This document shows positions 1 to 64,000 of a stretch of DNA of 64,000 bases, piece after piece (position 1 is the first letter of the stretch; each line of letters opens with the position of its first letter). The stretch is from the NCBI GenBank assembly GCA_028288725.1, contig JAQGIC010000057.1, positions 1 to 64,000 of the forward strand, in the 5' to 3' direction. Source of the DNA: Rhodospirillales bacterium (GTDB lineage Bacteria; Pseudomonadota; Alphaproteobacteria; ATCC43930; CGMCC-115725). The position numbers and the translations under genes are program-made. The notes below the pieces were generated by a model. The model was given only the letters and a program-made list of their open reading frames with translations, ran no database searches and was not told the DNA's origin.

Positions 1-618
<618 letters not shown>

Positions 619-631
619 AGATGTCGCAGGC

Positions 632-733
632 ACCCTCACCCCGACCCTCTCCCATCCATGGAAGAGGGAGCTTTCTGCGCCCTCTACCGCTTGCGGGAGA
701 GGGAGGGCCCAGCGTCAGCGGGAGGGTGAGGGT
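632..733. repeat. Nested inverted repeat between livF and the ligase
   Basis: The outer arms ACCCTCACCC (632-641) and GGGTGAGGGT (724-733) are perfect complements. The inner arms CCCTCTCCC (645-653) and GGGAGAGGG (695-703) also pair, giving a long two-tier stem-loop. The sequence resembles the dispersed CCCTCACCC...GGGTGAGGG elements found between genes in many proteobacteria. It may end or attenuate the liv transcript. Confidence 0.7.
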
Positions 734-763
734 CGACCCGCGTCACCGTTTTAGGGGCGCCCC

Positions 764-1987
764 ATGACCGAATACTACGACGCGCTGGAGACACGCCCGG
801 CGGACGAACGCGAGGCCGCCCTGCTGGCGGCATTGCCGGGCCAGATCGCCCATGCCCAGGCGCGCGCGCCGGGGTTCGCGCGGATCCTGGCCGGGGTCGA
901 GCCGGCGTCGATTACCAGCCGTGCGGCCCTGGCAACATTGCCGATCACGCGCAAATCCGATCTGATCGAGGCGCAGAAGGCGTCGCGGCCGTTCGCCGGG
1001 CTGAACGCGACGGCTCCCGGCCGGCTGGCGCGGATCTTTCAGTCGCCGGGACCGATCTATGATCCGGAGGGGCGCGGATCCGACTGGTGGCGCTTCGCCC
1101 GCGCGCTCCATGCCGCCGGATTCCGGCCGGGCGAGATCGTGCATAATTGCTTCTCCTATCACATGACCCCGGCCGGCTCGATGTTCGAGACCGGGGCCCA
1201 TGCGCTCGGCTGCGCGGTGTTTCCCGCCGGCGTCGGCCAGACCGAGCAGCAGGTTCGCGCCATCGCCGATATCGGGCCCGGCGCCTATGTCGGCACGCCG
1301 TCGTTCCTGGGCCTGATCCTGGATAAGGCGGTCGAAATGGGCGTGGCCCTCCCGTCGCTGACCAAGGGCCTGGTGTCGGGCGAGGCCTATCCGGAGACGG
1401 CGCGTGCCCGCTTCGCCGAGGCTGGCATTGCCGTGCTGCAATGTTATGCGACCGCCGATCTGGGGCTGATCGCCTACGAGACCCGGCCGCGCGGCGGGCT
1501 GGTGCTGGACGAGGGCGTGCTGGTCGAACTGGTGCGTCCGGGGACCGGCGATCCGGTGGCGGCGGGCGAGGTCGGCGAAGTGGTCGTGACCAGCTTCAAT
1601 CCCGACTATCCGCTGATCCGGTTCGCGACCGGCGACCTGTCGCAATTTCTCGATGGCGACAGTGCCTGCGGCCGGACCAACCGGCGCCTCAAGGGCTGGC
1701 TCGGCCGGGCCGATCAGACGACCAAGGTCAAGGGCATGTTCGTGCACCCGAGCCAGATCGCCGAGATCGTGCGGCGCCATGGCGAAATCGGCCGTGCGCG
1801 CCTGGTCGTCGAGAACGACGGCCAGGGCGACCGGATGATCCTGGTCTGCGAAGGGACCGGCGATGCCGCCATTCCGGCGATCGAGGCGTCCATTCAGGCG
1901 GTGACGAAACTACGCGGCACGGTATGTTTCGTCGCATCGGGCAGCCTGGCGAATGATGGCAAGGTCATCGACGACACCCGGGCGTGA
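764..1987 (+). CDS. PaaK-like AMP-binding acyl-CoA ligase family protein
   Basis: A 407-residue member of the phenylacetate-CoA ligase-like branch of the adenylate-forming enzymes, presumably activating an aromatic or other carboxylic acid to its CoA thioester in the cytoplasm. Family features include the N-terminal helical part, FSYHMTPAGSMFE (about residues 131-143), YVGTPSFLG (about 179-187), the ATP-binding CYATADLGLIAYE region (about 227-239) and FATGDLS (about 288-294). The C-terminal lid contains GRADQTTKVKGMFVHPSQI. The usual Ser/Thr/Gly-rich P-loop is replaced by QSPGPIYDPEG (about residues 91-101), a departure from SSGTTG. It lies downstream of livF in the same direction, which suggests uptake and activation of one substrate. 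The substrate cannot be told from sequence. Confidence 0.85.
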   Translation: MTEYYDALETRPADEREAALLAALPGQIAHAQARAPGFARILAGVEPASITSRAALATLPITRKSDLIEAQKASRPFAGLNATAPGRLARIFQSPGPIYDPEGRGSDWWRFARALHAAGFRPGEIVHNCFSYHMTPAGSMFETGAHALGCAVFPAGVGQTEQQVRAIADIGPGAYVGTPSFLGLILDKAVEMGVALPSLTKGLVSGEAYPETARARFAEAGIAVLQCYATADLGLIAYETRPRGGLVLDEGVLVELVRPGTGDPVAAGEVGEVVVTSFNPDYPLIRFATGDLSQFLDGDSACGRTNRRLKGWLGRADQTTKVKGMFVHPSQIAEIVRRHGEIGRARLVVENDGQGDRMILVCEGTGDAAIPAIEASIQAVTKLRGTVCFVASGSLANDGKVIDDTRA

Positions 1988-2196
1988 CATGGGGCGGCTG
2001 TGACCATTTGCATCGCATTCGAGCAATCACAATTTCGCCACAATTTGGCCGGCCCGGCGCCGTAATTGAATCGTGGACTGTTGCCGCTGGGACGCCGTTG
2101 CGGCGGCGTCCCCGGCAATCAGCGTAGCCTTGCGCGTGCCTCAGGTCGGCGCTCGGGCGGCCTGGGGTCCGGAACGGATCCGGCCGCCCGTTTTTC

Positions 2197-4029
2197 TTAT
2201 GAGCGCTTGAGCGCGGATGGGTTCGCCCGGGCCAATTTCACCACCTGCGACAATTCCCCATAGGGCCGCTGGATCAGCCCCTGGAGCGTGCCCAGGCTGC
2301 GGCCCAGATGCGCATCCAGGAGGGCGATTTCGGCCGGGCTCCAGCCGGCGAGCCATTCGGCCAGCGATTTGGCCGGCTGCGGCCGGCCGGCCTTGGGCAG
2401 CACGGGCGTCGCCTGCGACCGCGGCACGCTGCGGGTGACCCGGCCATCGCGACGGGTCGCCTGGCCCTGGCGGGCGAGCCAGCCGTCGAGCCGCCCCGGC
2501 CCCTGCCAGTCCAGCCCGTCGTCATCGTCGAGCGCCGCCAGCCCCTCGACCAGGAACGGGCTCGGTCGGACCGCCTCGACATCGCCATTGCGCTTGGTGC
2601 GGCTGCGCGGCCAACTCAAGAACAGCCGCGATTCCGCGCGGGTCAGCGCCACATAGAACAGCCGCCGCTCCTCGGCCCGGGCGCCGGCGTCGGTCGCCCG
2701 ATAGTGCGGCAGCACGCCCAGCAGCAGGCCGGGCAGGAACACGGCGTCGAATTCCAGGCCCTTCGATTCATGGATGGTGCGGAACGCGACGCCGGGCGCC
2801 TTGCCCTCCTCGATCGGAATACGACGCCGGCGCAGTGCCGCCTTGACCGCGTCCAGCACCGTCTCGGCCGAGGGCCGGGCGCGGTACAGCACCGCGATCC
2901 GTTCCGGTGGCATGCCCTCGTCATCGATCAGCGCCGCCAGCTGGCGCGCGATCCAGCTGCCTTCGGCCTCGGCGTCGTCGGCCTCGTGACAGGCGACCCG
3001 GCCGGGATTGAGATAGGCGCCGGTGCCGTCGCGCCTTTCGTCCCGCTCGATCGGCCGGCTGCCCCGCTTCGGATCGCCCTCGATCACCGCGCGGGCGAGG
3101 CCGGTGATGGCCCGGCCGCAGCGCAGATTGGTGCCCAGGCGATAGGCCGTGGCGGCCGGAAAGTCGCGGGCGAAGCGGCGGATGCGCTCGATCTCGGCAT
3201 GGCGAAAGCCGAAGATCGCCTGATCCTCGTCGCCGACCGCCCAGATCCGGCCGCCGCCGGCGAGGAACAGCTTGAAGAATGCGATCTGGGCCGAGGTCAC
3301 GTCCTGATATTCATCGACCAGCAGATCGGTGAAGCGGGCGAACAGCTTGGTCGCCAGAGCCGGATCGGCCTGGCAGCGCTCGATGATGCGGCACTGGATC
3401 TCGGCATGGTCGTAGCGGGCGGCCTGATCCATCGCCGCGCGATATTTCGGATAGGCCTGCGCCGCCCGGCGCCAGACCTCGCCGACGTCGGCGGAGATGG
3501 CGAGCCGCGCGATCTCGGGCTCGGCCATCGCCCGGGCGCGGAAGCCGTCGAACGCGCCCAGCAGATTGGTGCCTTCCTCGTCGGGGTCGAGCGCCGACCG
3601 GCCGAACAGCCTGGTCGCAAAGGTTTCCCGGCTCTCGCCCGACCGGTCCTCGTCGCCGCGCCGTCGGTCGTCGATCAGCAGGCCGAAATCCGGTGCGATC
3701 CCGACCGAACCGGCGGCGGCGCGCAGGATCGCCTGGGCAAAGCCGTCGATGGTGCGGACCCGCCGCTCCAGCGACCGGCGATCCTCGATGAAGGTGCCGA
3801 GCCGCTCCAGCATCTCGGCCGTGGCGCGCCGCGTAAAGGTGACCAGCGCCATCCGGTCGGGCTCGGCGCCCTGGTTCAGGCGATGCAGATAGCGCGCGAC
3901 CAGCGTGCGCGTCTTGCCGGCGCCGGCGCAGGCCTGCACCAGCGCATGGCCATGCGGACCGGTCGCCGCGGCGAATTGCTCGTCCGTCAGGTCGAGCGCC
4001 GGACGACCGGCGAAGTTCAGGAGCGGCAT
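2197..4029 (-). CDS. UvrD/Rep-like superfamily 1 DNA helicase
   Basis: A 610-residue ATP-dependent helicase of the UvrD/PcrA group. All SF1 motifs can be read: motif I ACAGAGKTRTL (about residues 33-43), motif II LLVDEYQDV, motif III VGDEDQAIFGFRHAE, motif IV region LGTNLRCG, motif V TIHESKGLEFDAVFLPG and motif VI RRLFYVALTRAESRLFLSW. It is shorter than UvrD (about 720 residues), and the C-terminal tail (after about residue 480) is Arg/Pro-rich with no recognised domain. The ATG at 4029 puts motif I at the expected distance from the N-terminus. It is followed by convergent-free sequence and preceded by htpG on the same strand with a 40-bp gap. A role in repair or replication restart is likely, but no partner gene is nearby. 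Confidence 0.88.
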   Translation of the reverse strand: MPLLNFAGRPALDLTDEQFAAATGPHGHALVQACAGAGKTRTLVARYLHRLNQGAEPDRMALVTFTRRATAEMLERLGTFIEDRRSLERRVRTIDGFAQAILRAAAGSVGIAPDFGLLIDDRRRGDEDRSGESRETFATRLFGRSALDPDEEGTNLLGAFDGFRARAMAEPEIARLAISADVGEVWRRAAQAYPKYRAAMDQAARYDHAEIQCRIIERCQADPALATKLFARFTDLLVDEYQDVTSAQIAFFKLFLAGGGRIWAVGDEDQAIFGFRHAEIERIRRFARDFPAATAYRLGTNLRCGRAITGLARAVIEGDPKRGSRPIERDERRDGTGAYLNPGRVACHEADDAEAEGSWIARQLAALIDDEGMPPERIAVLYRARPSAETVLDAVKAALRRRRIPIEEGKAPGVAFRTIHESKGLEFDAVFLPGLLLGVLPHYRATDAGARAEERRLFYVALTRAESRLFLSWPRSRTKRNGDVEAVRPSPFLVEGLAALDDDDGLDWQGPGRLDGWLARQGQATRRDGRVTRSVPRSQATPVLPKAGRPQPAKSLAEWLAGWSPAEIALLDAHLGRSLGTLQGLIQRPYGELSQVVKLARANPSALKRS

Positions 4030-4069
4030 GGCTGGTGGCGGGTCGCCGACGGACCGGCGACCCGCTTGA

Positions 4070-5935
4070 TCAAGCGGCCAGGCCGCGTTCCAGGCAGCTC
4101 GCCAGCCGCTTGGCGAACGCCACCGGGTCGGGCAGCGCCTCGCCCTCCACGATGCGGGCCTGGTCCAGCAGCAGCCAGGCGGCGTCTTCGAGGGCCGGTC
4201 CCGTGCCGCCCTGGCCGAGCCGTTCGGCCAGGCGGACGATCAGCGGATGGTGCGGATTGACCTCCAGCACACGCTTGCTCTCTTCGCCCAGCTGCTTGTG
4301 CTGCTTCAACAGGCGGGCCAGATGCATGTCCATGTCGCCCTCGTCGGCGACCAGGCACACGGCACTCTCGGTCAGACGGTCGGTGCTGCGCACGTCCTTC
4401 ACCGCCTGCCCGAGCGTCAGCTTCAGGAGCGCGATCAGGTCGCCGGTCCCGGCGGGTACCGGGGCCTCGTCCTGCTTGGGCGCGTCCTTGTCGCCGCTCT
4501 CGATCGTGCCCAGATCGGCGCCGCCGCGGGTGACGGAGCGGAATTCGTGCTCCTTGAACTTCGCGACCATCGGCAGCCAGAACTCGTCGACCGGGTCTGT
4601 CAGCAGCAGCACCTCGATGCCCTTGGCGCGGAAGCCTTCGAGCTGCGGGCTGCGGAGCGCCGCCTCAGGCGTGTCGGCGGTGATCGTGTAGATCGCAGTC
4701 TGGCCCGGTTTCATCCGGCCGACATAATCTTCGAGGCTGGTCAGCCCGTCCGCCCCGGTCGACCGGAAGCGGGCGAGGCCCAGGAGCGCGTCGCGCTGCT
4801 CGAATTCCTCGTACAGGCCTTCCTTCAGGACCGCGCCGAAATTCTCCCAGAATTTGGCATATTCCTCGGGGGCGTCGGTCGCCTTTTTGGCCAGTTCGCC
4901 CAGCACGCGCTTGGTCACGCCGTGGCGGATCTTGGCGATCAGCGGATTGGCCTGCAGCGTCTCCCGGCTGATGTTGAGCGGCAGATCCTCGCTGTCGATC
5001 ACGCCCTTCAGGAAGCGCAGGTACGCCGGGATCAGCTCGGCGCAATCGTCGGTCACGAACACGCGGCGGACATAGAGCCGGACCGCGTGCTTGCGCGCCG
5101 GATCGAACAGGTCGAACGGCTTGGAACCCGGCACGAACAGCATGCTGGTATATTCGATGACGCCTTCGGCCTTGTAATGCAGCGTCAGCCAGGGCTCGTC
5201 GTAGGCGTGGGCGACCTGGCGATAGAACTCGGTGGATTGCTCCGGCGTCACTTCGCTCTTGGACCGGGTCCAGAGCGCGGACGCACTGTTCAGCGCCTCT
5301 TCCTTGCCGTCCTCGTCCAGCACGATCGGCAGCGCGATATGGTCGGCGTAGGTCTTGACCACATGCTTGAGGCGCGCCGGCAGCATGTAGTCCTGCTCGT
5401 CTTCCTTCAGATGCAGCGTGATCCGGGTGCCGACCTCGGCCGTCTCGACCGGCGTCACGGTGAATTCGCCCTTGCCGTCGGATTCCCACTGGTGCGCCTG
5501 GGCGTGACCGGCCTTGCGCGATACGACGGTGACCCGGTCGGCGACCATGAAGGCGGAATAGAACCCCACGCCGAACTGGCCGATCTGGCTGACGTCGCGC
5601 TTGGCGTCGCCATCCAGATTCTTCAGGAACGCGGCCGTGCCCGAGCGCGCGATGGTGCCCAGGTTCTCGATCAGCTCGTCCTCGGTCATGCCGATGCCGT
5701 TGTCGAGAATCGTCAGCGTCTTGGCGGCCTGATCGGGTTTCAGGACCACGCGGTACTTGCCGTCGGGGGCGCCCAGCAGCGGCTCGGTCAAGGCCTGATA
5801 GCGCCGGCGATCGCACGCGTCGGACGCGTTCGAGATCAGCTCGCGCAGGAAGACCTTCTTATCGCTGTAGAGCGAGTGGGCGACGATATCGAGCAGGCGC
5901 GAGACTTCGGCCTGAAAGCTACGGGTTTCTGCCAT
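4070..5935 (-). CDS. htpG: Molecular chaperone HtpG (bacterial Hsp90)
   Basis: A 621-residue Hsp90 homologue acting as an ATP-dependent cytoplasmic chaperone dimer. The N-terminal GHKL ATPase domain shows FLRELISNASDA (catalytic Glu and Mg-binding Asn), DNGIGMT, and the lid/ATP segment GQFGVGFYSAF. The middle domain has the SEDLPLNISRETLQ stretch typical of all Hsp90s, and the C-terminus carries the dimerisation helices. The length matches HtpG. The ATG at 5935 (MAETRSFQAEV) was chosen because family members begin just before the F-x-AEV segment; an in-frame start four codons upstream is less likely. A possible sigma-32 promoter lies upstream, and the window also encodes RpoH. Confidence 0.97.
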   Translation of the reverse strand: MAETRSFQAEVSRLLDIVAHSLYSDKKVFLRELISNASDACDRRRYQALTEPLLGAPDGKYRVVLKPDQAAKTLTILDNGIGMTEDELIENLGTIARSGTAAFLKNLDGDAKRDVSQIGQFGVGFYSAFMVADRVTVVSRKAGHAQAHQWESDGKGEFTVTPVETAEVGTRITLHLKEDEQDYMLPARLKHVVKTYADHIALPIVLDEDGKEEALNSASALWTRSKSEVTPEQSTEFYRQVAHAYDEPWLTLHYKAEGVIEYTSMLFVPGSKPFDLFDPARKHAVRLYVRRVFVTDDCAELIPAYLRFLKGVIDSEDLPLNISRETLQANPLIAKIRHGVTKRVLGELAKKATDAPEEYAKFWENFGAVLKEGLYEEFEQRDALLGLARFRSTGADGLTSLEDYVGRMKPGQTAIYTITADTPEAALRSPQLEGFRAKGIEVLLLTDPVDEFWLPMVAKFKEHEFRSVTRGGADLGTIESGDKDAPKQDEAPVPAGTGDLIALLKLTLGQAVKDVRSTDRLTESAVCLVADEGDMDMHLARLLKQHKQLGEESKRVLEVNPHHPLIVRLAERLGQGGTGPALEDAAWLLLDQARIVEGEALPDPVAFAKRLASCLERGLAA

Positions 5936-5976
5936 CCTTAGAACCATCGATCTGATTGCATGAAACGGGGCCCCTC

Positions 5977-6005
5977 ATATGTATGAGTGCTTCCGTCATC
6001 GCAAG
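5977..6005 (-). promoter_or_regulatory. Possible RpoH (sigma-32) promoter of htpG
   Basis: On the minus strand, CTTG (6005-6002) is followed after 16 bases by CATACATAT (5985-5977). This is close to the alphaproteobacterial heat-shock pattern CTTG-N16/17-CNTATNT. It would leave a leader of roughly 30 bases before the htpG ATG. The assignment rests on motif similarity and on htpG being a classic heat-shock gene. Confidence 0.35.
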
Positions 6006-6078
6006 GGTTCGACGTCACACATCCGATCGTCGCCAGCCGGTGCTTGCATTTCGGCATCAGCCGCCCGATGTTCCGAAC

Positions 6079-8577
6079 ATGGGATCGACCCTCGAGTCCG
6101 GGCGGATCACGGCGGTATTGGGGCCGACCAATACCGGCAAGACCCATCTCGCCATCGAACGCATGCTGGGCCACGCCTCGGGCATGATCGGCTTCCCCTT
6201 GCGCCTGCTGGCTCGGGAAAACTACGATCGCGTCGTGCGCGAAAAGGGCGTCCGTGCCGTGGCGCTCATCACCGGCGAAGAAAAGATCATCCCGCCGAAC
6301 CCGAACTGGTTCGTCTGCACCGTCGAATCCATGCCGTTGGACCGTCAGGTCGATTTCCTGGCGATCGACGAGATCCAGCTCGCCGCCGATCCGGAGCGCG
6401 GCCATATCTTTACCGACCGGCTGCTGCATGCGCGCGGCCGGTACGAGACCATGTTCCTCGGTTCCGACACGATCCGCCCGCTGCTGCGCCGGCTGGTGCC
6501 CCAGGCCGAAACCGTGTCGCGTCCGCGCTTCTCGACGCTCACCTATACCGGTCCGCGAAAGGTGACCCGCCTGCCGCCGCGCAGCGCGGTCGTGGCCTTT
6601 TCGGTGTCCGACGTGTTCGAGCTGGCCGAACTGGTGCGGCGCCAGCGCGGCGGCACGGCGGTCGTGCTGGGCGCCTTGAGCCCGCGGGCGCGCAACGCCC
6701 AGGTCGCGATGTATCAGGCCGGCGAGGTCGATTACATGGTCGCGACCGATGCCATCGGCATGGGCCTGAACATGGATCTGGACCATGTCGCCTTCGCGCG
6801 CCTCAGCAAATTCGACGGGCGCGGACCCCGCCGCCTGACCGCACCGGAGATCGCGCAGATCGCCGGCCGCGCGGGCCGGCACATGAACGACGGCACCTTC
6901 GGCACCACGGCCGAGGCGGGTCCGCTGGACGAGGAGCTGGTCGAGGCGGTCGAGGCGCATCGCTTCGATCCGTTGACCGCGCTCTGGTGGCGCAACCCGC
7001 GCCTGGATTTCCGCTCGGCCGCCTTGTTGCTGAAAAGCCTGGAGGCCCGGCCGCCGTCGCCCGTGCTGCTGCGGGCCGATGGCGGCGACGATCAGCTGGC
7101 GCTGCTGGCGCTGGCCCGCCAGCCCGACATCGCGAAGAAGGCGACCAACCCGGGCAATGTCCGGCTGCTGTGGGAGATCTGCCAGATCCCGGATTTCCGC
7201 AAGGTGATGAGCGAGGATCACGCCCGGCTGCTGACCCAGATCTTCCGCCACCTGACGGGGCCGGACGAACGGCTGCCGCCAGACTGGGTCGCGGCCCAGA
7301 TCGCCCGGATCGACCGGACCGAGGGCGATATCGACACGCTGGTCCAGCGCATCGCCCATATCCGCACCTGGACCTACATCACCAACCGCATCGGCTGGCT
7401 GGCTGACGGGGCCACCTGGCAGGATCGCACGCGCGCGGTCGAGGACAAGCTGTCCGATGCGCTGCACGACCGCATCACCCAGCGCTTCGTCGACCGGCGC
7501 TCCGCCTTCCTGGTGCGCAGCCTGGCGGAATCCCGCGAGCTGACGGCCAGCGTCGCCGACGATGGCGAGGTCTGGGTCGAGGGCCATTTCGTCGGGGTCA
7601 TGAAAGGCTTCGGCTTCCATCCCGATCCGGCCGCGACCGGCGAGGGGGCCCGGACCCTGATGGTCGCGGCCAACCGCATGCTGCGCGGCGAGGTCCAGGC
7701 CCGCGCCCGCCGCCTGACCGCGGCCGACGATAGCGCCTTCGCGCTGTCGCCGGACGGGACGATCGCCTGGGGCATCGAGCCTGTGGCGCGCCTGGTCGCC
7801 GGCGACCGCGCGCTCAGCCCCAGGGTCGAGTTGCGGGCGGTGGATTTCCTCGACGGCGAGGCGCGCGAAGGGGTCAAGCGGCGGTTGGAACGTTTCGTGC
7901 GCGATACGATCGCCCGGGTGATGGCGCCGCTCGAGGCGGCCCTGGCCAGTCCGCTGGACGCGCGGGCGCGCGGGCTGGTGTTCCGGCTGGGTGAGGGGTT
8001 GGGCTCGCTCGATGCAGAGCCGGTCCGGTCGCTCGTCGGCGAATTGGAGCCGGCCGATCGCAAGGCGCTGGCCCGGCTCGGCATTCGGTTCGGGACCGAG
8101 ACGATCTATTTCGACCGGCTGCTGAAGCCCGGGGCGGTGGCGCTGCGCGCCTTGCTCTGGACCCTGCATCAGGGCGTCGGCCCGCTCCGCGTTCCGCCGC
8201 CGGGGCGCCTGTCGGTCGCGCGCGAAGCGGAGCCGGTCGCCTATTTCGATGCGATCGGCTATCGCCCGGTCGGCCCGCGGGCGATCCGGGCCGATCGGCT
8301 GGAAGCGCTCGCGCTCGCGCTCAGGGCCAAAGCGCGGGATGGCCGCTTCACCCTCGATGGCGCGCTCGCGGCCCTGGTCGGATCGCCGGCGCACGATCTG
8401 CCCGGCATTGTCGCGGCGCTGGGATATCGCGGCGTGGTTGAGGATGGCGTGACCAGCTTCGTCGCCAAGAAGCGGCCGTCCCGCCGCAAGGAAGCCCGCG
8501 CGGTTCAACCCGCCCCCGCCCCGCTCTCGGCCGATCATCCCTTCGCCAAGCTCGGAGCCCTCAGGGGTCGCGGTTGA
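6079..8577 (+). CDS. SUV3-like DExH-box RNA helicase
   Basis: An 832-residue superfamily 2 helicase of the mitochondrial SUV3 / bacterial SUV3-like family, probably active in RNA unwinding or decay. Motif I is GPTNTGKTH close to the N-terminus, motif II is AIDEIQL (a DEIQ variant of DExH), the C-terminal helicase lobe shows VATDAIGMGLNMDLD, and motif VI is QIAGRAGRH. A long C-terminal half (about residues 300-830) carries the Suv3-type helical region and an Arg-rich tail. The frame is open to TTG 5956 and also has ATG 5983. ATG 6079 was preferred because the conserved part begins there and because it leaves room for the divergent htpG promoter; confidence in the start is moderate. The stop overlaps the TTG start of the S4 gene, pointing to translational coupling. 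Confidence 0.88.
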   Translation: MGSTLESGRITAVLGPTNTGKTHLAIERMLGHASGMIGFPLRLLARENYDRVVREKGVRAVALITGEEKIIPPNPNWFVCTVESMPLDRQVDFLAIDEIQLAADPERGHIFTDRLLHARGRYETMFLGSDTIRPLLRRLVPQAETVSRPRFSTLTYTGPRKVTRLPPRSAVVAFSVSDVFELAELVRRQRGGTAVVLGALSPRARNAQVAMYQAGEVDYMVATDAIGMGLNMDLDHVAFARLSKFDGRGPRRLTAPEIAQIAGRAGRHMNDGTFGTTAEAGPLDEELVEAVEAHRFDPLTALWWRNPRLDFRSAALLLKSLEARPPSPVLLRADGGDDQLALLALARQPDIAKKATNPGNVRLLWEICQIPDFRKVMSEDHARLLTQIFRHLTGPDERLPPDWVAAQIARIDRTEGDIDTLVQRIAHIRTWTYITNRIGWLADGATWQDRTRAVEDKLSDALHDRITQRFVDRRSAFLVRSLAESRELTASVADDGEVWVEGHFVGVMKGFGFHPDPAATGEGARTLMVAANRMLRGEVQARARRLTAADDSAFALSPDGTIAWGIEPVARLVAGDRALSPRVELRAVDFLDGEAREGVKRRLERFVRDTIARVMAPLEAALASPLDARARGLVFRLGEGLGSLDAEPVRSLVGELEPADRKALARLGIRFGTETIYFDRLLKPGAVALRALLWTLHQGVGPLRVPPPGRLSVAREAEPVAYFDAIGYRPVGPRAIRADRLEALALALRAKARDGRFTLDGALAALVGSPAHDLPGIVAALGYRGVVEDGVTSFVAKKRPSRRKEARAVQPAPAPLSADHPFAKLGALRGRG

Positions 8578-8897
8578 GCGAGGGGGTGACCCTGCGCATC
8601 GACAAATGGCTGTGGCATGCCCGCCTGGCCAAGACCCGATCGCTCGCGGCCCGGCTGTGCGAGGCCGGCGTGGTCGAATTGGACGGCCGCGTCGTAACCA
8701 AGCCCAACCAAGCCGTGCGCGTCGGCGCCCGGATCACGGTCGTGCAGGGCCGCCATCGCCGCCGGGTCGAGGTGCTGGCGCTCGGCACGCGGCGCGGGCC
8801 GGCGCCGGAAGCGCAGATACTTTACCGCGACACCGCGTCGCCCGAACCCCTGTCCCGCACCCCGGACGACTGGGTGCCGCTGCTGGCCGACGACTGA
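8574..8897 (+). CDS. S4-domain RNA-binding protein (Hsp15/HslR-like)
   Basis: A 107-residue protein made almost entirely of one S4 RNA-binding fold, as in heat-shock protein 15, which binds free 50S subunits carrying nascent chains. Signature segments are RIDKWLWHARLAKTRS (about residues 8-23), the VxxGxVxxNG-like turn AGVVELDGRVVTKPNQAV, and VRVGARITV. The TTG at 8574 overlaps the helicase stop (TTGA). A GTG at 8586 is an alternative start that keeps the whole domain. Operonic pairing of a SUV3-like helicase with an S4 protein is seen in other alphaproteobacteria (from memory) and suggests work on the same RNA substrates. Confidence 0.88.
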   Translation: MSEGVTLRIDKWLWHARLAKTRSLAARLCEAGVVELDGRVVTKPNQAVRVGARITVVQGRHRRRVEVLALGTRRGPAPEAQILYRDTASPEPLSRTPDDWVPLLADD

Positions 8898-9063
8898 GCG
8901 CGCGAACGATCGCGATGGACGGGTTCGGACCAGATAATCGACTGCGTCCCGGACCATCGGCGGCACGATCGAGGGCGGCACGGCTGAGGCGGGACGGCAT
9001 GGCGGCGGCTCCGGTCCGATATCGATCGGAACCTATCGGGAACAAAGTCCCGTGCCAAGCGGC

Positions 9064-9696
9064 TTACCGGCGGCGGAACACCAGGCCCAGATTGTTCGCC
9101 GGCATCGGCGCGATCTCCGCCAGATCGAGGCCCGCCGCGTCGGCCGTCTCGACCATCGTTTCCAGATCGCGCACGCCCCAGGCCGGGTTCTGCCGGCGTA
9201 GGTTCTGGTCGAATGCCGCATTGCTGGGGGCGGTGTGACGGCCGTCGCGCTTGTAGGGGCCGTACAGCACGAGCGGGGCCGCCGTGGGCAACACGCGGGC
9301 GGCACCGCCGAGCAGCCCGACGGTGGCGGCCCAGGGCGAGATATGGACCAGGTTGACGGCGATCATCGCGTCGGCCCGCTCGACCGGCCAGTTCGGCTGG
9401 GACGCATCCAGCGCCAGCGGAGCCGCGACATTGGCAAGGCCCGCCTCGGCGCTCCAGGCGACGATGCTGGCGCGCGCGGCGGCATCCGGATCGGTCGGCT
9501 GCCAGGTCAGGTGCGGCAGATGCCGGCCGAAGAACACAGCATGCTCGCCGGTGCCGCTGGCGATCTCCAGCACGGTGCCGGCCGGCGGCAGCACCCGCCT
9601 CAGCAGCGCCAGGATCGGGTCGCGATTGCGTTCGGTGGCGGGGGCAAAGCGTCGCGGATCGATCGGGATCGCGGCTGGATCGGGGGCTGGCGGCAT
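9064..9696 (-). CDS. DUF938-family SAM-dependent methyltransferase-like protein
   Basis: A 210-residue protein of the DUF938/UPF0585 family with a class I methyltransferase fold. The SAM-binding glycine-rich motif is VLEIASGTGEHAVFF (about residues 42-56), preceded by the family-typical APATERNRDPIL. Further family hallmarks are WQPTDPD, NLVHISPWAAT and LYGPYKRDGRHTAPSNAAFD. The length matches the family. No substrate is known for most members. It is transcribed alone, opposite to its neighbours. Cytoplasmic, with no signal peptide. Confidence 0.88.
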   Translation of the reverse strand: MPPAPDPAAIPIDPRRFAPATERNRDPILALLRRVLPPAGTVLEIASGTGEHAVFFGRHLPHLTWQPTDPDAAARASIVAWSAEAGLANVAAPLALDASQPNWPVERADAMIAVNLVHISPWAATVGLLGGAARVLPTAAPLVLYGPYKRDGRHTAPSNAAFDQNLRRQNPAWGVRDLETMVETADAAGLDLAEIAPMPANNLGLVFRRR

Positions 9697-9807
9697 GATC
9701 GGACGACGATAGCAGGTTTGGCGGCGCCTGCCGATGACCAGGTCTCGGGCTTACTTTCGGAGCCATCCTTGTTGAACCGGGGTGCCTCTCATGGTAGGGA
9801 CCGCTCC

Positions 9808-10263
9808 ATGTTCGACCGTATTCTCGATCTGCTGATGCCGGGCGGTGCGCCGCGGGCGGAGACGGAGATCCATATCGCGGTCGCGGCCCTGCTGGTCGAA
9901 GCCGCGCGCATGGACGACGATTTCGATCCGGCGGAGCGGATGGCGATCCGCGCGGTCCTGGCCAAGCGCTTCGCGCTCGACGCGGATGCCGTCGATCGGC
10001 TGATTGCGGCGGCGGAGAATGCCGCCGACCGGTCGAGCGCGCTCTATCGCTTCACCCGGGTCGTGGCCGAACGGTTCGACCCTGCGGCGCGGGTGGGAAT
10101 GATCGAGATGCTGTGGGAAGTGGCCTATGCCGATGGCGTGCTCGATCCGGACGAAGACGCCTTGATCCGCCGGATCGCCGGCCTGATCTTCGTAGAGGAT
10201 CACGAGCGCGGCGCCGCGCGCCAGCGGGTGTTGGCCCGGCTGGGTCAGGCCGCACAGGGCTGA
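9808..10263 (+). CDS. TerB-like (tellurite resistance TerB family) protein
   Basis: A 151-residue all-helical protein of the TerB family. Two acidic helix-hairpin segments are typical: ARMDDDFDPAERMAI (about residues 35-49) and AYADGVLDPDEDALIRRI (about 107-124), resembling the metal-binding acidic loops of TerB. ATG 9808 was chosen because the protein begins MFDRILDLL there; the longer open frame upstream overlaps the opposite-strand DUF938 gene and lacks conserved character. TerB domains occur in many stress and membrane contexts, so the name does not prove tellurite resistance. No other ter genes are near. Confidence 0.85.
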   Translation: MFDRILDLLMPGGAPRAETEIHIAVAALLVEAARMDDDFDPAERMAIRAVLAKRFALDADAVDRLIAAAENAADRSSALYRFTRVVAERFDPAARVGMIEMLWEVAYADGVLDPDEDALIRRIAGLIFVEDHERGAARQRVLARLGQAAQG

Positions 10264-10374
10264 CGCGCCTATTTTTGGACTTGCGGGAAAAGCCCGCGCG
10301 CCTTTTCAATGCGGGGCGGCCGCCCCTGGTACCATATGATCGGCCGCTCAGCCGCAACACGGGAAACGAGATCG

Positions 10375-10710
10375 ATGAGCTACGTCGTCACCGAAGCCTG
10401 CATCAAGTGCAAGTACATGGACTGCGTGGAAGTGTGCCCGGTCGATTGCTTCTACGAGGGTGAGACCATGCTGGTCATCAACCCGGACGAATGCATCGAT
10501 TGCGGCGTGTGCGAGCCGGAATGCCCGGCCGAGGCGATCATCCCCGACAGCGATGGTCACGCCGAGAAGTGGCTGGGCCTGAACCGCGACTATTCGGCGA
10601 ACTGGCCCAACATCACCCGTAAGGGCGAGGCCCCGGCCGATGCCGATGCCTGGAAGGGTGTCGACGGCAAGTTCGACAAATATTTCACGCCGACGCCCGG
10701 CAAGCGCTAG
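10375..10710 (+). CDS. fdxA: Seven-iron ferredoxin FdxA
   Basis: A 111-residue low-potential ferredoxin with one [3Fe-4S] and one [4Fe-4S] cluster, an electron carrier in the cytoplasm. The cysteine pattern is [17 protein letters not shown] near residues 9-25 and [12 protein letters not shown] around residues 40-51, as in the Azotobacter FdI / FdxA family. The C-terminal extension (about 50 residues, NRDYSANWP...) is the usual one. The ATG at 10375 gives the standard [13 protein letters not shown] start. It is followed by 352 bp without a gene, then carD. The fdxA-carD neighbourhood is familiar in alphaproteobacteria (from memory). Confidence 0.96.
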
Positions 10711-11062
10711 TCCGGGGCCGTCGGGCCGCGCTCGCCGCTTTCGGCGGACGGTCCGATCGACCGCTGCGGCCTGCTGCCGCAGAGTAAAAAGCCGAAAATC
10801 GCAAGTTTCATGGTTGCCATGCCAGCGCCGTATGGCGTTAGGCTGGCAATTGGCGTGACTTTTGTGTTACTGTTCTTCTCGAACGGAGCATCGTGGACGT
10901 CTCAGACGATCGAATTCTGGGCATCTTGCGAATGCGGCCCGGTCACCCCCATCCGTACGGTCGGATAGCATCGTTGGTGCTCGCGAACCGATTTGTTCGC
11001 AAGGCAGCGGGATGCGTGACTAGCGCCCAACCGACCCGGCCACGGGCTTTTGAGAGAATCGG
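10711..11062. other. 352-bp gap between fdxA and carD
   Basis: No convincing gene is present. It contains a small C/G-rich hairpin near 10731-10745 and a more AT-rich stretch around 10850-10880 that may hold the carD promoter, although no clear -35/-10 pair could be fixed. The short open frame at 10893-11078 overlaps the carD start and has no recognisable protein character. Confidence 0.6.
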
Positions 11063-11560
11063 ATGCCGGAAAAATTAGCTTTTGAAGAAGGCGATTTCGT
11101 CGTCTACCCGAGTCATGGCGTCGGCAAGATCCTGGGTATCGAGGCCCAAGAGATCTCGGGTTACCGTCTGAACGTCTTCGTCGTGCATTTCGACAAGGAC
11201 CGCATGACGTTGCGCGTTCCGGTCACCAAAGCCAAGGCCTCGGGCCTGCGCCGTCTTTCGACCCAGAAAGAGATGCAGGTCGCATTGGTCAAGCTCAAGG
11301 GCCGGTCCAAAGCGAAACGCACCATGTGGAGCCGCCGCGCCCAGGAATACGAGGCCAAGATCAATTCGGGTGATCCGGCCTCGATCGCCGAGGTCGTGCG
11401 CGATCTGTATCGCAACGCCGGTCAGCCGGACCAGTCCTACAGCGAGCGCCAGATCTATCAGGCGGCGCTCGACCGTCTGGTGCGCGAGTTCGCCGCCGTC
11501 GAAGCGATCGACGAGAGCACGGCGACCGAGCGTCTGGAGCAGATGCTCAACGCCGCCTAG
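11063..11560 (+). CDS. CarD-family transcriptional regulator
   Basis: A 165-residue CarD/CdnL-type protein that binds the RNA polymerase beta subunit and modulates open-complex formation at promoters. The N-terminal Tudor-like RNAP-interaction domain shows FEEGDFVVYPSHGVGKI (about residues 7-23) and the C-terminal helical DNA-binding domain includes KRTMWSRRAQEYEAKI. The length and the position downstream of fdxA are typical of alphaproteobacteria. The ATG is preceded by GAGAATCGG. A terminator follows. RpoH is encoded about 1 kb downstream, giving a small block of global transcription factors. Confidence 0.93.
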   Translation: MPEKLAFEEGDFVVYPSHGVGKILGIEAQEISGYRLNVFVVHFDKDRMTLRVPVTKAKASGLRRLSTQKEMQVALVKLKGRSKAKRTMWSRRAQEYEAKINSGDPASIAEVVRDLYRNAGQPDQSYSERQIYQAALDRLVREFAAVEAIDESTATERLEQMLNAA

Positions 11561-11594
11561 CGCGTTCCGGTTTGGATCACTTGATCCGAACGAC

Positions 11595-11636
11595 AAGGCC
11601 GGCCGTCGCCCTATTTCGAGGGGCGTCGCCGGCCTT
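11595..11636 (+). terminator. Probable terminator after carD
   Basis: The arm from 11595 (AAGGCCGGC) can fold with the arm ending at 11636 (GCCGGCCTT) around an AT-rich loop near 11612-11620. The pairing extends into the CGTCGCCC/GGGCGTCG segments with a bulge. A TTT run ends the stem, but no longer U-tract is present. Confidence 0.6.
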
Positions 11637-11689
11637 TCGCCATTTAGCCTATGGCGCGGCCCCCGATGGCCACGCTAAGCTCTGGCGCA

Positions 11690-12505
11690 ATGAGCCAGCC
11701 CCGCACCCCGCCCCGTCGTCGTTTCGGCATTCTCGTCGGGCGGCGTCGCGTCTGGACGGTCTCTTCGATCCATGCCGACGTCGGTCGGCTTCGCACCATC
11801 CACAGCGCGATCGAAAATCGTCTGCAGCCGGGCGACGCGCTGGTCTATCTGGGCAACATGATCGGCCGGGGGACGGCGGTGCGCGAGACGCTGGACGAGT
11901 TGCTGTCGTTCCGCCGCAACTTCATCGCGCGTCCGGCCGCCTTCGCCAGCGATCTGGTCTATCTGCGCGGCAGCCAGGAAGAAATGTGGCAGAAGCTGCT
12001 GGAGCTGCAGTTCGCGCCCAATCCCAAGGAAGTCTATGGCTGGATGCTCGACCATGGCCTGGCCGCCACGCTCGAAGGCTACGGCATCGACCGCAACCAT
12101 GGCCTGGGCGCGACGCGGGACGGGCCGGTCGCGATCACGCGCTGGACCAACGAAGTCCGCGCCGCGGTCAATGGGGCGCCCGGTCACGCCAATCTGCTGA
12201 CCGCGCTGCGCCGTGCCGCCTATACCGAGGGCAACGAGCTGCTGTTCGTCCATGCCGGCATCGATCCCAGCCGGCCGCTCACCGCCCAGCACGATAGTTT
12301 CTGGTGGGGCGGCGCCGGCTTTCTCGATCTCAGCGAATCCTTCGGCGGCTTCACCAAGGTCGTGCGCGGCTTCGACAAGCACCATGGCGGACTGCAACAG
12401 GCGCCTTTCGCGCTCTCGATCGATCGGGGCTGCGGCTTCGGTGGCCCGCTCGCCGCCGCCTGCCTCACGCTCGACGGTCAGATCGCCGAGGCCTACGAGG
12501 CCTGA
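11690..12505 (+). CDS. Metallophosphoesterase-fold protein with degenerate active site
   Basis: A 271-residue protein with the layout of PPP-type calcineurin-like phosphatases. The motifs are strongly altered. The expected GDIHG reads SSIHA (residues 25-29), so the metal-binding Asp is Ser. The expected GDxxDRG reads GNMIGRG (55-61), with Asp replaced by Asn and Gly. The expected GNHE reads GSQE (94-97). The later FVHAGIDP segment, with its His, is kept. The fold is therefore likely preserved while bimetal catalysis is doubtful; a binding or regulatory role is possible (inference). ATG 11690 was chosen over 11651 because it starts just ahead of the conserved region. Its 3' end, including the stop codon, is duplicated just downstream. 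Confidence 0.8.
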   Translation: MSQPRTPPRRRFGILVGRRRVWTVSSIHADVGRLRTIHSAIENRLQPGDALVYLGNMIGRGTAVRETLDELLSFRRNFIARPAAFASDLVYLRGSQEEMWQKLLELQFAPNPKEVYGWMLDHGLAATLEGYGIDRNHGLGATRDGPVAITRWTNEVRAAVNGAPGHANLLTALRRAAYTEGNELLFVHAGIDPSRPLTAQHDSFWWGGAGFLDLSESFGGFTKVVRGFDKHHGGLQQAPFALSIDRGCGFGGPLAAACLTLDGQIAEAYEA

Positions 12506-12548
12506 CGGCCAAATAACGTCAGATCGCCGAGGCCTACGAGGCCTGACG
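12477..12548. repeat. 31-bp direct duplication of the 3' end of the phosphoesterase-like gene
   Basis: Bases 12477-12507 and 12518-12548 are identical over 31 bp and separated by 10 bp. The first copy covers the last codons (QIAEAYEA) and the TGA stop of the gene; the second copy lies in the intergenic region. Perfect identity suggests a recent duplication. Confidence 0.9.
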
Positions 12549-12646
12549 ACCCAATTATTTGCGCGGCCGGATGATCCGCGGCGCGCGCTCTCGCGTAAAC
12601 CCTCCGAAGCCGGCATCGGCTTGGTCCCTTTGGGGGGTAGGCCGCC

Positions 12647-13531
12647 ATGGCGCATATCGACGATCCGGAAACGCAGCGGGCCAACCTCTCCTTCATCAAG
12701 GCGTCGATGAAGGTGCCGATGTTGAGCCGCGAGGACGAGTTCGATCTGGCCCGCCGCTGGCGCGAGCAGGACGACACGGCGGCGCTTCATGGTCTGGTCG
12801 GCGCCTATACCCGCCTGGTCGTCTCGACCGCGACGCGCTTTCGCAACTACGGCCTGCCGATGGGCGATCTGGTCCAGGAGGGCAATGTCGGGCTGATGCA
12901 GGCCGCGGCCCGGTTCGAGCCGGCGCGCGACGTGCGCTTTTCGACATATGCCGCCTGGTGGATCCGGTCCGCCATGCAGGATTACGTGCTCAGGAACTGG
13001 TCGATCGTGCGCACCGGCACGACCGCGGCGCAGAAATCGCTATTCTTCAATCTGCGCCGGCTGCGCGCCCGGATCGAAGACCAGTCGGGCCGCCCGCTCG
13101 GCGACGCGGGTCGGCGCAAGATCGCGGACGAGCTGCAGGTCGATATCCTGGATGTGGAGGCGATGGAGCAGCGTCTGGCCGGCAACGACCAGTCGCTGAA
13201 CGCGCCGATCAGCGAGGGCGGCGACAATGATTGGCAGGACTTCCTGGCCGACGTCCGGCCCAGCCCGGAAGAGGTCGTGATCGGCCTGCGCGACGCCCAG
13301 ACCCGCTCCAAATGGCTGGCCGAGGCGCTGTCCGAACTGTCGCCGCGCGAGCGCACCATCATCGCCGGCCGTCGCCTGTGCGACGAGGGCGCCACGCTCG
13401 AGGAACTGGGCCGCGCGCTGGGCGTGTCCAAGGAGCGCGTGCGCCAGCTCGAACATCGCGCGCTGCAAAAGCTGCGGCAGTCGATCTCGCGCCATGTCGA
13501 ACAGGCCCGGGATCTGTTGATCGAGGCCTGA
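12647..13531 (+). CDS. rpoH: RNA polymerase sigma-32 factor RpoH
   Basis: A 294-residue heat-shock sigma factor. Region 2 shows RLVVSTATRFRNYGLPMGDLVQEGNVGLMQA and RFSTYAAWWIRSAMQDYVLRNWSIVR. The diagnostic RpoH box reads QKSLFFNLRR (about residues 128-137), and region 4 shows LSPRERTIIAGRR and SKERVRQLEHRAL. Together these mark RpoH rather than a vegetative sigma. Many alphaproteobacteria carry two RpoH paralogues; which one this is cannot be settled. A strong purine-rich ribosome site (GGGGGGTAGG) precedes the ATG. A secreted nuclease-like gene follows after 40 bp. Confidence 0.95.
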   Translation: MAHIDDPETQRANLSFIKASMKVPMLSREDEFDLARRWREQDDTAALHGLVGAYTRLVVSTATRFRNYGLPMGDLVQEGNVGLMQAAARFEPARDVRFSTYAAWWIRSAMQDYVLRNWSIVRTGTTAAQKSLFFNLRRLRARIEDQSGRPLGDAGRRKIADELQVDILDVEAMEQRLAGNDQSLNAPISEGGDNDWQDFLADVRPSPEEVVIGLRDAQTRSKWLAEALSELSPRERTIIAGRRLCDEGATLEELGRALGVSKERVRQLEHRALQKLRQSISRHVEQARDLLIEA

Positions 13532-13571
13532 TTCTGCTAGAGCTTCTGCCGGGAAACTCTCGGGAGGAAGC

Positions 13572-14390
13572 ATGGCCTGGTTGCGACGGACGGCGCTCGT
13601 GGGCCTGGCGTTTCTGCCGCTGCTCGCCCAGGCCAAGCCGCGCGAAAGCGTCCTCGACGCCCTGCCCGAGGTCACCACCGGTACCGTCCAATCGGTCGAG
13701 GATGGCGCGACGCTCACGCTGACCGACGGCCGGGTGCTGCGCCTGGCCGGGCTGCTCGCCCCCGCGGCACCGCTGGCGATGGGTCCGGATCCCGTTTGGC
13801 CCGCGGCCGAGGCGGCACGCCAGGCGCTGGCCGATCTGGCCCTGGGCCGGACCGTCACGCTCCGGGCCGCCCAGGACAAGCCCGATCGCCGCGGCCGCTT
13901 GGTCGGCCAGGCGATCCTGGCCGACGGGACCTGGTTGCAGCGCGACCTGCTGCGGCAAGGCCGCGCCCGATTCGAACCGACCCGGGAGACCGCATCGCTG
14001 GCGCCGGCCCTGCTCAAGGCCGAGGCCGATGCGCGCCGGCATCGCCGCGGCCTGTGGCGTCTGGCCGTCTATGCGGTGCGCGCGCCGGACGCGCTGACCG
14101 CCCGCGACACCGGCGGCTTCGTTTTGGTCGAAGGAAGGGTCCTGTCGGTGGCGGCGACCCATGAGGCGACATATCTCGATTTCGCCCAGGATTGGCATCA
14201 TGGCTTCACCGTGCGCCTGCCGCGCGTCCTGTTGCAGCGGGCCGACGGGCTCGATCCGGCGGCGCTGGAAGGCCGCAGGATCCGGGTGCGCGGCTGGCTG
14301 GTTTATGAAGGCCGGCCGATCCTCGATCTCGCGGATGTGTCGGCGCTGGAGCCGCTGCCCGATGGCCGCAAATCAACCAAGCGCCGTTGA
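13572..14390 (+). CDS. Secreted SNase/thermonuclease-like protein
   Basis: A 272-residue exported protein. A signal peptide is visible (basic MAWLRR, hydrophobic LVGLAFLPLLAQA, cleavage near AQA-KP). An OB-fold resembling staphylococcal nuclease follows: SVEDGATLTLTDGRVLRLAGLLAP (about residues 38-61), then the helical part and the later segment DGTWLQRDLLRQGRAR. Catalytic Arg/Glu residues of true SNases are not clearly all present, so nuclease activity is uncertain. A second beta-rich domain (about 180-260) ends the protein, containing GRRIRVRGWLVYEGRPILDL. Located 40 bp after rpoH, possibly cotranscribed. Confidence 0.72.
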   Translation: MAWLRRTALVGLAFLPLLAQAKPRESVLDALPEVTTGTVQSVEDGATLTLTDGRVLRLAGLLAPAAPLAMGPDPVWPAAEAARQALADLALGRTVTLRAAQDKPDRRGRLVGQAILADGTWLQRDLLRQGRARFEPTRETASLAPALLKAEADARRHRRGLWRLAVYAVRAPDALTARDTGGFVLVEGRVLSVAATHEATYLDFAQDWHHGFTVRLPRVLLQRADGLDPAALEGRRIRVRGWLVYEGRPILDLADVSALEPLPDGRKSTKRR

Positions 14391-14431
14391 GGCTTTTCCG
14401 CCGGGTTCGCTCTGGGCTATAAGGCTCCCAC

Positions 14432-14508
14432 GTCTCCGTAGCTCAGCAGGATAGAGCATCGGTTTCCTAAACCGGGGGTCACGTGTTCGAATCACGTCGG
14501 GGACACCA
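14432..14508 (+). tRNA. tRNA-Arg (anticodon CCU)
   Basis: A 77-base cloverleaf with encoded CCA. The acceptor arm GTCTCCG pairs with CGGGGAC. The D-arm reads GCTCAGCAGGATAGAGC. The anticodon loop TTCCTAA contains CCT, and the T-arm contains GTTCGAATC. CCT reads AGG Arg codons. No integrase lies next to it, so there is no sign of use as an attachment site here. Confidence 0.97.
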
Positions 14509-14513
14509 GATCG

Positions 14514-14549
14514 AAGGCCCTGAAATCGAGCGATTTCAGGGCCTTTTTT
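14514..14549. terminator. Rho-independent terminator after tRNA-Arg, shared with the convergent livK-type gene
   Basis: The perfect 15-bp arms 14514-14528 and 14531-14545 (AAGGCCCTGAAATCG and its complement) are followed by a run of six T. The leading AA and trailing TT make it usable from both strands, serving the tRNA and the leftward gene ending at 14559. Confidence 0.93.
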
Positions 14550-14558
14550 GCACCGGTT

Positions 14559-15758
14559 CTACTTCGGGATCGGACAGCCGCCGTCGGCGATCGGCCGGAA
14601 CGCCTTCTCGGCCGGGATATCCTTGACCAGCTTGTAATAGTCCCAGGGATATTTGCTCTCGGCCGGGGTCTTCACCTCGTAGAGCGACATGTCGTAGAGC
14701 ACGCGGCCGTCGGCGCGGATCGAACCCTTGCGGCCGAAATACTCGACCGGCAGTTCCTGCATCTTATGGGCGACGATGGTCGGGTCCTTGGTCCCGGCCG
14801 CGGCGACCGCCTTCAGATAATGGGCGACGGCGGTATAGGTCGCGGCCTGCTCCTTCGACGGCATCCGGCCGATCTCGGCCATGAAGCGCTTGCCGAACGC
14901 GCGGGCCTGGTCGTTCTGGTCCCAGTAGAAACCCTCGGCATTATAAAGATGCTGCGCCGCCTGCAGGCCGATGCCGTGGATGTCGGTGATGAACACCAGG
15001 AAGCCGGCCAGCTTCTGCCCGCCCTGGGGAATGCCGAATTCGGCGGCCTGCTTGACCTCGGCGATGGTGTTGGCGCCGACCGAGGCGAGGCCGATCACAT
15101 TGGCGCCGGAGCCCTGGGCCTGCAGCAGGAACGACGAGAAATCGCGCGTATCCAGCGGATGGCGCACGCTGCCGATGACCTCGCCGCCGGCCGCCTTGAT
15201 CACGCCGGTGGCGTCGCGCTGGATCGAGTCGCCCAAGGCATAGTCGGCGGTCAGGAAGAACCATTTCTTGCCGCCGGCCGCCACGGCCGCCTGGCCGGTC
15301 GCAGCCGCCAGCGAATAGGTATCGTCCGACCATTGGGTCGCATAGAGATTGCAGCCCTTGCCGGTGATGTCCGAGGTCGCGGCCCCCGCGATCAGCGCGA
15401 TCTTCTTGTCGGTGCCGGCGACGTTCTGCACCGCCAGGCCGGCGCCGGAATAGGGCAGGTCGGTGATGGCATCGACGCCTTCGGACTCGTACCAGCGCTT
15501 GGCGATCTGCACCGCATTGTCGGGCTTGGTCAGGAAGTCGGCCGAGACGATCTCGATCGGCATGCCCGCGACCTTGCCGCCGGCATCGGCGATCGCCATC
15601 TTGGCCGCCGCGATGGCGCCCAGGCCGCCGGCATCCGACGCGACGTTGGACTGATCGCCCAGCACGCCGATCTTGATGCCGTCGGCCGATGCCGGCGCTG
15701 CGGCACCCAGCCCCAACGCCGCCGCGACCGCCATCGCGCCGTAAGAGATTTTCGTCAT
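14559..15758 (-). CDS. Liv-type ABC transporter periplasmic substrate-binding protein
   Basis: A 399-residue binding protein of the Peripla_BP_6 (LivJ/LivK-like) family, secreted to the periplasm. The signal peptide is hydrophobic (AVAAALGLGAAAPASA) with cleavage near ASA-DG, and the mature protein begins IKIGVLGDQSNVASDAGG. Other family segments are AIADAGGKVAGMPIEIVSAD and WFFLTADYALGDS. It is the last gene of the leftward arm of the box cluster, 42 bp after the alpha/beta hydrolase, and no permease or ATPase gene is beside it. Capture of benzoate or a related aromatic acid is therefore the best guess; the membrane parts must be encoded elsewhere, perhaps with the truncated livF at the window start. 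Confidence 0.88.
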   Translation of the reverse strand: MTKISYGAMAVAAALGLGAAAPASADGIKIGVLGDQSNVASDAGGLGAIAAAKMAIADAGGKVAGMPIEIVSADFLTKPDNAVQIAKRWYESEGVDAITDLPYSGAGLAVQNVAGTDKKIALIAGAATSDITGKGCNLYATQWSDDTYSLAAATGQAAVAAGGKKWFFLTADYALGDSIQRDATGVIKAAGGEVIGSVRHPLDTRDFSSFLLQAQGSGANVIGLASVGANTIAEVKQAAEFGIPQGGQKLAGFLVFITDIHGIGLQAAQHLYNAEGFYWDQNDQARAFGKRFMAEIGRMPSKEQAATYTAVAHYLKAVAAAGTKDPTIVAHKMQELPVEYFGRKGSIRADGRVLYDMSLYEVKTPAESKYPWDYYKLVKDIPAEKAFRPIADGGCPIPK

Positions 15759-15800
15759 TCCGCGTGTCCCCCCTGATGTTCTTCGACCTTTGCGGCCCGG

Positions 15801-16586
15801 TTATCTCATTTCTGCGACCGCTTCGACGAAGCCGGCCGATCGTTCCAACGTTGCCGCGGCCTGATCGCGATGGGGCGAATGCCCGCAGCTCGCGAGCAGG
15901 ACGATTTCGGTCGCCGGTGTCGCGGCCGCGATCGCGTCCAGCTGCGCCCGCGTGCCGTATTCGTCATCCTCGCCCTGGATCGCCAGGATCGGGCAGCGGA
16001 TCGCCGACAGATACTTCTCGATATTCCACATTTTGAAACGCGGATCGAGCCAGATATTGTTCCAACCCCAGAATGTTTGATCCACGTCATAATGATAGCG
16101 CCGCAGCCTGCCTGCAAGCTCGGTCGTACGATAGAGCTCTTTCACGCGTGCGATGCTGGCGACGGTCAAATCCTCGACGAAGACGTGGGGCGCTTCCAGA
16201 ATCAGGCCGGCGACGGCATCCGGCCGGAACCCGGCATAGATCAGCGCGATCGAGCCGCCATCGCTATGGCCAAACAGGATGGGGCGTTGGATGGCGAAAT
16301 GGCGCAGCACCGCGGGCAAGACCACCTCGGCCTCGTGATGCATATATTCGACCGGCCGGCTGCCCTCGAGCAGGGTCGAGGCGCCATGGCCGTAGCGGGA
16401 ATAGATCAGCACGCCGCAGCCGGTCCGCGCCGCCAGCCGCTCGGGGAAATCCTTCCACAGCGCGATCGACCCCAGGCCTTCGTGCAGCATGACGATGGTC
16501 GGCAGGCCCGGCCTGGCCGGCGCGATCCAGGCGGTCTCCAAACGGCGCCCGTCGATCTCGGCGAAGCCCGCTTCCGGCAAACTCAC
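15801..16586 (-). CDS. Alpha/beta hydrolase of the box cluster
   Basis: A 261-residue alpha/beta-hydrolase. The oxyanion region is LHEGLGS (about residues 34-40), the nucleophile elbow is GHSDGG (about 104-109), the likely acidic residue lies in IQGEDDEYGT, and the catalytic His in SCGHSPHRD. Similar hydrolases are regular members of box benzoate clusters (from memory), where lactone or CoA-thioester hydrolysis has been proposed; its exact substrate is not shown here. It overlaps the end of the benzoate-CoA ligase gene by 4 bp (ATGA), so the two are translationally coupled. Confidence 0.85.
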   Translation of the reverse strand: MSLPEAGFAEIDGRRLETAWIAPARPGLPTIVMLHEGLGSIALWKDFPERLAARTGCGVLIYSRYGHGASTLLEGSRPVEYMHHEAEVVLPAVLRHFAIQRPILFGHSDGGSIALIYAGFRPDAVAGLILEAPHVFVEDLTVASIARVKELYRTTELAGRLRRYHYDVDQTFWGWNNIWLDPRFKMWNIEKYLSAIRCPILAIQGEDDEYGTRAQLDAIAAATPATEIVLLASCGHSPHRDQAAATLERSAGFVEAVAEMR

Positions 16587-18199
16587 TTGTCCGCTGCTCC
16601 CGTCTCGTGCGTGGCTTCCGCCTCGCGATGGCGCAGCACATGGCGCTGGATCTTGCCGGTCGCGGTCTTGGGCAAGTCATCGACGAACTCGATCCAGCGC
16701 GGATATTTATAAGGCGCCAGCCGGTCCTTGACATGGTCCTTCAGCGCCCGGCTCAGCTCGGGCGTCTGGGGCACGCCCGGTTTCAGCACGACGAAGGCCT
16801 TGGGCTTGACCAGGCCCTGGTCGTCCGCCAGGCCGATCACGGCCGCCTCCTGGATCGCGGCATGGCCCAAGAGCGCCGACTCGACCTCCATCGGCGAGAC
16901 CCAGATGCCGCCGACTTTCAGCATGTCGTCGGCGCGGCCGCAATGGATGTAGTTGCCGTCCTCGTCCTGGCGGAACTTGTCCCCGGTCCTGACCCATTCG
17001 CCGATGAAGGTGGCACGCGTCTTCTCCCGGTTGTTCCAATATTGGGTCGCGGCCGTCGGTCCGCTCACCTCCATCTCGCCGACCTCACCCGGCGCCACCT
17101 CCTGGCGGGCCTCGTCGACCAGGCGGGCCTTGTAGCCGGGAACAGGCTTGCCGGTGACGCCATAGCGAACAGAACCCGGCCGGTTCGAGACGAAGATATG
17201 CAGCATCTCGGTCGAGCCGATGCCGTCGACGATATCGACGCCGGTCCGCGCCGTCCAGGCACGGCCGACCTCGATCGGCAGCGCCTCGCCGGCCGACGTG
17301 CACAGCCGCAGCCGATGCTCGCCCTTTGCCGCGAGGCCCGGCGATGCCAGCAGCGAGCCATAGAGCGTCGGCACGCCGCAGAACAGGGTCGGTGCCGACC
17401 GCCGCAAGACCTGATTGACCATTTCCGGGGTCGGCCGGCCGCTGATCAGGACGGCGCTGGCGCCGACCGACATGGGAAAAGTCAGCGCATTGCCGAGGCC
17501 ATAGGCGAAGAACAGCTTGGCCGCGGAATAGACCACGTCCTGTTCGGTGATGCCCAGCACGCCCTGGCCGAACAGCCGGGCCGTCGCCATCAGGCTGGTC
17601 TGGACATGGACCGCGCCCTTGGGCTGGCCGGTCGAGCCGGAGGAATAGAGCCAGAAGCAGGTGTCGTCCGGCCGGGTCGGTGCTGCGACGGCAGTGCCCT
17701 GCGCCCGCTCCATCAGCCGCGCCAGTGTCAGCCGGTCGCCGCCGCCGGCCCCGGCGACGATGATCAATCCGTGCCAGTCGGCAATGGCGGCGGCCTCGAC
17801 CAGGCGCGGCAGCAGCGCGTCGCTGACCACCATGGCGCGGGCCCGGCTGTCGGCCAGGATATGGGCGAAATCGGCGGCCTGGAACAGGGTGTTGGTCGGG
17901 ATCGGCACGACCCCCGCCTTGATGGCGCCCAGGAAGCAGGTCGGAAAATCGATCGTGTCCAGCAGGGCCAGCACGACCCGCTGTTCCGGCTCGATGTCGA
18001 GCGTGCGCAACGCATTGGCGAAGCGATCGACCCGCTCGGCCAGATCGCCATAGCTGTAGCGGCCGGCCTCGTCGATGAAGACGGTCTTGGCCTGCCGGCC
18101 GGCGGCCAGATTGCGCTCGATCAGATCGACCGCCGCATTGTAGCGGCTGGTCGGAAACGGGTGGTCGTCGTCGGCTTCGGTCGCTGCGGCCACGCTCAT
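16583..18199 (-). CDS. bclA: Benzoate-CoA ligase
   Basis: A 538-residue AMP-forming aryl-CoA synthetase converting benzoate, ATP and CoA to benzoyl-CoA, the entry step of the box pathway. Motifs are the P-loop YSSGSTGQPKG (about residues 189-199), IGSTEMLHIF, the WVRTGDKF hinge region, and the C-terminal catalytic Lys in PKTATGKIQRHVLRH. The N-terminus YNAAVDLIERNL is typical of BclA/BadA-type benzoate ligases, as is FFAYGLGNALTFP. ATG 18199 (MSVAAATEADDDHPF) was chosen; the longer frame upstream runs toward boxD and has no family similarity. It is cotranscribed with boxD upstream (about 60 bp) and the hydrolase downstream. Confidence 0.93.
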   Translation of the reverse strand: MSVAAATEADDDHPFPTSRYNAAVDLIERNLAAGRQAKTVFIDEAGRYSYGDLAERVDRFANALRTLDIEPEQRVVLALLDTIDFPTCFLGAIKAGVVPIPTNTLFQAADFAHILADSRARAMVVSDALLPRLVEAAAIADWHGLIIVAGAGGGDRLTLARLMERAQGTAVAAPTRPDDTCFWLYSSGSTGQPKGAVHVQTSLMATARLFGQGVLGITEQDVVYSAAKLFFAYGLGNALTFPMSVGASAVLISGRPTPEMVNQVLRRSAPTLFCGVPTLYGSLLASPGLAAKGEHRLRLCTSAGEALPIEVGRAWTARTGVDIVDGIGSTEMLHIFVSNRPGSVRYGVTGKPVPGYKARLVDEARQEVAPGEVGEMEVSGPTAATQYWNNREKTRATFIGEWVRTGDKFRQDEDGNYIHCGRADDMLKVGGIWVSPMEVESALLGHAAIQEAAVIGLADDQGLVKPKAFVVLKPGVPQTPELSRALKDHVKDRLAPYKYPRWIEFVDDLPKTATGKIQRHVLRHREAEATHETGAADK

Positions 18200-18260
18200 C
18201 GGCGTCCTCCCCTGGTTTTCTTCCTTGAAAGTCGGCCGCTTCTGTGGCGGCCGTTCTCGA

Positions 18261-19802
18261 CTATTCCCGGCTCTGCCGTTCCGCAAGCTTGGCCAGAATC
18301 GCCGCCGAACCCTGCACGGCGGTGCGCTGATGGTAGAACCATAGGCCCTTCAAGCCGCCCAGCTCCGCGCCGTCGCCGGCCCGCCCCGGTCCGCCATGCA
18401 GCAGGGACGGCAACACGATGCCATGGCCAGTTTGGTTGTCGGTCACCGAGGGGTCGACCAGCAGCAGGCGGCCGTGGCTGTCGCCCAGCGCCGCCGCGGC
18501 GTCGGTCAGAAAATCCGGGTCCGCGCTGAACACCGAGGCCGCGAGCGAGCCGCCGCCGCGCCGGGCCAAGGCGAATGCTTCGTCCCGCCCGGCATAAGGC
18601 ACGATGGTCGCGACCGGGCCGAACACTTCGCGATCATGGACCAGGTCGCTGTCGCCGCTGAGCAGGGTCGGCATCACGAAGGCACCTTTGGCGGGGTCGG
18701 CCTCAACCAGCGCGCCGGACTTGCGATAGGCGACGGGGCTCGCCGCGGCAAGCTGGGCGATCCCGGCCTCGACATCGGCCTGCTGCGCCTTGGAGACGAG
18801 CGGCCCCATCGCCACGGCCGGATCGGCCGGATTGCCGACCGCCAGCCCGTCGAGCAGGGCCGCGATCGCGTCGGCGACCGCCCGCGCGCGGGGCCCCGGC
18901 ACCAGCACGCGGCGGATCGCAGTGCATTTCTGCCCGGCCTTGACCGTCATCTCGCGCACCACTTCGCGCACGAAGCCGTCGAACGAAGCGGCATCGCCCT
19001 CCGGGCCCAGCAGTGCTGCATTGAGGCTGTCGGCCTCGATATTCACGCGGATGCCTTCGCTCTCCACCCGCGGATGGCGGCGGATGGCGCGCCCGGTCCC
19101 GGCCGATCCGGTAAAGGCGATCGTGTCGCCGCACCGGACATGATCCAGCAGGCCGCCGGGCGCCCCGCACAGCAGCGACAGGGAACCTGCCGGCAGAATG
19201 CCGGCCGCCAGGATGTCGGCGACCATCGCCTGGGCCAGCCACGCGGTGGCGGTCGCTGGCTTCGCCAGCACCGGCACGCCGGCGAGCAGCGCCACCGCGG
19301 CCTTGCCCCACAGGCCCCAGGCCGGGAAATTGAACGCGTTGATCTGGATCGCGACGCCCTTCGCGGGCACGCCGATATGGCGGCCGAGGAAATTCGGATC
19401 GCGCGCCAGGCGGATGTCGCCGCCGTCCGACAGCAGAGTGCCGTTGCCGAGCGCCGCGCCCAGTTTGGCGAAATATTTCAGCGTCCCGATCGCGCCCTCG
19501 ATATCGATCGCGGCGTCGGCCTTGGTGTTGCCGGCATTCTCCCGGGCGATCCGGTACCAATCGTCCCGGCGCAGCGCCAGCCGGTCGGAGATCTGGCCCA
19601 GCAAGGCGGCGCGGGCGGCATAGCCCAGCGCCCGCAGCGCCGGCCCGCCGACGGTCCGGGCGAAGTCGAGACCGGCCGCCAGATCGAGACCCTCGGCGCT
19701 GGTCCGGACCAGGATGTTGCCGTCGGTCGGATCGACCAGCGCCGTGCCGTCACCGGTGCCGGTCTGGGCCCGGCCGCTGAGGAAGCTTGGAAGCAGATCC
19801 AT
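18261..19802 (-). CDS. boxD: 3,4-Dehydroadipyl-CoA semialdehyde dehydrogenase BoxD
   Basis: A 513-residue aldehyde dehydrogenase of the BoxD/PaaZ-N type, oxidising 3,4-dehydroadipyl-CoA semialdehyde with NADP after ring cleavage by BoxC. Visible ALDH features are INAFNFPAWGLWGKAAVALLAG (about residues 144-165; the Asn is catalytic), PATATAWL, AFTGSAGTGRAI, and the catalytic Cys in VKAGQKCTAIRRV. The C-terminus ends in the VLPSLLHGGPGRAG and GLKGLWFYHQRTAVQG segments typical of this branch. ATG 19802 (MDLLPSFLSGR) begins at the family start. Only 1 bp separates it from the flavodoxin stop, giving tight coupling. Confidence 0.93.
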   Translation of the reverse strand: MDLLPSFLSGRAQTGTGDGTALVDPTDGNILVRTSAEGLDLAAGLDFARTVGGPALRALGYAARAALLGQISDRLALRRDDWYRIARENAGNTKADAAIDIEGAIGTLKYFAKLGAALGNGTLLSDGGDIRLARDPNFLGRHIGVPAKGVAIQINAFNFPAWGLWGKAAVALLAGVPVLAKPATATAWLAQAMVADILAAGILPAGSLSLLCGAPGGLLDHVRCGDTIAFTGSAGTGRAIRRHPRVESEGIRVNIEADSLNAALLGPEGDAASFDGFVREVVREMTVKAGQKCTAIRRVLVPGPRARAVADAIAALLDGLAVGNPADPAVAMGPLVSKAQQADVEAGIAQLAAASPVAYRKSGALVEADPAKGAFVMPTLLSGDSDLVHDREVFGPVATIVPYAGRDEAFALARRGGGSLAASVFSADPDFLTDAAAALGDSHGRLLLVDPSVTDNQTGHGIVLPSLLHGGPGRAGDGAELGGLKGLWFYHQRTAVQGSAAILAKLAERQSRE

Positions 19803-19803
19803 G

Positions 19804-20295
19804 TCAGACGGCCTCGAGCGCGGGAACGAGATGGTCCTCGACCCAGCCCACGACCCATTCGGCCGCGATTTCTTCCGGCATCGTGCCGGCGCTGGCATCA
19901 TGCATCAGCGGCTCGCCGACGCGCCGGGCGCCCAATTCGGTCAGCAGGCGCCCGAACTTCAGGCCGCCCTCGCAATAGGTCGCCTTATAGGTGCGGTCGC
20001 CCAGCGCCACGATGCCGAACGAAACATGGCCGAGATCCGGCCTGGCCGCCTCGGTCGCGGCGAAGAAGGCCTGGGCATTGTCGGGCACGTCGCCGTTGCC
20101 GTAGGTCGAACTCACGATCAGAAAAGCCGAGTCTGGCTTCAGTCGGCCGGGCTCGAACACGCCGGCATCGAGCGCGTCCATCGGCGCGATGGTGGCGGCA
20201 TGACCCGCCCCTTCGAGCGCCAATTGGACCTCTTCGGCGACGATCTCGGCAGTCCCGGTCATGGTGCCGACCAGAATGGTGATATCGACCGTCAT
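19804..20295 (-). CDS. Flavodoxin-domain protein of the box cluster
   Basis: A 163-residue flavodoxin. The FMN phosphate loop is VGTMTGTAEIVAEE (about residues 9-22), the isoalloxazine-contact segment is VSSTYGNGDVPDNA (about 61-74), and the third loop is ALGDRTYKATYCEGG (about 97-111). It carries no fused reductase. It is the first gene of the leftward box arm, immediately ahead of boxD. Since no boxA is seen in the window while a stand-alone adrenodoxin-reductase-like flavoprotein follows boxB, this flavodoxin is the best candidate for feeding electrons to BoxB (inference). ATG 20295 (MTVDITILVG) was chosen because the beta-1 strand follows directly. Confidence 0.87.
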   Translation of the reverse strand: MTVDITILVGTMTGTAEIVAEEVQLALEGAGHAATIAPMDALDAGVFEPGRLKPDSAFLIVSSTYGNGDVPDNAQAFFAATEAARPDLGHVSFGIVALGDRTYKATYCEGGLKFGRLLTELGARRVGEPLMHDASAGTMPEEIAAEWVVGWVEDHLVPALEAV

Positions 20296-20325
20296 CGGCT
20301 CCTCCGCTACATTGGCCGACAATCC

Positions 20326-20355
20326 TTGATCGCGACCTTATAGACGCACTATAAT
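20326..20355 (+). promoter_or_regulatory. Probable sigma-70 promoter of boxR
   Basis: TTGATC (20326-20331) and a perfect TATAAT (20350-20355) are separated by 18 bp and point toward boxR, whose ATG is 50 bp further on. It lies in the only spacer between the two divergent box arms. Confidence 0.6.
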
Positions 20356-20358
20356 ACA
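20345..20358. promoter_or_regulatory. Degenerate BoxR-type operator over the boxR -10 element
   Basis: CGCA (20345-20348) and TACA (20355-20358) are spaced by six bases. Each half differs by one base from the TGCA-N6-TGCA pattern seen perfectly ahead of boxC. It overlaps the TATAAT, which would fit autorepression and control of the flavodoxin-boxD arm. Confidence 0.35.
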
Positions 20359-20405
20359 TGTTAGCGATCGGGCAAGCGTCATAGTTCATCTTGAGACGGA
20401 TCCGC

Positions 20406-21296
20406 ATGGGCCCATCAGTTTTCGCCGCCAGCTATGTCCCGCCCGAGCGGATGTCCGACGCGGAATTCCTGAAGCGTCTGGGCGACCGTGTGCGCGAGGC
20501 GCGGGCCAAGCGGGGCATGACCCGCAAGATCCTGTCGCGCGATTCCGGCGTGTCGGAACGCTATCTGGCCCAGTTGGAGACCGGCCAGGGCAACATCTCG
20601 ATCCTGCTGCTGCGCCAGCTGGCGGCGGCGCTCGACATGCCGATCGAGACGCTGGTGCACGAGCATCCGGACCCGTCGGTCGATCTGGCCCATGCCATGG
20701 AGCTGCTGCGGCGCCTGGACGCCGACGATCTGGTCGAGGCGCGCCAATTGCTGTTGCAGCGCTTCGATACGGCGGCGGAGAAGGCGCGGCGCAGCCATAT
20801 CGCGCTGGTGGGTCTGCGCGGCGCCGGCAAATCCACGCTCGGCGCGCTGCTGGCCCAGCGGCTCAAGGTGCCGTTCGTCGAGCTGGACAAGGAGATCGAG
20901 CGCGCCAGCGGCGTGTCGTTGAGCGTGATCTTCGATCTCTACGGCCAGGCCGGCTTCCGGCGGCTTGAACGGCAATGCCTGCAGGATCTGATCGCGCGGT
21001 TCCCCGGCTTCGTGCTTGCGACCGGCGGCAGCCTGGTGTCGGAACCGGCGACGTTCGAGCTGTTGCTGACCAATTGCTTCACGGTCTGGCTGACCGCATC
21101 GCCGGCCGAGCACATGGGCCGGGTCGTGGCGCAGGGCGACATGCGGCCGATGGCCAGCAACCGGGAGGCCATGAGCGATCTGCAGCGCATACTCAAGGTC
21201 CGCAACCCGCTCTACAGCAAGGCCGACACGCGGGTCGACACGGCCGGCCGCACGGTCGAGGAAAGCCTGGCGCTGCTGGTCGAGGCGGTCGAGTAG
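20406..21296 (+). CDS. boxR: BoxR/BzdR-family regulator (HTH plus shikimate kinase-like domain)
   Basis: A 296-residue regulator of aerobic benzoate degradation. The N-terminal XRE-type helix-turn-helix covers roughly residues 20-80 (GMTRKILSRDSGVSERYLAQLE). It is followed by a linker and a shikimate-kinase-like P-loop domain from about 130 (IALVGLRGAGKSTLG, then PFVELDKEIE and VLATGGSLVSEP). In BzdR and BoxR this domain binds benzoyl-CoA, which releases repression (established for the family). ATG 20406 was chosen; TTG 20391 and ATG 20451 are in frame. It opens the rightward box arm, with a palindromic element and an operator lying between it and boxC. Confidence 0.94.
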   Translation: MGPSVFAASYVPPERMSDAEFLKRLGDRVREARAKRGMTRKILSRDSGVSERYLAQLETGQGNISILLLRQLAAALDMPIETLVHEHPDPSVDLAHAMELLRRLDADDLVEARQLLLQRFDTAAEKARRSHIALVGLRGAGKSTLGALLAQRLKVPFVELDKEIERASGVSLSVIFDLYGQAGFRRLERQCLQDLIARFPGFVLATGGSLVSEPATFELLLTNCFTVWLTASPAEHMGRVVAQGDMRPMASNREAMSDLQRILKVRNPLYSKADTRVDTAGRTVEESLALLVEAVE

Positions 21297-21310
21297 CGCA
21301 ATTTTCTCCG

Positions 21311-21419
21311 TCATTCCCGCGCAGGCGGGAATCCAGCCCTTACGTGCGAAGCGCGGAAACAAAGGACTCATATCGCCGCAGACGCGGCTCTCGTTGGATT
21401 CCCGCCTGCGCGGAAATGA
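21311..21419. repeat. 109-bp MITE-like element with 25-bp inverted ends between boxR and boxC
   Basis: The left end 21311-21335 (TCATTCCCGCGCAGG...) and right end 21395-21419 (TGGATTCCCGCCTGC...) are inverted copies with a single mismatch. The core of about 60 bp has no gene. The ends match the CATTCCCGC-GCAGGCGGGAATCC type of repeat scattered in many proteobacterial genomes (from memory). It splits boxR from the boxC operator and may act as a strong stem-loop in the transcript. Confidence 0.85.
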
Positions 21420-21457
21420 GGATGTAGTTCGTGTGAAATAGTGCTTCCTTCTCCGAT

Positions 21458-21479
21458 GATATGCATTATGATGCATATC
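21458..21479. promoter_or_regulatory. BoxR operator overlapping the probable boxC promoter
   Basis: Perfect 9-bp inverted repeat GATATGCAT-TATG-ATGCATATC. It contains TGCA (21462-21465) and TGCA (21472-21475) six bases apart, the pattern reported for BzdR/BoxR binding. A -10-like TATGAT (21467-21472) sits in its centre, so a bound repressor would block the polymerase. The boxC ATG is 25 bp downstream. Confidence 0.75.
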
Positions 21480-21504
21480 AAATACGGCGGTGGGAGGACG
21501 TGCC

Positions 21505-23145
21505 ATGATCACATTCGATGCGGTGCCCGAGGAATATCGGCACTGGGCCCTGAGTGTCGACGGTCGCGTCGCGACGCTGGCGATGGACGTGGACGAGGAT
21601 GGCGGCCTCAGGCCCGGCTATAAGCTGAAGCTGAATTCCTACGACCTGGGCGTGGATATCGAGCTCTACGACGCGCTGCAGCGCATCCGGTTCGAGCATC
21701 CCGCCGTCGGCTGCGTCGTGCTGACCAGCGGCAAGGAACGCATGTTCTGCTCCGGCGCCAACATCTACATGCTCGGGCAATCGTCCCATGCCTGGAAGGT
21801 GAATTTCTGCAAATTCACCAACGAGACCCGCAACGGCCTGGAGGATTCCAGCGCGCATGACGGCCTGAAATTCATCGCGGCCTTGAATGGCACCACGGCC
21901 GGCGGCGGCTATGAGGTGGCGCTCGCCTGCGACGAGATCCTGATGGTCGACGACCGGTCCTCGGTCGTGAGCCTGCCCGAGGTGCCGCTGCTGGGCGTGC
22001 TGCCCGGCACCGGCGGCCTGACCCGCGTGGTCGACAAGCGCAAGGTCCGGCGCGATCTGGCCGACATGTTCTGCACCTCGGCCGACGGCGTGCGCGCCGA
22101 CCGGGCCCAGGAATGGGGCCTGGTCGATGCCATCGCCAAGCCGGCGGATTTTCCCGCCCTGGTCAAGACCCGCGCGACCGCTCTTGCCGATGGCTCCTCC
22201 CGTCCCGCCGATGCCGTCGGCATCAAGCTGAAGAAGCTCGACCGCAAGATCGACGATGCCGGCTATCGCTATAGCCATGTCGATGTCGCGTTCGACCGGG
22301 CCGGGCGTTCCGCAACCGTGACGATCCAGGCACCCGCCGGCGAGCAGCCGACCGATCCGGAGGCGATCCAGGCGGCGGGCGACCGCTGGTGGCCGCTGGC
22401 GCTGGCGCGCGAGCTGGACGACGCGCTCTTGCTGCTGCGTACCAACGAACTCGATCTGGGGCTGCTCATCCTGAAGACCCGGGGCGATGCCGCGGCAGTG
22501 CTGGCTGCGGACCAGACCATGCTCGCCCACCGGGATCACTGGCTGGTGCGCGAGACGGTGGGCTATCTGCGCCGGACCTTCGCCCGGCTCGACGTCACCT
22601 CGCGCAGCCTCTATGCGGTGGTCGATCAGGGCTCGTGCTTTGCTGGCCTTCTGTATGAATTGGCGCTCGCCTCCGACCGCATCTACATGCTGGCGCTGCC
22701 CGAGGGCGACGAGAACCCGCCGGAACTGCAGCTCGACGGCTTCAATTTCGGCCTGCTGCCCATGGTCAATGGCGCGAGCCGGCTCCAGACCCGTTTTCTG
22801 GGCGATCCGACGACGATTGCCAGGCTCGAAGCCCTGAAGGGCCCGCTGACGGCCGAGCCGGCGCTGGCCGCCGGCCTGGTCACGCTGGCACCCGACGATC
22901 TCGACTGGGACGACGAGATCCGCCTTGCGATCGAAGAGCGCGCCAGCCTGTCGCCCGACGCGCTGACCGGGCTCGAGGCCAGCCTGCGCTTCGCCGGACC
23001 CGAGACCGTCTGGACCAAGGTCTTCGGCCGGCTGTCGGCCTGGCAGAACTGGGTATTCATCCGGCCGAACGCGACCGGCGAGCGCGGCGCGCTCAAGGTG
23101 TTCGGCACCGGCTCCAAGGCGCAATTCAATTTCGAGAGGGTGTGA
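21505..23145 (+). CDS. boxC: Benzoyl-CoA-dihydrodiol/2,3-epoxybenzoyl-CoA lyase BoxC
   Basis: A 546-residue dihydrolase of the crotonase superfamily that opens the ring of 2,3-epoxybenzoyl-CoA to 3,4-dehydroadipyl-CoA semialdehyde and formate. The N-terminal crotonase part shows SGKERMFCSGANIYMLG (about residues 75-91) and NGTTAGGGYEVALACDEI (about 131-148) with the oxyanion-hole glycines. The C-terminal half is a second crotonase-like region containing VVDQGSCFAGLLYELALASDR. The length fits BoxC. ATG 21505 follows GGGAGGAC at a suitable distance. It ends 2 bp before the boxB ATG, so the two are coupled. Confidence 0.95.
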   Translation: MITFDAVPEEYRHWALSVDGRVATLAMDVDEDGGLRPGYKLKLNSYDLGVDIELYDALQRIRFEHPAVGCVVLTSGKERMFCSGANIYMLGQSSHAWKVNFCKFTNETRNGLEDSSAHDGLKFIAALNGTTAGGGYEVALACDEILMVDDRSSVVSLPEVPLLGVLPGTGGLTRVVDKRKVRRDLADMFCTSADGVRADRAQEWGLVDAIAKPADFPALVKTRATALADGSSRPADAVGIKLKKLDRKIDDAGYRYSHVDVAFDRAGRSATVTIQAPAGEQPTDPEAIQAAGDRWWPLALARELDDALLLLRTNELDLGLLILKTRGDAAAVLAADQTMLAHRDHWLVRETVGYLRRTFARLDVTSRSLYAVVDQGSCFAGLLYELALASDRIYMLALPEGDENPPELQLDGFNFGLLPMVNGASRLQTRFLGDPTTIARLEALKGPLTAEPALAAGLVTLAPDDLDWDDEIRLAIEERASLSPDALTGLEASLRFAGPETVWTKVFGRLSAWQNWVFIRPNATGERGALKVFGTGSKAQFNFERV

Positions 23146-23147
23146 TC

Positions 23148-24572
23148 ATGGGCATCAATTATCAGGACCGCATTCCGAACAATGTGGACCTCGGCTCGAA
23201 CCGCACCCTGCAGCGCGCGCTGGAGCATTGGCAGCCGGAATTCCTGAAATGGTGGCAGGATCTGGGGCCGACCGACTATCAGGCGAAAGACGTCTATCTC
23301 AGGACCGCGACCTCGGTCGATGCCAAGGGCTGGGCGACCTACGGCCACGTCCGCATGCCGGACTATCGCTGGGGCATCTTCCTGGCGGAGCCGGACGCCA
23401 ACCGGCGCGTGGGGTTCGGCGACGATTTCGGCAAGGAGGTCTGGCAGCAGGTCCCGGGCGAGCATCGCTCGACCTTGCGCCGGCTGATCGTGACCCAGGG
23501 CGATACCGAGCCGGCCTCGGTCGAGCAGCAGCGGCTCTTGGGCCATACGGCGCCCTCGCTCTATGACCTGCGCAACCTGTTCCAGGTCAATGTCGAGGAA
23601 GGCCGCCATCTCTGGGCCATGGTCTATCTGCTCCACGCCTATTTCGGCCGCGACGGGCGCGAAGAGGCGGAGGAGCTTTTGACCCGCCATTCCGGCGACG
23701 GCGACAAGCCGCGCATCCTGTCCACCTTCAACGAGCCGATCTCGGATTGGCTCAGCTTCTTCATGTTCACCTATTTCACCGACCGCGACGGCAAGTACCA
23801 GTTGAAGTCGCTCGCCGAATCGAGCTTCGATCCGCTCGCCCGGACCTGCAGCTTCATGCTGACCGAAGAGGCGCACCATATGTTCGTCGGCGATACGGGC
23901 ATCGCCCGCATCGTGCGCCGGACCTTGGAAGTGATGAAGGAACTGGGCACCGACGACGCGGCCGCGGTGCGCCACGCGGGCGCCATCGACCTCGGCACCA
24001 TCCAGAAATACATCAATTTCTGGTTCTCCTCGGCGCTCGACCTGTTCGGCGCCGACCAGTCGTCGAACGCGGCCTCCTACTTCGCCAACGGCCTGAAAGG
24101 CCGGCCGGACGAGGCGCAGTACGAGGATCACCTGGCGCTCGACCAGACCTACGCACTGGAAATGCCGAACGGCGAGGGCGGCGTGAAGCTCGAGAATATC
24201 CCGCTGCGCAACGCCATGAACGAGGTCTCGCGCATGTCCTACGTCAAGGATTGCGAGATCGGCCTCACGCGCTGGAATCGCCTGATCCAAAAGGCCGGGT
24301 TCGAGGCGCGGCTGGCGCTGCCCAGCCCGCGGTTCCGCCGCAGCAACGGCAGCTGGGGCAACGTGCCGACCGATTTGACCGGCCGGCCGATTTCCCAGGC
24401 CGACTATGATGCGCGGCTGGGCGACTGGCTGCCGAGCGACACGGACCGCGGCTTCATCTGCAGCCTGATGCGGTCGGTGACCGAGCCGGGCAAGATGGCC
24501 GCCTGGATCGCGCCGCCCGACCGCGGCATCAACGCCATGCCGGTCGAATACGAGTACGTGCGGTTGAACTAG
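23148..24572 (+). CDS. boxB: Benzoyl-CoA 2,3-epoxidase BoxB (oxygenase component)
   Basis: A 474-residue non-haem diiron oxygenase that converts benzoyl-CoA and O2 to 2,3-epoxybenzoyl-CoA. The N-terminus INYQDRIPNNVDL is a BoxB hallmark. Diiron ligand helices are seen as NLFQVNVEEGRHLWAMVYLL (about residues 144-163) and FMLTEEAHHMFVGDTG (about 235-250), both carrying E-x(n)-E/H pairs. The length matches BoxB. The ATG at 23148 (MGINYQ) lies 2 bp after the boxC stop; a GTG two codons upstream is possible. BoxB needs two electrons per turnover from a reductase; the classical BoxA is absent here. Confidence 0.96.
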   Translation: MGINYQDRIPNNVDLGSNRTLQRALEHWQPEFLKWWQDLGPTDYQAKDVYLRTATSVDAKGWATYGHVRMPDYRWGIFLAEPDANRRVGFGDDFGKEVWQQVPGEHRSTLRRLIVTQGDTEPASVEQQRLLGHTAPSLYDLRNLFQVNVEEGRHLWAMVYLLHAYFGRDGREEAEELLTRHSGDGDKPRILSTFNEPISDWLSFFMFTYFTDRDGKYQLKSLAESSFDPLARTCSFMLTEEAHHMFVGDTGIARIVRRTLEVMKELGTDDAAAVRHAGAIDLGTIQKYINFWFSSALDLFGADQSSNAASYFANGLKGRPDEAQYEDHLALDQTYALEMPNGEGGVKLENIPLRNAMNEVSRMSYVKDCEIGLTRWNRLIQKAGFEARLALPSPRFRRSNGSWGNVPTDLTGRPISQADYDARLGDWLPSDTDRGFICSLMRSVTEPGKMAAWIAPPDRGINAMPVEYEYVRLN

Positions 24573-24576
24573 GGCC

Positions 24577-25791
24577 ATGCGCCACATCGCCATCATCGGC
24601 AGCGGACCCTCGGGCTGCTACCTGGCCGATGCCTTGTTGCGCCTGGTGCCGGACTGCCGGATCGACGTGCTCGACCGGCTGCCGGTGCCGTTCGGCCTGG
24701 TCCGCTACGGCGTGGCGCCGGACCACCAGGGCACCAAGGCGGTCGCCCGCGTGTTCGACCGCATCCTGGCGCGCGACCGGATCGGCTTCTTCGGTCATGT
24801 CGAGGTCGGCCGCGACGTGCGTCTGGCCGATCTCGAAGCGCTCTACGACGCGGTCGTCATTGCGACCGGTGCCGCGGACGACCGGCGCCTGGGCATTCCC
24901 GGCGAGGACCTGGCCGGGGTCGTCGGCTCCGGCCGCTTCATCGGCTGGGTCAACGGCCATCCCGATCATGCCGGCCCGGCGCCGGCGATGCCGCGATCCG
25001 TCGTCGTCATCGGCAACGGCAATGTGGCGATCGACGTCGCCCGCCTGCTGGCCAAGGCGCCGGGAGAGTTCGACGGGTCCGATCTGGGGGCGTTCTTCCA
25101 GGACGCGCCGGTCCGGACGATCCATATCGTCGGCCGCCGCGGGCCGGACGAGGCGAAATTCACCGATCACGAGCTGGAGGAGCTGGCGACCCTGCGGCGG
25201 GCGCGTCCGAGCGTGGCGGATCCCGCCGTCCTGACATCCGACACCCCCAGGACCCAGATCCTGCGCGACTTCCAGGATCTCGCGGAGCAGCCGGTCGCCA
25301 TCCGGTTCCATTTCGGCCTGACGCCCGATGCGATGCTGGGCGCGACCCAAGTCGAGGCCGTGCGGTTCCTCGATCCCGCCGGCCGGCCGACCGTGCTGCC
25401 GGCCGATCTGGTGGTGACCTGCGTCGGCTATAGCGCGCGCGCCTGCTGTGCCGAGGCGCCCACCGACGGGCTGTTCGCCAATGACGGCGGCCACATCCGC
25501 GATGCGCTCTATGCCGTCGGCTGGGCCAAGCGAGGCCCGAGCGGCACGATCCCGACCAACCGGATCGAGGCGCAGGCCGTGGCGCAACGTCTTGCCGCCG
25601 CGCTGCCCGACGGCGGCAAGCCCGGCGGTGCGGGCTTGCGCGCGTTGCTGGATGGACAAGCCGTGCGCTGGGTCGATTATGATGGCTGGCGCCGGATCGA
25701 GGCGCATGAGACCGCGAGTGCCGCTCCGGGCCGTTGCCGACGCAAGGTGACGGCGATCGACGAGATGCTCGCGGCCGCCGGAGGAAACTGA
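24577..25791 (+). CDS. Adrenodoxin reductase/FprA-like NADPH flavoprotein
   Basis: A 404-residue FAD- and NADP-dependent oxidoreductase of the adrenodoxin reductase family. The FAD fold shows IIGSGPSGCYLADALL (about residues 5-20) and PFGLVRYGVAPDHQGTK. The NADP fold shows VVVIGNGNVAIDVARLL (about 144-160), followed by VGRRGPDEAKFT. The C-terminal GWAKRGPSGTIPTNR is family-typical. No iron-sulphur cysteine clusters are present, unlike BoxA, which carries fused ferredoxin domains. It starts 4 bp after boxB and ends overlapping the next gene by 1 bp, so it is clearly in the box operon. It likely reduces the cluster flavodoxin for BoxB (inference). Confidence 0.93.
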   Translation: MRHIAIIGSGPSGCYLADALLRLVPDCRIDVLDRLPVPFGLVRYGVAPDHQGTKAVARVFDRILARDRIGFFGHVEVGRDVRLADLEALYDAVVIATGAADDRRLGIPGEDLAGVVGSGRFIGWVNGHPDHAGPAPAMPRSVVVIGNGNVAIDVARLLAKAPGEFDGSDLGAFFQDAPVRTIHIVGRRGPDEAKFTDHELEELATLRRARPSVADPAVLTSDTPRTQILRDFQDLAEQPVAIRFHFGLTPDAMLGATQVEAVRFLDPAGRPTVLPADLVVTCVGYSARACCAEAPTDGLFANDGGHIRDALYAVGWAKRGPSGTIPTNRIEAQAVAQRLAAALPDGGKPGGAGLRALLDGQAVRWVDYDGWRRIEAHETASAAPGRCRRKVTAIDEMLAAAGGN

Positions 25792-26561
25792 TGTCGAGCA
25801 ATGCGGTCCTGCTGGAAAGCCGCGAGGGCGCCACCGCCGTCCTGACCCTGAACGTGCCGGAACGGCGCAATGCGCTGGGCGTGCCGCTGCGCCAGGCCCT
25901 CGTGGATGCGCTGGAACGGCTTGAAGCCGATGCGACCGTCCGCGCCGTCGTGCTGACCGGCGCCGGCGGCAACTTCAGCTCGGGCGGCGACCTCGGCGGC
26001 ATGGATGTGGCCGACCTCGCCGCCGGGCGCGAGCGGTTTCGCCAGACCCATCGGTTGGTCCGCCTGATGATCAAAAGCGCAAAACCGCTGATCGCCGCGG
26101 TGGAAGGCTGGGCCGCCGGCGCCGGGGTCGGCGTGGCTTTGTGCTGCGACACGATCGTGGCCTCGGCCGAGGCCCGCTTCGTCCTGTCGTTCGGCAAGGT
26201 CGGGCTGATCCCCGACTTCGGCCTGCTGCAAACGCTGCCGCTGCGCATCGGTCAGGGCCGTGCGCGCCAGATGATGCTCTATGGCGAGGCGGTCGGCGCG
26301 GCGGCGGCCCTGGAGATGGGCCTGATCGACCAGGTGGTGCCGCCGGGCATGGCGCTCGCGGCCGCGATCGAGCGCGCGCGCCTGTTCGCCGACACCGCCC
26401 CGCTGCCGGTCGGCCTCGCCAAACAATATCTGGCGACCGGTCTCGACGCGGCGCTGGATTGGGAGCGCGACATGCAATCGGCCCTGTTCCTGACCGCCGA
26501 CCATGCCGAAGGCAAGGCCGCGTTCCTGGCCAAGCGGGTGCCGGTGTTTACCGGAAAGTAG
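25791..26561 (+). CDS. Enoyl-CoA hydratase/isomerase family protein
   Basis: A 256-residue single-domain crotonase. The substrate and oxyanion-hole regions are GGNFSSGGDLGGM (about residues 62-74) and EGWAAGAGVGVALCCD (about 104-119), followed by the FSFGKVGLIPDFG-like segment at about 136-148. The expected second acidic residue of true hydratases is replaced (SFGKVGLIPDFG), as in isomerases. The start codon overlaps the reductase stop (TGATG), making it the last gene of the rightward box operon. A likely role is processing of the 3,4-dehydroadipyl-CoA chain toward beta-oxidation (inference). Its end overlaps the convergent AraC gene by 14 bp. Confidence 0.9.
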   Translation: MSSNAVLLESREGATAVLTLNVPERRNALGVPLRQALVDALERLEADATVRAVVLTGAGGNFSSGGDLGGMDVADLAAGRERFRQTHRLVRLMIKSAKPLIAAVEGWAAGAGVGVALCCDTIVASAEARFVLSFGKVGLIPDFGLLQTLPLRIGQGRARQMMLYGEAVGAAAALEMGLIDQVVPPGMALAAAIERARLFADTAPLPVGLAKQYLATGLDAALDWERDMQSALFLTADHAEGKAAFLAKRVPVFTGK

Positions 26562-27495
26562 CGTCGCCGCCGCACCGCGTCTCGCCCGGCCGCACGCCAT
26601 ACCGGCGCTGGAACGCGCGGCTGAAGGCGCTCTCCGACTGATAACCCACCTCGGCCGCGATCTCGGCCAGCGAGCTTGTCCCCGACAGCAGCTTGCGCCG
26701 GGCGAGCCCCAGGCGCAGTTCGGCCAGGAAGGCGAGCGGGGCCAAGCCGGCGGTCTTCTGGAACATCCGGACCAGAGTCGCGCGGGACGCGCCGGCGTGG
26801 GTGGCCAACTCATCCAAAGTCCAGGCGCGGTCGAGCGCCGCCAGCATCGCGGCGACGGCGCGCGCGCTCTGGCGCTGGGTCAGGAGGCCGATCAGGCCCG
26901 TGTCGGCCGGCGTCTGGTCGAAATGCGCGCGCAGGACCATGACCAGGAGCGCGCTCGCCAGATCGGCGGCGATGGCACCGGCGCCCGGGCGCGCGCCATC
27001 CAGCTCGTCGCGGATCGCCGCCATCAGCTGGCCCAGGCGCGGGGCGTCGGGACTCTGCCGGGGCCGCACCACGATCACCGGCGGCAGGGTCGCGAAGATC
27101 AGGTTCTCGTGCGCCAGCTCGAACCAGAGGCGGCCGCAGACCAGTTCGGTCTCGTCTTCGCCGTTCGATTTGATCAGGATCGCCGCGTTGTGCCGGGCGA
27201 GCAGGTTCGCCGTCGTGCGGCTGCCGACCGGCGTATCCATGCCGCGGATGCTGTGCGCGTCGCCATGGGGCAGCACGGCGACGTCGCCGGCGGTCAGCAG
27301 GATCGGCGGCAGGCCGGCCAGTTCCAGCGCGCAGCTGCCCCGGGCGATCAGGTGAAACGGCGCCCAGCCCGCGGCCAGCGCATCGTGCGGGGCCGCCCAT
27401 TGCCGGCCGAACCGGCACAGGCTCTCCAGCTCCGGCCGGACCCGCAGCAGCGGGGCCAGTCCGCTCAAGGCATCGGCGGCTTCAGGCGCGGTCAT
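26548..27495 (-). CDS. AraC-family transcriptional regulator
   Basis: A 315-residue regulator with an N-terminal cupin effector domain of the AraC_binding/cupin_6 type (about residues 10-190: FHLIARGSCALEL, LTAGDVAVLPHGDAHSI) and a C-terminal double helix-turn-helix (about 215-305: WTLDELATHAGASRATLVRMFQ, LAEIAAEVGYQSESAFSRAFQRRYG). It is divergent from the AhpD-like gene 136 bp away, and pairs of this kind are common (from memory). So its target is probably that gene rather than the box operon, although their 3' ends overlap. Confidence 0.93.
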   Translation of the reverse strand: MTAPEAADALSGLAPLLRVRPELESLCRFGRQWAAPHDALAAGWAPFHLIARGSCALELAGLPPILLTAGDVAVLPHGDAHSIRGMDTPVGSRTTANLLARHNAAILIKSNGEDETELVCGRLWFELAHENLIFATLPPVIVVRPRQSPDAPRLGQLMAAIRDELDGARPGAGAIAADLASALLVMVLRAHFDQTPADTGLIGLLTQRQSARAVAAMLAALDRAWTLDELATHAGASRATLVRMFQKTAGLAPLAFLAELRLGLARRKLLSGTSSLAEIAAEVGYQSESAFSRAFQRRYGVRPGETRCGGDATFR

Positions 27496-27631
27496 CGAGG
27501 CTCGTTCCCAAATCGATCCGCGCGGTCATCGGGTTGATCCGCGCGGCCATCCCGCCTGGCTTAGCATCGGGCCTATCTTCTGTGAACCGACGCATCGGTC
27601 CGACGGAGCGTCCCCAAACAGGAGAAATCAA

Positions 27632-27979
27632 ATGTCGATGCTCGATTGGAACAATTATCGCCAACAGCTCGCCGGCCGGATCGGCGAGATCGCCAAGCTC
27701 AGCCCCGACACGATCAAGGGCTATCAGGCGCTGAGCGCGGCGGGGCAGAAGTCCGACCTGCTCGGCGCCAAGGTGCGCGAGCTGATCGCGCTCGCCGTCT
27801 CGGTCAGCCTGCGCTGCGACGGCTGTATCACGGTCCATACCGCGGCGGCGGTGAAACACGGCGCCACCCGCGAGGAGATCGCCGAGGCGCTGGGCGTCGC
27901 GGTCACGATCAATGCCGGCGCGACGCTGGTCTATTCCAGCCGGGTGTTGGACGCCCATGAGCAGCTGATCAACAGCTGA
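27632..27979 (+). CDS. Carboxymuconolactone decarboxylase/AhpD-like protein
   Basis: A 115-residue all-helical protein of the CMD/AhpD family. The redox motif CDGC with a following His is visible in SLRCDGCITVHTAAAVKHGAT (about residues 65-85), the arrangement of alkylhydroperoxidase AhpD-like enzymes, and GATREEIAEALGVA is a family segment. The RBS AGGAGAAATC precedes the ATG. It is divergent from an AraC regulator. A hairpin at about 27979-28005 follows its stop and may end transcripts from both sides. Confidence 0.9.
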   Translation: MSMLDWNNYRQQLAGRIGEIAKLSPDTIKGYQALSAAGQKSDLLGAKVRELIALAVSVSLRCDGCITVHTAAAVKHGATREEIAEALGVAVTINAGATLVYSSRVLDAHEQLINS

Positions 27980-28014
27980 ACGCCCCTCCGTCCAACGGGA
28001 GGCGTTCGGCCGGG

Positions 28015-28140
28015 TCAGTGGGTCAGAACGGCGGCCATGGTCAGGGCCGGCACCAGAATAATCAGGACGCACAATCCGCCGAGCGCCGAGATGCGCTCGA
28101 ACCTTGTCCATTTTTTCCAGTCGGCGTGAAGATCCCGCAT
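28015..28140 (-). CDS. Small single-span membrane protein (41 residues)
   Basis: A short frame with a convincing membrane-protein shape: a charged/aromatic N-terminus (MRDLHADWKKWTRFERISA) followed by one hydrophobic helix (LGGLCVLIILVPALTMAAVL, about residues 20-39). No homologue is recognised with certainty; it is faintly like small respiratory-oxidase subunit IV proteins. It is placed between the AhpD-like gene and opgC, with a stem-loop just beyond its stop. Support is by composition only. Confidence 0.5.
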   Translation of the reverse strand: MRDLHADWKKWTRFERISALGGLCVLIILVPALTMAAVLTH

Positions 28141-28425
28141 GATCGGTACTCGGTGGAACGAAGCTGACGACGTAGAATGTTCGGTGTCCTCGCCTCATCA
28201 ACGGATGAAGCGGCGGAAATAATCCCGGGTTTTTCTTCTGTCCCGACGAATATGCGCCGATATCCGTTGAAGGATCGCTAACGAGCGAGCCGCCACCGGA
28301 TGGCGGCGCTTTTTTTCGCGAAGGTATCCCCGGACGGCGTGCCCTTCTGTCGCAGCGGGCAGGCCTGGAACGACGCGGGCGCGAAAGCAGTTAACAGGGG
28401 GATTTTCGATAGGAGTACTGGTCAG

Positions 28426-29544
28426 ATGGTCTCGCTGGGGGCGCCCTCGCGACGGGATGCACGCGTCGATCTGTTGCGCGGCATCGCCCTGCTGACCATC
28501 TTCGTCGACCATATTCCCGGTAATCTGCTGGGCCGCCTGACCTTTCGCAATTTCGGCTTCAGCGACGCGGCGGAGCTGTTCGTCGTGCTCGCCGGCTTTT
28601 CCTCGATGATGGCCTATGGCGCCTGTTTCGAACGGCAGGGCACGGTGCCCGGGCTGCGGCGGATCGCCGTCCGCTGCTGTCGCATCTATCTGGTCCAGAT
28701 GGGCCTGCTGGTGGCGACGCTCGCCATCATCTGGCTGTGGAACCGGCGGTTCGACATCGATCCGGCCGCGATCCAGCCGTTGCTCGATCGCGGCATGCGC
28801 AGCGGCATGACCCATGGGCTGATCCTCGAAGCGCTGCCGGCCTATCTCGACATCCTGCCGCTCTATGTCGTGCTGATCGGGATTTTCCCGATCGTCTATC
28901 TGCTGATGCGGCGGAACGCGGCCGTGGCGCTCGCCCTTTCGGCCGGCCTGTGGCTCGCGACCAATCTCTACCCGGCGCTCAACCTGCCGAACACAGTTTA
29001 TGAAAAGCGGTGGTTCCTCGATCCGTTCGCCTGGCAGTTCCTGTTCACCATCGGCATCGGCCTGGCGATGCTGATGCGGCACCGGAACGGGCAATTGCCG
29101 GTGGTGCCGGGCCTGCGGCTCGTCGCCTGGGCCTATCTGCTGTTCGCGCTGGTCGCGACCGCGCCCTGGCGCATCTGGGGGCTGTGGGACTATCAGGTGA
29201 TCGTTGTGCCGATGGCCGAAAAGACCATTCTGGCGCCGCTGCGCCTGTTGAACATCCTGGCCTTCGTCTATCTGGCGCTGACGTCGGAATGGCTGCGCGC
29301 CGTCGCAGGGCGGCCGTTCGTGGCGCCGATCATCGCCTGCGGCAGGCATTCGCTCGAAGTGTTCGCGGTCGGCACGGTCCTGTCGCTGATCGGGCGCCTG
29401 CTGTTCGAGACGTTCGGCACGCCGCTGTCGCTTCAGCTCCTGATCAATGGCGTGGGCTTTCTGGTGCTGTTCGGGCTCGGCTGGGTGCTGGAAGTCGGCC
29501 GGCCGGTGCCGCATCCCAAAGGATCCGTCAGCCATGGCGCCTGA
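28426..29544 (+). CDS. opgC: OpgC-family membrane acyltransferase
   Basis: A 372-residue polytopic membrane protein of the OpgC/MdoC family, which adds succinyl or other acyl groups to osmoregulated periplasmic glucans. The N-terminal RRDARVDLLRGIALLTIFVDHIP (about residues 10-32) carries the DxLRG...DH acyltransferase signature. About ten hydrophobic spans follow, with FGFSDAAELFVVLAGF and the late GRHSLEVFAVGTVL. ATG 28426 is preceded by AGGAGT nine bases upstream. The longer open frame from 28300 is not supported. The glucan synthesis genes opgG-opgH-opgD lie about 10 kb away. Confidence 0.88.
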   Translation: MVSLGAPSRRDARVDLLRGIALLTIFVDHIPGNLLGRLTFRNFGFSDAAELFVVLAGFSSMMAYGACFERQGTVPGLRRIAVRCCRIYLVQMGLLVATLAIIWLWNRRFDIDPAAIQPLLDRGMRSGMTHGLILEALPAYLDILPLYVVLIGIFPIVYLLMRRNAAVALALSAGLWLATNLYPALNLPNTVYEKRWFLDPFAWQFLFTIGIGLAMLMRHRNGQLPVVPGLRLVAWAYLLFALVATAPWRIWGLWDYQVIVVPMAEKTILAPLRLLNILAFVYLALTSEWLRAVAGRPFVAPIIACGRHSLEVFAVGTVLSLIGRLLFETFGTPLSLQLLINGVGFLVLFGLGWVLEVGRPVPHPKGSVSHGA

Positions 29545-29551
29545 TGCTCCG

Positions 29552-29581
29552 GCAAATTCCCAATGGGCAAATTCCCAATGG
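29552..29581. repeat. Tandem 15-bp repeat (2 copies)
   Basis: GCAAATTCCCAATGG occurs twice in a row, just after the opgC stop. It has no obvious role and could arise by replication slippage. Confidence 0.9.
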
Positions 29582-29601
29582 ATTTTTAATCAAACCCGGT
29601 C

Positions 29602-30441
29602 ATGATCATCCGCATGACGTTCCTCCCGCGCCTAGGCGGCGGGCGATCGGTCGATCGGGGCCGGGTCCGCCGCCTTTTCTTTGCCACCGTCGCCGCGACG
29701 ACGGTCGGATTCCTGTTTCAACAGCCGGCGATCGCTGATGACAAGTCCGCAGCCCTGGCTGTGGACAAATCCGCGGACGCGACGGCGCTGCCTCATGTGG
29801 CGGCGCGGCTCGCCCGGCACGAGCCGCTGACGATCATCGCGTTCGGTTCCTCCTCGACCGAGGGCGTCGGCGCCAGCTCTCCCGCCCACACCTATCCGGC
29901 CCGGCTTCAGGTCGATCTCGCCGCCCTGATCCCGGCCGGCGAGACGGTCACCGTGGTCAATCGCGGCATCGGCGGCGAGGATGCCGACGACATGATGACC
30001 CGCCTGGCCCGCGACGTGGTCTCCGCCAACCCGGATCTGGTGATCTGGCAGACCGGCACGAACGATCCGCTGCGCAAGCTGCCGCTCGGCCGCTTCATCG
30101 CCGAAACCCGCGCGGGCATCCTTGAGATGCGCGCGGCCGGCATCGATGTCGTGCTGATGGAGCCGCAGGATTGCCGCATGATGCGCGCCATGCCGGGCGC
30201 CTTCGCGTTCAAGGATGCGGTTCGCCGGATCGGAGCCGAGCTGGCCGTCCCGGTCGTGCGCCGCTACGACATGATCCATCGCTGGCTCGCCGATGGCACC
30301 GTGACCGAGGCGCAACTGATGGCGCCCGACGGGCTGCATATGGCGGATGAGGGCTACGAGCGGCTGGCGGCCGAGGTCGCCCGCGAATTGCTCGACGCGG
30401 CCAAGGCCCACCCTCTGGTGGTCAAGACCGCCACCCGATGA
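29602..30441 (+). CDS. Exported SGNH/GDSL-family hydrolase
   Basis: A 279-residue exported esterase-like protein. The N-terminus is basic with a hydrophobic run (RRLFFATVAATTVGFLF) ending near PAIADD, a signal peptide or anchor. SGNH blocks are visible: block I AFGSSSTEGVGA with the nucleophile Ser, block II NRGIGGEDADDM with Gly, block III WQTGTND with Asn, and block V DGLHMADEGY with Asp and His. It lies just after opgC and may act on acyl groups of periplasmic glucans (inference from context only). The stop overlaps the crcB start. Confidence 0.87.
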   Translation: MIIRMTFLPRLGGGRSVDRGRVRRLFFATVAATTVGFLFQQPAIADDKSAALAVDKSADATALPHVAARLARHEPLTIIAFGSSSTEGVGASSPAHTYPARLQVDLAALIPAGETVTVVNRGIGGEDADDMMTRLARDVVSANPDLVIWQTGTNDPLRKLPLGRFIAETRAGILEMRAAGIDVVLMEPQDCRMMRAMPGAFAFKDAVRRIGAELAVPVVRRYDMIHRWLADGTVTEAQLMAPDGLHMADEGYERLAAEVARELLDAAKAHPLVVKTATR

Positions 30442-30824
30442 TGCTGTCCTACGCCTGGGTGGCGCTGGGCGGCGCCCTCGGCAGCGTGGCGCGCTTCTGG
30501 ATGGCGGACGCGGTCGCGGCCGTGGCCGGGCCGACGTTTCCCTGGGGTACGCTCGGCATCAACATCATCGGCTCTTTCGTCATCGGCCTGTTCTATGCCC
30601 TGACCGGTCCCGGCGGCCGGTTCGACCTGTCGTCGGATCTGCGCACCTTCGTCATGGTCGGCCTCTGCGGCGGGTTCACCACCTTCTCCTCGTTCAGCCT
30701 GCAGACGCTGCTGCTGCTGCAGGACGGCCACCCGCTGCGCGCCGGCGGCTATATCCTGGGTTCGGTCTCGCTCTGCCTGCTGTTCGTCTGGCTGGGTTCG
30801 CTCATCGCCTTCCAGCGCGCTTAA
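30438..30824 (+). CDS. crcB: Fluoride efflux channel CrcB/Fluc
   Basis: A 128-residue inner-membrane fluoride channel subunit with four hydrophobic spans. Hallmarks are GGALGSVARFW (about residues 11-21), WGTLGINIIGSFVIG (about 36-50) with the conserved Asn, and GGFTTFSSFS (about 78-87) with the Phe box residues and the Thr/Ser track. It functions as a dual-topology dimer. It overlaps the SGNH gene by 4 bp. No fluoride riboswitch could be placed because the gene lies inside the operon. Confidence 0.95.
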   Translation: MMLSYAWVALGGALGSVARFWMADAVAAVAGPTFPWGTLGINIIGSFVIGLFYALTGPGGRFDLSSDLRTFVMVGLCGGFTTFSSFSLQTLLLLQDGHPLRAGGYILGSVSLCLLFVWLGSLIAFQRA

Positions 30825-30851
30825 GTCCGGGCGGCGGCTCTAGAGCGCGAT

Positions 30852-30944
30852 GACATGAGGTCGGACCGACCTCATGTCTGAATCGCCCTCTAAATCATAT
30901 ATTTAGAGACTGATTCACCGATCAAACCGAGCCGGTTTGATCGG
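30852..30944. repeat. Cluster of three intergenic palindromes between crcB and the chemoreceptor gene
   Basis: First, 13-bp arms 30852-30864/30866-30878 (GACATGAGGTCGG and complement). Second, CTCTAAAT/ATTTAGAG around 30888-30908. Third, 12-bp arms 30918-30929/30933-30944 (CCGATCAAACCG and complement) with a 3-base loop. The first is shared, in opposite orientation, with a copy near 57.6 kb; the third has the same layout as a hairpin near 48.85 kb. The genes on both sides end here, so the cluster may also help terminate transcription. Confidence 0.85.
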
Positions 30945-30969
30945 ATCAGGCTCTAAACATATCATCGCG

Positions 30970-33069
30970 CTAAGCGGTCCGGATGCCGCCCAGGAAACCG
31001 GCGACGTCGCCCTTGAGCACGTCGCCTTCGGCGCTCATCACCTCGGCGGCGGCGCGCACTTCGCGGGCGACCTGGCTCGATTGATCGACCGCCGCCGACA
31101 CGTCGGAGATGCTGGCCGAGATCTGGTTGGCGGCCATGGCGACCTCCTGCACGTTGCGGGCGATCTCGCTGGTCGCCGCCCCCTGCTGCTCGACCGCCGC
31201 CGCGATCCCGGTGGTGATGCCGCCCATCTCGCGGATGACCGCCGAGATCGCGCGCACGCCCTCGACCGCGGCCTGGGTCATGTCCTGGATCTGGCCGATC
31301 TGCTGGGTGATGTCCTGGGTCGCCTGCGCGGTCTGGTTGGCCAGGCTCTTGACCTCCGACGCCACCACGGCGAAGCCCTTGCCAGCCTCGCCGGCCCGCG
31401 CCGCCTCGATCGTGGCGTTCAGGGCCAGAAGGTTGGTCTGGCTCGCGATATTGCTGATCAGCGTGACGATCTCGCCGATCTTCTGGCTCGCGGTCGCGAG
31501 CCCGGCGATGGTCGCGTCGGTCTTCTCCGCCTTCTCCATCGCGTCGTTCGAGATTGCGGTCGATTGGCTCATCTGCCGGCTGATCTCCGCGATCGAGGCC
31601 GACAGCTCTTCCGCCGCGGCCGCGACCGTATTGACGCCGGCCGACGCCTCCTGGGCGGCCGATGCCACCGTGCCGGTCTCGCTCGCCGACCGGCCGGCCG
31701 CCTCGATCATGGCGTTGGACGCATCCATCAGCCGGGCCGTCGCCTGGCCGACCGAGGCGAGGCTGGCGCCGACCTGGCCGTCGAAGCCGCGGCACAGATC
31801 GTCGACCGTTTCGGCCCGATGGGCAGCGGCGGCCTGCTCCTCGATCCGCGCCTCGACCGCCTGCTCGTGCTGCCGGCCGTTCCGGCGCAGCACGATCAGC
31901 GCCTCCTGCATCCGGCCGATCTCGTCGTCGCGGGTCTTGGGCGGAATCTCGACCGCGAAATCCTGCTGCGCCAGCCGGTCGATCGTCGCCGTCAGGGTCA
32001 GGATCGGCGCGCTCACCCGCCGGCGCACGATCAGGAAGCCCGCGATCGACAGGCCGAGCGCCGCCACCAACAGCAAGCTGTCCAGGATCAGAGTGCGCGT
32101 CGCCCGACCCGCCTCCGCATCCGCCCGCGCCACCATCTGGTCCATCGCCGCATTGGCGACACCGTTGATGCTGCCGAGCGAGGCCGCTTCCCGCCCGAGC
32201 CACTCGGGTGCGGTGATATCGGGCTTCTGGCCGGTCGAGAGCGCATCATAGGTCGGCTTGCGCCGCGCGCTGCCGGGACCCATGAAGTCGCTGTTCATGT
32301 GGGCGACCGCGTCGACGATGGTCTTGGGTGCCTCCGGACGCGCCACCGCCTCGTTGACGATGGTAAGGGCGGTCGCGACCCGGCCACGGTAGTCCGCCGA
32401 TTCCAGCACCTGGGCCGGCGTCCAGGATTGGCCGGTGGCAAGCGCCGCGCCCGCCATCAGCACCTCGGTGCCGGCATAGTTGCGCACGACCCAGGCGGCG
32501 CGCTTGATCGACAGAAATTGATCGACCATTGGGTCGATCAGCTTCAACTCGGCCTCGATCAGGTCGCTCGTATCGCTGAGCACGTTCAGAAAGCCCTGCG
32601 TCTCTCTTGGCCAAGCCTGGATCAACGCCGCATCTCGGGCGGATTTCGGCTGGAGCAGTGCCGCGTCGGCCTTGGGGCGCAGGCCCGCCACGGTATCGTG
32701 CGCCGCGCTGAGCGTCGCGACCTTGGCGGCGAGGCCCGGCAGATCGAGCTGCTTGAGCGCCGCCATGCCGGCGGCATAACCCTCTTCGGTCCCCTTGCGG
32801 CTCGGCGCCACGACCTTGTCCACCACATCGGGCGCCGGTGCCTCGGCCATGAGGGGCGCCAGTTCGTTGCCCCGCTCGAGCCGGTGATTCTGCAGCGCCT
32901 TGAACAGGGACTGGGTCGTGGCCGACAGGGCCGCGACCCGGCGGGCGTCCGTGCTCCGGTCGAGTGCCGTGATCAGCGATCCCACGCTGAGTGCCACCAG
33001 CAGCAGGCCCATGATGCCGATGACCAGGCCCAGAATGCCGCGGATCGATAGATTGTTGAGGCCGGACAT
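30970..33069 (-). CDS. Methyl-accepting chemotaxis protein with large periplasmic sensor
   Basis: A 699-residue membrane chemoreceptor. Transmembrane helix 1 is at about residues 11-33 and helix 2 at about 340-362. The periplasmic region of about 300 residues includes [12 protein letters not shown], reminiscent of nitrate/nitrite-sensing NIT-type domains. A HAMP domain follows (about 362-415, [18 protein letters not shown]...). The signalling domain contains the hairpin tip [38 protein letters not shown]. There is no C-terminal CheR-binding pentapeptide. The ligand is unknown. Confidence 0.93.
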
Positions 33070-33287
33070 GTGCTTGCTCCCCGGCGCGGCGGCTCTTGCC
33101 TGACCGGCTGCGCGCGCAGCACTATTCTTGCGAGAGCTGGTTAGCGAATCGTAAGGAATGCCGCAGGACGACGTTGGATCCGGACGATCACCGTGTATTG
33201 AGCTTATGGAACACCGTCAAGCCCGGGGGCGACGAACCATTGAACTCACCGGGGTAAAAATAGGCGCGCGTGGGGGGAGCGATTGTT

Positions 33288-34082
33288 CTACCCGTTCAAA
33301 CACGTCAGTCCGCCATCGACCGCCAGACAGACGCCGGTGATATAGGCCGCCTCGTCCGACGCCAGGAACAGCGCGGCCCTGGCCACGTCCCAGGCATCGC
33401 CCATGCGCCCCATCGGGCTTTTGGCGTCGCGGGCCGCCATCATCTGGGCGGTGTCGGCATAGGCGCCGGCGATCTGCCGGTGAATCAGCGGCGTGTTCAT
33501 CAGGCCGGGCATGATGGCATTCACCCGGATGTTGTCCTTGGCATAGCGCACGGCCAGCGCGCGGGTCAGATGGTTCAACCCGGCCTTGGACGCGGAATAG
33601 GAAAAATACCGGTAGTCGTTGATATGGACGGCGGCGGTCGACGAGATATTGACGACGGCGCCGCCGCCCTGGCGCAGCATGGCAGGCACGACGGCCTTCG
33701 TGGCGAGCATGGCGCCGGTCAGGTTGATGTCCATCACCCGCTGCCAGCGCTCCTTGGTGATATCCTCCAGCTCGCCGATATCGGTAATGCCGACATTGTT
33801 GTGCAGCACGTCGATCCGGCCGAAGCGCGCCAGCGTGTCGGCGACGATGTGCTGGATCTGGTCCTCGTCGGTGACGTCGCCGGCGAACGCGATCGCCGTG
33901 CCGCCCTCGGCCGCGACGATGCCGGCGGTTTCCCGGGCCGCGTCCAGGCGCACATCGACCGCGACCAGCGTGGCGCCTTCGCGGGCATAGAGCACGGCCG
34001 CGGCCTTGCCGTTGCCCCAGCCCGGTCCGGACGAGCCCGCACCCAGCACCAGGGCGACCTTGTCCCGCATCCTGTCGGCCAT
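33288..34082 (-). CDS. Short-chain dehydrogenase/reductase (SDR)
   Basis: A 264-residue NAD(P)-dependent classical SDR. The dinucleotide-binding segment is LVLGAGSSGPGWGNGKA (about residues 12-28), a longer form of TGxxxGxG. HNNVGI provides the NNAG motif, NISST the catalytic Ser, and YSASKAG (about 158-164) the catalytic Tyr and Lys. The C-terminal VCLAVDGGLT is typical. The start ATG 34082 lies 12 bp after the TPP-enzyme stop, so it is the last gene of the leftward operon. A 2-hydroxyacid, alcohol or acetoin-like substrate is likely given its partners (inference). Confidence 0.9.
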   Translation of the reverse strand: MADRMRDKVALVLGAGSSGPGWGNGKAAAVLYAREGATLVAVDVRLDAARETAGIVAAEGGTAIAFAGDVTDEDQIQHIVADTLARFGRIDVLHNNVGITDIGELEDITKERWQRVMDINLTGAMLATKAVVPAMLRQGGGAVVNISSTAAVHINDYRYFSYSASKAGLNHLTRALAVRYAKDNIRVNAIMPGLMNTPLIHRQIAGAYADTAQMMAARDAKSPMGRMGDAWDVARAALFLASDEAAYITGVCLAVDGGLTCLNG

Positions 34083-34093
34083 GGTTTTCTCCC

Positions 34094-35821
34094 TCAAGCG
34101 ATCCGGTCGCCCTTCTTCACCGTGGCGGTGCGATTATCCACGCCGGGCAGCATCTTCGCCGGGTCGCGCGTCACGACCAGATCGATCACCGTCGGGCCCT
34201 GGCCGGCAAAGCCCGCCTCCAGTGCCGCTCCCAACGCGCCCGGCTGCTCGACGCGTATTCCGCGCACGCCCATGGCTTCCGCGACCTTGGCATAGTTGGT
34301 CTCCGCCAGGTCCGAGGCATGATAGGCGCCCGTGCCGTACATCAGATGCTGCAGCGCCTTGACGTAGCCGGACGCCGCGTTGTTGACGACGACGATGGTG
34401 AAGCTCAAGCCCAGCCGCCGCGCGGTTTCCATCTCGCCCAGCATCATGTTGAAGCCGCCGTCGCCGGTCAGGCTGACGACCGGCCGGCCGGGGGCGGCCA
34501 GCGCCGCACCGATGGCGCCGGGCAAGCCATAGCCGATCGACGCGAAGCCCCGGTCCGGGACGAAGCCGCGGCCGGGCCGCTTGGTGTCGAACAGCAGCCC
34601 GCCCCAATGGGCGGCGAAGCCGCCGTCGGCGACCAGGATGCCGTCGGCCGGCAGACGCTGGTTGAGCTCGCCCATCAGCCGCGCCATGGAGACCGGCACT
34701 TCCTCGGACGTGTATTTGTCGACCACGCCGGCCTTCCAGGCCGCCATGCGGCGGGCGACCTCGGCGGCATAGGGGATCTGCCGCTGACCGATTGCCGCTG
34801 CCTGGGGCGCCAGAATCCGATGAAGCTCCGCGATCGTCTCGCGCACGTCGCCCCACAGCGCCAGCTCGGGCTCGGTCGTGCGGCCGAACTCTTCGGGCAG
34901 CAGATCCAGGTGCATGATGCGCGCACCCTTGGGCGGCACCGTGAAGCGCTTGGTCGCGATCTCGCCCAGCTTGCAGCCGACCACGAAAACCAGGTCGGCC
35001 GCGGCGATCAGGTCGTTGGCGATGCGGTCGTAGCGTCCGAACAGGCCCGCGCTCAGCGGATCGATGCAGGCGATGGCGCCCTTGCCGGTCATGGTATGGG
35101 CGACCGGCAGATTGAGCGCCTGCGCGAAGGCGGCGAGCGTGTCCGCCGCCTGGCTCAGATGCACGCCGCCGCCGGCCAGCAGGATCGGTCGCTCCGCCGC
35201 GGCCAGCAGGGCCGCCGCCCGTTCGGTCGAGGCGGCGTCGGGCCGGCAGCGGATCGCCGGGATCGTCTCGGTCGCCGGATCGCCGGCGAATTCACCGGGC
35301 TCGAAGCCATGGGTAGCGTGGCAGATATCCTCCGGCACGTCGACCACGACGGGACCGGGGCGGCCGGAGGTCGCGACCCGGAAAGCGCGGCGCATCAGTT
35401 CCGGAATCCGCTCGATCTGTTCGATCCGGATCACTTCCTTGCAGGCCGGACGCAGGATGTCGATCTGGCGCGATTCCTGGGTCATGTTCTTCCAGGAATG
35501 GCCGCGATGGCTATCGCCGACCAGCACCACCATCGGCGTGCCGGCATTGAGCGCCTCGACCAGGCCGGTCACCAGGTTGGTGGCGCCGGGGCCGAGCGTC
35601 GCATCGGCCAACCCGACCCGGCCGGTGATCTTGGCATAGGCGTCGGCGGCGAACACGGCCGCGCGCTCGTCGTTGATCAGATGATGGTCGACGTTCAGCC
35701 GGCGGGCGGCATCGTAGAACGGCAGCAGCTGAAACCCGCCCATGCCGAACATCGGCCCGCCGTGGAACGCCTGGAACATCCGGGCGAGCGCTTCGCCGCC
35801 GGTCATTTCATTTACTGGCAT
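34094..35821 (-). CDS. Thiamine diphosphate-dependent enzyme (acetolactate synthase-like fold)
   Basis: A 575-residue TPP enzyme with the three-domain layout of acetolactate synthase, benzoylformate decarboxylase and relatives. The N-terminal domain has the catalytic Glu in INDERAAVFAADAYAK (about residues 49-64). The central domain shows PILLAGGGVHLS. The C-terminal TPP/Mg motif is TGDGGFNMMLGEMET ... VVVNNAASGYVKAL (about 454-489). No FAD-specific cue is obvious, and it is not close enough to any named enzyme to assign a substrate. The ATG directly abuts the E1 beta stop codon (TAGATG), so both are coupled. Confidence 0.9.
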   Translation of the reverse strand: MPVNEMTGGEALARMFQAFHGGPMFGMGGFQLLPFYDAARRLNVDHHLINDERAAVFAADAYAKITGRVGLADATLGPGATNLVTGLVEALNAGTPMVVLVGDSHRGHSWKNMTQESRQIDILRPACKEVIRIEQIERIPELMRRAFRVATSGRPGPVVVDVPEDICHATHGFEPGEFAGDPATETIPAIRCRPDAASTERAAALLAAAERPILLAGGGVHLSQAADTLAAFAQALNLPVAHTMTGKGAIACIDPLSAGLFGRYDRIANDLIAAADLVFVVGCKLGEIATKRFTVPPKGARIMHLDLLPEEFGRTTEPELALWGDVRETIAELHRILAPQAAAIGQRQIPYAAEVARRMAAWKAGVVDKYTSEEVPVSMARLMGELNQRLPADGILVADGGFAAHWGGLLFDTKRPGRGFVPDRGFASIGYGLPGAIGAALAAPGRPVVSLTGDGGFNMMLGEMETARRLGLSFTIVVVNNAASGYVKALQHLMYGTGAYHASDLAETNYAKVAEAMGVRGIRVEQPGALGAALEAGFAGQGPTVIDLVVTRDPAKMLPGVDNRTATVKKGDRIA

Positions 35822-36799
35822 CTAGTGCCTCCCCATCATGGCACAGGCGGCATCGGCGATGGCCGATGCGCTGACGCGCACGGCGTTTTCGACCGGTGGC
35901 GCATAGGCGATCAGCGTGCGGGGCGCGCCCAGGCGCCGGACCGGCGCCTTCAGCCGCGGCCCCAGCTGTTCGGCGACGGTGGCGGCGACCTCGGCGCCGA
36001 AGCCCGCGACCGCGACCGCTTCATGGGTCACCAGCAAGCGCCCGGTCTTCGCCACGCTGGCCAACACGCGCGTCTTGTCCCAGGGCCAGAGCGTGCGCAG
36101 GTCGATCAGCTCGACCTCGATGCCCTGGGCGGCCAGCGCGCCCGCCGCCTCGGCCGCGACATGGACCTGGGCCGACCAGGACACGATGGTCAGGTCCCGG
36201 CCCGGCCGCACGATGCGCGCCTCGCCGAACGGCACCAGATGGTCGCCGTCCGGCACGTCGCCGGCGAGGCCCCACAGGTTCTTATGCTCCATGAACACGA
36301 CGGGATCGTCGGACCGGATGGCAGTCTTCAGCAGGCCCTTAGTGTCGGCCGGGGTCGAGGGGCAGACCACGACCAGGCCCGGCACATGGGCGTACCAGGC
36401 CTCGAGCGACTGGGAATGTTGGGCGGCGGACGAGCGCCACATGCCGATCGGCTCGCGCACCACCAGGGGCACGCGGGTCTGGCCGCCGAACATGAAGCGC
36501 GCCTTGGCCGCCTGGTTGACCAGCTCGTCCATGGCGCAGAGCGCGAAATCGGAAAAGCGCATCTCGACCACGGGGCGCGTGCCCATCATCGCGGCGCCGA
36601 CCGCGGCGCCCAGGATGGCCGCCTCCGAAATGGGCGCGTCGGAAATGCGTTCGGGCCCGAATTCCTCGACCAGGCCCTTGTACTGGCCGAACACGCCGCC
36701 GCGGCCCAGATCCTCGCCGACGGCCCAGACCAGCGGGTCGCGGCGCATTTCCTCGGCCAGCGCATCGCGGCCGGCCTCGAGATAGCTGACGATCGCCAT
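35822..36799 (-). CDS. 2-Oxoacid/acetoin dehydrogenase E1 component, beta subunit
   Basis: A 325-residue transketolase-like protein of the pyruvate/acetoin/branched-chain 2-oxoacid dehydrogenase E1 beta family. Family segments are AVGEDLGRGGVFGQYKGL (about residues 26-43), DAPISEAAILGAAVGAAM with the conserved Glu, HSQSLEAWYAHVPGL (about 128-142) and VELIDLRTLWPWD. The start at 36799 overlaps the E1 alpha stop by one base (TGATG). No E2 or E3 gene is in the neighbourhood, which is unusual. Confidence 0.93.
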   Translation of the reverse strand: MAIVSYLEAGRDALAEEMRRDPLVWAVGEDLGRGGVFGQYKGLVEEFGPERISDAPISEAAILGAAVGAAMMGTRPVVEMRFSDFALCAMDELVNQAAKARFMFGGQTRVPLVVREPIGMWRSSAAQHSQSLEAWYAHVPGLVVVCPSTPADTKGLLKTAIRSDDPVVFMEHKNLWGLAGDVPDGDHLVPFGEARIVRPGRDLTIVSWSAQVHVAAEAAGALAAQGIEVELIDLRTLWPWDKTRVLASVAKTGRLLVTHEAVAVAGFGAEVAATVAEQLGPRLKAPVRRLGAPRTLIAYAPPVENAVRVSASAIADAACAMMGRH

Positions 36800-37794
36800 C
36801 AGAACGCCTCCACGCGGGGATCGCCCGCATCCTGCACGTCGGTGAAGGCCTCGCCCGCCGACGGAAACGGCGCAGCGCATGCCGCACGATAGGCGGCCCG
36901 CATCTCGGCCACCGCGTCGTCGGCATCGGCCGATAGCGCCTCGGCCGGAACGCCGGCGTCGCGCAACAGCTCGGCGGCCCGCCCGATCGGCTCCTCCTGC
37001 CGCCGTGCCGCGACCTCGTCGGCCGGGCGATAGGCGGCGGGGTCGGCGCCGGTATGGCCGGTTAGGCGATAAGTGTGGGCATGGAGAAAGCGCGGACCGC
37101 CGCCGGCACGAATGGCGGCGGTCAGCTCGGCCGTGGCCGTATCGACCGCCAGCACGTCGTTGCCGTCGACCTCGACCGCGGGAATCCCGAACGAGCGGGC
37201 GCGCACGCTGGCGCCGCCGCCGGCGGTCATGGTCCGGGACCGGGTCGTCGCGGCGAAGCCATTGTCCTCGCACACGAACAACACCGGCAGATGGAACACG
37301 GCGGCCCAGTTCAGCCCTTCGAGGAAGGGTCCCCGATTGATGGCGCCGTCGCCGAAGATGCAGCAGACCAGATGCGGTTCGCGCTTCAGCCTGATGGCAT
37401 GGGCCGCCCCGGCCGCGATCACGATATTGGCGGCGACCACGCCGTTGGCGCCCAGCATGCCGACCGAGAAATCGGCGATATGCATCGAGCCGCCCTTGCC
37501 GCCGCAATTGCCGCCCTCGCGCCCCAACAGTTCGCGCATCATCGCCCCGCTGTCGGCGCCCTTGCCCAGGGTATGGCCATGGCCGCGATGGGTCGACAGC
37601 AGGACGTCCTGCCGCGTCAGATGGGATGTCACGCCGGCCGCGACGGCCTCCTGGCCGATCGACGGATGGATCGCGCCCAGCACGACCTTGTCGTCCAGGC
37701 CCCGCAACGCCTGTTCCTCGAACGCGCGGATGCGCCACATCAGCCGATGATGGGTGCGCAGCCGGTCGCGATCCAGATTGCTGCCTGCTGTCAT
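36799..37794 (-). CDS. 2-Oxoacid/acetoin dehydrogenase E1 component, alpha subunit
   Basis: A 331-residue TPP-binding E1 alpha subunit. Landmarks are HPSIGQEAVAAGV, STHRGHGHTLGKG (about residues 65-77), GGKGGSMHIAD and the TPP motif FGDGAINRGPFLEGLNWAA (about 143-161) ending in CEDNGFA, with the phospho-loop region HTYRLTGHTGADPAAYRP. ATG 37794 (MTAGSNLDRDRLR) fits the family start; its first bases overlap the IclR stop (ATGA). It precedes E1 beta in the same operon. Confidence 0.93.
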   Translation of the reverse strand: MTAGSNLDRDRLRTHHRLMWRIRAFEEQALRGLDDKVVLGAIHPSIGQEAVAAGVTSHLTRQDVLLSTHRGHGHTLGKGADSGAMMRELLGREGGNCGGKGGSMHIADFSVGMLGANGVVAANIVIAAGAAHAIRLKREPHLVCCIFGDGAINRGPFLEGLNWAAVFHLPVLFVCEDNGFAATTRSRTMTAGGGASVRARSFGIPAVEVDGNDVLAVDTATAELTAAIRAGGGPRFLHAHTYRLTGHTGADPAAYRPADEVAARRQEEPIGRAAELLRDAGVPAEALSADADDAVAEMRAAYRAACAAPFPSAGEAFTDVQDAGDPRVEAF

Positions 37795-38582
37795 CGGATG
37801 GTTCCTCCTCGGATCGCCGCCATCGGCGGCGGCAGGCGGCGTTCGAGATCGGCCGCCTCGCTTTTCAGCTGTTCGACCAGGCCGCCCAGCCGATCCGGCC
37901 CCATCCGATCGCGGATCGCGGCCAGGCTGAGCGCGAACAGCGGCCGTCCGTCGGCATCGCACACCGGCACGGCGATGGCGTTCATCGCCGGCACGATCAG
38001 CCCGTCGTTGAAGGCATAGCCCTCGACCCGCGTCCGCGCGACCAGCCGCATCAGCGCCTCGGCGGTGAAGCCGCTGAAATCCTTCAGCCAGGCCGCGTTG
38101 CGCGCGAGCACCTGGGCGATCTCGGCATCGGGCAAGGCGGCCAGCAGGGCCAGACTGCCGGCACCGACGCCGAGCGGCCGGCGGTCGCCGATATCGAGCG
38201 TCAGGGTGCGGATGGGGAAATGGCCGATGGCCCGGCCGATGCAGATCGCGGCCAGCCCTTCGCGGACCGAGGCGAACACCGTGTCGCCGGTCGCTTGCGC
38301 CAGGCGCGCGAGCGCGCCGTCGGCCATCGCGGCCACGTCCTGCTGCAGGGCGGCCCGGCCGAGCGTGGCGACGACGGCGCCCAGGCGATAATGCTTGCTG
38401 CGCAGGTCCTGGAAAGCGAAGCCGACCTCGGCGAGCGCGGTCAGCAGCCGGTGGGTGGTGGCCGGGCCGAAGCCGGTCGCCCGCGCGGCCTCGCTCAGGC
38501 TGACGCCGTCGGCGCCATGGCCCGCCAGCACGCGCAGCAGGGCGGCGATCCGATCGACGGTCTTGACGGCCGTTTCCGGCAT
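37791..38582 (-). CDS. IclR-family transcriptional regulator
   Basis: A 263-residue IclR regulator. The N-terminal winged helix (about residues 7-65) shows TVDRIAALLRVLAG and SLSEAARATGFGPATTHRLLTAL. The C-terminal effector-binding domain (about 80-250) shows GVGAGSLALLAAL and the late FALSLAAIRDRM. It is the first gene of the leftward TPP operon, overlapping E1 alpha by 4 bp, and divergent from the TGSHGG-repeat gene 111 bp away. It therefore probably controls both directions. Confidence 0.93.
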   Translation of the reverse strand: MPETAVKTVDRIAALLRVLAGHGADGVSLSEAARATGFGPATTHRLLTALAEVGFAFQDLRSKHYRLGAVVATLGRAALQQDVAAMADGALARLAQATGDTVFASVREGLAAICIGRAIGHFPIRTLTLDIGDRRPLGVGAGSLALLAALPDAEIAQVLARNAAWLKDFSGFTAEALMRLVARTRVEGYAFNDGLIVPAMNAIAVPVCDADGRPLFALSLAAIRDRMGPDRLGGLVEQLKSEAADLERRLPPPMAAIRGGTIR

Positions 38583-38693
38583 CCGACGGCGTCCTCCCTG
38601 GGATGGTTCATGGGTCTGCTCGCCCATCTTTCCAAATCCGGCTAATATCTACGCGCGATTTCGGAAAGATCGTCAATGCCCGGGAGAAGGCTC

Positions 38694-39497
38694 ATGGTCG
38701 AACTCTTTATCGCACCGACGGTCACCAAGCTCGGCCCCGACGCGGTCGGCGCGGTGCTGGTGACCGGCTCCCATGGGGGGCTCTATCCCGGCCGCCTCGC
38801 GGTCGGCGCGGGCGTCCGCTCGGCGATCTTCCATGATGCGGGCATCGGTCGGGACGAGGCAGGCGTGGCTTCGCTGGCATTGCTCGACGGGTTCGGCATT
38901 GCCGCCGCCGCCGTGGCCCATGACAGCGCCCGGATCGGCGATACGGCGGATATGCTGGCGCGCGGCCGGATCAGCCGGGCGAATGCCGCGGCCAGGGCGC
39001 TGGGCGTCACGCCCGGAATGGCCTGCGCCCTGGCCGCGGACCGGCTGAAGCAGGCGGACCATCACCCAGCCGGGCTGCCCAAGGGCGACGAGTTGCGCCT
39101 GGTCCTGCCGCGCCCGCGCCGTCCGATCGTGCTGGTGGATTCCGCCGCCATGGTCGATCCCGCGGCGGATATCGGCGCGATTGTCGTCACCGGCTCCCAT
39201 GGCGGCTTGGTCGGCGGTGTGGCGGCTATGGCGCTCAGGGTCGACGGTTTCGCCGGCGTGTTCAATGACGCCGGCATCGGCATCGACCAGGCCGGCCTCG
39301 GCCGCTTGGCCGCGCTGGACGCCCGCGGCATCGCCGGGCTCACCGTCGCAGCGACCTCGGCCCGGATCGGCGAGGCGCGGTCGACATTCGAAGACGGCAT
39401 TATCTCGTGCGTCAACCGGACCGCCGATGCGCTGGGCGCGATGGCGGGAACGCCGCTCAGAACCCTGCTGGAGCGCTGGGCGGCCGGAGTGGCGTAA
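38694..39497 (+). CDS. Unrecognised protein with two tandem TGSHGG/DAGIG repeats
   Basis: A 267-residue cytoplasmic-looking protein that I do not recognise with certainty. It consists of two homologous units. Unit 1 has VTGSHGG (residues 23-29), FHDAGIG (46-52), ARIGDT and an ISRAN-like segment. Unit 2 repeats this as VTGSHGG (165-171), FNDAGIG, ARIGEA and ISCVN. Between the aligned motifs the spacing is nearly the same in both halves, so this is an internal duplication. The glycine/histidine/aspartate-rich motifs look like a ligand- or metal-binding site, but no function can be given. GGGAGAAGG precedes the ATG. It is divergent from the IclR-TPP operon, which makes a metabolic link likely. 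Confidence 0.8.
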   Translation: MVELFIAPTVTKLGPDAVGAVLVTGSHGGLYPGRLAVGAGVRSAIFHDAGIGRDEAGVASLALLDGFGIAAAAVAHDSARIGDTADMLARGRISRANAAARALGVTPGMACALAADRLKQADHHPAGLPKGDELRLVLPRPRRPIVLVDSAAMVDPAADIGAIVVTGSHGGLVGGVAAMALRVDGFAGVFNDAGIGIDQAGLGRLAALDARGIAGLTVAATSARIGEARSTFEDGIISCVNRTADALGAMAGTPLRTLLERWAAGVA

Positions 39498-39654
39498 GGG
39501 CCCCGGCCGGCACGATCGGCAGCAGGATGTGGGACGGGTGGTCCCGGTCCAGATGCAGCCGGTTGATGGCGATCCGCTTATGATCGGCGTGCCCCTCCGG
39601 CTCCCGGCTGTTCGGATTGACGTCGTAGAGACCAGCCGGCGCGTAGAGCGCCAT
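39457..39654 (-). CDS. Small hypothetical protein after opgD (65 residues)
   Basis: A short frame starting MALYAPAGLYDVNPNSREP. Its ATG begins one base after the opgD stop (TGAGATG), which argues for translational coupling in the opg operon. No signal peptide or membrane span is seen, and no family is recognised. Its 3' part overlaps the convergent TGSHGG-repeat gene by 41 bp, which weakens the case. Confidence 0.4.
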   Translation of the reverse strand: MALYAPAGLYDVNPNSREPEGHADHKRIAINRLHLDRDHPSHILLPIVPAGALTPLRPPSAPAGF

Positions 39655-39655
39655 C

Positions 39656-41224
39656 TCAGCCGGTGGGCAGGAACTGATAGAGCCAGGTCTCGGTCATCGC
39701 CGCCCCTTCATGGCGCAGATAGCAGCGCAGATCGTGCGGCTCCACGTCCTCGATGGCGAGGTCGAAGCTCACGCGCCAGTTCTTGGTGCCGACGACCGGC
39801 CATGCCACGGGATTGACGACCCTGCCGCGCGACGCGGTCACCACCGGCTCGACCCCGTCGAGCCGGGTCAGCGCCTCCAGGGGGCCGCCCAGAAAATCCA
39901 CGACGAATTTCTTGGTGCCGGGCGGACGCGGCTTGCCCGCGACGCCGCCGATGCCGATCCGCGTCGCCACGACCCGCGCCGCCTCCGGCGGATGCGGCTC
40001 GTCCGCCAGCCAATATTGATTGTAGGCGAAGCGCAGTTCGGCGCCCGGCTTGACCGGGCCCTTCGGCACCCAGAAGGCGGTGATATTGTCGATCGCGTCC
40101 TCGTTGGTCGGGACCTCGACCAGCTGGACCGAACCCTCGCCCCAGGGCGTCAGCGGCTCGATCCAGACGCTCGGGCGTCGGCCATAGAAGGCGATATCGT
40201 CCTGGTAGTGGGCGAAGTCGCGCTCGCGCTGCAGCAGGCCGAATCCCTGCGGATCCTTGTCCAGGAAGGCGCTGATCTTGAGCGTGGCCGGGTCGTTCAG
40301 CGGCCGCCAGATGCGCTCGCCGGCCCCGGTCGCCAGCGCCAGCCCGTCGCTGTCATGGATCTCTGGCCGCCAATCGATGCCCTGGGCGCGATTGTGCTTG
40401 CCGTACCAGAACATGCTGGTGAGCGGCGCCACGCCCAGACGCTGGATCTCCTTGCGGACGAACAGCACGGTCTCGATCTTCAGCACCGGCTCCCGGTCGC
40501 TCGACAGCGAGATCCGGTAGGCGCCGGAGAGGCTGGGGCCATCGAGCAGCGCGTGGATCACCGTATCGCCGCCGGGGGCGGCGGGCTCGGCGATCCAGAA
40601 GCCGGTGAAGCGCGGGAATTCCTCGCGGCCGGTCGCCGCATTGACCGCGATGCCGCGCGCCGACAGGCCATATTGGTCCAGCGCGCCGGCGCTGCGGAAA
40701 TAGCTGGCGCCCATGAACGACAGGAAGTCGGTCCGGGCGCCCGGATGCATCAGGCGGAACCCGGCAAAGCCGATATCGTCGGGCAGCTTGCGGGCGAACT
40801 CGGCACTGCCGAAATCGAACAGGGACGGGCTGTACTGCACCTCGCGCGCGGTCGCGCCGGTGACCTGATAGATCCGCACGGGCGCTTTGGAAAACTTGCC
40901 CGGATGATAGAGCTGTGCCGGAAACGGCGCGCCCGATCCGGCCGGCCACAGCTGACGTTCCGACCTGAAATGGATCTGCTGGGCGGCGTCGGCGTCGATC
41001 CTGTCCAGGATTTCGGCATGGCGGATCACCGGCGGCTGATACGGATGGCCGGCGAGCGCCTTAGCCTGGGCGATCAGATGCTCGAAATCGAACGGCTGGC
41101 TCGGGCCCAGCTTGACCGCGGCGTCCGCGGCAAGGGCGGCGCTGAACGGCATGGCGGCGAGGGTCGGGCCGAAGGCCGCCGCCGCGATACCGGCGAGCGC
41201 ACGGCGCCGGGTCAGGAAATCCAT
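39656..41224 (-). CDS. opgD: Periplasmic glucan biosynthesis protein OpgD/OpgG family (Tat signal)
   Basis: A 522-residue periplasmic protein of the OpgG/OpgD family, which shapes the beta-1,2-glucan backbone of osmoregulated periplasmic glucans. The N-terminus has a Tat-type signal (TRRRALAGIAAAAFG ... ALAADA). Family segments include FRSERQLWP, YSPSLFDFGSAEF, GLSARGIAVNAA and EIHDSDGLAL, and GFGLLQRERDFAHYQD. Tat export is typical of OpgD in E. coli, although the paralogue upstream also has a Tat-like signal. ATG 41224 gives the shortest good signal. It is last of the opgG-opgH-opgD run; the distinction between D and G is by position and signal only. Confidence 0.88.
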   Translation of the reverse strand: MDFLTRRRALAGIAAAAFGPTLAAMPFSAALAADAAVKLGPSQPFDFEHLIAQAKALAGHPYQPPVIRHAEILDRIDADAAQQIHFRSERQLWPAGSGAPFPAQLYHPGKFSKAPVRIYQVTGATAREVQYSPSLFDFGSAEFARKLPDDIGFAGFRLMHPGARTDFLSFMGASYFRSAGALDQYGLSARGIAVNAATGREEFPRFTGFWIAEPAAPGGDTVIHALLDGPSLSGAYRISLSSDREPVLKIETVLFVRKEIQRLGVAPLTSMFWYGKHNRAQGIDWRPEIHDSDGLALATGAGERIWRPLNDPATLKISAFLDKDPQGFGLLQRERDFAHYQDDIAFYGRRPSVWIEPLTPWGEGSVQLVEVPTNEDAIDNITAFWVPKGPVKPGAELRFAYNQYWLADEPHPPEAARVVATRIGIGGVAGKPRPPGTKKFVVDFLGGPLEALTRLDGVEPVVTASRGRVVNPVAWPVVGTKNWRVSFDLAIEDVEPHDLRCYLRHEGAAMTETWLYQFLPTG

Positions 41225-41334
41225 GGTGGTCTTTCGTGCGGAAGGCATAGGGAAACGAGGAAGGCGGCGCATGGGAGCGCCGCTGCCCGTCGGTTTCAAG
41301 TGAAAACTGCTTTCCGCGACGACAGAGCTTAACG

Positions 41335-43248
41335 TTAGGCGGGGTCCCGGACGCCTTCCGGGACCATCGGCTTCTTCTCCGGCCAGGGCGCATTGCCCAT
41401 GGCGACGCCGTTCTCCTCGGGCGCCAGGTTTTCCTCTTCCTGCTCGCCGGTCGGCGGTTCGCCGGCGTCGAGACCGCGATTGAGCGCGCGGCGCAGCCGG
41501 CGCAGCTCCGCCGGCGGCCGGGTTTCCTCCGGCGTCAGAAACAGGCCCCAATGCTTCAGCTTCAGGCCGAGGCTCGACCGGCTGGACAGTACCGACAGCG
41601 GGATCGCGACGGCCAGGCCGGCGAAGATCGGCGTCAGCCACCAGAAGAAGCCGGGCGCGATCCAGAACACCGAGCCGGCCCAGGCGAGGCCCAGCAGGGT
41701 CTGGCCGGCATGGCGCTTCAGGCCCTCGCGCCAGCTCAGGCCCCGGTCGTCGCGCGGCTGCGCTTCCCAGGCGACGCTGCGGCCGGAAAAGGCGGCGGTG
41801 ACGAACAGCGACTGGAACAGCATCATGATCGGCGCCAGCAGCGTCGAGAAGATCGTCTCGATCAGCACGCTCGGCAACAGGCCCATCAGGCCGCCATAGG
41901 GGCGGCGGCGGGCCGGGCTGAACACCACCAGCAGCAGACCCATGATCTTGGGCAGGAACAGCGCCACCAGCGTCATGACCAGCAGAAGGTTGATCTGGAA
42001 ATCGGTCGCGACCGGCCAGTTCGGGAACAGGTTGAAGCCGGGCTTGAAATAGACCGGTCCCTCGATCGCGCGCTGGACCGCGTCGGCGGTGCTGAGGCTC
42101 AGCAGCGCCAGCCAGAGGGGCGAGGTCAGATAGCTGGCGACGCCCATGCTCAGATGCAGCCGGCCCATCAGGCGCAGGCCCGGAAAGCTCAACAGCCGGC
42201 TATGTTGCATGTTGCCCTGGCACCAGCGGCGGTCGCGGGTCGCGTAGTCGATGACGTTCGCCGGCATTTCCTCGTAGGAGCCGGCCAGCTCCGGCACGAT
42301 CCAGACCTTGTAGCCTGCGCCGGTGATCATGGCCGCTTCGACGAAATCATGGCTGAGGATCTCGCCGCCCAGCGGCGCGCCGCCGGGCAGGACCGGCAAG
42401 CCGCAATGGCGGGCGAAGGCCGCGATCCGGATGATGGCGTTGTGACCGTAGTAATTGCCGGCGCCGCCGGTCCAGAAGGCCAGGCCCGAGGCCAGCACCG
42501 GACCGTAGAGGCGGCTGGAGAATTGCAGAATGCGCGCGAACGCGGTCTCGCGGTTCGCCGGCACCGGCAGGGTCTGGATGATGCCCGCGTCCGGATGGCC
42601 CTCCATCAGGCGGGCCAGCGACACGATGGTCTCGCCCGACATCACGCTGTCGGCATCGAGCACGACCATATGCGCATAGGCGTTGCCCCAGCGCTTCACG
42701 AAATCCTCGATGTTGCCGGCCTTGCGGCCGACGTTCTTCACCCGGCGGCGATAGAAGATCTTGATGCCGCCGGCGGCATGGCGGCGGCGCAGGCCCTCGA
42801 CCATGCGGCGCTCGGCCTGGCCATGAACGGCATCACGGGTGTCGGACAGCACGAAGAAATCGAAATGCGCACCCTCGCCGGTCCGCTCCAGGCCGACGAG
42901 CGTCGCCTCGAGCCCGGCCGACACGCGCAGCGGATCCTCGTTATAGATCGGCATGACCACGGCGGTGCGCACGCCCAGCGGATTGCTTGCGTCGACCGTC
43001 AGGCTGGCCGGATCGCCGCCGATCAGCCGGACCATGAAGCCGAACACGGCGGTCCAGAAGCTGATCGCCAGCCAGCCGAAGCTGATGGTGAACAGCGCCA
43101 CGCCGGCGATACCGATCAGGCCCAACCCGTGGGCAGCCATCACCTGGGACATCAGCGAGGCCGCGATCGCGGTGCTGCCGACGGTCAGAATCAGCAGGGC
43201 AACGCGGCGTAGGGCCAGGGTCAGCGTATGCGTCTTTTGGTCATGCAT
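41335..43248 (-). CDS. opgH: Glucan glucosyltransferase OpgH
   Basis: A 637-residue inner-membrane family 2 glycosyltransferase that polymerises UDP-glucose into the periplasmic glucan backbone. After two N-terminal spans, the catalytic region shows VVMPIYNEDP, FFVLSDTRD, MVVLDADSVMSG (DxD) and the QxxRW-like DRRWCQGNMQHSRLL. At least four more spans follow in the C-terminal half. The sequence is shorter than E. coli OpgH (about 850), lacking much of its cytoplasmic N-terminal domain. ATG 43248 (MHDQKTHTLTL) was chosen. It lies between the two OpgG/D paralogues. Confidence 0.94.
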   Translation of the reverse strand: MHDQKTHTLTLALRRVALLILTVGSTAIAASLMSQVMAAHGLGLIGIAGVALFTISFGWLAISFWTAVFGFMVRLIGGDPASLTVDASNPLGVRTAVVMPIYNEDPLRVSAGLEATLVGLERTGEGAHFDFFVLSDTRDAVHGQAERRMVEGLRRRHAAGGIKIFYRRRVKNVGRKAGNIEDFVKRWGNAYAHMVVLDADSVMSGETIVSLARLMEGHPDAGIIQTLPVPANRETAFARILQFSSRLYGPVLASGLAFWTGGAGNYYGHNAIIRIAAFARHCGLPVLPGGAPLGGEILSHDFVEAAMITGAGYKVWIVPELAGSYEEMPANVIDYATRDRRWCQGNMQHSRLLSFPGLRLMGRLHLSMGVASYLTSPLWLALLSLSTADAVQRAIEGPVYFKPGFNLFPNWPVATDFQINLLLVMTLVALFLPKIMGLLLVVFSPARRRPYGGLMGLLPSVLIETIFSTLLAPIMMLFQSLFVTAAFSGRSVAWEAQPRDDRGLSWREGLKRHAGQTLLGLAWAGSVFWIAPGFFWWLTPIFAGLAVAIPLSVLSSRSSLGLKLKHWGLFLTPEETRPPAELRRLRRALNRGLDAGEPPTGEQEEENLAPEENGVAMGNAPWPEKKPMVPEGVRDPA

Positions 43249-43291
43249 GGCAATGCCTCCGCACTGCACAACGGGCGAACCGGCGATTCAT

Positions 43292-44836
43292 TCACTCCGC
43301 CGTCCAACGAAATGTCCAGGTCTCGGACAGCGACTTGTCGCGCAATCTCAGGAAAGCGCGCATTTCCGTGTCCTTCTTCCCGTCGGGCGTGAAGGTGAAG
43401 GCGGCGCGCCAGACATCCGCGTCGAGCTTTTGACAAATGATATCATCAACCTTGCCCGTTGACACGGTCACGATCGCCTCGAGCGGAAGCCGGTCCGACA
43501 GCGAAGGAATGTCACCCCCGGTGAAGTCCAGCCAGAATCGCAGGGCAGCCTTGTGATCGTCCTTCGCGGCATCGACCGGCACGATCGGGCCGGTGCGGGT
43601 GCCGACGACACGGCCGCTGCCGGACGGCAGCGCCGTGGCGCCGGGCAGTGTCGTGGCGCGATAGGCGAACGCCGTCGGAACGCCGGCCTTCACCGGCGCC
43701 TCGGGCACCCAATAGGCCGCCATATTGTCGTTGATCTCGTCGTCGCTCGGGATCTCGACCAGTTCGACCGACCCCTTGCCCCAATCGCCCTCGGGCTCGA
43801 CCCACAGGCTGGGCCGGCGCTGATAATGCTCGATCACGTCTTCATACTGATGGAAATCGGTCTCGCGCTGCATCAGGCCGAAGCCCTTGGGGCTCTGGTC
43901 GGCGAAGGCACTGACCCGCAGGTTTTTCGGGTTCATCAGCGGGCGCCAGACCCATTCGCCGGTGCCGGTATGCAGCGCCAGGCCGTCGCTGTCGTGCACT
44001 TCGGGCCGAAGATCGGAGAAGGGCCGATTGCCGAGCTTGCCGTGCAGGAACATCGAGGTGAGCGGCGCCATGCCAAGCTTGCGGATGTCGAGCCGCGGAT
44101 AGAGCACCGCCTCGACCCGGATGCGCGTGTCCGTGTCGGGCGAGATCTCGAAGCGGTAGGCGCCGGTCGTGCTCTTGGTGTCGAGCAGCGCATAGACCAC
44201 CAGGGTAGTGGCATCCGGCGGGGGCCGTTCGATCCAGAATTTGGTGAAGGCGGGAAATTCCTCGCCTTGCGGGCTGGCCGTGTCGATCGCGAGGCCTCGG
44301 CCGGACAAGCCATATTGTTCGCCCCGGCCGATCAGCCGGAAGTACGAGGCGCCCTGGAACACGGCGAACTCGTCGAAATAATCCGGTCGATTGAGCGGGA
44401 AATGCAGGCGGAAGCCGGCGAAGCCCATGTTCTGGTCGAAATTGGTCGCGAACTTGTTCGGGCCGAAATCGAACATCGACGGGCTGTAGCCGATCTCGCG
44501 CACCTCGCCGCTCTCGATCGTGTGGATCGTGACCTTGCGATCATATTGGAAGCCGCGGTGGAACATCTGGATCTGGAACAGGCCGCCATCCCGCCACAGC
44601 GCCTGGTCCGCTCGGAAATCGATCATGCGGAAATGGGCATAATCCAGCGTCTTCAAGGAATCGGGCAGCGGCGGGCTGCTGCCGTCATAGGGCTGTTTGG
44701 CGAGCTGGACCGCCTGGTCCTTGACCGTATCGAAGGTAAAACCGGCGGACTCGGCGGCGAGCGCCGGCCTGGCCATGGCCCCGGCAGCAGCGCTGCCCGC
44801 CAGGGCGGCAATGAATTCACGACGTCTTATCTGCAT
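43292..44836 (-). CDS. opgG: Periplasmic glucan biosynthesis protein OpgG/MdoG family (Tat-like signal)
   Basis: A 514-residue exported protein of the OpgG/MdoG family. The signal peptide carries RRREFIAALAGSAAAG (residues 4-19) with a twin-arginine pattern and cleavage near ALAAES. Family segments are FRADQALWRDGG, YSPSMFDFGPNKF, GLSGRGLAIDTA, LHGKLGNRP and EVHDSDGLAL, followed by GFGLMQRETDFHQYED. It is the first gene of the leftward opg operon and 43 bp upstream of opgH. Two paralogues flanking opgH suggest one acts as OpgG and one as OpgD. Confidence 0.9.
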   Translation of the reverse strand: MQIRRREFIAALAGSAAAGAMARPALAAESAGFTFDTVKDQAVQLAKQPYDGSSPPLPDSLKTLDYAHFRMIDFRADQALWRDGGLFQIQMFHRGFQYDRKVTIHTIESGEVREIGYSPSMFDFGPNKFATNFDQNMGFAGFRLHFPLNRPDYFDEFAVFQGASYFRLIGRGEQYGLSGRGLAIDTASPQGEEFPAFTKFWIERPPPDATTLVVYALLDTKSTTGAYRFEISPDTDTRIRVEAVLYPRLDIRKLGMAPLTSMFLHGKLGNRPFSDLRPEVHDSDGLALHTGTGEWVWRPLMNPKNLRVSAFADQSPKGFGLMQRETDFHQYEDVIEHYQRRPSLWVEPEGDWGKGSVELVEIPSDDEINDNMAAYWVPEAPVKAGVPTAFAYRATTLPGATALPSGSGRVVGTRTGPIVPVDAAKDDHKAALRFWLDFTGGDIPSLSDRLPLEAIVTVSTGKVDDIICQKLDADVWRAAFTFTPDGKKDTEMRAFLRLRDKSLSETWTFRWTAE

Positions 44837-45010
44837 GGTCGGTGAACAGCCCGCTAGTGCTTTAGATCCTTGGATTTGGAACGAGATATCGCATGCCGGT
44901 CTTAACGCACGGCAGCGAAATACACTTTTTCCAATCTCTTTCTAGCCCGAGCCGTGGATCGAAGGCGAGCCCCCGGCCGTTGAATTTGGAGGATCAGCGC
45001 GCTGCGGCTC

Positions 45011-45805
45011 ATGACCCTGCCTTGCGTTATCGGAATGTATTGGGAGCCGGCCCTGGAACAGTCACTCGATCTTAGTCCGCCTCCGGCGCGGTTGGGCTGG
45101 GGCTATTTCATCGATTTCGACGGCACGCTGGTCGATTTTGCCCCAACCCCGGGCGGCGTCACGGTGAGCGAGGATCTGCGGGCGCTGCTGCACGCCGTCC
45201 ATGGCGCGGTGCAGGGCGCGCTGGCGATCGTCAGCGGCCGGCCATTGGCAGACCTCGATTGCTTCATCGCGCTGCCGCATCTGCCGATGGCCGGCCAGCA
45301 TGGGCTGGAATGGCGCGATGCGTTCGGCTGCGTCTCGCGCATTCCCCGGCTCAGTCTATCGCCACACATCGTCCAGGCTGCCCGGCAATGGTCCGCGGAC
45401 CGGCCGGGGACACTGGTCGAGGTCAAGGATTTCTCGGTGGCGCTCCATGTCCGTTTGGTGCCGGCCTTGATGTCCGATGCGCTCGAAATCGGCCGGCAAC
45501 TGGTCGCGAGCGATCCCAGCCGACTGATGCTGCAGCCCGGCTCGTTCGTCGTCGAGATCCGCTGCCGCGGCGGCCACAAGGGCGACATCGTCGACCGGCT
45601 GCTGCGCGATCGGCCGTTCCTCGGCCGACGGCCCATCTTCATCGGCGACGATCTGACCGACGAGCATGGCTTCGCCGCGGCCTCGCGCGCCGGCGGCTTC
45701 GGCATTCTGGTCGGCGGCGAGCGCGAGACGAGTGCGCGGCATCGCCTGGCCGGTCCGGCGGCGGTCAAGGCCTGGCTTCGGCCGCTGGCCGAGGGCACGG
45801 CATGA
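45011..45805 (+). CDS. otsB: Trehalose-6-phosphate phosphatase OtsB
   Basis: A 264-residue HAD-superfamily phosphatase releasing trehalose from trehalose 6-phosphate. HAD motif I is YFIDFDGTLVDFAPTP (about residues 32-47; nucleophile Asp), motif II is AIVSGRP, QHGLEWRD marks the OtsB cap region, and motif IV is FIGDDLTDEHGF (about 214-225). The C-terminal ARHRLAGPAAVKAWL is typical. ATG 45011 or 45035 are possible starts. The gene overlaps otsA by 4 bp and is divergent from opgG, so periplasmic and cytoplasmic osmolyte genes are neighbours. Confidence 0.94.
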   Translation: MTLPCVIGMYWEPALEQSLDLSPPPARLGWGYFIDFDGTLVDFAPTPGGVTVSEDLRALLHAVHGAVQGALAIVSGRPLADLDCFIALPHLPMAGQHGLEWRDAFGCVSRIPRLSLSPHIVQAARQWSADRPGTLVEVKDFSVALHVRLVPALMSDALEIGRQLVASDPSRLMLQPGSFVVEIRCRGGHKGDIVDRLLRDRPFLGRRPIFIGDDLTDEHGFAAASRAGGFGILVGGERETSARHRLAGPAAVKAWLRPLAEGTA

Positions 45806-47172
45806 GCAGGCTCGTCGTGGTGTCCAACCGCATCGCCCCGGTCGGCGAGGGCGGGCCGCCGCAGGGCGGCCTCGCGGTCGGCGTACTGGAGGCGTTGCGC
45901 GAACAGGGCGGGGTCTGGCTCGGCTGGTCCGGCAAGATCGTCGAGACCGTGCCGGACAAGCCGCGTTTCCGAACGTTCGGCAATATCACCGTCGTCGAAT
46001 TGGACCTGACCCAGGCCGAATACGACACCTATTACCTGGGCTATGCCAACGGCACGCTGTGGCCAGCGTTTCACTACCGGCTCGATCTGATGGAATTCTC
46101 GCGGCCCAATCTGGTCGGCTATCAGGCGGTCAACAAGCGCTTCGCCAAGGCGCTCGAGGGGCTCCTGCGGCCGGGCGACCGGGTCTGGGTACATGACTAT
46201 CATCTGATCCCGCTCGCGACGGAGCTGCGCGCGCTCGATATTCAGCTCAAGCTGGGGTTCTTCCTGCACACGCCGTTTCCGGCGGCCCAGGTTCTTTTGG
46301 GCGTGCCCTGGCACCGGGATCTGGTCGAACATCTGGCGACCTACGACGTGGTCGGATTCCAGACCGAGCGCGACGTCGCGGGCTTGCGCGACTATCTGAT
46401 GGTCGAGAATCACGGCACGATCGATCAGGAGGGCAACGGCGAGGCGTTCGGGCGGAAGTTCGTCGCCAAGGCCTTTCCGATCTCGATCGAGACCGCCGGC
46501 CTCGTCCGCCAGGCGGCCGACATGGAGAATTCGCCCCAGGTCAAGCGCCTGCGCGCCGCCATGCGCGGGCGCAGGCTGATCATCGGCGTCGACCGGCTGG
46601 ATTATTCCAAGGGCCTGGTGCGCCGGATCCAGGCGGTCGAGCGGCTGTTCGAGGCCCATCCCCAGTTCCGCAGCGCCGTGTCCTTCATGCAGATCGCACC
46701 ACCGACCCGCGGCGAGCTGCATCAATACCGCAATATCAGGCAAGAGCTGGAGCAGCATTCGGGCCGCATCAACGGCAAATATGCCGACTACGACTGGATG
46801 CCGATCCGCTACATCAGCCGGTCCTATTCCAGGCGCACGCTCGCCGGTTTCTACCGGGCGAGCGCCATCGGATTGGTGACGCCGCTGATCGACGGGATGA
46901 ACCTGGTCGCCAAGGAATATGTCGCCTGCCAGGACCCGGAGGATCCGGGCGTGCTGGTCCTGTCGTGCTTCGCCGGCGCGGCGCGGGAGCTGGACGGCGC
47001 CCTGATGGTCAATCCCTATGATTTCGAGGCGGTCGGGGACACGGTTGCGGGCGCGTTGCAGATGACGCTGGGCGAGCGGCGCGAACGGCACAAGACCTTG
47101 ATGGACCGGCTGAAGCGCTGGGACATCACCGCCTGGCGCAAGGCGTTCGAGGCGGCGCTCGCCGCCGTCTGA
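45802..47172 (+). CDS. otsA: Trehalose-6-phosphate synthase OtsA
   Basis: A 456-residue family 20 glycosyltransferase joining UDP-glucose and glucose 6-phosphate. Motifs are LVVVSNRIAPV (residues 4-14), GGLAVGVLEAL, WVHDYHLIPLA (about 129-139), FFLHTPFPAAQ, GVDRLDYSKGL (about 260-270) and DGMNLVAKEYVACQ (about 364-377). Length and motifs are complete. The start overlaps the otsB stop (ATGA). Together otsBA makes the cytoplasmic osmoprotectant trehalose. Confidence 0.97.
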   Translation: MSRLVVVSNRIAPVGEGGPPQGGLAVGVLEALREQGGVWLGWSGKIVETVPDKPRFRTFGNITVVELDLTQAEYDTYYLGYANGTLWPAFHYRLDLMEFSRPNLVGYQAVNKRFAKALEGLLRPGDRVWVHDYHLIPLATELRALDIQLKLGFFLHTPFPAAQVLLGVPWHRDLVEHLATYDVVGFQTERDVAGLRDYLMVENHGTIDQEGNGEAFGRKFVAKAFPISIETAGLVRQAADMENSPQVKRLRAAMRGRRLIIGVDRLDYSKGLVRRIQAVERLFEAHPQFRSAVSFMQIAPPTRGELHQYRNIRQELEQHSGRINGKYADYDWMPIRYISRSYSRRTLAGFYRASAIGLVTPLIDGMNLVAKEYVACQDPEDPGVLVLSCFAGAARELDGALMVNPYDFEAVGDTVAGALQMTLGERRERHKTLMDRLKRWDITAWRKAFEAALAAV

Positions 47173-47231
47173 CGGCGCGTTTTCGGAATAGTACCTTCCT
47201 ACATGAGTTCTCAAGAAGGCGGGAGGCTGCC

Positions 47232-48767
47232 ATGACCGACAGACGCTATGTGCCCTTGCAGGGTTCGGACCGGAAACTCCCGACGGCCGCGACCCTGCTC
47301 GGGCCGGTCGATCCGGCGCAGTTGCTGACGCTCAGCCTGTATCTGAAGCCGCGCGAGACGCCGCCGGCGGGGCGGCGCTTCGATCGGGTGGAATTCGCCC
47401 AGCGCTATGGGGCGGCACCGGACCATATCGCGCGCGTCGAGGCCTATGCCCGCGACCATGGGCTGGTCGTGGCCGATGTCGATCCGGTCCGCCGCCTGGT
47501 CCGGATCGCCGGCACCGCCCAGGCGCTCGGCCGCGCCTTTCGTACCAAGCTCGACCGCTACGGCATCGCCACCGGCGAGCATCGCGGGCGCGGCGGCCCG
47601 CTCTATGTCGGCGACGACATCGTCGATCTGGTCCAGGGCGTGTTCGGCCTCGACGACCGGCCGCAGGCGCGCGCCCAATTCCGCATCGCCCCCGCCAGCG
47701 CGACGGCGTCGAGCTTCACACCGGTGCAGATCGCCGATCTCTACGGCTTTCCGCCCGGCGACGGCGCCGGCGAGACCATCGCGCTGATCGAGTTGGGCGG
47801 CGGCTTCACCCCGGCCGACCTCGCGACCTATTTCAAGGGGCTGAACGTCGCCCCGCCAAAAGTGACCGCCGTCGCGGTCGACGGCGGCCGCAACGCGCCG
47901 ACGCGGGACGCGGGCGGGCCCGACGGCGAGGTGATGCTGGATATCGAGGTGGCGGGTGCGCTCGCGCCGGGCGCGCAGATCGCGGTCTATTTCGCGCCCA
48001 ACACCGACCAGGGCTTCCTCGATGCCGTGACCCAGGCGATCCATGATCAGACGCTCAAGCCCTCGGTCGTATCGATCAGCTGGGGCGGCCCGGAATCCGC
48101 CTGGACCCCGGCGGCCGCCCAGGCAATGGACCAGGCGTTCCACGATGCGGCGAGCCTGGGCGTCACCATCTGCGTCGCGTCCGGCGACGGCGGGTCGTCG
48201 GACGGGGTGACGGATGGCAAGGTCCATGTCGATTTTCCGGCGTCGAGTCCGAACGTGCTCGGCTGCGGCGGCACACGCGTCACGGCCGGCGCGGGCGGCA
48301 CGGCGATCGCCGCCGAGACGGTCTGGAACGATGGCGCCCAGGGCGGCGCCGGGGGCGGCGGGATCAGCGCGCTGTTTCCGCCGCCGGCCTATCAGCAGGC
48401 CATCGCCCTGCCGCCCTCGGCCAATGCGGGCGCCGGGCCCGGGCGCGGGGTGCCCGACGTCGCCGGCAACGCCGACCCGCAGAGCGGCTATCAGGTTTTG
48501 GTCGACGGGCAGAGCATGGTGATCGGCGGCACCAGTGCCGTGGCACCGCTCTGGGCCGGGCTGATCGCGCGTTTGAACGCCGCTCTGGGCCATCCGGTCG
48601 GCTTCGTCAATCCGCAGCTCTATGCCCATGCCGCCGCCTGCCGGGACATCGTCAGCGGCAACAACGGCGCCTACCAGGCCGGCAGGGGCTGGGATGCCTG
48701 CACCGGGCTGGGCTCGCCCAACGGGACGGCCCTGCTGGCGGCACTGAAGAGCGGCGTCTCGGGCTAG
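47232..48767 (+). CDS. Sedolisin/kumamolisin-like S53 serine-carboxyl peptidase
   Basis: A 511-residue acid-type protease of family S53. The N-terminal part (about residues 1-160) is the Pro-kumamolisin activation domain (LSLYLKPR ... FAQRYGAA). The catalytic domain shows GEVMLDIEVAG (Glu and Asp of the triad, about residues 235-245), VASGDGGSSDG (oxyanion Asp) and GGTSAVAPLWAGL (catalytic Ser, about 435-447). The Ca-binding C-terminus includes NNGAYQAGRGWDACTGLGSP. No signal peptide is seen in front of the pro-domain, as in some bacterial members, so export may be unconventional. A 20-bp palindrome starts in its stop codon. Confidence 0.93.
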   Translation: MTDRRYVPLQGSDRKLPTAATLLGPVDPAQLLTLSLYLKPRETPPAGRRFDRVEFAQRYGAAPDHIARVEAYARDHGLVVADVDPVRRLVRIAGTAQALGRAFRTKLDRYGIATGEHRGRGGPLYVGDDIVDLVQGVFGLDDRPQARAQFRIAPASATASSFTPVQIADLYGFPPGDGAGETIALIELGGGFTPADLATYFKGLNVAPPKVTAVAVDGGRNAPTRDAGGPDGEVMLDIEVAGALAPGAQIAVYFAPNTDQGFLDAVTQAIHDQTLKPSVVSISWGGPESAWTPAAAQAMDQAFHDAASLGVTICVASGDGGSSDGVTDGKVHVDFPASSPNVLGCGGTRVTAGAGGTAIAAETVWNDGAQGGAGGGGISALFPPPAYQQAIALPPSANAGAGPGRGVPDVAGNADPQSGYQVLVDGQSMVIGGTSAVAPLWAGLIARLNAALGHPVGFVNPQLYAHAAACRDIVSGNNGAYQAGRGWDACTGLGSPNGTALLAALKSGVSG

Positions 48768-48812
48768 TTGTGGATAAATCAGACGGGTATTTCCGTCTGA
48801 TTTATCCACAAC
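48767..48812. repeat. 20-bp perfect palindrome carrying two inverted DnaA-box sequences
   Basis: Arms 48767-48786 and 48793-48812 are exact complements around a 6-base loop. They contain TGTGGATAA (48769-48777) and TTATCCACA (48802-48810), both perfect matches to the DnaA box. The stem begins on the last base of the protease stop codon and may also work as a transcription terminator, though there is no U-tract. Confidence 0.9.
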
Positions 48813-48830
48813 CCATTAGTCTGGCGGACC

Positions 48831-48868
48831 GATTCACCCACCGCTTGGGAACCAAGCGGTGGGATCGG
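48831..48868. repeat. 12-bp palindrome with conserved flanks (hairpin family)
   Basis: Arms 48837-48848 and 48852-48863 (CCCACCGCTTGG and complement) surround GAA. The flanks GATTCA and ATCGG match those around the different-sequence hairpin at 30918-30944. Confidence 0.85.
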
Positions 48869-48909
48869 ACCACCAGTTTCGCATTGTCTCGGTCCCATGC
48901 TCGTGCCAG

Positions 48910-48923
48910 TTTCGGAAACGAAC
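48910..48923. promoter_or_regulatory. Candidate GlpR operator ahead of glpR
   Basis: Read on the minus strand, GTTCGTTTCCGAAA. It matches the site ahead of glpK (TTTCGCTTTCGAAA) at 11 of 14 positions. It lies 20 bp before the glpR ATG, consistent with autoregulation. Confidence 0.5.
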
Positions 48924-48942
48924 ATCGATCGGGACGAACCGG

Positions 48943-49740
48943 ATGAGCGATACGGGGACGGGCGGCGAACGGACGGGGGCGACGGCGCGCCATAGCGGCA
49001 TCGTCGCCCTGGTCCGCCAACGCGGCTTCATGGCGATCGAGGCGCTCGCCAATCATTTCGACGTGACGGTCCAGACCATCCGGCGCGACCTCAATCTGCT
49101 GTCCGAGGAAGGCCGCGTGCTGCGCTATCATGGCGGCGCCGGCCTGCCGTCGAGCATCGAGAATATCGACTATACCGCGCGCCAGGTGATGAACCCGGTG
49201 GAAAAGGACCGGATCGCCCGGCTGGTCGCGGCCGAGATTCCGGATCAAGCCTCACTGTTCATCAATATCGGCACGACGACCGAGGCGGTCGCGCGCGCGC
49301 TCGCCGCGCATCGGGATCTGCAGGTCATCACCAACAATTTGAACGTGGCCACCACGCTTGCGCGCAGCACCGATTTCAAGATCGTGCTGACCGGCGGCAC
49401 GGTGCGCAATCGCGACGGCGGCATCGTCGGGGCCGCGTCCTGCGACATGATCGGCCAGTTCCGGGTCGATTTCGGCATCATCGGCATCAGCGGCATCGAC
49501 GAGGACGGGACCTTGCTCGATTTCGATGCCGACGAGGTGCGCGCGGCCCAGGCGATCCTGCGCAACGCGCGCCAGGTCTTTCTGGTGGCCGACCACACGA
49601 AATTCACCCGGCGGCCGATGGTGCGCATGGGGTCGATCACCGAGGTCGCCGCCTTGTTCACCGACGAGCCGCCGCCGCCGGCGATCGCGAAGCTGCTGCA
49701 GCAGCACGAGGTGGCGTTGAAGATCGCACCGAGGGAATAG
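48943..49740 (+). CDS. glpR: DeoR-family regulator GlpR (glycerol/G3P repressor)
   Basis: A 265-residue DeoR-type repressor. The N-terminal helix-turn-helix (about residues 16-70) shows [38 protein letters not shown] without quotation of more. The C-terminal sugar-phosphate sensor has [31 protein letters not shown] and [18 protein letters not shown]. The assignment to GlpR rests on these family features and on glpK 43 bp downstream. ATG 48943 was chosen since the frame upstream overlaps the repeat region. Glycerol 3-phosphate is the expected inducer. Confidence 0.9.
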
Positions 49741-49742
49741 AG

Positions 49743-49756
49743 TTTCGCTTTCGAAA
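49743..49756. promoter_or_regulatory. Candidate GlpR operator ahead of glpK
   Basis: TTTCGCTTTCGAAA immediately after the glpR stop and 27 bp before the glpK ATG. The TTCG-N-TTTCGAA pattern recurs ahead of glpR, supporting control by the same repressor. Confidence 0.5.
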
Positions 49757-49783
49757 AGAAAAAATCACGGGGGAGGCAGGAGC

Positions 49784-51265
49784 ATGTCGCGGTTCATCGG
49801 CGCGCTCGATCAGGGCACGACCAGTACCCGGTTCATCGTGTTCGATCGCCAGGGGAAGATCGTCGCGGTCGCCCAGAAGGAACATCGGCAGATCTATCCG
49901 AAGCCCGGCCAGGTCGAGCACGATCCGCTGGAGATCTGGCGCAATACCGAAGCGGTGACCGCCGACGCCCTGGCCAAGGCCGGCATCACGGCCGGCGATC
50001 TCGTCGCGGTCGGCATCACCAATCAGCGCGAGACGACCCTGCTGTGGGATGCCAAAACCGGTCAGCCGCTGCATAACGCGTTGGTCTGGCAGGACACGCG
50101 GGTCGATCACCTGGTCGCATTCTACGCCAAGGACGGCGGCCAGGACCGGTTCCGCGCCAAGACGGGCCTGCCGCTCGCCAGCTATTTCAGCGGCCTCAAG
50201 CTGAAATGGCTGCTCGACCATGTCGATGGCGCCCGCGCCAAGGCCGAGGCCGGCGATGCGCTGTTCGGCACGATCGATGCTTGGCTGCTGTGGAACCTGA
50301 CGGGACTGCATGCGACCGACGTGACCAATGCCAGCCGGACCCAGCTGATGGATCTGGCGACGCTCGACTGGGACGAGGGAATGCTGGCCGCATTCGACAT
50401 CCCGCGCGCCTGCCTGCCGCGCATCCGTTCGTCGAGCGAGGTCTATGGGACCGCCAAGGGCGTGCTGGCCGGCGTGCCGATCGCCGGGATCCTGGGCGAT
50501 CAGCAGGCGGCTCTGGTCGGCCAGACCTGCTTTGCGCCGGGCGAAGCGAAGAACACCTACGGCACCGGCTGCTTCCTGCTGATGAACACGGGGCGGACGC
50601 CGGTGCCCTCGACCTGCGGCCTGGTCACGACGGTGGGCTATCAATTCGGCGATGCACCGGCGCATTACGCGCTCGAAGGCTCGATCGCCATCACCGGCGC
50701 GCTGGTGCAGTGGTTGCGCGACAATCTGGGGCTCATCCGGTCGAGCGAGGAGATCGAGCCGCTGGCCCGCTCGGTCGAGGACAATGGCGACGTCTATTTC
50801 GTCCCGGCCTTCTCCGGCCTCTATGCGCCCTATTGGAAGGAGAGCGCCCGCGGCGTGGTCGCCGGCTTGACCCGCTTCGCCGGTCGCGGTCACCTGGCCC
50901 GCGCGGCGCTGGAGGCGACAGCCTATCAGACGCGCGACGTGATCGATGCCATGGCCAAGGATTCCGGCATCGCGATCAGCGAGCTGCGCGCGGACGGCGG
51001 CATGGTGGTCAACGAGTTGCTGATGCAGTTCCAGGCCGACCTGCTGAACGTGCCGGTGGTCCGGCCGCAGGTGATCGAAACGACCGCGCTCGGCGCCGCC
51101 TATGCCGCCGGCCTCGCCACCGGCTATTGGCGCGACCAGGCGGATCTGAAGCGGAATTGGGGCCGCGACCGGACCTGGGCTCCGGCCATGGCGGCGGACC
51201 GGCGCGACCGGCTCTACGCCTCATGGCAGAAGGCGGTCCGGCGTGCGTTCGACTGGATCGACTAA
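49784..51265 (+). CDS. glpK: Glycerol kinase GlpK
   Basis: A 493-residue FGGY-family kinase phosphorylating glycerol to glycerol 3-phosphate. The N-terminal ATPase region is [12 protein letters not shown] (residues 6-17), [12 protein letters not shown] carries the glycerol-contact Arg/Glu, and NALVWQDTR follows. The C-terminal FGGY signature is [19 protein letters not shown]. GlpK family features such as [13 protein letters not shown] and [11 protein letters not shown] are present. GGGGGAGGCAGG precedes the ATG. It lies between glpR and mgsA, with no glpD or glpF in the window. Confidence 0.97.
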
Positions 51266-51314
51266 TCTGTCCGGTTCTGATCGAGTGACGCCCGGCCCGT
51301 CTTGGAGAACTGCC

Positions 51315-51695
51315 ATGAAAATCGCGCTCGTCGCCCACGACCGGCTGAAGCCGGCCTTCGTCGCATGGGTGCGCAAGCATGAGGCTGTCTTCGCGCAGCA
51401 TCAGATGGTCGCGACCGGCACCACGGGCACGCAGATCAAGCTGGCCTGTCCGGCGCTCGACATCATGCTGGTCAAGAGCGGCCCGCTGGGCGGCGATCAG
51501 CAAATCGGCGCGATGATCGCCGAGGGCACGGTCGATGCCCTGATCTTCATGGCCGATCCGCTGACGCCGATGCCGCACGACGTCGATGTCAAGGCGCTGG
51601 TCCGGCTGTCGACGCTGTACAATATTCCGATGGCGTGCAACGAGGCGACGGCCGATCTGGTCGCAGGCTGGCTCGCCCGGATGGCCTCGCATTAG
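51315..51695 (+). CDS. mgsA: Methylglyoxal synthase MgsA
   Basis: A 126-residue enzyme converting dihydroxyacetone phosphate to methylglyoxal and phosphate. Motifs are [19 protein letters not shown] (phosphate-binding), and the active-site stretch [17 protein letters not shown] (about residues 55-71) with the catalytic Asp. [12 protein letters not shown] is also typical. It is shorter than the E. coli enzyme (152) because of trimmed termini. ATG 51315 follows TTGGAGAAC. It is 49 bp downstream of glpK, so glycerol flux may be tied to methylglyoxal overflow (inference). Confidence 0.94.
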
Positions 51696-51800
51696 CGTCG
51701 GACAGCAATTCGATACCCGAGGAGCAACCCGATTGAATTTCCGGCTTTTGCCATGCTAGCGTCCCGCCGCGCCGCTGGATAAGCACCGGAGAAGAAGGCT

Positions 51801-51998
51801 ATGGAGGAAAAGTCGGAGAAGTCGGGCACGCCTTGGGTATGGGGGCTTTTGCTGCCCTATATCGCGCTGCTCTGGCTGCCGTTCTATAACGCGAAGGAAC
51901 CGGCCATCGCCGGCTTTCCGTTCTTCTACTGGTACCAGTTCGCGTGGGTGCCGCTGACGTCGCTGCTGATCTTCCTCGTCTACAGGAAGGTCAAATGA
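51801..51998 (+). CDS. DUF3311 small membrane protein
   Basis: A 65-residue protein with two hydrophobic spans (about residues 12-30 and 42-61: VWGLLLPYIALLWLPF and FYWYQFAWVPLTSLLIFLVY). This is the DUF3311 pattern, a small protein regularly encoded directly before sodium:solute symporters of the MctP/PutP type. It overlaps the symporter start by 4 bp (ATGA) and is probably its accessory subunit. Confidence 0.9.
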   Translation: MEEKSEKSGTPWVWGLLLPYIALLWLPFYNAKEPAIAGFPFFYWYQFAWVPLTSLLIFLVYRKVK

Positions 51999-53533
51999 GC
52001 ACCGATACGATCAATTGGACGGCACTGACCGTCTTCATCCTGTTCTTCGCCCTGGTCACGGTCATCGGCTTCTTCGCCGCGCGCTGGCGCGCCGGCGACA
52101 TGACCCAGCTCCACGAATGGGGCCTGGGCGGCCGCCGCTTCGGCACCATCATCACCTGGTTCCTGGTCGGCGGCGATTTCTACACCGCCTATACCGTGAT
52201 CGCGGTGCCGGCGCTGGTCTATGCGGTCGGCGCCTACGGGTTCTTCGCGCTGCCCTACACGATCGTGGTCTATCCGCTCGTGTTCCTGGTCATGCCGCGG
52301 CTCTGGGCCGTCTGCCACAAGCATGATTACGTGACCGGCGCCGATTTCGTGCATGGCCGCTACGGCAGTTCCTGGCTGGCGCTCGCGGTGGCGCTCACCG
52401 GCCTGCTCGCGACCATGCCCTATATCGCGCTGCAGCTGGTCGGCATGCAGGTCGTGATCGGCGCGCTCGGCATCGGCGGCGAGGGCTTCACGGGCGAGAT
52501 CCCGCTGATCGTCGCCTTCGTCATTCTGGCCGTCTATACCTATGCCTCAGGCCTGCGCGCGCCGGCCATGATCGCCTTCGTCAAGGATGTGATGATCTAT
52601 ATCGTCGTCATCGCCGCGATCGCGATCATCCCGATGCATCTGGGCGGCTATGGCGCCGTGTTCGATGCCGCCGACAAGGCGTTCCAGGCCAAGGGCGGGG
52701 CGACCGGCCTGATCCTGCAGCCCGGCCAGTTCGTGCCCTTCGCCACGCTGGCGCTGGGTTCGGCCTTTGCCGCCTTCATGTATCCGCACACGATGACCGG
52801 CGTGCTGTCGTCGTCGAGCGGCGACGTGGTGCGCAAGAACGCCATGCTGCTGCCGGCCTATACGGTCCTCCTGGGCCTGATCGCGATGCTGGGCTACATG
52901 GCGATCGCCGCCGGCGTCACGGTCAAGTCGCCGACCGCGGTCGTGCCGGCGCTGTTCCTCAAGATCTTCCCGGACTGGTTCGTGGGCTTCAGCTTCGCCG
53001 CGATCGCCATCGGTGCGCTCGTGCCGGCCGCGATCATGTCGATCGGTGCGGCCAACCTGTTCACCCGGAATATCTGGCGGACCTTCGTCAATCCGAACAT
53101 CACGCCCGCGGCCGAATCCTCGGTGGCCAAGCTCGTCTCGCTGATCGTGAAGTTCGGCGCGCTGATCTTCATCGTGGCCCTGCCGACGCAGTTCGCGATC
53201 GATCTGCAGCTGCTGGGCGGCGTCTGGATCCTGCAGACCTTCCCGGCGATCGTGCTGGGCCTCTACAAGACCCGGCTGCGGCCGTCGGCGCTGCTGGTCG
53301 GCTGGTTTGCCGGCATGGTCGTGGGCACGCTGATGGCCTATCAGACCGGACTGAAGCCGATCTATCCGCTGGTCGTCGGCGGCACGACCTACTCGGTCTA
53401 TATCGGCGTGCTGGCCGGCGCGCTCAATCTGGTGGTCAGCACCGTCGCCTCCTTCCTGTTCGGTGCCCTTGGCATCGGTCAGGGTAGCGATGAGACCGAA
53501 CCGGGCGACTACCAGCTGAGCAAGGCCAAATAA
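51995..53533 (+). CDS. mctP: Sodium:solute symporter family protein, MctP-like monocarboxylate permease
   Basis: A 512-residue symporter with about 13 hydrophobic spans. The family segments LGGRRFGTIITWFLVGGDFYTAYT (about residues 46-69 region), GADFVHGRYGS and MYPHTMTGVLSSSS are seen, as in MctP of Rhizobium, which takes up lactate, pyruvate, propionate and alanine. The substrate is not proven. It is encoded with a DUF3311 partner and followed by a strong terminator. The mgsA-glpK block upstream suggests three-carbon metabolism nearby. Confidence 0.85.
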   Translation: MSTDTINWTALTVFILFFALVTVIGFFAARWRAGDMTQLHEWGLGGRRFGTIITWFLVGGDFYTAYTVIAVPALVYAVGAYGFFALPYTIVVYPLVFLVMPRLWAVCHKHDYVTGADFVHGRYGSSWLALAVALTGLLATMPYIALQLVGMQVVIGALGIGGEGFTGEIPLIVAFVILAVYTYASGLRAPAMIAFVKDVMIYIVVIAAIAIIPMHLGGYGAVFDAADKAFQAKGGATGLILQPGQFVPFATLALGSAFAAFMYPHTMTGVLSSSSGDVVRKNAMLLPAYTVLLGLIAMLGYMAIAAGVTVKSPTAVVPALFLKIFPDWFVGFSFAAIAIGALVPAAIMSIGAANLFTRNIWRTFVNPNITPAAESSVAKLVSLIVKFGALIFIVALPTQFAIDLQLLGGVWILQTFPAIVLGLYKTRLRPSALLVGWFAGMVVGTLMAYQTGLKPIYPLVVGGTTYSVYIGVLAGALNLVVSTVASFLFGALGIGQGSDETEPGDYQLSKAK

Positions 53534-53559
53534 GCGACCGAAGCACGAGGTCCAAAGCC

Positions 53560-53600
53560 AACGGGGCGGAATAACAAGCAATTCCGCCCCGTTTTATTTT
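53560..53600 (+). terminator. Rho-independent terminator after the MctP-like gene
   Basis: Perfect 13-bp arms 53560-53572 (AACGGGGCGGAAT) and 53581-53593 surround an 8-base loop, followed by TTATTTT. Confidence 0.93.
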
Positions 53601-53668
53601 TAACCCTGGGGGATGTCCTTGGCGATCCGAGCCCCATCTCTGACGGGCCCGTGTTCAGGAGGCCGATC

Positions 53669-53839
53669 ATGTCTAGTCTGCGACAGCTTGCCATCCTGGG
53701 GCTGGGGCTCCTCTTGAGCGGCTGCGGCGTAGCGGCCGCACCGTGCCGGATCGGATCGGCCGTGCTCGACATGGTCCCGCTGGTCGGCCATGTCGCCGCC
53801 GCGCCGACCGATGCCTGCGCCACCGCGATCGATCCGTAA
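53669..53839 (+). CDS. Small lipoprotein
   Basis: A 56-residue protein with a lipoprotein signal: MSSLRQLAILGLGLLLSGC, lipobox LLSGC with Cys at residue 19. The mature part is only about 37 residues (APCRIGSAVLDMVPLVGHV...). It resembles short outer-membrane lipoproteins of unknown role (DUF6726-type from memory, not certain). CAGGAGG precedes the ATG. It stands alone between two terminator-bounded genes. Confidence 0.75.
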   Translation: MSSLRQLAILGLGLLLSGCGVAAAPCRIGSAVLDMVPLVGHVAAAPTDACATAIDP

Positions 53840-53956
53840 TCCTCCGATGCTTTGTTTATTTCTTGCTTACCGCGCGCCGTGACCGCAGGTTATCGTCTTC
53901 ATGAGAGGCGGGTTGAACCGCCCTTGCCGTATCTTCGGGGTGGAGGCTGCTTCGCG

Positions 53957-55264
53957 ATGGACGAGACGCTGGAAAAACGCACGATCGCCAAGGTTACTCG
54001 GCGACTGATTCCGTTCCTGATCGTTTGTTATTTCATATCCTACTTGGACCGGGTCAATCTCGGCTTTGCGGCCTCGGCCATAAACAAGCAGTTCGGCTTT
54101 TCCGGGACTGTATTCGGGCTTGGCGCCGGCATCTTCTTCATCGGCTATTTCCTGTTCGAAGTGCCGAGCAACATCCTGCTCGAGAAATACGGCGCCCGGC
54201 GCTGGATCGCGCGCATCATGCTGACCTGGGGCCTCGTCTCGGGTGCGACCGCCTTCGTCCAGGGCGAGTACAGTTTCTACATCATCCGCTTCATCCTGGG
54301 CGTAGCCGAGGCCGGCTTCTTTCCCGGCATCATCCTGTATCTGACCTTCTGGTTTCCGGCGGCTTACCGCGCGCGCATCGTCGGCTGGTTCATGGTCGCC
54401 ATTCCCATTTCCAGCGTCATCGGCGCGCCGGTCTCGACCTGGGTACTGACCATGGACGGGACCGGCGGCCTTGCCGGCTGGCAGTGGCTGTTCCTGATCG
54501 AGGCCGCCCCGTCGCTGGTGCTGGCGGCCGTCGTGCTCGGCTACCTGACCGACAAGCCGGCTCAGGCCGGCTGGCTCGAGGCGGACGAGCGCAAGTGGTT
54601 GTCCGATACGCTCGAGGCGGAACGCAAGCATCGGGAATCAGTCCGGAAGTTCCGCCTGTCCGAGGCGCTGACCAATCCACGCGTCCTGCTGCTGTCGGTG
54701 GTCTATTTCGGCGACGTCGCGGCGCTCTACGGCCTGGGGTTCTGGTTGCCGCAGATTCTCAAACCATTGAACCTCAGCCCGCTCGCCAGCATCGGCGCCC
54801 TTTCAATTCCCTATGCGGTCGGCGCCATCGGCATGGTGCTGTGGGTGCGGCACTCGGACCGCGCCGGTGAACGCAAGCTGCATACCGCGATCCCCGCGTT
54901 TGTCGCATGCCTCGGTCTTGCCCTGGTGCCGTTGGTCAGCGATCCGGTGGCCGAGGTCGCCGTGCTGTGCGTCGCCGCCCTCGGCATCTTCACCATGCTG
55001 CCGGTGTTCTGGACCCTGCCGACCGCGTTCCTGACCGGAACGGCCGCGGCGGGCGGCATCGCGCTGGTCAACTCGATCGGTAACCTGTCGGGCTATGTCG
55101 GCCCGCAGATCATCGGCGTGATCAAGGATGCGACCGGTGGCTACGATGGGGGCATCTGGTTCCTGGCCGCCTGTGTGTTCGTCGCCGGCGTGATCGTGCT
55201 GCTGCTGGGCCACAAGCCGGAGTTCGAGAAGATCCCGACTTCGGCGTCCGCGCCGGCCGAATGA
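53957..55264 (+). CDS. MFS transporter, anion:cation symporter (ACS) type
   Basis: A 435-residue major facilitator with 12 predicted spans. ACS-type features are the early FISYLDRVNLGFAA (about residues 25-38), FEVPSNILLEKYGARRWIARIM and GVAEAGFFPGIILYLTFWFP. This branch moves organic anions such as tartrate, phthalate or aromatic acids. The substrate is unknown. ATG 53957 (MDETLEKRTIAKV) suits the family start, and the frame upstream is unsupported. A terminator follows. Confidence 0.9.
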   Translation: MDETLEKRTIAKVTRRLIPFLIVCYFISYLDRVNLGFAASAINKQFGFSGTVFGLGAGIFFIGYFLFEVPSNILLEKYGARRWIARIMLTWGLVSGATAFVQGEYSFYIIRFILGVAEAGFFPGIILYLTFWFPAAYRARIVGWFMVAIPISSVIGAPVSTWVLTMDGTGGLAGWQWLFLIEAAPSLVLAAVVLGYLTDKPAQAGWLEADERKWLSDTLEAERKHRESVRKFRLSEALTNPRVLLLSVVYFGDVAALYGLGFWLPQILKPLNLSPLASIGALSIPYAVGAIGMVLWVRHSDRAGERKLHTAIPAFVACLGLALVPLVSDPVAEVAVLCVAALGIFTMLPVFWTLPTAFLTGTAAAGGIALVNSIGNLSGYVGPQIIGVIKDATGGYDGGIWFLAACVFVAGVIVLLLGHKPEFEKIPTSASAPAE

Positions 55265-55291
55265 CACTCGCGCCATAGATAATCGACCCGG

Positions 55292-55328
55292 GAGGGGGTG
55301 GCATCGATCCACCCCCTCTTTCTTTTTG
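55292..55328 (+). terminator. Rho-independent terminator after the MFS gene
   Basis: Arms GAGGGGGTGG (55292-55301) and CCACCCCCTC (55309-55318) surround CATCGAT, followed by TTTCTTTTTG. Confidence 0.92.
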
Positions 55329-55371
55329 TCGGTCCGCCAGCCACTTGGAGCTTGGCAACGGGAGTGACGGT

Positions 55372-55821
55372 ATGAGCCTCGGGATGTTGGCCGAAAAGGT
55401 CGGACAGGAATTGGGTGTGTCCTCGTGGCGCGCGATCGAGCAGGACCGGATCGACCGGTTCGCCCAAGCGACCGACGATCATCAATGGATCCATGTCGAT
55501 CCGGTCCGCGCCGCCGGCGGCCCGTTCGGCGCGACGATCGCCCATGGCTTCCTGACGCTGTCGCTGCTGGCGACGACCGCATACGAAGTTCTGGCCGAGA
55601 TCTTCGAGGGTGCCACCGCCTTCAACTATGGTCTGGACAAGGTCCGCTTCGTCGCCCCGGTCCGCGTCGGCGCGCGGGTGCGCAACCGCATCAAGCTGCT
55701 GGCGGTCGAACCCAAGGCCGAGGGGCGCTGGCTGATCACGACCGAGAACAGCTTCGAGATCGAGGGCGAGGCGAAGCCCGCGCTGATCGCGGTCAGCCTG
55801 GTGATGATCCTGCCCGGATGA
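55372..55821 (+). CDS. MaoC-like (R)-specific enoyl-CoA hydratase
   Basis: A 149-residue hot-dog-fold protein of the MaoC dehydratase family. The hydratase motif is FAQATDDHQWIHVDPVRA (about residues 30-47) with catalytic Asp and His, followed by GATIAHGFLTLSLL (about 57-70). Single-domain members work on (R)-3-hydroxyacyl-CoA, for example in polyester or fatty-acid metabolism. GGGAGTGACGG precedes the ATG. The next gene starts 13 bp on, so they may be cotranscribed. Confidence 0.92.
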   Translation: MSLGMLAEKVGQELGVSSWRAIEQDRIDRFAQATDDHQWIHVDPVRAAGGPFGATIAHGFLTLSLLATTAYEVLAEIFEGATAFNYGLDKVRFVAPVRVGARVRNRIKLLAVEPKAEGRWLITTENSFEIEGEAKPALIAVSLVMILPG

Positions 55822-55834
55822 GGGTTCTGCCGGC

Positions 55835-57091
55835 ATGACCGAACTGGATCCGCGTCTCGCCGCCAAGCGCGCCGGCCTTCGCCGCATGCGCTGGCTCGCG
55901 ACCGGCCTTTTGCTGCTGATGCTGGGCCTGCTGGCGCTGGGTCTCCTGTTCCGGGCCCGCTGGCCGGGGCTGGATTGGCTGATCGCCTTCGCCGAGGCCG
56001 CCACGGTCGGCGCGGTCGCCGACTGGTTCGCGGTCGTGGCGCTGTTCCGCCGGCCGCTGGGGTTGCCGATCCCCCATACCGCGCTCATCCCCCGCAACAA
56101 GGACCGGATCGGCGCCGAACTGGGCCGCTTCATCGAGCAGCAGTTCCTGACGCCGGAGAATGTGACCGCCAAGCTGGCCGAGCTGGATCCGGTCGGGCGC
56201 GGGGCCCGCTGGCTGTCGCTGCCGGCCAACCGGCGTCGGATCGCGGCCCGGCTGCGCGAAGCGCTGCCGACCCTGCTCGACGCGCTGGACGATGCCGAGA
56301 TCGAACGGCTGATCGGCGGCGCCGTCACGGCCCGGTTGCAGGCGCTCGACCTCGCCCGGATGTCCGGTGCGGCACTCGAGTTCGTGACCGAGGACGAGCG
56401 GCATCAGGCGCTGCTCGATCACGCCCTGGTGCTGATCGCCGGCTGGCTCGACCGCAACCGGACCCTGATCCTGATGAAATTCGGCGAGCAATCCTCGCTC
56501 ACGCCGAAATTCGTCGACGGCTACATCGTGAAGCGCTTCGTCGACGGCATGATCGACCTGATCCGCGAGGTTGCGGAGACGCCGCATCACGAGATCCGCG
56601 TGCGCTTCGACCGGACGGTGCGCGATTTCGTGGGTCGCCTCGGCACCGACCCGGCCTTCCGCGCCCGTGCCGAGGCGGTGAAGCAGGACGCGCTGCGCCT
56701 GCTGGCGCCGGAGAAATTCACCGCCAGCCTGTGGCGCGAGCTGAAGCGGCACCTGGCCCTGCCGGCCGACGGCGCCGCCTCGCCGCTGGAACAGCAGATC
56801 GATCGCGCGCTCGGCCATCTGGCGCGGAGCCTGCGCGAGGATGCCGGCCTGAAGGCCCGGGTCGATCGCGCCGTGGCACGTATCGCCGGCGCCTTGACCG
56901 GGCGCTTGCGCCAACAGATGGGCTCGCTCATCGCCGACGTCGTGCGGCGCTGGGATTTCCGCGAGGTCGGCGACCGGCTGGAACTGGAGATCGGGCGCGA
57001 CCTGCAGTTCATCCGCCTCAATGGCACGATCGTCGGCGGGCTCGTGGGCTTGGCGCTGCACGCGCTGCTGCAACTGGCCGGGGCGGGGTGA
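55835..57091 (+). CDS. DUF445-family (YjiN-like) membrane protein
   Basis: A 418-residue protein of the DUF445 family. A transmembrane helix lies at about residues 19-41 (LATGLLLLMLGLLALGLLF), then FAEAATVGAVADWFAVVALFRRPLGLPIPHTALIPRNKDRIG, the family signature region. The long middle part is helical, and the C-terminal GTIVGGLVGLALHALLQLAG forms a second span. A tail-to-head anchored periplasmic or cytoplasmic coil is likely. The function is not known. Confidence 0.9.
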   Translation: MTELDPRLAAKRAGLRRMRWLATGLLLLMLGLLALGLLFRARWPGLDWLIAFAEAATVGAVADWFAVVALFRRPLGLPIPHTALIPRNKDRIGAELGRFIEQQFLTPENVTAKLAELDPVGRGARWLSLPANRRRIAARLREALPTLLDALDDAEIERLIGGAVTARLQALDLARMSGAALEFVTEDERHQALLDHALVLIAGWLDRNRTLILMKFGEQSSLTPKFVDGYIVKRFVDGMIDLIREVAETPHHEIRVRFDRTVRDFVGRLGTDPAFRARAEAVKQDALRLLAPEKFTASLWRELKRHLALPADGAASPLEQQIDRALGHLARSLREDAGLKARVDRAVARIAGALTGRLRQQMGSLIADVVRRWDFREVGDRLELEIGRDLQFIRLNGTIVGGLVGLALHALLQLAGAG

Positions 57092-57137
57092 TCGGCCTAT
57101 ATTGGGGTTGGCTGATCTGGTCTCCGAGGGATGGGTC

Positions 57138-57581
57138 ATGGCGACAAGGCGATGGTCGATCGGTTTGCTGGCTCTGGCGGCCTCGCTAGGGACGGGCTCG
57201 GCGCGGGCGGACGAATCATCAAGCACCGGCACGACCCTGACGATGCCCGGTCTGCTGGCGCCGGCCCCGGCGAAACCGGGTGCGGCCGCTCCGTTGATCG
57301 GGCTCGACAGCGGCGCGCTGGCCCTGGTGCCGCCCGGCTCCGCGGCGGCCGCGCGCAACGACGGCCTGGCCGGCTCGCCCTCGACCGGCATCGATCTCAG
57401 CTATATCCCGCCGGCCGAGCGCGACAGCTATCTCAATTCCCACGATTTCGCCGATCACCTGCAGACTTCGCGCAAGGGTGGCCACCGTTCGGCCTTGAGC
57501 CAGTTGGGCGGCGTCGCCGAAGGCATGGCGATCAATGGCGCGATCCTGGGTATCGAGGGTCTGACGCTCGGCGCTCGCTAA
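57138..57581 (+). CDS. Exported hypothetical protein
   Basis: A 147-residue protein with a clear signal peptide (MATRRWSIGLLALAASLGTGSARA, cleavage before DESS). The mature part starts with a Pro/Ala-rich segment (MPGLLAPAPAKPGAAAP), then a short region with IDLSYIPPAERDSY. It ends in a small hydrophobic stretch (GAILGIEGLTLGAR). No family is recognised. ATG 57138 follows a weak ribosome site. It lies 46 bp after the DUF445 gene. Confidence 0.7.
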   Translation: MATRRWSIGLLALAASLGTGSARADESSSTGTTLTMPGLLAPAPAKPGAAAPLIGLDSGALALVPPGSAAAARNDGLAGSPSTGIDLSYIPPAERDSYLNSHDFADHLQTSRKGGHRSALSQLGGVAEGMAINGAILGIEGLTLGAR

Positions 57582-57597
57582 ATGTAATATTTTAAGC

Positions 57598-57636
57598 GCG
57601 ATTCAGACATGAGGCCGAGCCGGCCTCATGTCATCG
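57598..57636. repeat. Second copy of the GACATGAGG palindromic element
   Basis: Arms 57606-57617 (GACATGAGGCCG) and 57621-57632 surround AGC. The flank GCGATTCAGACATGAGG is shared with the element at 30.85 kb in inverse orientation, while the inner bases differ but still pair. Confidence 0.85.
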
Positions 57637-57700
57637 CCAACCTTGCCGCCATCCAGCCCGGTCGCCATGATGGCGGCTGATCGGATGAGGAGCGTTCCGG

Positions 57701-58342
57701 GTGGACGGCAAGCCGGCGAGCAAGCAGCACACGCGGGTGCCGACCCATGAGGAGGCACCCCGCACGTTTCAGCGCATGCTGTCCGGCCGTCGCCTGCATC
57801 TGCTCGACCCCAGCTCGATCGATCTCGAAATCTCCGACCTGCTGATCGGCATCAGCCGGGTCAACCGCTGGTGCGGCCAGACCGTGGGTGAGGTCGGCTT
57901 CAACGTCGCCCATCATTGCTGCGTGGTCGAACGCGTGCTGGTCGAGATGGTCTGGCCCGCGGCGCCGCTCGGCGCGCGCCGCTGGGCGCTGGCCCATGAC
58001 CTGCCCGAGGCGGTCTATGGCGATGTGGTGACCCCGGTCAAGGCGGTGCTGGGCCAGGCCTACAAGGAGTTGGAGCATCGGCTGGAGAAGGCGCTCTGTC
58101 TTGCGCTGGGCTTCGGCACCGGCGTGCCCGACGAGTGGCGCCGGCTGGTCAAGCGCGCCGACCGGATCGCGGCGGTCAGCGAGGCGGTGCGGCTGGCCGG
58201 CTGGGCCGAGCCGGAGGCGCGTAAGCTGGTCGGTGGCGGCTATCGCGGCCGGCTATGGGAAGGGCCGCTCGACCCGTGGGACGAGCGCGAGGCACGGGCG
58301 ACCTGGCTCGAACGGTTCCGCGCCGCCGGCGGCCGGGCGTAA
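57701..58342 (+). CDS. HD-domain (YfbR-like) hydrolase
   Basis: A 213-residue HD-superfamily protein. The metal-binding His is in VGFNVAHHCCVVERVL (about residues 66-81), the HD pair in WALAHDLPEAVYGDVVTPVK (about 95-114), and a final Asp in KRADRIAAVSEA. The layout resembles YfbR-type 5'-deoxynucleotidases. The start is GTG 57701, preceded by GAGGAGCG, with no better ATG in frame. It is not obviously linked to its neighbours. Confidence 0.85.
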   Translation: MDGKPASKQHTRVPTHEEAPRTFQRMLSGRRLHLLDPSSIDLEISDLLIGISRVNRWCGQTVGEVGFNVAHHCCVVERVLVEMVWPAAPLGARRWALAHDLPEAVYGDVVTPVKAVLGQAYKELEHRLEKALCLALGFGTGVPDEWRRLVKRADRIAAVSEAVRLAGWAEPEARKLVGGGYRGRLWEGPLDPWDEREARATWLERFRAAGGRA

Positions 58343-58475
58343 AACCGGCAAACGCACAAACGCTTCATGCGACAATGCGGCCCCATCGCGCTAGATTACT
58401 TCATGCTCGGATACCGCTAGGATGTTCCGCCATGAGAGTTGTCGCCTCAGCCGGCAGTTCTCCCAGGAGATGTCC

Positions 58476-59873
58476 ATGAGCCTCGATCCCGTGATCCTGT
58501 CGCGCGTCCAGTTCGTCTGGGTCGTGGCCTGGCATATCTTGCTGCCGGCCTTCACCGTCGGCATCGCCTCCTACATCACCCTGCTCGAAGGCCTGCATGT
58601 CTGGACCGGCAAGCCGATCTATCTCCGCGTCTCGAAATTCTGGATCCGCATCTTCGCCGTGTCGTTCGGCATGGGCGTCGTGTCCGGCATCGTCATGCCG
58701 TTCCAGTTCGGCACGAACTGGAGCCGGTTCGCCGATGCGACCGCGAACGTGGTGGGTCCGCTCTTCGCCTACGAAGGGCTGACCGCCTTCTTCCTGGAGG
58801 CGGCATTCCTGGGCGTGCTGCTGTTCGGCCGCAAGCTGGTGCCGTCCTGGGCGCATTTCGTCGCCGCCTTCATGGTCGGATTCGGCACGCTGCTGTCGTC
58901 TTTCTGGATCATCGCGGTCAACAGCTGGATGCAGACGCCGGGCGGCTACACCATCGGCCCCGACGGCCGGTTCTTCCCGGCCGATTGGACGGCGATCGTG
59001 TTTTCCGCCTCCTTCCCCTATCGCCTGGCCCATACGGTCAGCGGCTTCTATGTCACGACCGCCTTCGTCGTGCTGGCGGTCGGCGCCTATACCATCCGGG
59101 CCGGCAAGTTCGTGGCCGAGGGCAAGCTGATGCTGCGCATGGCGCTGGGCTTCCTCACCATCTTCGTGCCGCTGCAGATCGGGCTCGGCGATGCGCAGGG
59201 CCTGAACACGCTGGAACATCAGCCGGCCAAGCTGGCCGCGATGGAGGGGCTGTGGGACGGCGGCAGCGGCGTGCCGGCCTCGATCATCGGCATTCCCAAC
59301 CAGGCGGGCGAGAAGAATGATTTCGAGATCGCCCTGCCCAAGCTCGGCAGTCTGTACCTGACCCATAGCTGGGACGGCGCCGTCAAAGGCTTGAAGGATT
59401 TTCCGCCGGATCAGCGCCCGCCGGTGATCGTGGTCTATTTCGCCTTCCGCATCATGGTCGGCGTCGGCCTCCTGATGCTGGCGATCGTCGCGGTCGGCTG
59501 GCTGCTGCGCTGGCGCGGCAAGTTCTATGACGCGGTCTGGTACCTGAAGGGCCTGCAATGGACCATGCCCCTGGGCTTCATCGCCGTGCTCGCCGGCTGG
59601 ACCACGACCGAGGTCGGCCGGCAGCCCTGGACGGTCTATGGCCTGCTGCGGACCAGCGACAGCGTCTCGCCGTCGCTGACCGGCGCCAACGTGGTGCTGT
59701 CGCTGCTGCTCTATATGGCGATCTATCTGCTGGTCTATCCGACCGGCATCCGCTTCATGCTGCGCATCGTGTGGAACGGTCCGCTCGATGCCGATCCTGA
59801 GAACGACACCAAGGTCGAGAGCGGCCGGCCGGCAGAGCCGGTCCAGGCTCTGCCGCACGGAGATGCATCATGA
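58476..59873 (+). CDS. cydA: Cytochrome bd-type quinol oxidase subunit I (CioA/CydA)
   Basis: A 465-residue membrane subunit oxidising ubiquinol and reducing O2. Haem ligands can be placed in WHILLPAFTVG (His near residue 20) and FPYRLAHTVSGFY (His), and GRQPWTVYGLLRT is the quinol-loop signature. The total length and compact Q-loop fit the cyanide-insensitive CIO branch rather than long-loop E. coli CydA. ATG 58476 was chosen because AGGAGA lies five bases upstream; ATG 58470 is in frame. It overlaps cydB by 4 bp. Confidence 0.94.
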   Translation: MSLDPVILSRVQFVWVVAWHILLPAFTVGIASYITLLEGLHVWTGKPIYLRVSKFWIRIFAVSFGMGVVSGIVMPFQFGTNWSRFADATANVVGPLFAYEGLTAFFLEAAFLGVLLFGRKLVPSWAHFVAAFMVGFGTLLSSFWIIAVNSWMQTPGGYTIGPDGRFFPADWTAIVFSASFPYRLAHTVSGFYVTTAFVVLAVGAYTIRAGKFVAEGKLMLRMALGFLTIFVPLQIGLGDAQGLNTLEHQPAKLAAMEGLWDGGSGVPASIIGIPNQAGEKNDFEIALPKLGSLYLTHSWDGAVKGLKDFPPDQRPPVIVVYFAFRIMVGVGLLMLAIVAVGWLLRWRGKFYDAVWYLKGLQWTMPLGFIAVLAGWTTTEVGRQPWTVYGLLRTSDSVSPSLTGANVVLSLLLYMAIYLLVYPTGIRFMLRIVWNGPLDADPENDTKVESGRPAEPVQALPHGDAS

Positions 59874-60883
59874 ACGGGCCGATCCTCGATCTGGTCGGGA
59901 TCTGGACGGTGATCCTGGGCCTGGGCGTGTTCTTCTATGTTTTGCTGGACGGCTTCGATCTGGGTGTCGGCATGCTCTACGGCCTGCACCGCGAGACCGC
60001 GGCGCGCGGCATCATCATGAACTCGATCGCGCCGATCTGGGACGGCAACGAGACCTGGCTGATCCTGGGCGGCCTCGCCTTGCTCGCGGCCTTTCCCCTG
60101 GCCTTCGCCATCATCATTCCGGCGCTGTATTTCCCGGTGCTGCTGATGCTGCTGGCACTGATCTTCCGCGGCGTCGCGTTCGAATTCCGCTTCAAGGACA
60201 AGGAACATCGCGGTTTCTGGGACCATGCCTTCTGCTACGGCTCGGCGGTCGCGACATTCGCCCAGGGCACGGTGCTGGGCGCCTTCATCCAGGGCTTCCA
60301 GGTCGAGGGCCGGCATTTCGTCGGCAGCTCCTTCGATTGGATCACGCCGTTTTCGACGATGACCGGCGTTGCGCTGATGGCCGGATATTGCCTGCTCGGC
60401 GCCGGTTGGCTGGTGCTGAAGACCCATGGGGAATTGCAGGATTGGGCTCGGCGGCAGGGCCGTCGCGCGCTGCTCCTGGTGTTGGTCGCGATCGGCGCGG
60501 TCAGCCTGTGGACGCCCTATGCCGAGGCCGATATCGCGGCGCGCTGGTTCTCCTGGCCGAACGTGGCGCTGCTGGCCCCGGTGCCGCTCGCGGCGCTGGC
60601 GCTCGCCTTCGCCGCCTGGCGCAGCTTCGGGCTGAAACACGACGCGATGCCCTTCGTCTATTCGATCGGCCTGTTCCTCACGGCCTATCTGGGCATCGCG
60701 ATCAGCCTGTGGCCCAATATCGTGCCGCATCGCTATTCGCTGTGGGAGGCCGCATCCTCCGAAAGCACCCAGGCCTTCCTGCTGGTCGGTACCCTGTTCC
60801 TGCTGCCGATCATCCTGCTCTATACCGGCTGGTCCTATTGGGTGTTCCGCGGCAAGGTCAAAGCCGACGCCGGCTATCATTGA
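59870..60883 (+). CDS. cydB: Cytochrome bd-type quinol oxidase subunit II (CioB/CydB)
   Basis: A 337-residue integral membrane partner of subunit I with eight or so spans. Family hallmarks are YVLLDGFDLGVGMLYGL (about residues 23-39), NSIAPIWDGNETWLILGG (about 51-68), and YSIGLFLTAYLGIAISLWPNIVP. The gene overlaps cydA by 4 bp and is followed after 11 bp by a binding-protein gene. No cydX-like small gene was found between them. Confidence 0.95.
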   Translation: MNGPILDLVGIWTVILGLGVFFYVLLDGFDLGVGMLYGLHRETAARGIIMNSIAPIWDGNETWLILGGLALLAAFPLAFAIIIPALYFPVLLMLLALIFRGVAFEFRFKDKEHRGFWDHAFCYGSAVATFAQGTVLGAFIQGFQVEGRHFVGSSFDWITPFSTMTGVALMAGYCLLGAGWLVLKTHGELQDWARRQGRRALLLVLVAIGAVSLWTPYAEADIAARWFSWPNVALLAPVPLAALALAFAAWRSFGLKHDAMPFVYSIGLFLTAYLGIAISLWPNIVPHRYSLWEAASSESTQAFLLVGTLFLLPIILLYTGWSYWVFRGKVKADAGYH

Positions 60884-60894
60884 GAGTGAACCCC

Positions 60895-61671
60895 ATGCGA
60901 CGTTTCCGGATCGCCCTGTTGATCGCGGGCCTGTTGGCCGCCGGGGGATTGGTCCCGCATCCGGCCGTGGCCAGCGAGGTGCATCTGCTGACGACCGGCG
61001 CCTATCGCCAAGTCGCCGCGGCGCTGATCCCGCAATATGAGGCCCAGTCGGGCAACAAGGTCGTGGTCGACAGCGACACGGCCGGCGGCGTCATCCACCG
61101 GATCGAGACCGGCGCGCCGTTCGACCTGGTCGTCCTCACCTCCCAGGCGATCGGCGACCTCGTGACCGAGGGCAAGCTGGTGTCGGACAGCACGATCAAC
61201 CTGGCCAAGGTCGGCATCGGCGTCGCGGTCAGGTCCGGCGCGCCGCATCCCGACTTCGCCACGGCCGAGGCGTTCAAGCAGATGCTTCTGAAGGCCAAAT
61301 CGATCGCCTATATCGACCCCAAGGCCGGGGGCTCCAGCGGGATCTATCTGTCGCGCCTGATCGAGCGGATGGGCCTGACCAGACAGCTCAAGCGCAAGAC
61401 CGTGCTGGTTAATGGCGGCCTGGTCGCCGACAAGGTCGCGAGCGGCGAGGCCGAGATCGGGCTGCAGCAGATCAGCGAACTCATGGCGGTCAAGGGCGTC
61501 GACATGGTCGGGCCGCTGCCGGGCGCGATCCAGAGCTACACGGAATATGGCGCCGGCATCGGCGCGAAGGCGGCGCACCCGGCCGAGGCCAGGGCGCTCT
61601 TGGCCGTGTTATCGGGCCCGTCCGCGGCGCCGGTGCTGCAAGCGAAGGGCATGCAGCCGGCGGGGATGTAG
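60895..61671 (+). CDS. ModA-like periplasmic substrate-binding protein
   Basis: A 258-residue exported binding protein. The signal peptide is RRFRIALLIAGLLAAGG ... AVASEV. The mature part has the type 2 periplasmic fold of ModA/Wtp-like proteins (LLTTGAYRQVAAALIPQYEAQSG; TAGGVIHRIETGAPFDLVVLT; GEAEIGLQQISEL). No permease or ATPase gene accompanies it. It sits 11 bp after cydB in the same direction, so it is probably cotranscribed with the oxidase. The ligand is unknown; molybdate is only one option. Confidence 0.82.
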   Translation: MRRFRIALLIAGLLAAGGLVPHPAVASEVHLLTTGAYRQVAAALIPQYEAQSGNKVVVDSDTAGGVIHRIETGAPFDLVVLTSQAIGDLVTEGKLVSDSTINLAKVGIGVAVRSGAPHPDFATAEAFKQMLLKAKSIAYIDPKAGGSSGIYLSRLIERMGLTRQLKRKTVLVNGGLVADKVASGEAEIGLQQISELMAVKGVDMVGPLPGAIQSYTEYGAGIGAKAAHPAEARALLAVLSGPSAAPVLQAKGMQPAGM

Positions 61672-61752
61672 AAATTTTGATCTCGCGTTCGACGCGAGAG
61701 GGTTTATATGGAACATATCATGAACAATTGATTTTAACAGGTCGCTCCAGAG

Positions 61753-62648
61753 ATGGGCCAACTAATCTCCAGATATCGCCTCTCGGACGAGCCCCGGCAG
61801 TTTGGCCTGAGCTGTAGCGATCGGGGCCTGACGCTCGCCGGCGTGCCGCTACTGATGCGGACGAAGGCGGGGTTTCGGCCGAGGCCGGCGGGGAAATCGA
61901 TCGACTGATCAGCCGGGCCTACCACACGAATGTCGACCTGGATGGTCTCAAGGGCGGCCTCGGCGTTGTCGCCCGAGCGCTCAACGATGGCGAGATGCCG
62001 CGCGCGATGATCGCCGCCGTCTTGTTGAAGCTGACGGAACTCGATTGGGACGGTGCCGCGCGGATCGCTCACGCCGACGACGCGCTGGCCAAGGCTGGTT
62101 TCGATCCGGATGAAAGCCGGGACTCCCGCGGCCAATGGACGACGAATGGCGAGGCTGTCGGGTTCAGTCCCGCAAACGATCATCTCCGCGCACCCGGACG
62201 AGCGGACAATCATGCTCGCCATCGCGTGTTGCCGCTGCTTCCGCCGACCGACGCGACGGACGACGCCTATCTTCTGGATATCGCTCGCAACAGCGATTTT
62301 CACGATGAGATCCGAGACGCGTTGGCGGACCATTTGAGACGGGACGGTTTGATTGCGATGACGGAAGTCGCCTTCGCCCTGGACGGCTCCGACATTGTCG
62401 CGCGAGCAGACATTGTCGCAATGAAGCCAGGCGATCCGACGACGCTTTCGATTATTTAGGTCAAGACAGGGCCGCGATCGCGCCTCAGCGAAGCCCAAGA
62501 GTGGGTCTATCCAGGTTTTGTCCACGGGGGAATCGTTAGTTCGCCGGATCCAAAGATTGCTCTATTCGGGTATTCGGTCGGTGCGCCGCTCCCGCCCCTA
62601 TCCCAACTATTTGGTATGAACGGGACCTGGCAACGAAAGCGAAGCTGA
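61753..62648 (+). pseudogene. Broken nuclease-toxin-like gene (frameshift plus nonsense codon)
   Basis: The first frame (MGQLISRYRLSDEPRQF..., from ATG 61753) runs to TGA 61906 but becomes non-coding in character at a G-run (61890-61893). The frame shifted by one base then reads EIDRLISRAY ... MPRAMIAAVLLKL, DPDESRDSRGQWT, to TAG 62457; reading continues after it as VKTGPRSRLSEAQEWVYPGF to TGA 62648. The three parts make one sensible protein if one G is added and the TAG is read as GAG (Glu). The C-terminal part looks like a PD-(D/E)xK nuclease: RADIVAM ... LSII-[E]-VKTG. Composition is less GC-rich than the neighbours. An immunity-like lipoprotein gene follows. Sequencing error in the G-run cannot be excluded. 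Confidence 0.7.
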
Positions 62649-62688
62649 CCCCAGTCGAACCGATTTTTCCTTTTATCTGGTGGCCGGA

Positions 62689-63069
62689 ATGATGAAGCGA
62701 TTGGGTCTGATTCCAATTACTTTGCTCGTCACCACCTCTTGCGAACACCCGCAGCCTTCGGAGGCCCGCATGGACCCGGAAAAGACGATCGATATGTCGC
62801 TTATCGACGCGAGCGATAAAACGATCGATGCCGATCTCGCTTTGAAAATCGCAGAATTGATCTTGAGAAGCGTTCATGGCGACAAAACCTACGAGAACCA
62901 GCTTCCGATGAGGCTGATGGACGGCGGCGATCGATGGAATATAGACGGAACGGTTCGGCGTGCGTCTTCGGTGTATCTGGACGATCCAGAGGGCGGTTAT
63001 TTGAGTATCAGTATCCAGAAGTCGAACTGTCGCATTTTAAAAATGGTGCGATACATGGCATCCGGTTGA
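62689..63069 (+). CDS. NTF2-fold immunity-like lipoprotein
   Basis: A 126-residue protein with a lipoprotein-type signal (MMKRLGLIPITLLVTTSC, lipobox VTTSC). The mature part resembles the NTF2-fold immunity family (YbbC/YhhH-like): ALKIAELILRSVHGDKTYENQLP, then DRWNIDGTV and GGYLSISIQKSNCRILKM. These immunity proteins pair with polymorphic or nuclease toxins, which fits the broken toxin-like gene just upstream (41 bp). GTG 62680 is an alternative start. It ends 3 bp before the convergent LysR gene stop. Confidence 0.65.
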   Translation: MMKRLGLIPITLLVTTSCEHPQPSEARMDPEKTIDMSLIDASDKTIDADLALKIAELILRSVHGDKTYENQLPMRLMDGGDRWNIDGTVRRASSVYLDDPEGGYLSISIQKSNCRILKMVRYMASG

Positions 63070-63072
63070 AAT

Positions 63073-63972
63073 CTACGCAGCACGCTTTAAAGTCTCCTCG
63101 ACCAACCTCACGAACGCCTTGACCGCGCCGCCGCGCTCGTCGCGCCGGTGCGCCAGCAGCACGGTGCTGGCCGCCTGTGGCGTGTCGAGCGCCCGGTAGA
63201 CCACGCCTTCGACCTGAATGCGGCGCAGCGAGTCCGGCAGGATGGTGACGCCCAGGCCGGCGGCGACCAGGCCGATCAGGGTCGGCGCCTCGCGCGCCTC
63301 CTGGGCCACGGTCGGGCTGAAGCCCTGGTCGGCGCAGATCGCCACGATCTGGTCCCAGATGCCGGTGCCGGCGTCGCGCTCGAACATCACGAACGGCTCG
63401 CGCTCCAGCGCCGCGATCGGCACGACCGGCAGTGCTGCCAGCGGATGGTCGGCGCGCAGCACCAGCATCAGCCGGTCGGTCATGATGTTCAGCGCCTCGA
63501 TCTCGGGCGGGATCGGCGCGAAGGGCGAGCGGATGAAGGCCAGATCCAGCTTGCGCGCGACCAGCGCCGCCAATTGCTCGCGCGTGGTCATGCCGACCAG
63601 CTTCAGATGCACCTCGGGAAAGCGCTGGCGGAAGGCGTAGATCACCTGCGGCATGACCGCGGTGAAGGGCGAGGAGGCGGTGAAGCCCAGGCGGATCTCG
63701 CCGATCTCGCCCTCGTTCGCCCGGCGTACCACGGCGATGGCGCGTTCGGCCTGGGCGAGCGTCGCGCGCGCCTCGACCAGGAACAGCGCGCCGACCGGCG
63801 TCAGAGCGACCTTGCGCGAGCCGCGGTCGAGCAGGCGCACCTTCAATTCCCGCTCCAGCGCCTGGATCTGCAGGCTGAGCGGCGGCTGCTGGATGCCCAG
63901 CCGTTCGGCGGCCCGGCCGAAATGCAGTTCCTCGGCGACTGCCACGAAGGCGCGAAGATGGCGCAGCTCCAT
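63073..63972 (-). CDS. LysR-family transcriptional regulator
   Basis: A 299-residue LysR regulator. The N-terminal winged helix (residues 1-60) reads MELRHLRAFVAVAEELHFGRAAERLGIQQPPLS in part. The C-terminal effector domain shows IRLGFTASSPFTAVMPQVI and the FVMFERDAGTGIWDQIV segment of the CatR/BenM-like aromatic-responsive branch. ATG 63972 gives the usual MELRHLRAF start; ATG 63990 adds six codons. Its targets are probably beyond the window. Confidence 0.9.
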   Translation of the reverse strand: MELRHLRAFVAVAEELHFGRAAERLGIQQPPLSLQIQALERELKVRLLDRGSRKVALTPVGALFLVEARATLAQAERAIAVVRRANEGEIGEIRLGFTASSPFTAVMPQVIYAFRQRFPEVHLKLVGMTTREQLAALVARKLDLAFIRSPFAPIPPEIEALNIMTDRLMLVLRADHPLAALPVVPIAALEREPFVMFERDAGTGIWDQIVAICADQGFSPTVAQEAREAPTLIGLVAAGLGVTILPDSLRRIQVEGVVYRALDTPQAASTVLLAHRRDERGGAVKAFVRLVEETLKRAA

Positions 63973-64000
63973 CGACGATATCCAAACCATATCAATAAAC

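Follow-up and report, generated by a model that had tools for sequence, protein, structure and literature searches.

TA1206, a DUF1805 protein of Thermoplasma acidophilum, is represented by the structure 1qw2, the title of which describes it as of unknown function. Clusters that combine a RuBisCO-like protein with an acid-sugar kinase are presumably tetronate and D-apionate pathways, and the E1 alpha and beta proteins form the TPP subunit pair of the pyruvate, branched-chain and acetoin dehydrogenases. The window analysed here (the whole stretch of 64,000 nucleotides from a Rhodospirillales bacterium) encodes a tandem protein for which TA1206 is the top structural match of both predicted models. 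It lies beside an E1 pair of the dehydrogenase type, and some of its relatives sit with the acid-sugar kinase and RuBisCO-like protein of clusters of the tetronate/D-apionate type (Table 1). Because it is inherited together with two thiamine-dependent enzymes, the tandem protein is probably a missing and so far unnamed enzyme of a bacterial pathway for the breakdown of small organic acids.

Table 1. Position and supporting evidence of the features at the divergent locus
Feature	Position	Strand	Evidence
SDR oxidoreductase	33288..34097	-	Pfam adh_short_C2 1.5e-64; NF005559 233.4 bits vs cut-off 215; best PDB match 5jc8 7.5e-67
ALS-like (acetolactate-synthase-like) TPP enzyme	34094..35821	-	three TPP_enzyme Pfam domains; best PDB sequence match BbmA, 8xod, 2.9e-67
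E1 beta, PDH type	35822..36799	-	Pfam Transket_pyr and Transketolase_C; NF006667 330.8 bits vs cut-off 321; ATG at 36799
E1 alpha, PDH type, GDG-x(2)-N present	36799..37794	-	Pfam E1_dh 5.9e-64; translation starts MTAGSN
IclR-family regulator	37791..38627	-	Pfam IclR_C 3.1e-19, HTH_IclR 1.8e-10; all 8 NCBIfam matches sub-cut-off
Divergent spacer, 66 nt, IclR to tandem gene	38628..38693		holds inverted repeat
Tandem protein, putatively DUF1805-like, 267 aa	38694..39497	+	ORF and translation; 48 aligned relatives; AlphaFold2 mean pLDDT 88.7
N-terminal repeat unit: SHG 26-28, DAGIG 48-52, SARIGD 78-83, S94, N97	38694..39065	+	24-halves alignment; folded alone, mean pLDDT 93.5
C-terminal repeat unit: SHG 168-170, DAGIG 192-196, SARIGE 222-227, S238, N241	39105..39494	+	self alignment and family alignments

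The sequence-only reading had placed an internally duplicated protein of a family it did not recognise at this position, and the reading frame is indeed present there. Its ATG is directly preceded by AGAAGG, and an in-frame ATG at 38676 would lengthen the protein by six residues. The duplication is borne out by a local self-alignment (BLOSUM62) of the two halves that scores 188 over about 93 columns, whereas 1000 shuffles give 42 +/- 7.4 and never exceed 76. The nearly equal motif spacing, put earlier at about 142 residues, measures 142 to 144 across the pairs S26-H27-G28/S168-H169-G170, D48-A-G/D192-A-G, S78-A-R80-I-G/S222-A-R224-I-G and S94-x-x-N97/S238-x-x-N241. An alignment of 24 halves from 12 proteins leaves S26, H27, G28, D48, A49, G50, G52, G57, L61, G82, G91, N97, A100 and G104 invariant, and among the 48 aligned relatives Ser26 is kept in all, with H27, D48, A49, G50, S94 and N97 at 90% or above. 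Both halves keep the conserved residue set over the 45 tandem members (S26 45/45, H27 41/45, H169 45/45, Arg80 39/45, Arg224 38/45, N97 and N241 44/45 each), so that neither half looks degenerate; no conserved cysteine or lysine is found among the positions counted in these members.

No Pfam or NCBIfam model reaches its cut-off on the 267-aa protein, and NCBIfam gives no match at E 1. The Pfam model DUF1805 (PF08827) matches residues 62-112 with 26.1 bits (E 1e-5), short of the gathering score of 29.5 bits, and this match stops before it takes in the SHG and DAG segments. When the host genome is searched in six frames with DUF1805, the window protein is the sole match at E 0.01, again below the cut-off, and 33 of the 48 relatives match the model at E 0.01 or better (best 3e-8). 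AlphaFold2 models were made of the whole protein from 12 alignment rows and of the N half alone from 24 rows. The best VIA match of the whole model is TA1206 over residues 126-263 (Z 8.2, rmsd 3.3, 95 of 102 residues aligned; next row Z 5.3), and that of the N-half model is also TA1206 (Z 8.0, rmsd 3.1, 80 aligned; next row Z 5.7), which places 1qw2 2.3 to 2.9 Z above the following row. Foldseek gives a non-significant E of 0.42 for the whole model against 1qw2, which is absent among the best 50 matches listed for the N half, and at the sequence level neither the protein nor its profile finds a PDB match better than E 0.048. The sub-threshold DUF1805 matches, together with the models that have TA1206 on top, lead us to read the protein as a remote relative made of two DUF1805-like domains that would lie outside the Pfam membership. 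That the predicted fold class and the duplication are right is very highly probable. No known family of unrelated function emerged from the libraries searched. The family looks new and uncharacterised, a tandem variant on a DUF1805-like fold that is unnamed in those libraries. A literature search at the level of result listings found no published role for the tandem protein or its family.

A second sub-threshold match concerns IMS (PF00817), the palm of Y-family polymerases, with 19.5 bits (E 1e-3) against a gathering score of 23.2; it covers residues 74-120 and profile positions 25-61 of 148, and 23 of the 48 relatives show it at E 0.01 (best 6.1e-9). The same residues (38913-39053) carry a motif, ANxxARxLGVxxGM, that resembles the Y-family palm in sequence, and in the predicted model 47 residues superpose on Dpo4-type chains at 2.4 to 2.7 A.

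Relatives with a single domain exist, for example at the loci L053, L054 and L085. A tree of 93 rows separates most N halves (38 of 45) from most C halves (39 of 45), and each of the two groups contains both alphaproteobacteria and haloarchaea. Their support (93/89 and 86/93) lies under the starred level and the tree is short on columns; the three single-domain forms branch outside both groups, at an unresolved fork. The tandem is best explained by an ancient duplication in which a single-domain protein, still found alone elsewhere, was fused to its copy, and the simplest story would start from a single-domain ancestor that probably acted as a dimer.

The sequence-only reading had the gene divergent from an IclR regulator at the head of a minus-strand operon with E1 alpha, E1 beta, a further TPP enzyme and an SDR, and Pfam agrees with this neighbourhood. 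The genes are tightly packed: E1 alpha begins within the stop of IclR and E1 beta within that of E1 alpha, and the TPP and SDR genes share 4 nt. The GDG-x(2)-N of E1 alpha is presumably the TPP motif. The ALS-like TPP enzyme stays below the NCBIfam cut-off in the best 25 of 54 rows, the top ones reaching 372.9 of 673 and 351.8 of 538 bits. Complexes of the pyruvate, branched-chain and acetoin type have E2 encoded with E1, whereas the window E1 has no linked E2: a search with PF00198 found none on the window's contig, and the host genome's three matches are on other contigs (C111, C80 and C33), where in each case a different E1 is no more than 3 kb away. On the far side of the tandem gene, two ORFs of the MdoG glucan biosynthesis type (661 and 514 aa; Pfam MdoG 1.1e-179 and 1.1e-188) at 39656-44836 on the minus strand lie on either side of an ORF that resembles family 2 glycosyltransferases, forming a glucan cluster in which MdoG is present twice.

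The spacer between the divergent genes carries the inverted repeat ATCTTTCCAAA (38626-38636) and TTCGGAAAGAT (38660-38670), with the core TTTCC-N29-GGAAA. The same core occurs in the same-genus locus L055, and a version with N28 in the distant L010; the repeat is absent from L057, the fourth divergent pair of IclR and tandem genes among the loci examined. Since 2000 slices of 66 nt taken at random from the window include 84 with a comparable repeat (about 4 percent), the spacer repeat is a candidate IclR operator in a suggestive sense only.

Co-occurrence makes the suspected pathway link a strong one. In a sample of 289 alphaproteobacterial genomes, searched at E 0.001 for the tandem protein, 1e-130 for the TPP enzyme and 1e-105 for E1 beta, the three are found in 32, 26 and 24 genomes respectively. 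All 24 genomes with E1 beta, from 15 families, also carry the tandem protein and the TPP enzyme, and 24 of the 26 with the TPP enzyme carry the tandem protein (the other two are G053 and G087); Fisher tests that ignore kinship give p 4.6e-26 and 1.5e-28. All three genes lie within 10 kb in 16 of the 24 genomes, the protein with the TPP enzyme only in three, with E1 only in three, and none are near each other in two (G080 and G195). For G131 and G197 the third gene shares the contig but lies 0.2 and 1.1 Mb off, which argues that the co-occurrence is not only physical. The other six unlinked cases are draft genomes in which the distant gene falls on a different contig, and a contig break may hide some linkage there. 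Eight of the 32 genomes hold the protein without E1 and the TPP enzyme at these thresholds, among them G091 (a weak hit), G011 (77% complete) and G200 (a single domain). Of eleven loci from GTDB genomes, nine have the TPP enzyme near the protein and six have both E1 subunits there.

The sequence-only reading had suggested a pathway shared by all these genes. The neighbourhood is conserved and the tie to E1 and the TPP enzyme stands, so that the tandem protein is, with high probability, a pathway partner of the two. The wider claim is narrowed: SDR and IclR accompany the protein less regularly than E1 and the TPP enzyme do (in 48 loci centred on one or other of the three genes, in part several per genome, the SDR cluster appears in 13, the IclR cluster in 12 and the DctM cluster in 8), the family reaches beyond one pathway, and the label catabolic derives from context. 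TRAP genes are present in some alphaproteobacterial clusters, and L010 holds IclR, the tandem protein, the TPP enzyme and TRAP.

Several arrangements were seen in passing. At L076 (G208) and L080 (G102) two E1 alpha/beta pairs in opposite directions flank a TPP gene beside the duplicated protein. At L092, L093 and L094, from G080 and G195 with the genes on separate contigs, TauD-type dioxygenases adjoin the E1 genes or lie two genes from the TPP gene. At L011 (9165-11576) an SDR gene stands on each side of a relative, with slight overlaps among the three predicted reading frames.

The link recurs independently in a second family, f181, where 24 of 120 genomes contain the domain, 13 contain E1 beta (E 1e-95) and eight contain both (Fisher p 5.7e-4), leaving five of the 13 E1 genomes without the domain. 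It occurs here as a side-by-side pair in three genomes (G916, G995 and G1013) and singly in 21, one of which (G955) has an additional broken fragment elsewhere. Five of 20 fetched loci (L109, L110, L113, L115 and L121) combine the single-domain form with E1 alpha, E1 beta, DctP and DctM. The leanest run, at L109, reads single-domain form, DctP, DctM, DctQ, E1 beta and E1 alpha, and its opposite-strand neighbours (MinC, a ParA-type ATPase, an acyl-CoA-synthetase-like protein and a deacetylase) are unrelated; the single-domain protein of this locus gives no DUF1805 match at E 0.001. The ALS-like TPP enzyme is found in none of the 24 f181 domain genomes at E 1e-130, the query and threshold that detect it in 26 of the 289 alphaproteobacteria. 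Since these loci join E1 to the single-domain form where no ALS-like TPP enzyme was found, the E1 link is independent of the window-type TPP enzyme. The f181 result is a local concentration, for the domain turned up in just 3 of the 274 genomes of a class-wide scan around G513; at the level of the phylum it was detected in 8 of 398, two of these hits being weak and partial. At two further f181 loci (L123 and L124) a tandem form lies beside an SDR 66 and 60 percent identical to that of the window, a TctC receptor and IclR, with no E1 in the genes shown.

Other relatives occur in different company. At L003, L007 and L086 they accompany a RuBisCO-like protein, an acid-sugar kinase (SBD_N/NBD_C) and a hydroxyisobutyrate-dehydrogenase-like or PGDH_C protein. 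Five haloarchaeal plasmids (L034, L036, L037, L040 and L041) show, by annotation, an SDR, VOC, the tandem protein, a RuBisCO-like protein and a four-carbon acid sugar kinase, the gene in the VOC position of L037 being annotated just as hypothetical. L105, in f181, contains a RuBisCO-like protein, a PGDH_C protein, TRAP genes and the single-domain form, and the link to RuBisCO-like clusters is thus seen for single-domain and tandem forms. At L041 (13560-16609) a pyruvate kinase and an enolase lie beside the cluster of RuBisCO-like protein, kinase and DUF1805-like protein, and this pathway may end in phosphoglycerate. On Rhodococcus and Rhizobium plasmids the relatives lie amid acyl-CoA genes in what looks like acyl-CoA degradation, in Aminobacter they are found with a CoA transferase, HMG-CoA lyase, RraA and dienelactone hydrolase, and the Ponticoccus and Methylovirgula relatives have other settings again. 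Each of the 12 plasmid relatives that carry an annotation is labelled hypothetical, and one further record has none.

Taken as a whole, these findings are best explained, if tentatively and at less than even chances, by a two-domain DUF1805-like enzyme that performs an isomerase-type step in a TRAP-fed E1/TPP carboxylate pathway. The secondary structure of the N-half model places the conserved residues at or right after the strands 21-27, 43-48, 70-75 and 92-96, the usual place of a pocket in an alpha/beta fold, and in each domain a pocket may therefore lie where the strands have their C-terminal ends. A proton transfer on a carboxylate is suggested by the conserved Arg, His and Asp together with Ser and Asn, by the lack of a conserved Cys or Lys among the positions counted and by neighbours that produce or split oxo acids; isomerase or epimerase chemistry is nevertheless doubtful in itself. 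It is proposed that Arg80/224 would hold the substrate carboxylate, that His27/169 and Asp48/192 would move protons, and that Ser26/168, Ser94/238 and Asn97/241 would hold an enediol(ate). A carbonyl or hydroxyl beside the acid could thereby be shifted or inverted, as by a 2-oxo to 3-oxo isomerase, an epimerase or a tautomerase, and the product would be handed to a TPP enzyme or, in other clusters, to the RuBisCO-like protein. The candidate substrates are hydroxy-oxo acids that the TRAP carriers may take up. On this view the tandem protein would seem to supply a step that a TRAP-fed pathway cannot do without. The pathway, probably under IclR control at the window, would handle a small hydroxy- or oxo-carboxylate, whose carbon chain would be broken by the E1 alpha/beta pair as a stand-alone TPP enzyme and, among alphaproteobacteria, also by the second, ALS-like TPP enzyme. 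The L086 cluster counts against an isomerase: it already has an SGL-type lactonase, a PGDH_C protein that we take to be a D-apionate oxidoisomerase, a kinase and the RuBisCO-like protein, and so leaves no obvious gap. The genomes in which the tandem protein, the TPP enzyme or the f181 E1 occurs without its partners, and the acyl-CoA settings of the Rhodococcus and Rhizobium plasmids, also speak against this explanation.

The next best reading, itself rather unlikely, is a hydro-lyase that removes water from a dihydroxy acid imported by TRAP; E1 would decarboxylate the resulting 2-oxo acid with E2 and E3 borrowed from housekeeping complexes. It ranks directly after the isomerase or epimerase because the leanest run, at L109, has no dehydrogenase gene besides E1 (a 617-aa ORF upstream is without a Pfam match). 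The combination of IclR, protein, TPP enzyme and TRAP at L010 is consistent with it, and a single dehydration would yield an E1 substrate. The dihydroxy-acid dehydratases known so far depend on Fe-S or Mg, but the counted positions of the tandem family include no conserved Cys, and a dehydration has no obvious place in clusters with a RuBisCO-like protein and a kinase.

Retention of the tandem protein in all 24 alphaproteobacterial E1 beta genomes, even where the genes lie apart, and the title of the closest fold, TA1206, would also suit a non-catalytic accessory or regulatory subunit that binds E1, the TPP enzymes or the RuBisCO-like protein. This is unlikely, however, as its partners (E1, RuBisCO-like protein, acyl-CoA genes) are unrelated and it occurs without E1 and the TPP enzyme, while its most conserved residues are polar or Gly at strand ends and have the usual look of a pocket. 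Regulation of the ALS-like TPP enzyme alone is weakened in particular by the f181 relatives that occur without it.

A carbon-carbon lyase of the RraA or HMG-aldolase type, with a swivelling beta/alpha domain, is improbable. The DAGIGRD segment and the strand-loop-helix pattern do loosely resemble RraA motifs, rraA lies two genes before the relative in two Aminobacter plasmids, and residues 126-220 of BSAP, presumably a PA domain of swivelling fold, form the second VIA row for the N half (Z 5.7). The DUF1805 protein nevertheless leads by the Z margin given above, and no RraA chain is among the VIA matches listed for the whole model and the N half, though a shared fold may exist even so. Least probable of all is a lactonase or ester hydrolase acting through Ser26/His27/Asp48, for although Ser26 is kept in all 48 relatives and His27 and Asp48 in at least 90%, Ser and His are sequence neighbours, unlike the usual triad. 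A lactonase role is further set back by the SGL-type lactonase already at L086.

If the isomerase-type reading is extended to all settings, the relatives would make up a one- or two-domain family, so far unrecognised, in which one conserved proton-shuffling step on hydroxy-oxo acids interchangeably feeds three unrelated systems for carbon-carbon cleavage: stand-alone E1, ALS-like TPP enzymes and RuBisCO-like proteins. This is conjectural and not to be thought likely, and would, if true, hint at a reaction for DUF1805. The tight co-inheritance ties an unnamed family to a defined set of enzymes, so that its function is directly testable, and the isomerase-type pathway would define an uncharacterised carboxylate route with two TPP enzymes and no linked E2, besides giving a functional lead for the DUF1805 fold. 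Compared with the tetronate/D-apionate clusters, the window operon has neither the kinase nor the RuBisCO-like protein, and compared with TA1206, which is one domain of 102 residues, the window protein consists of two domains in 267 aa.
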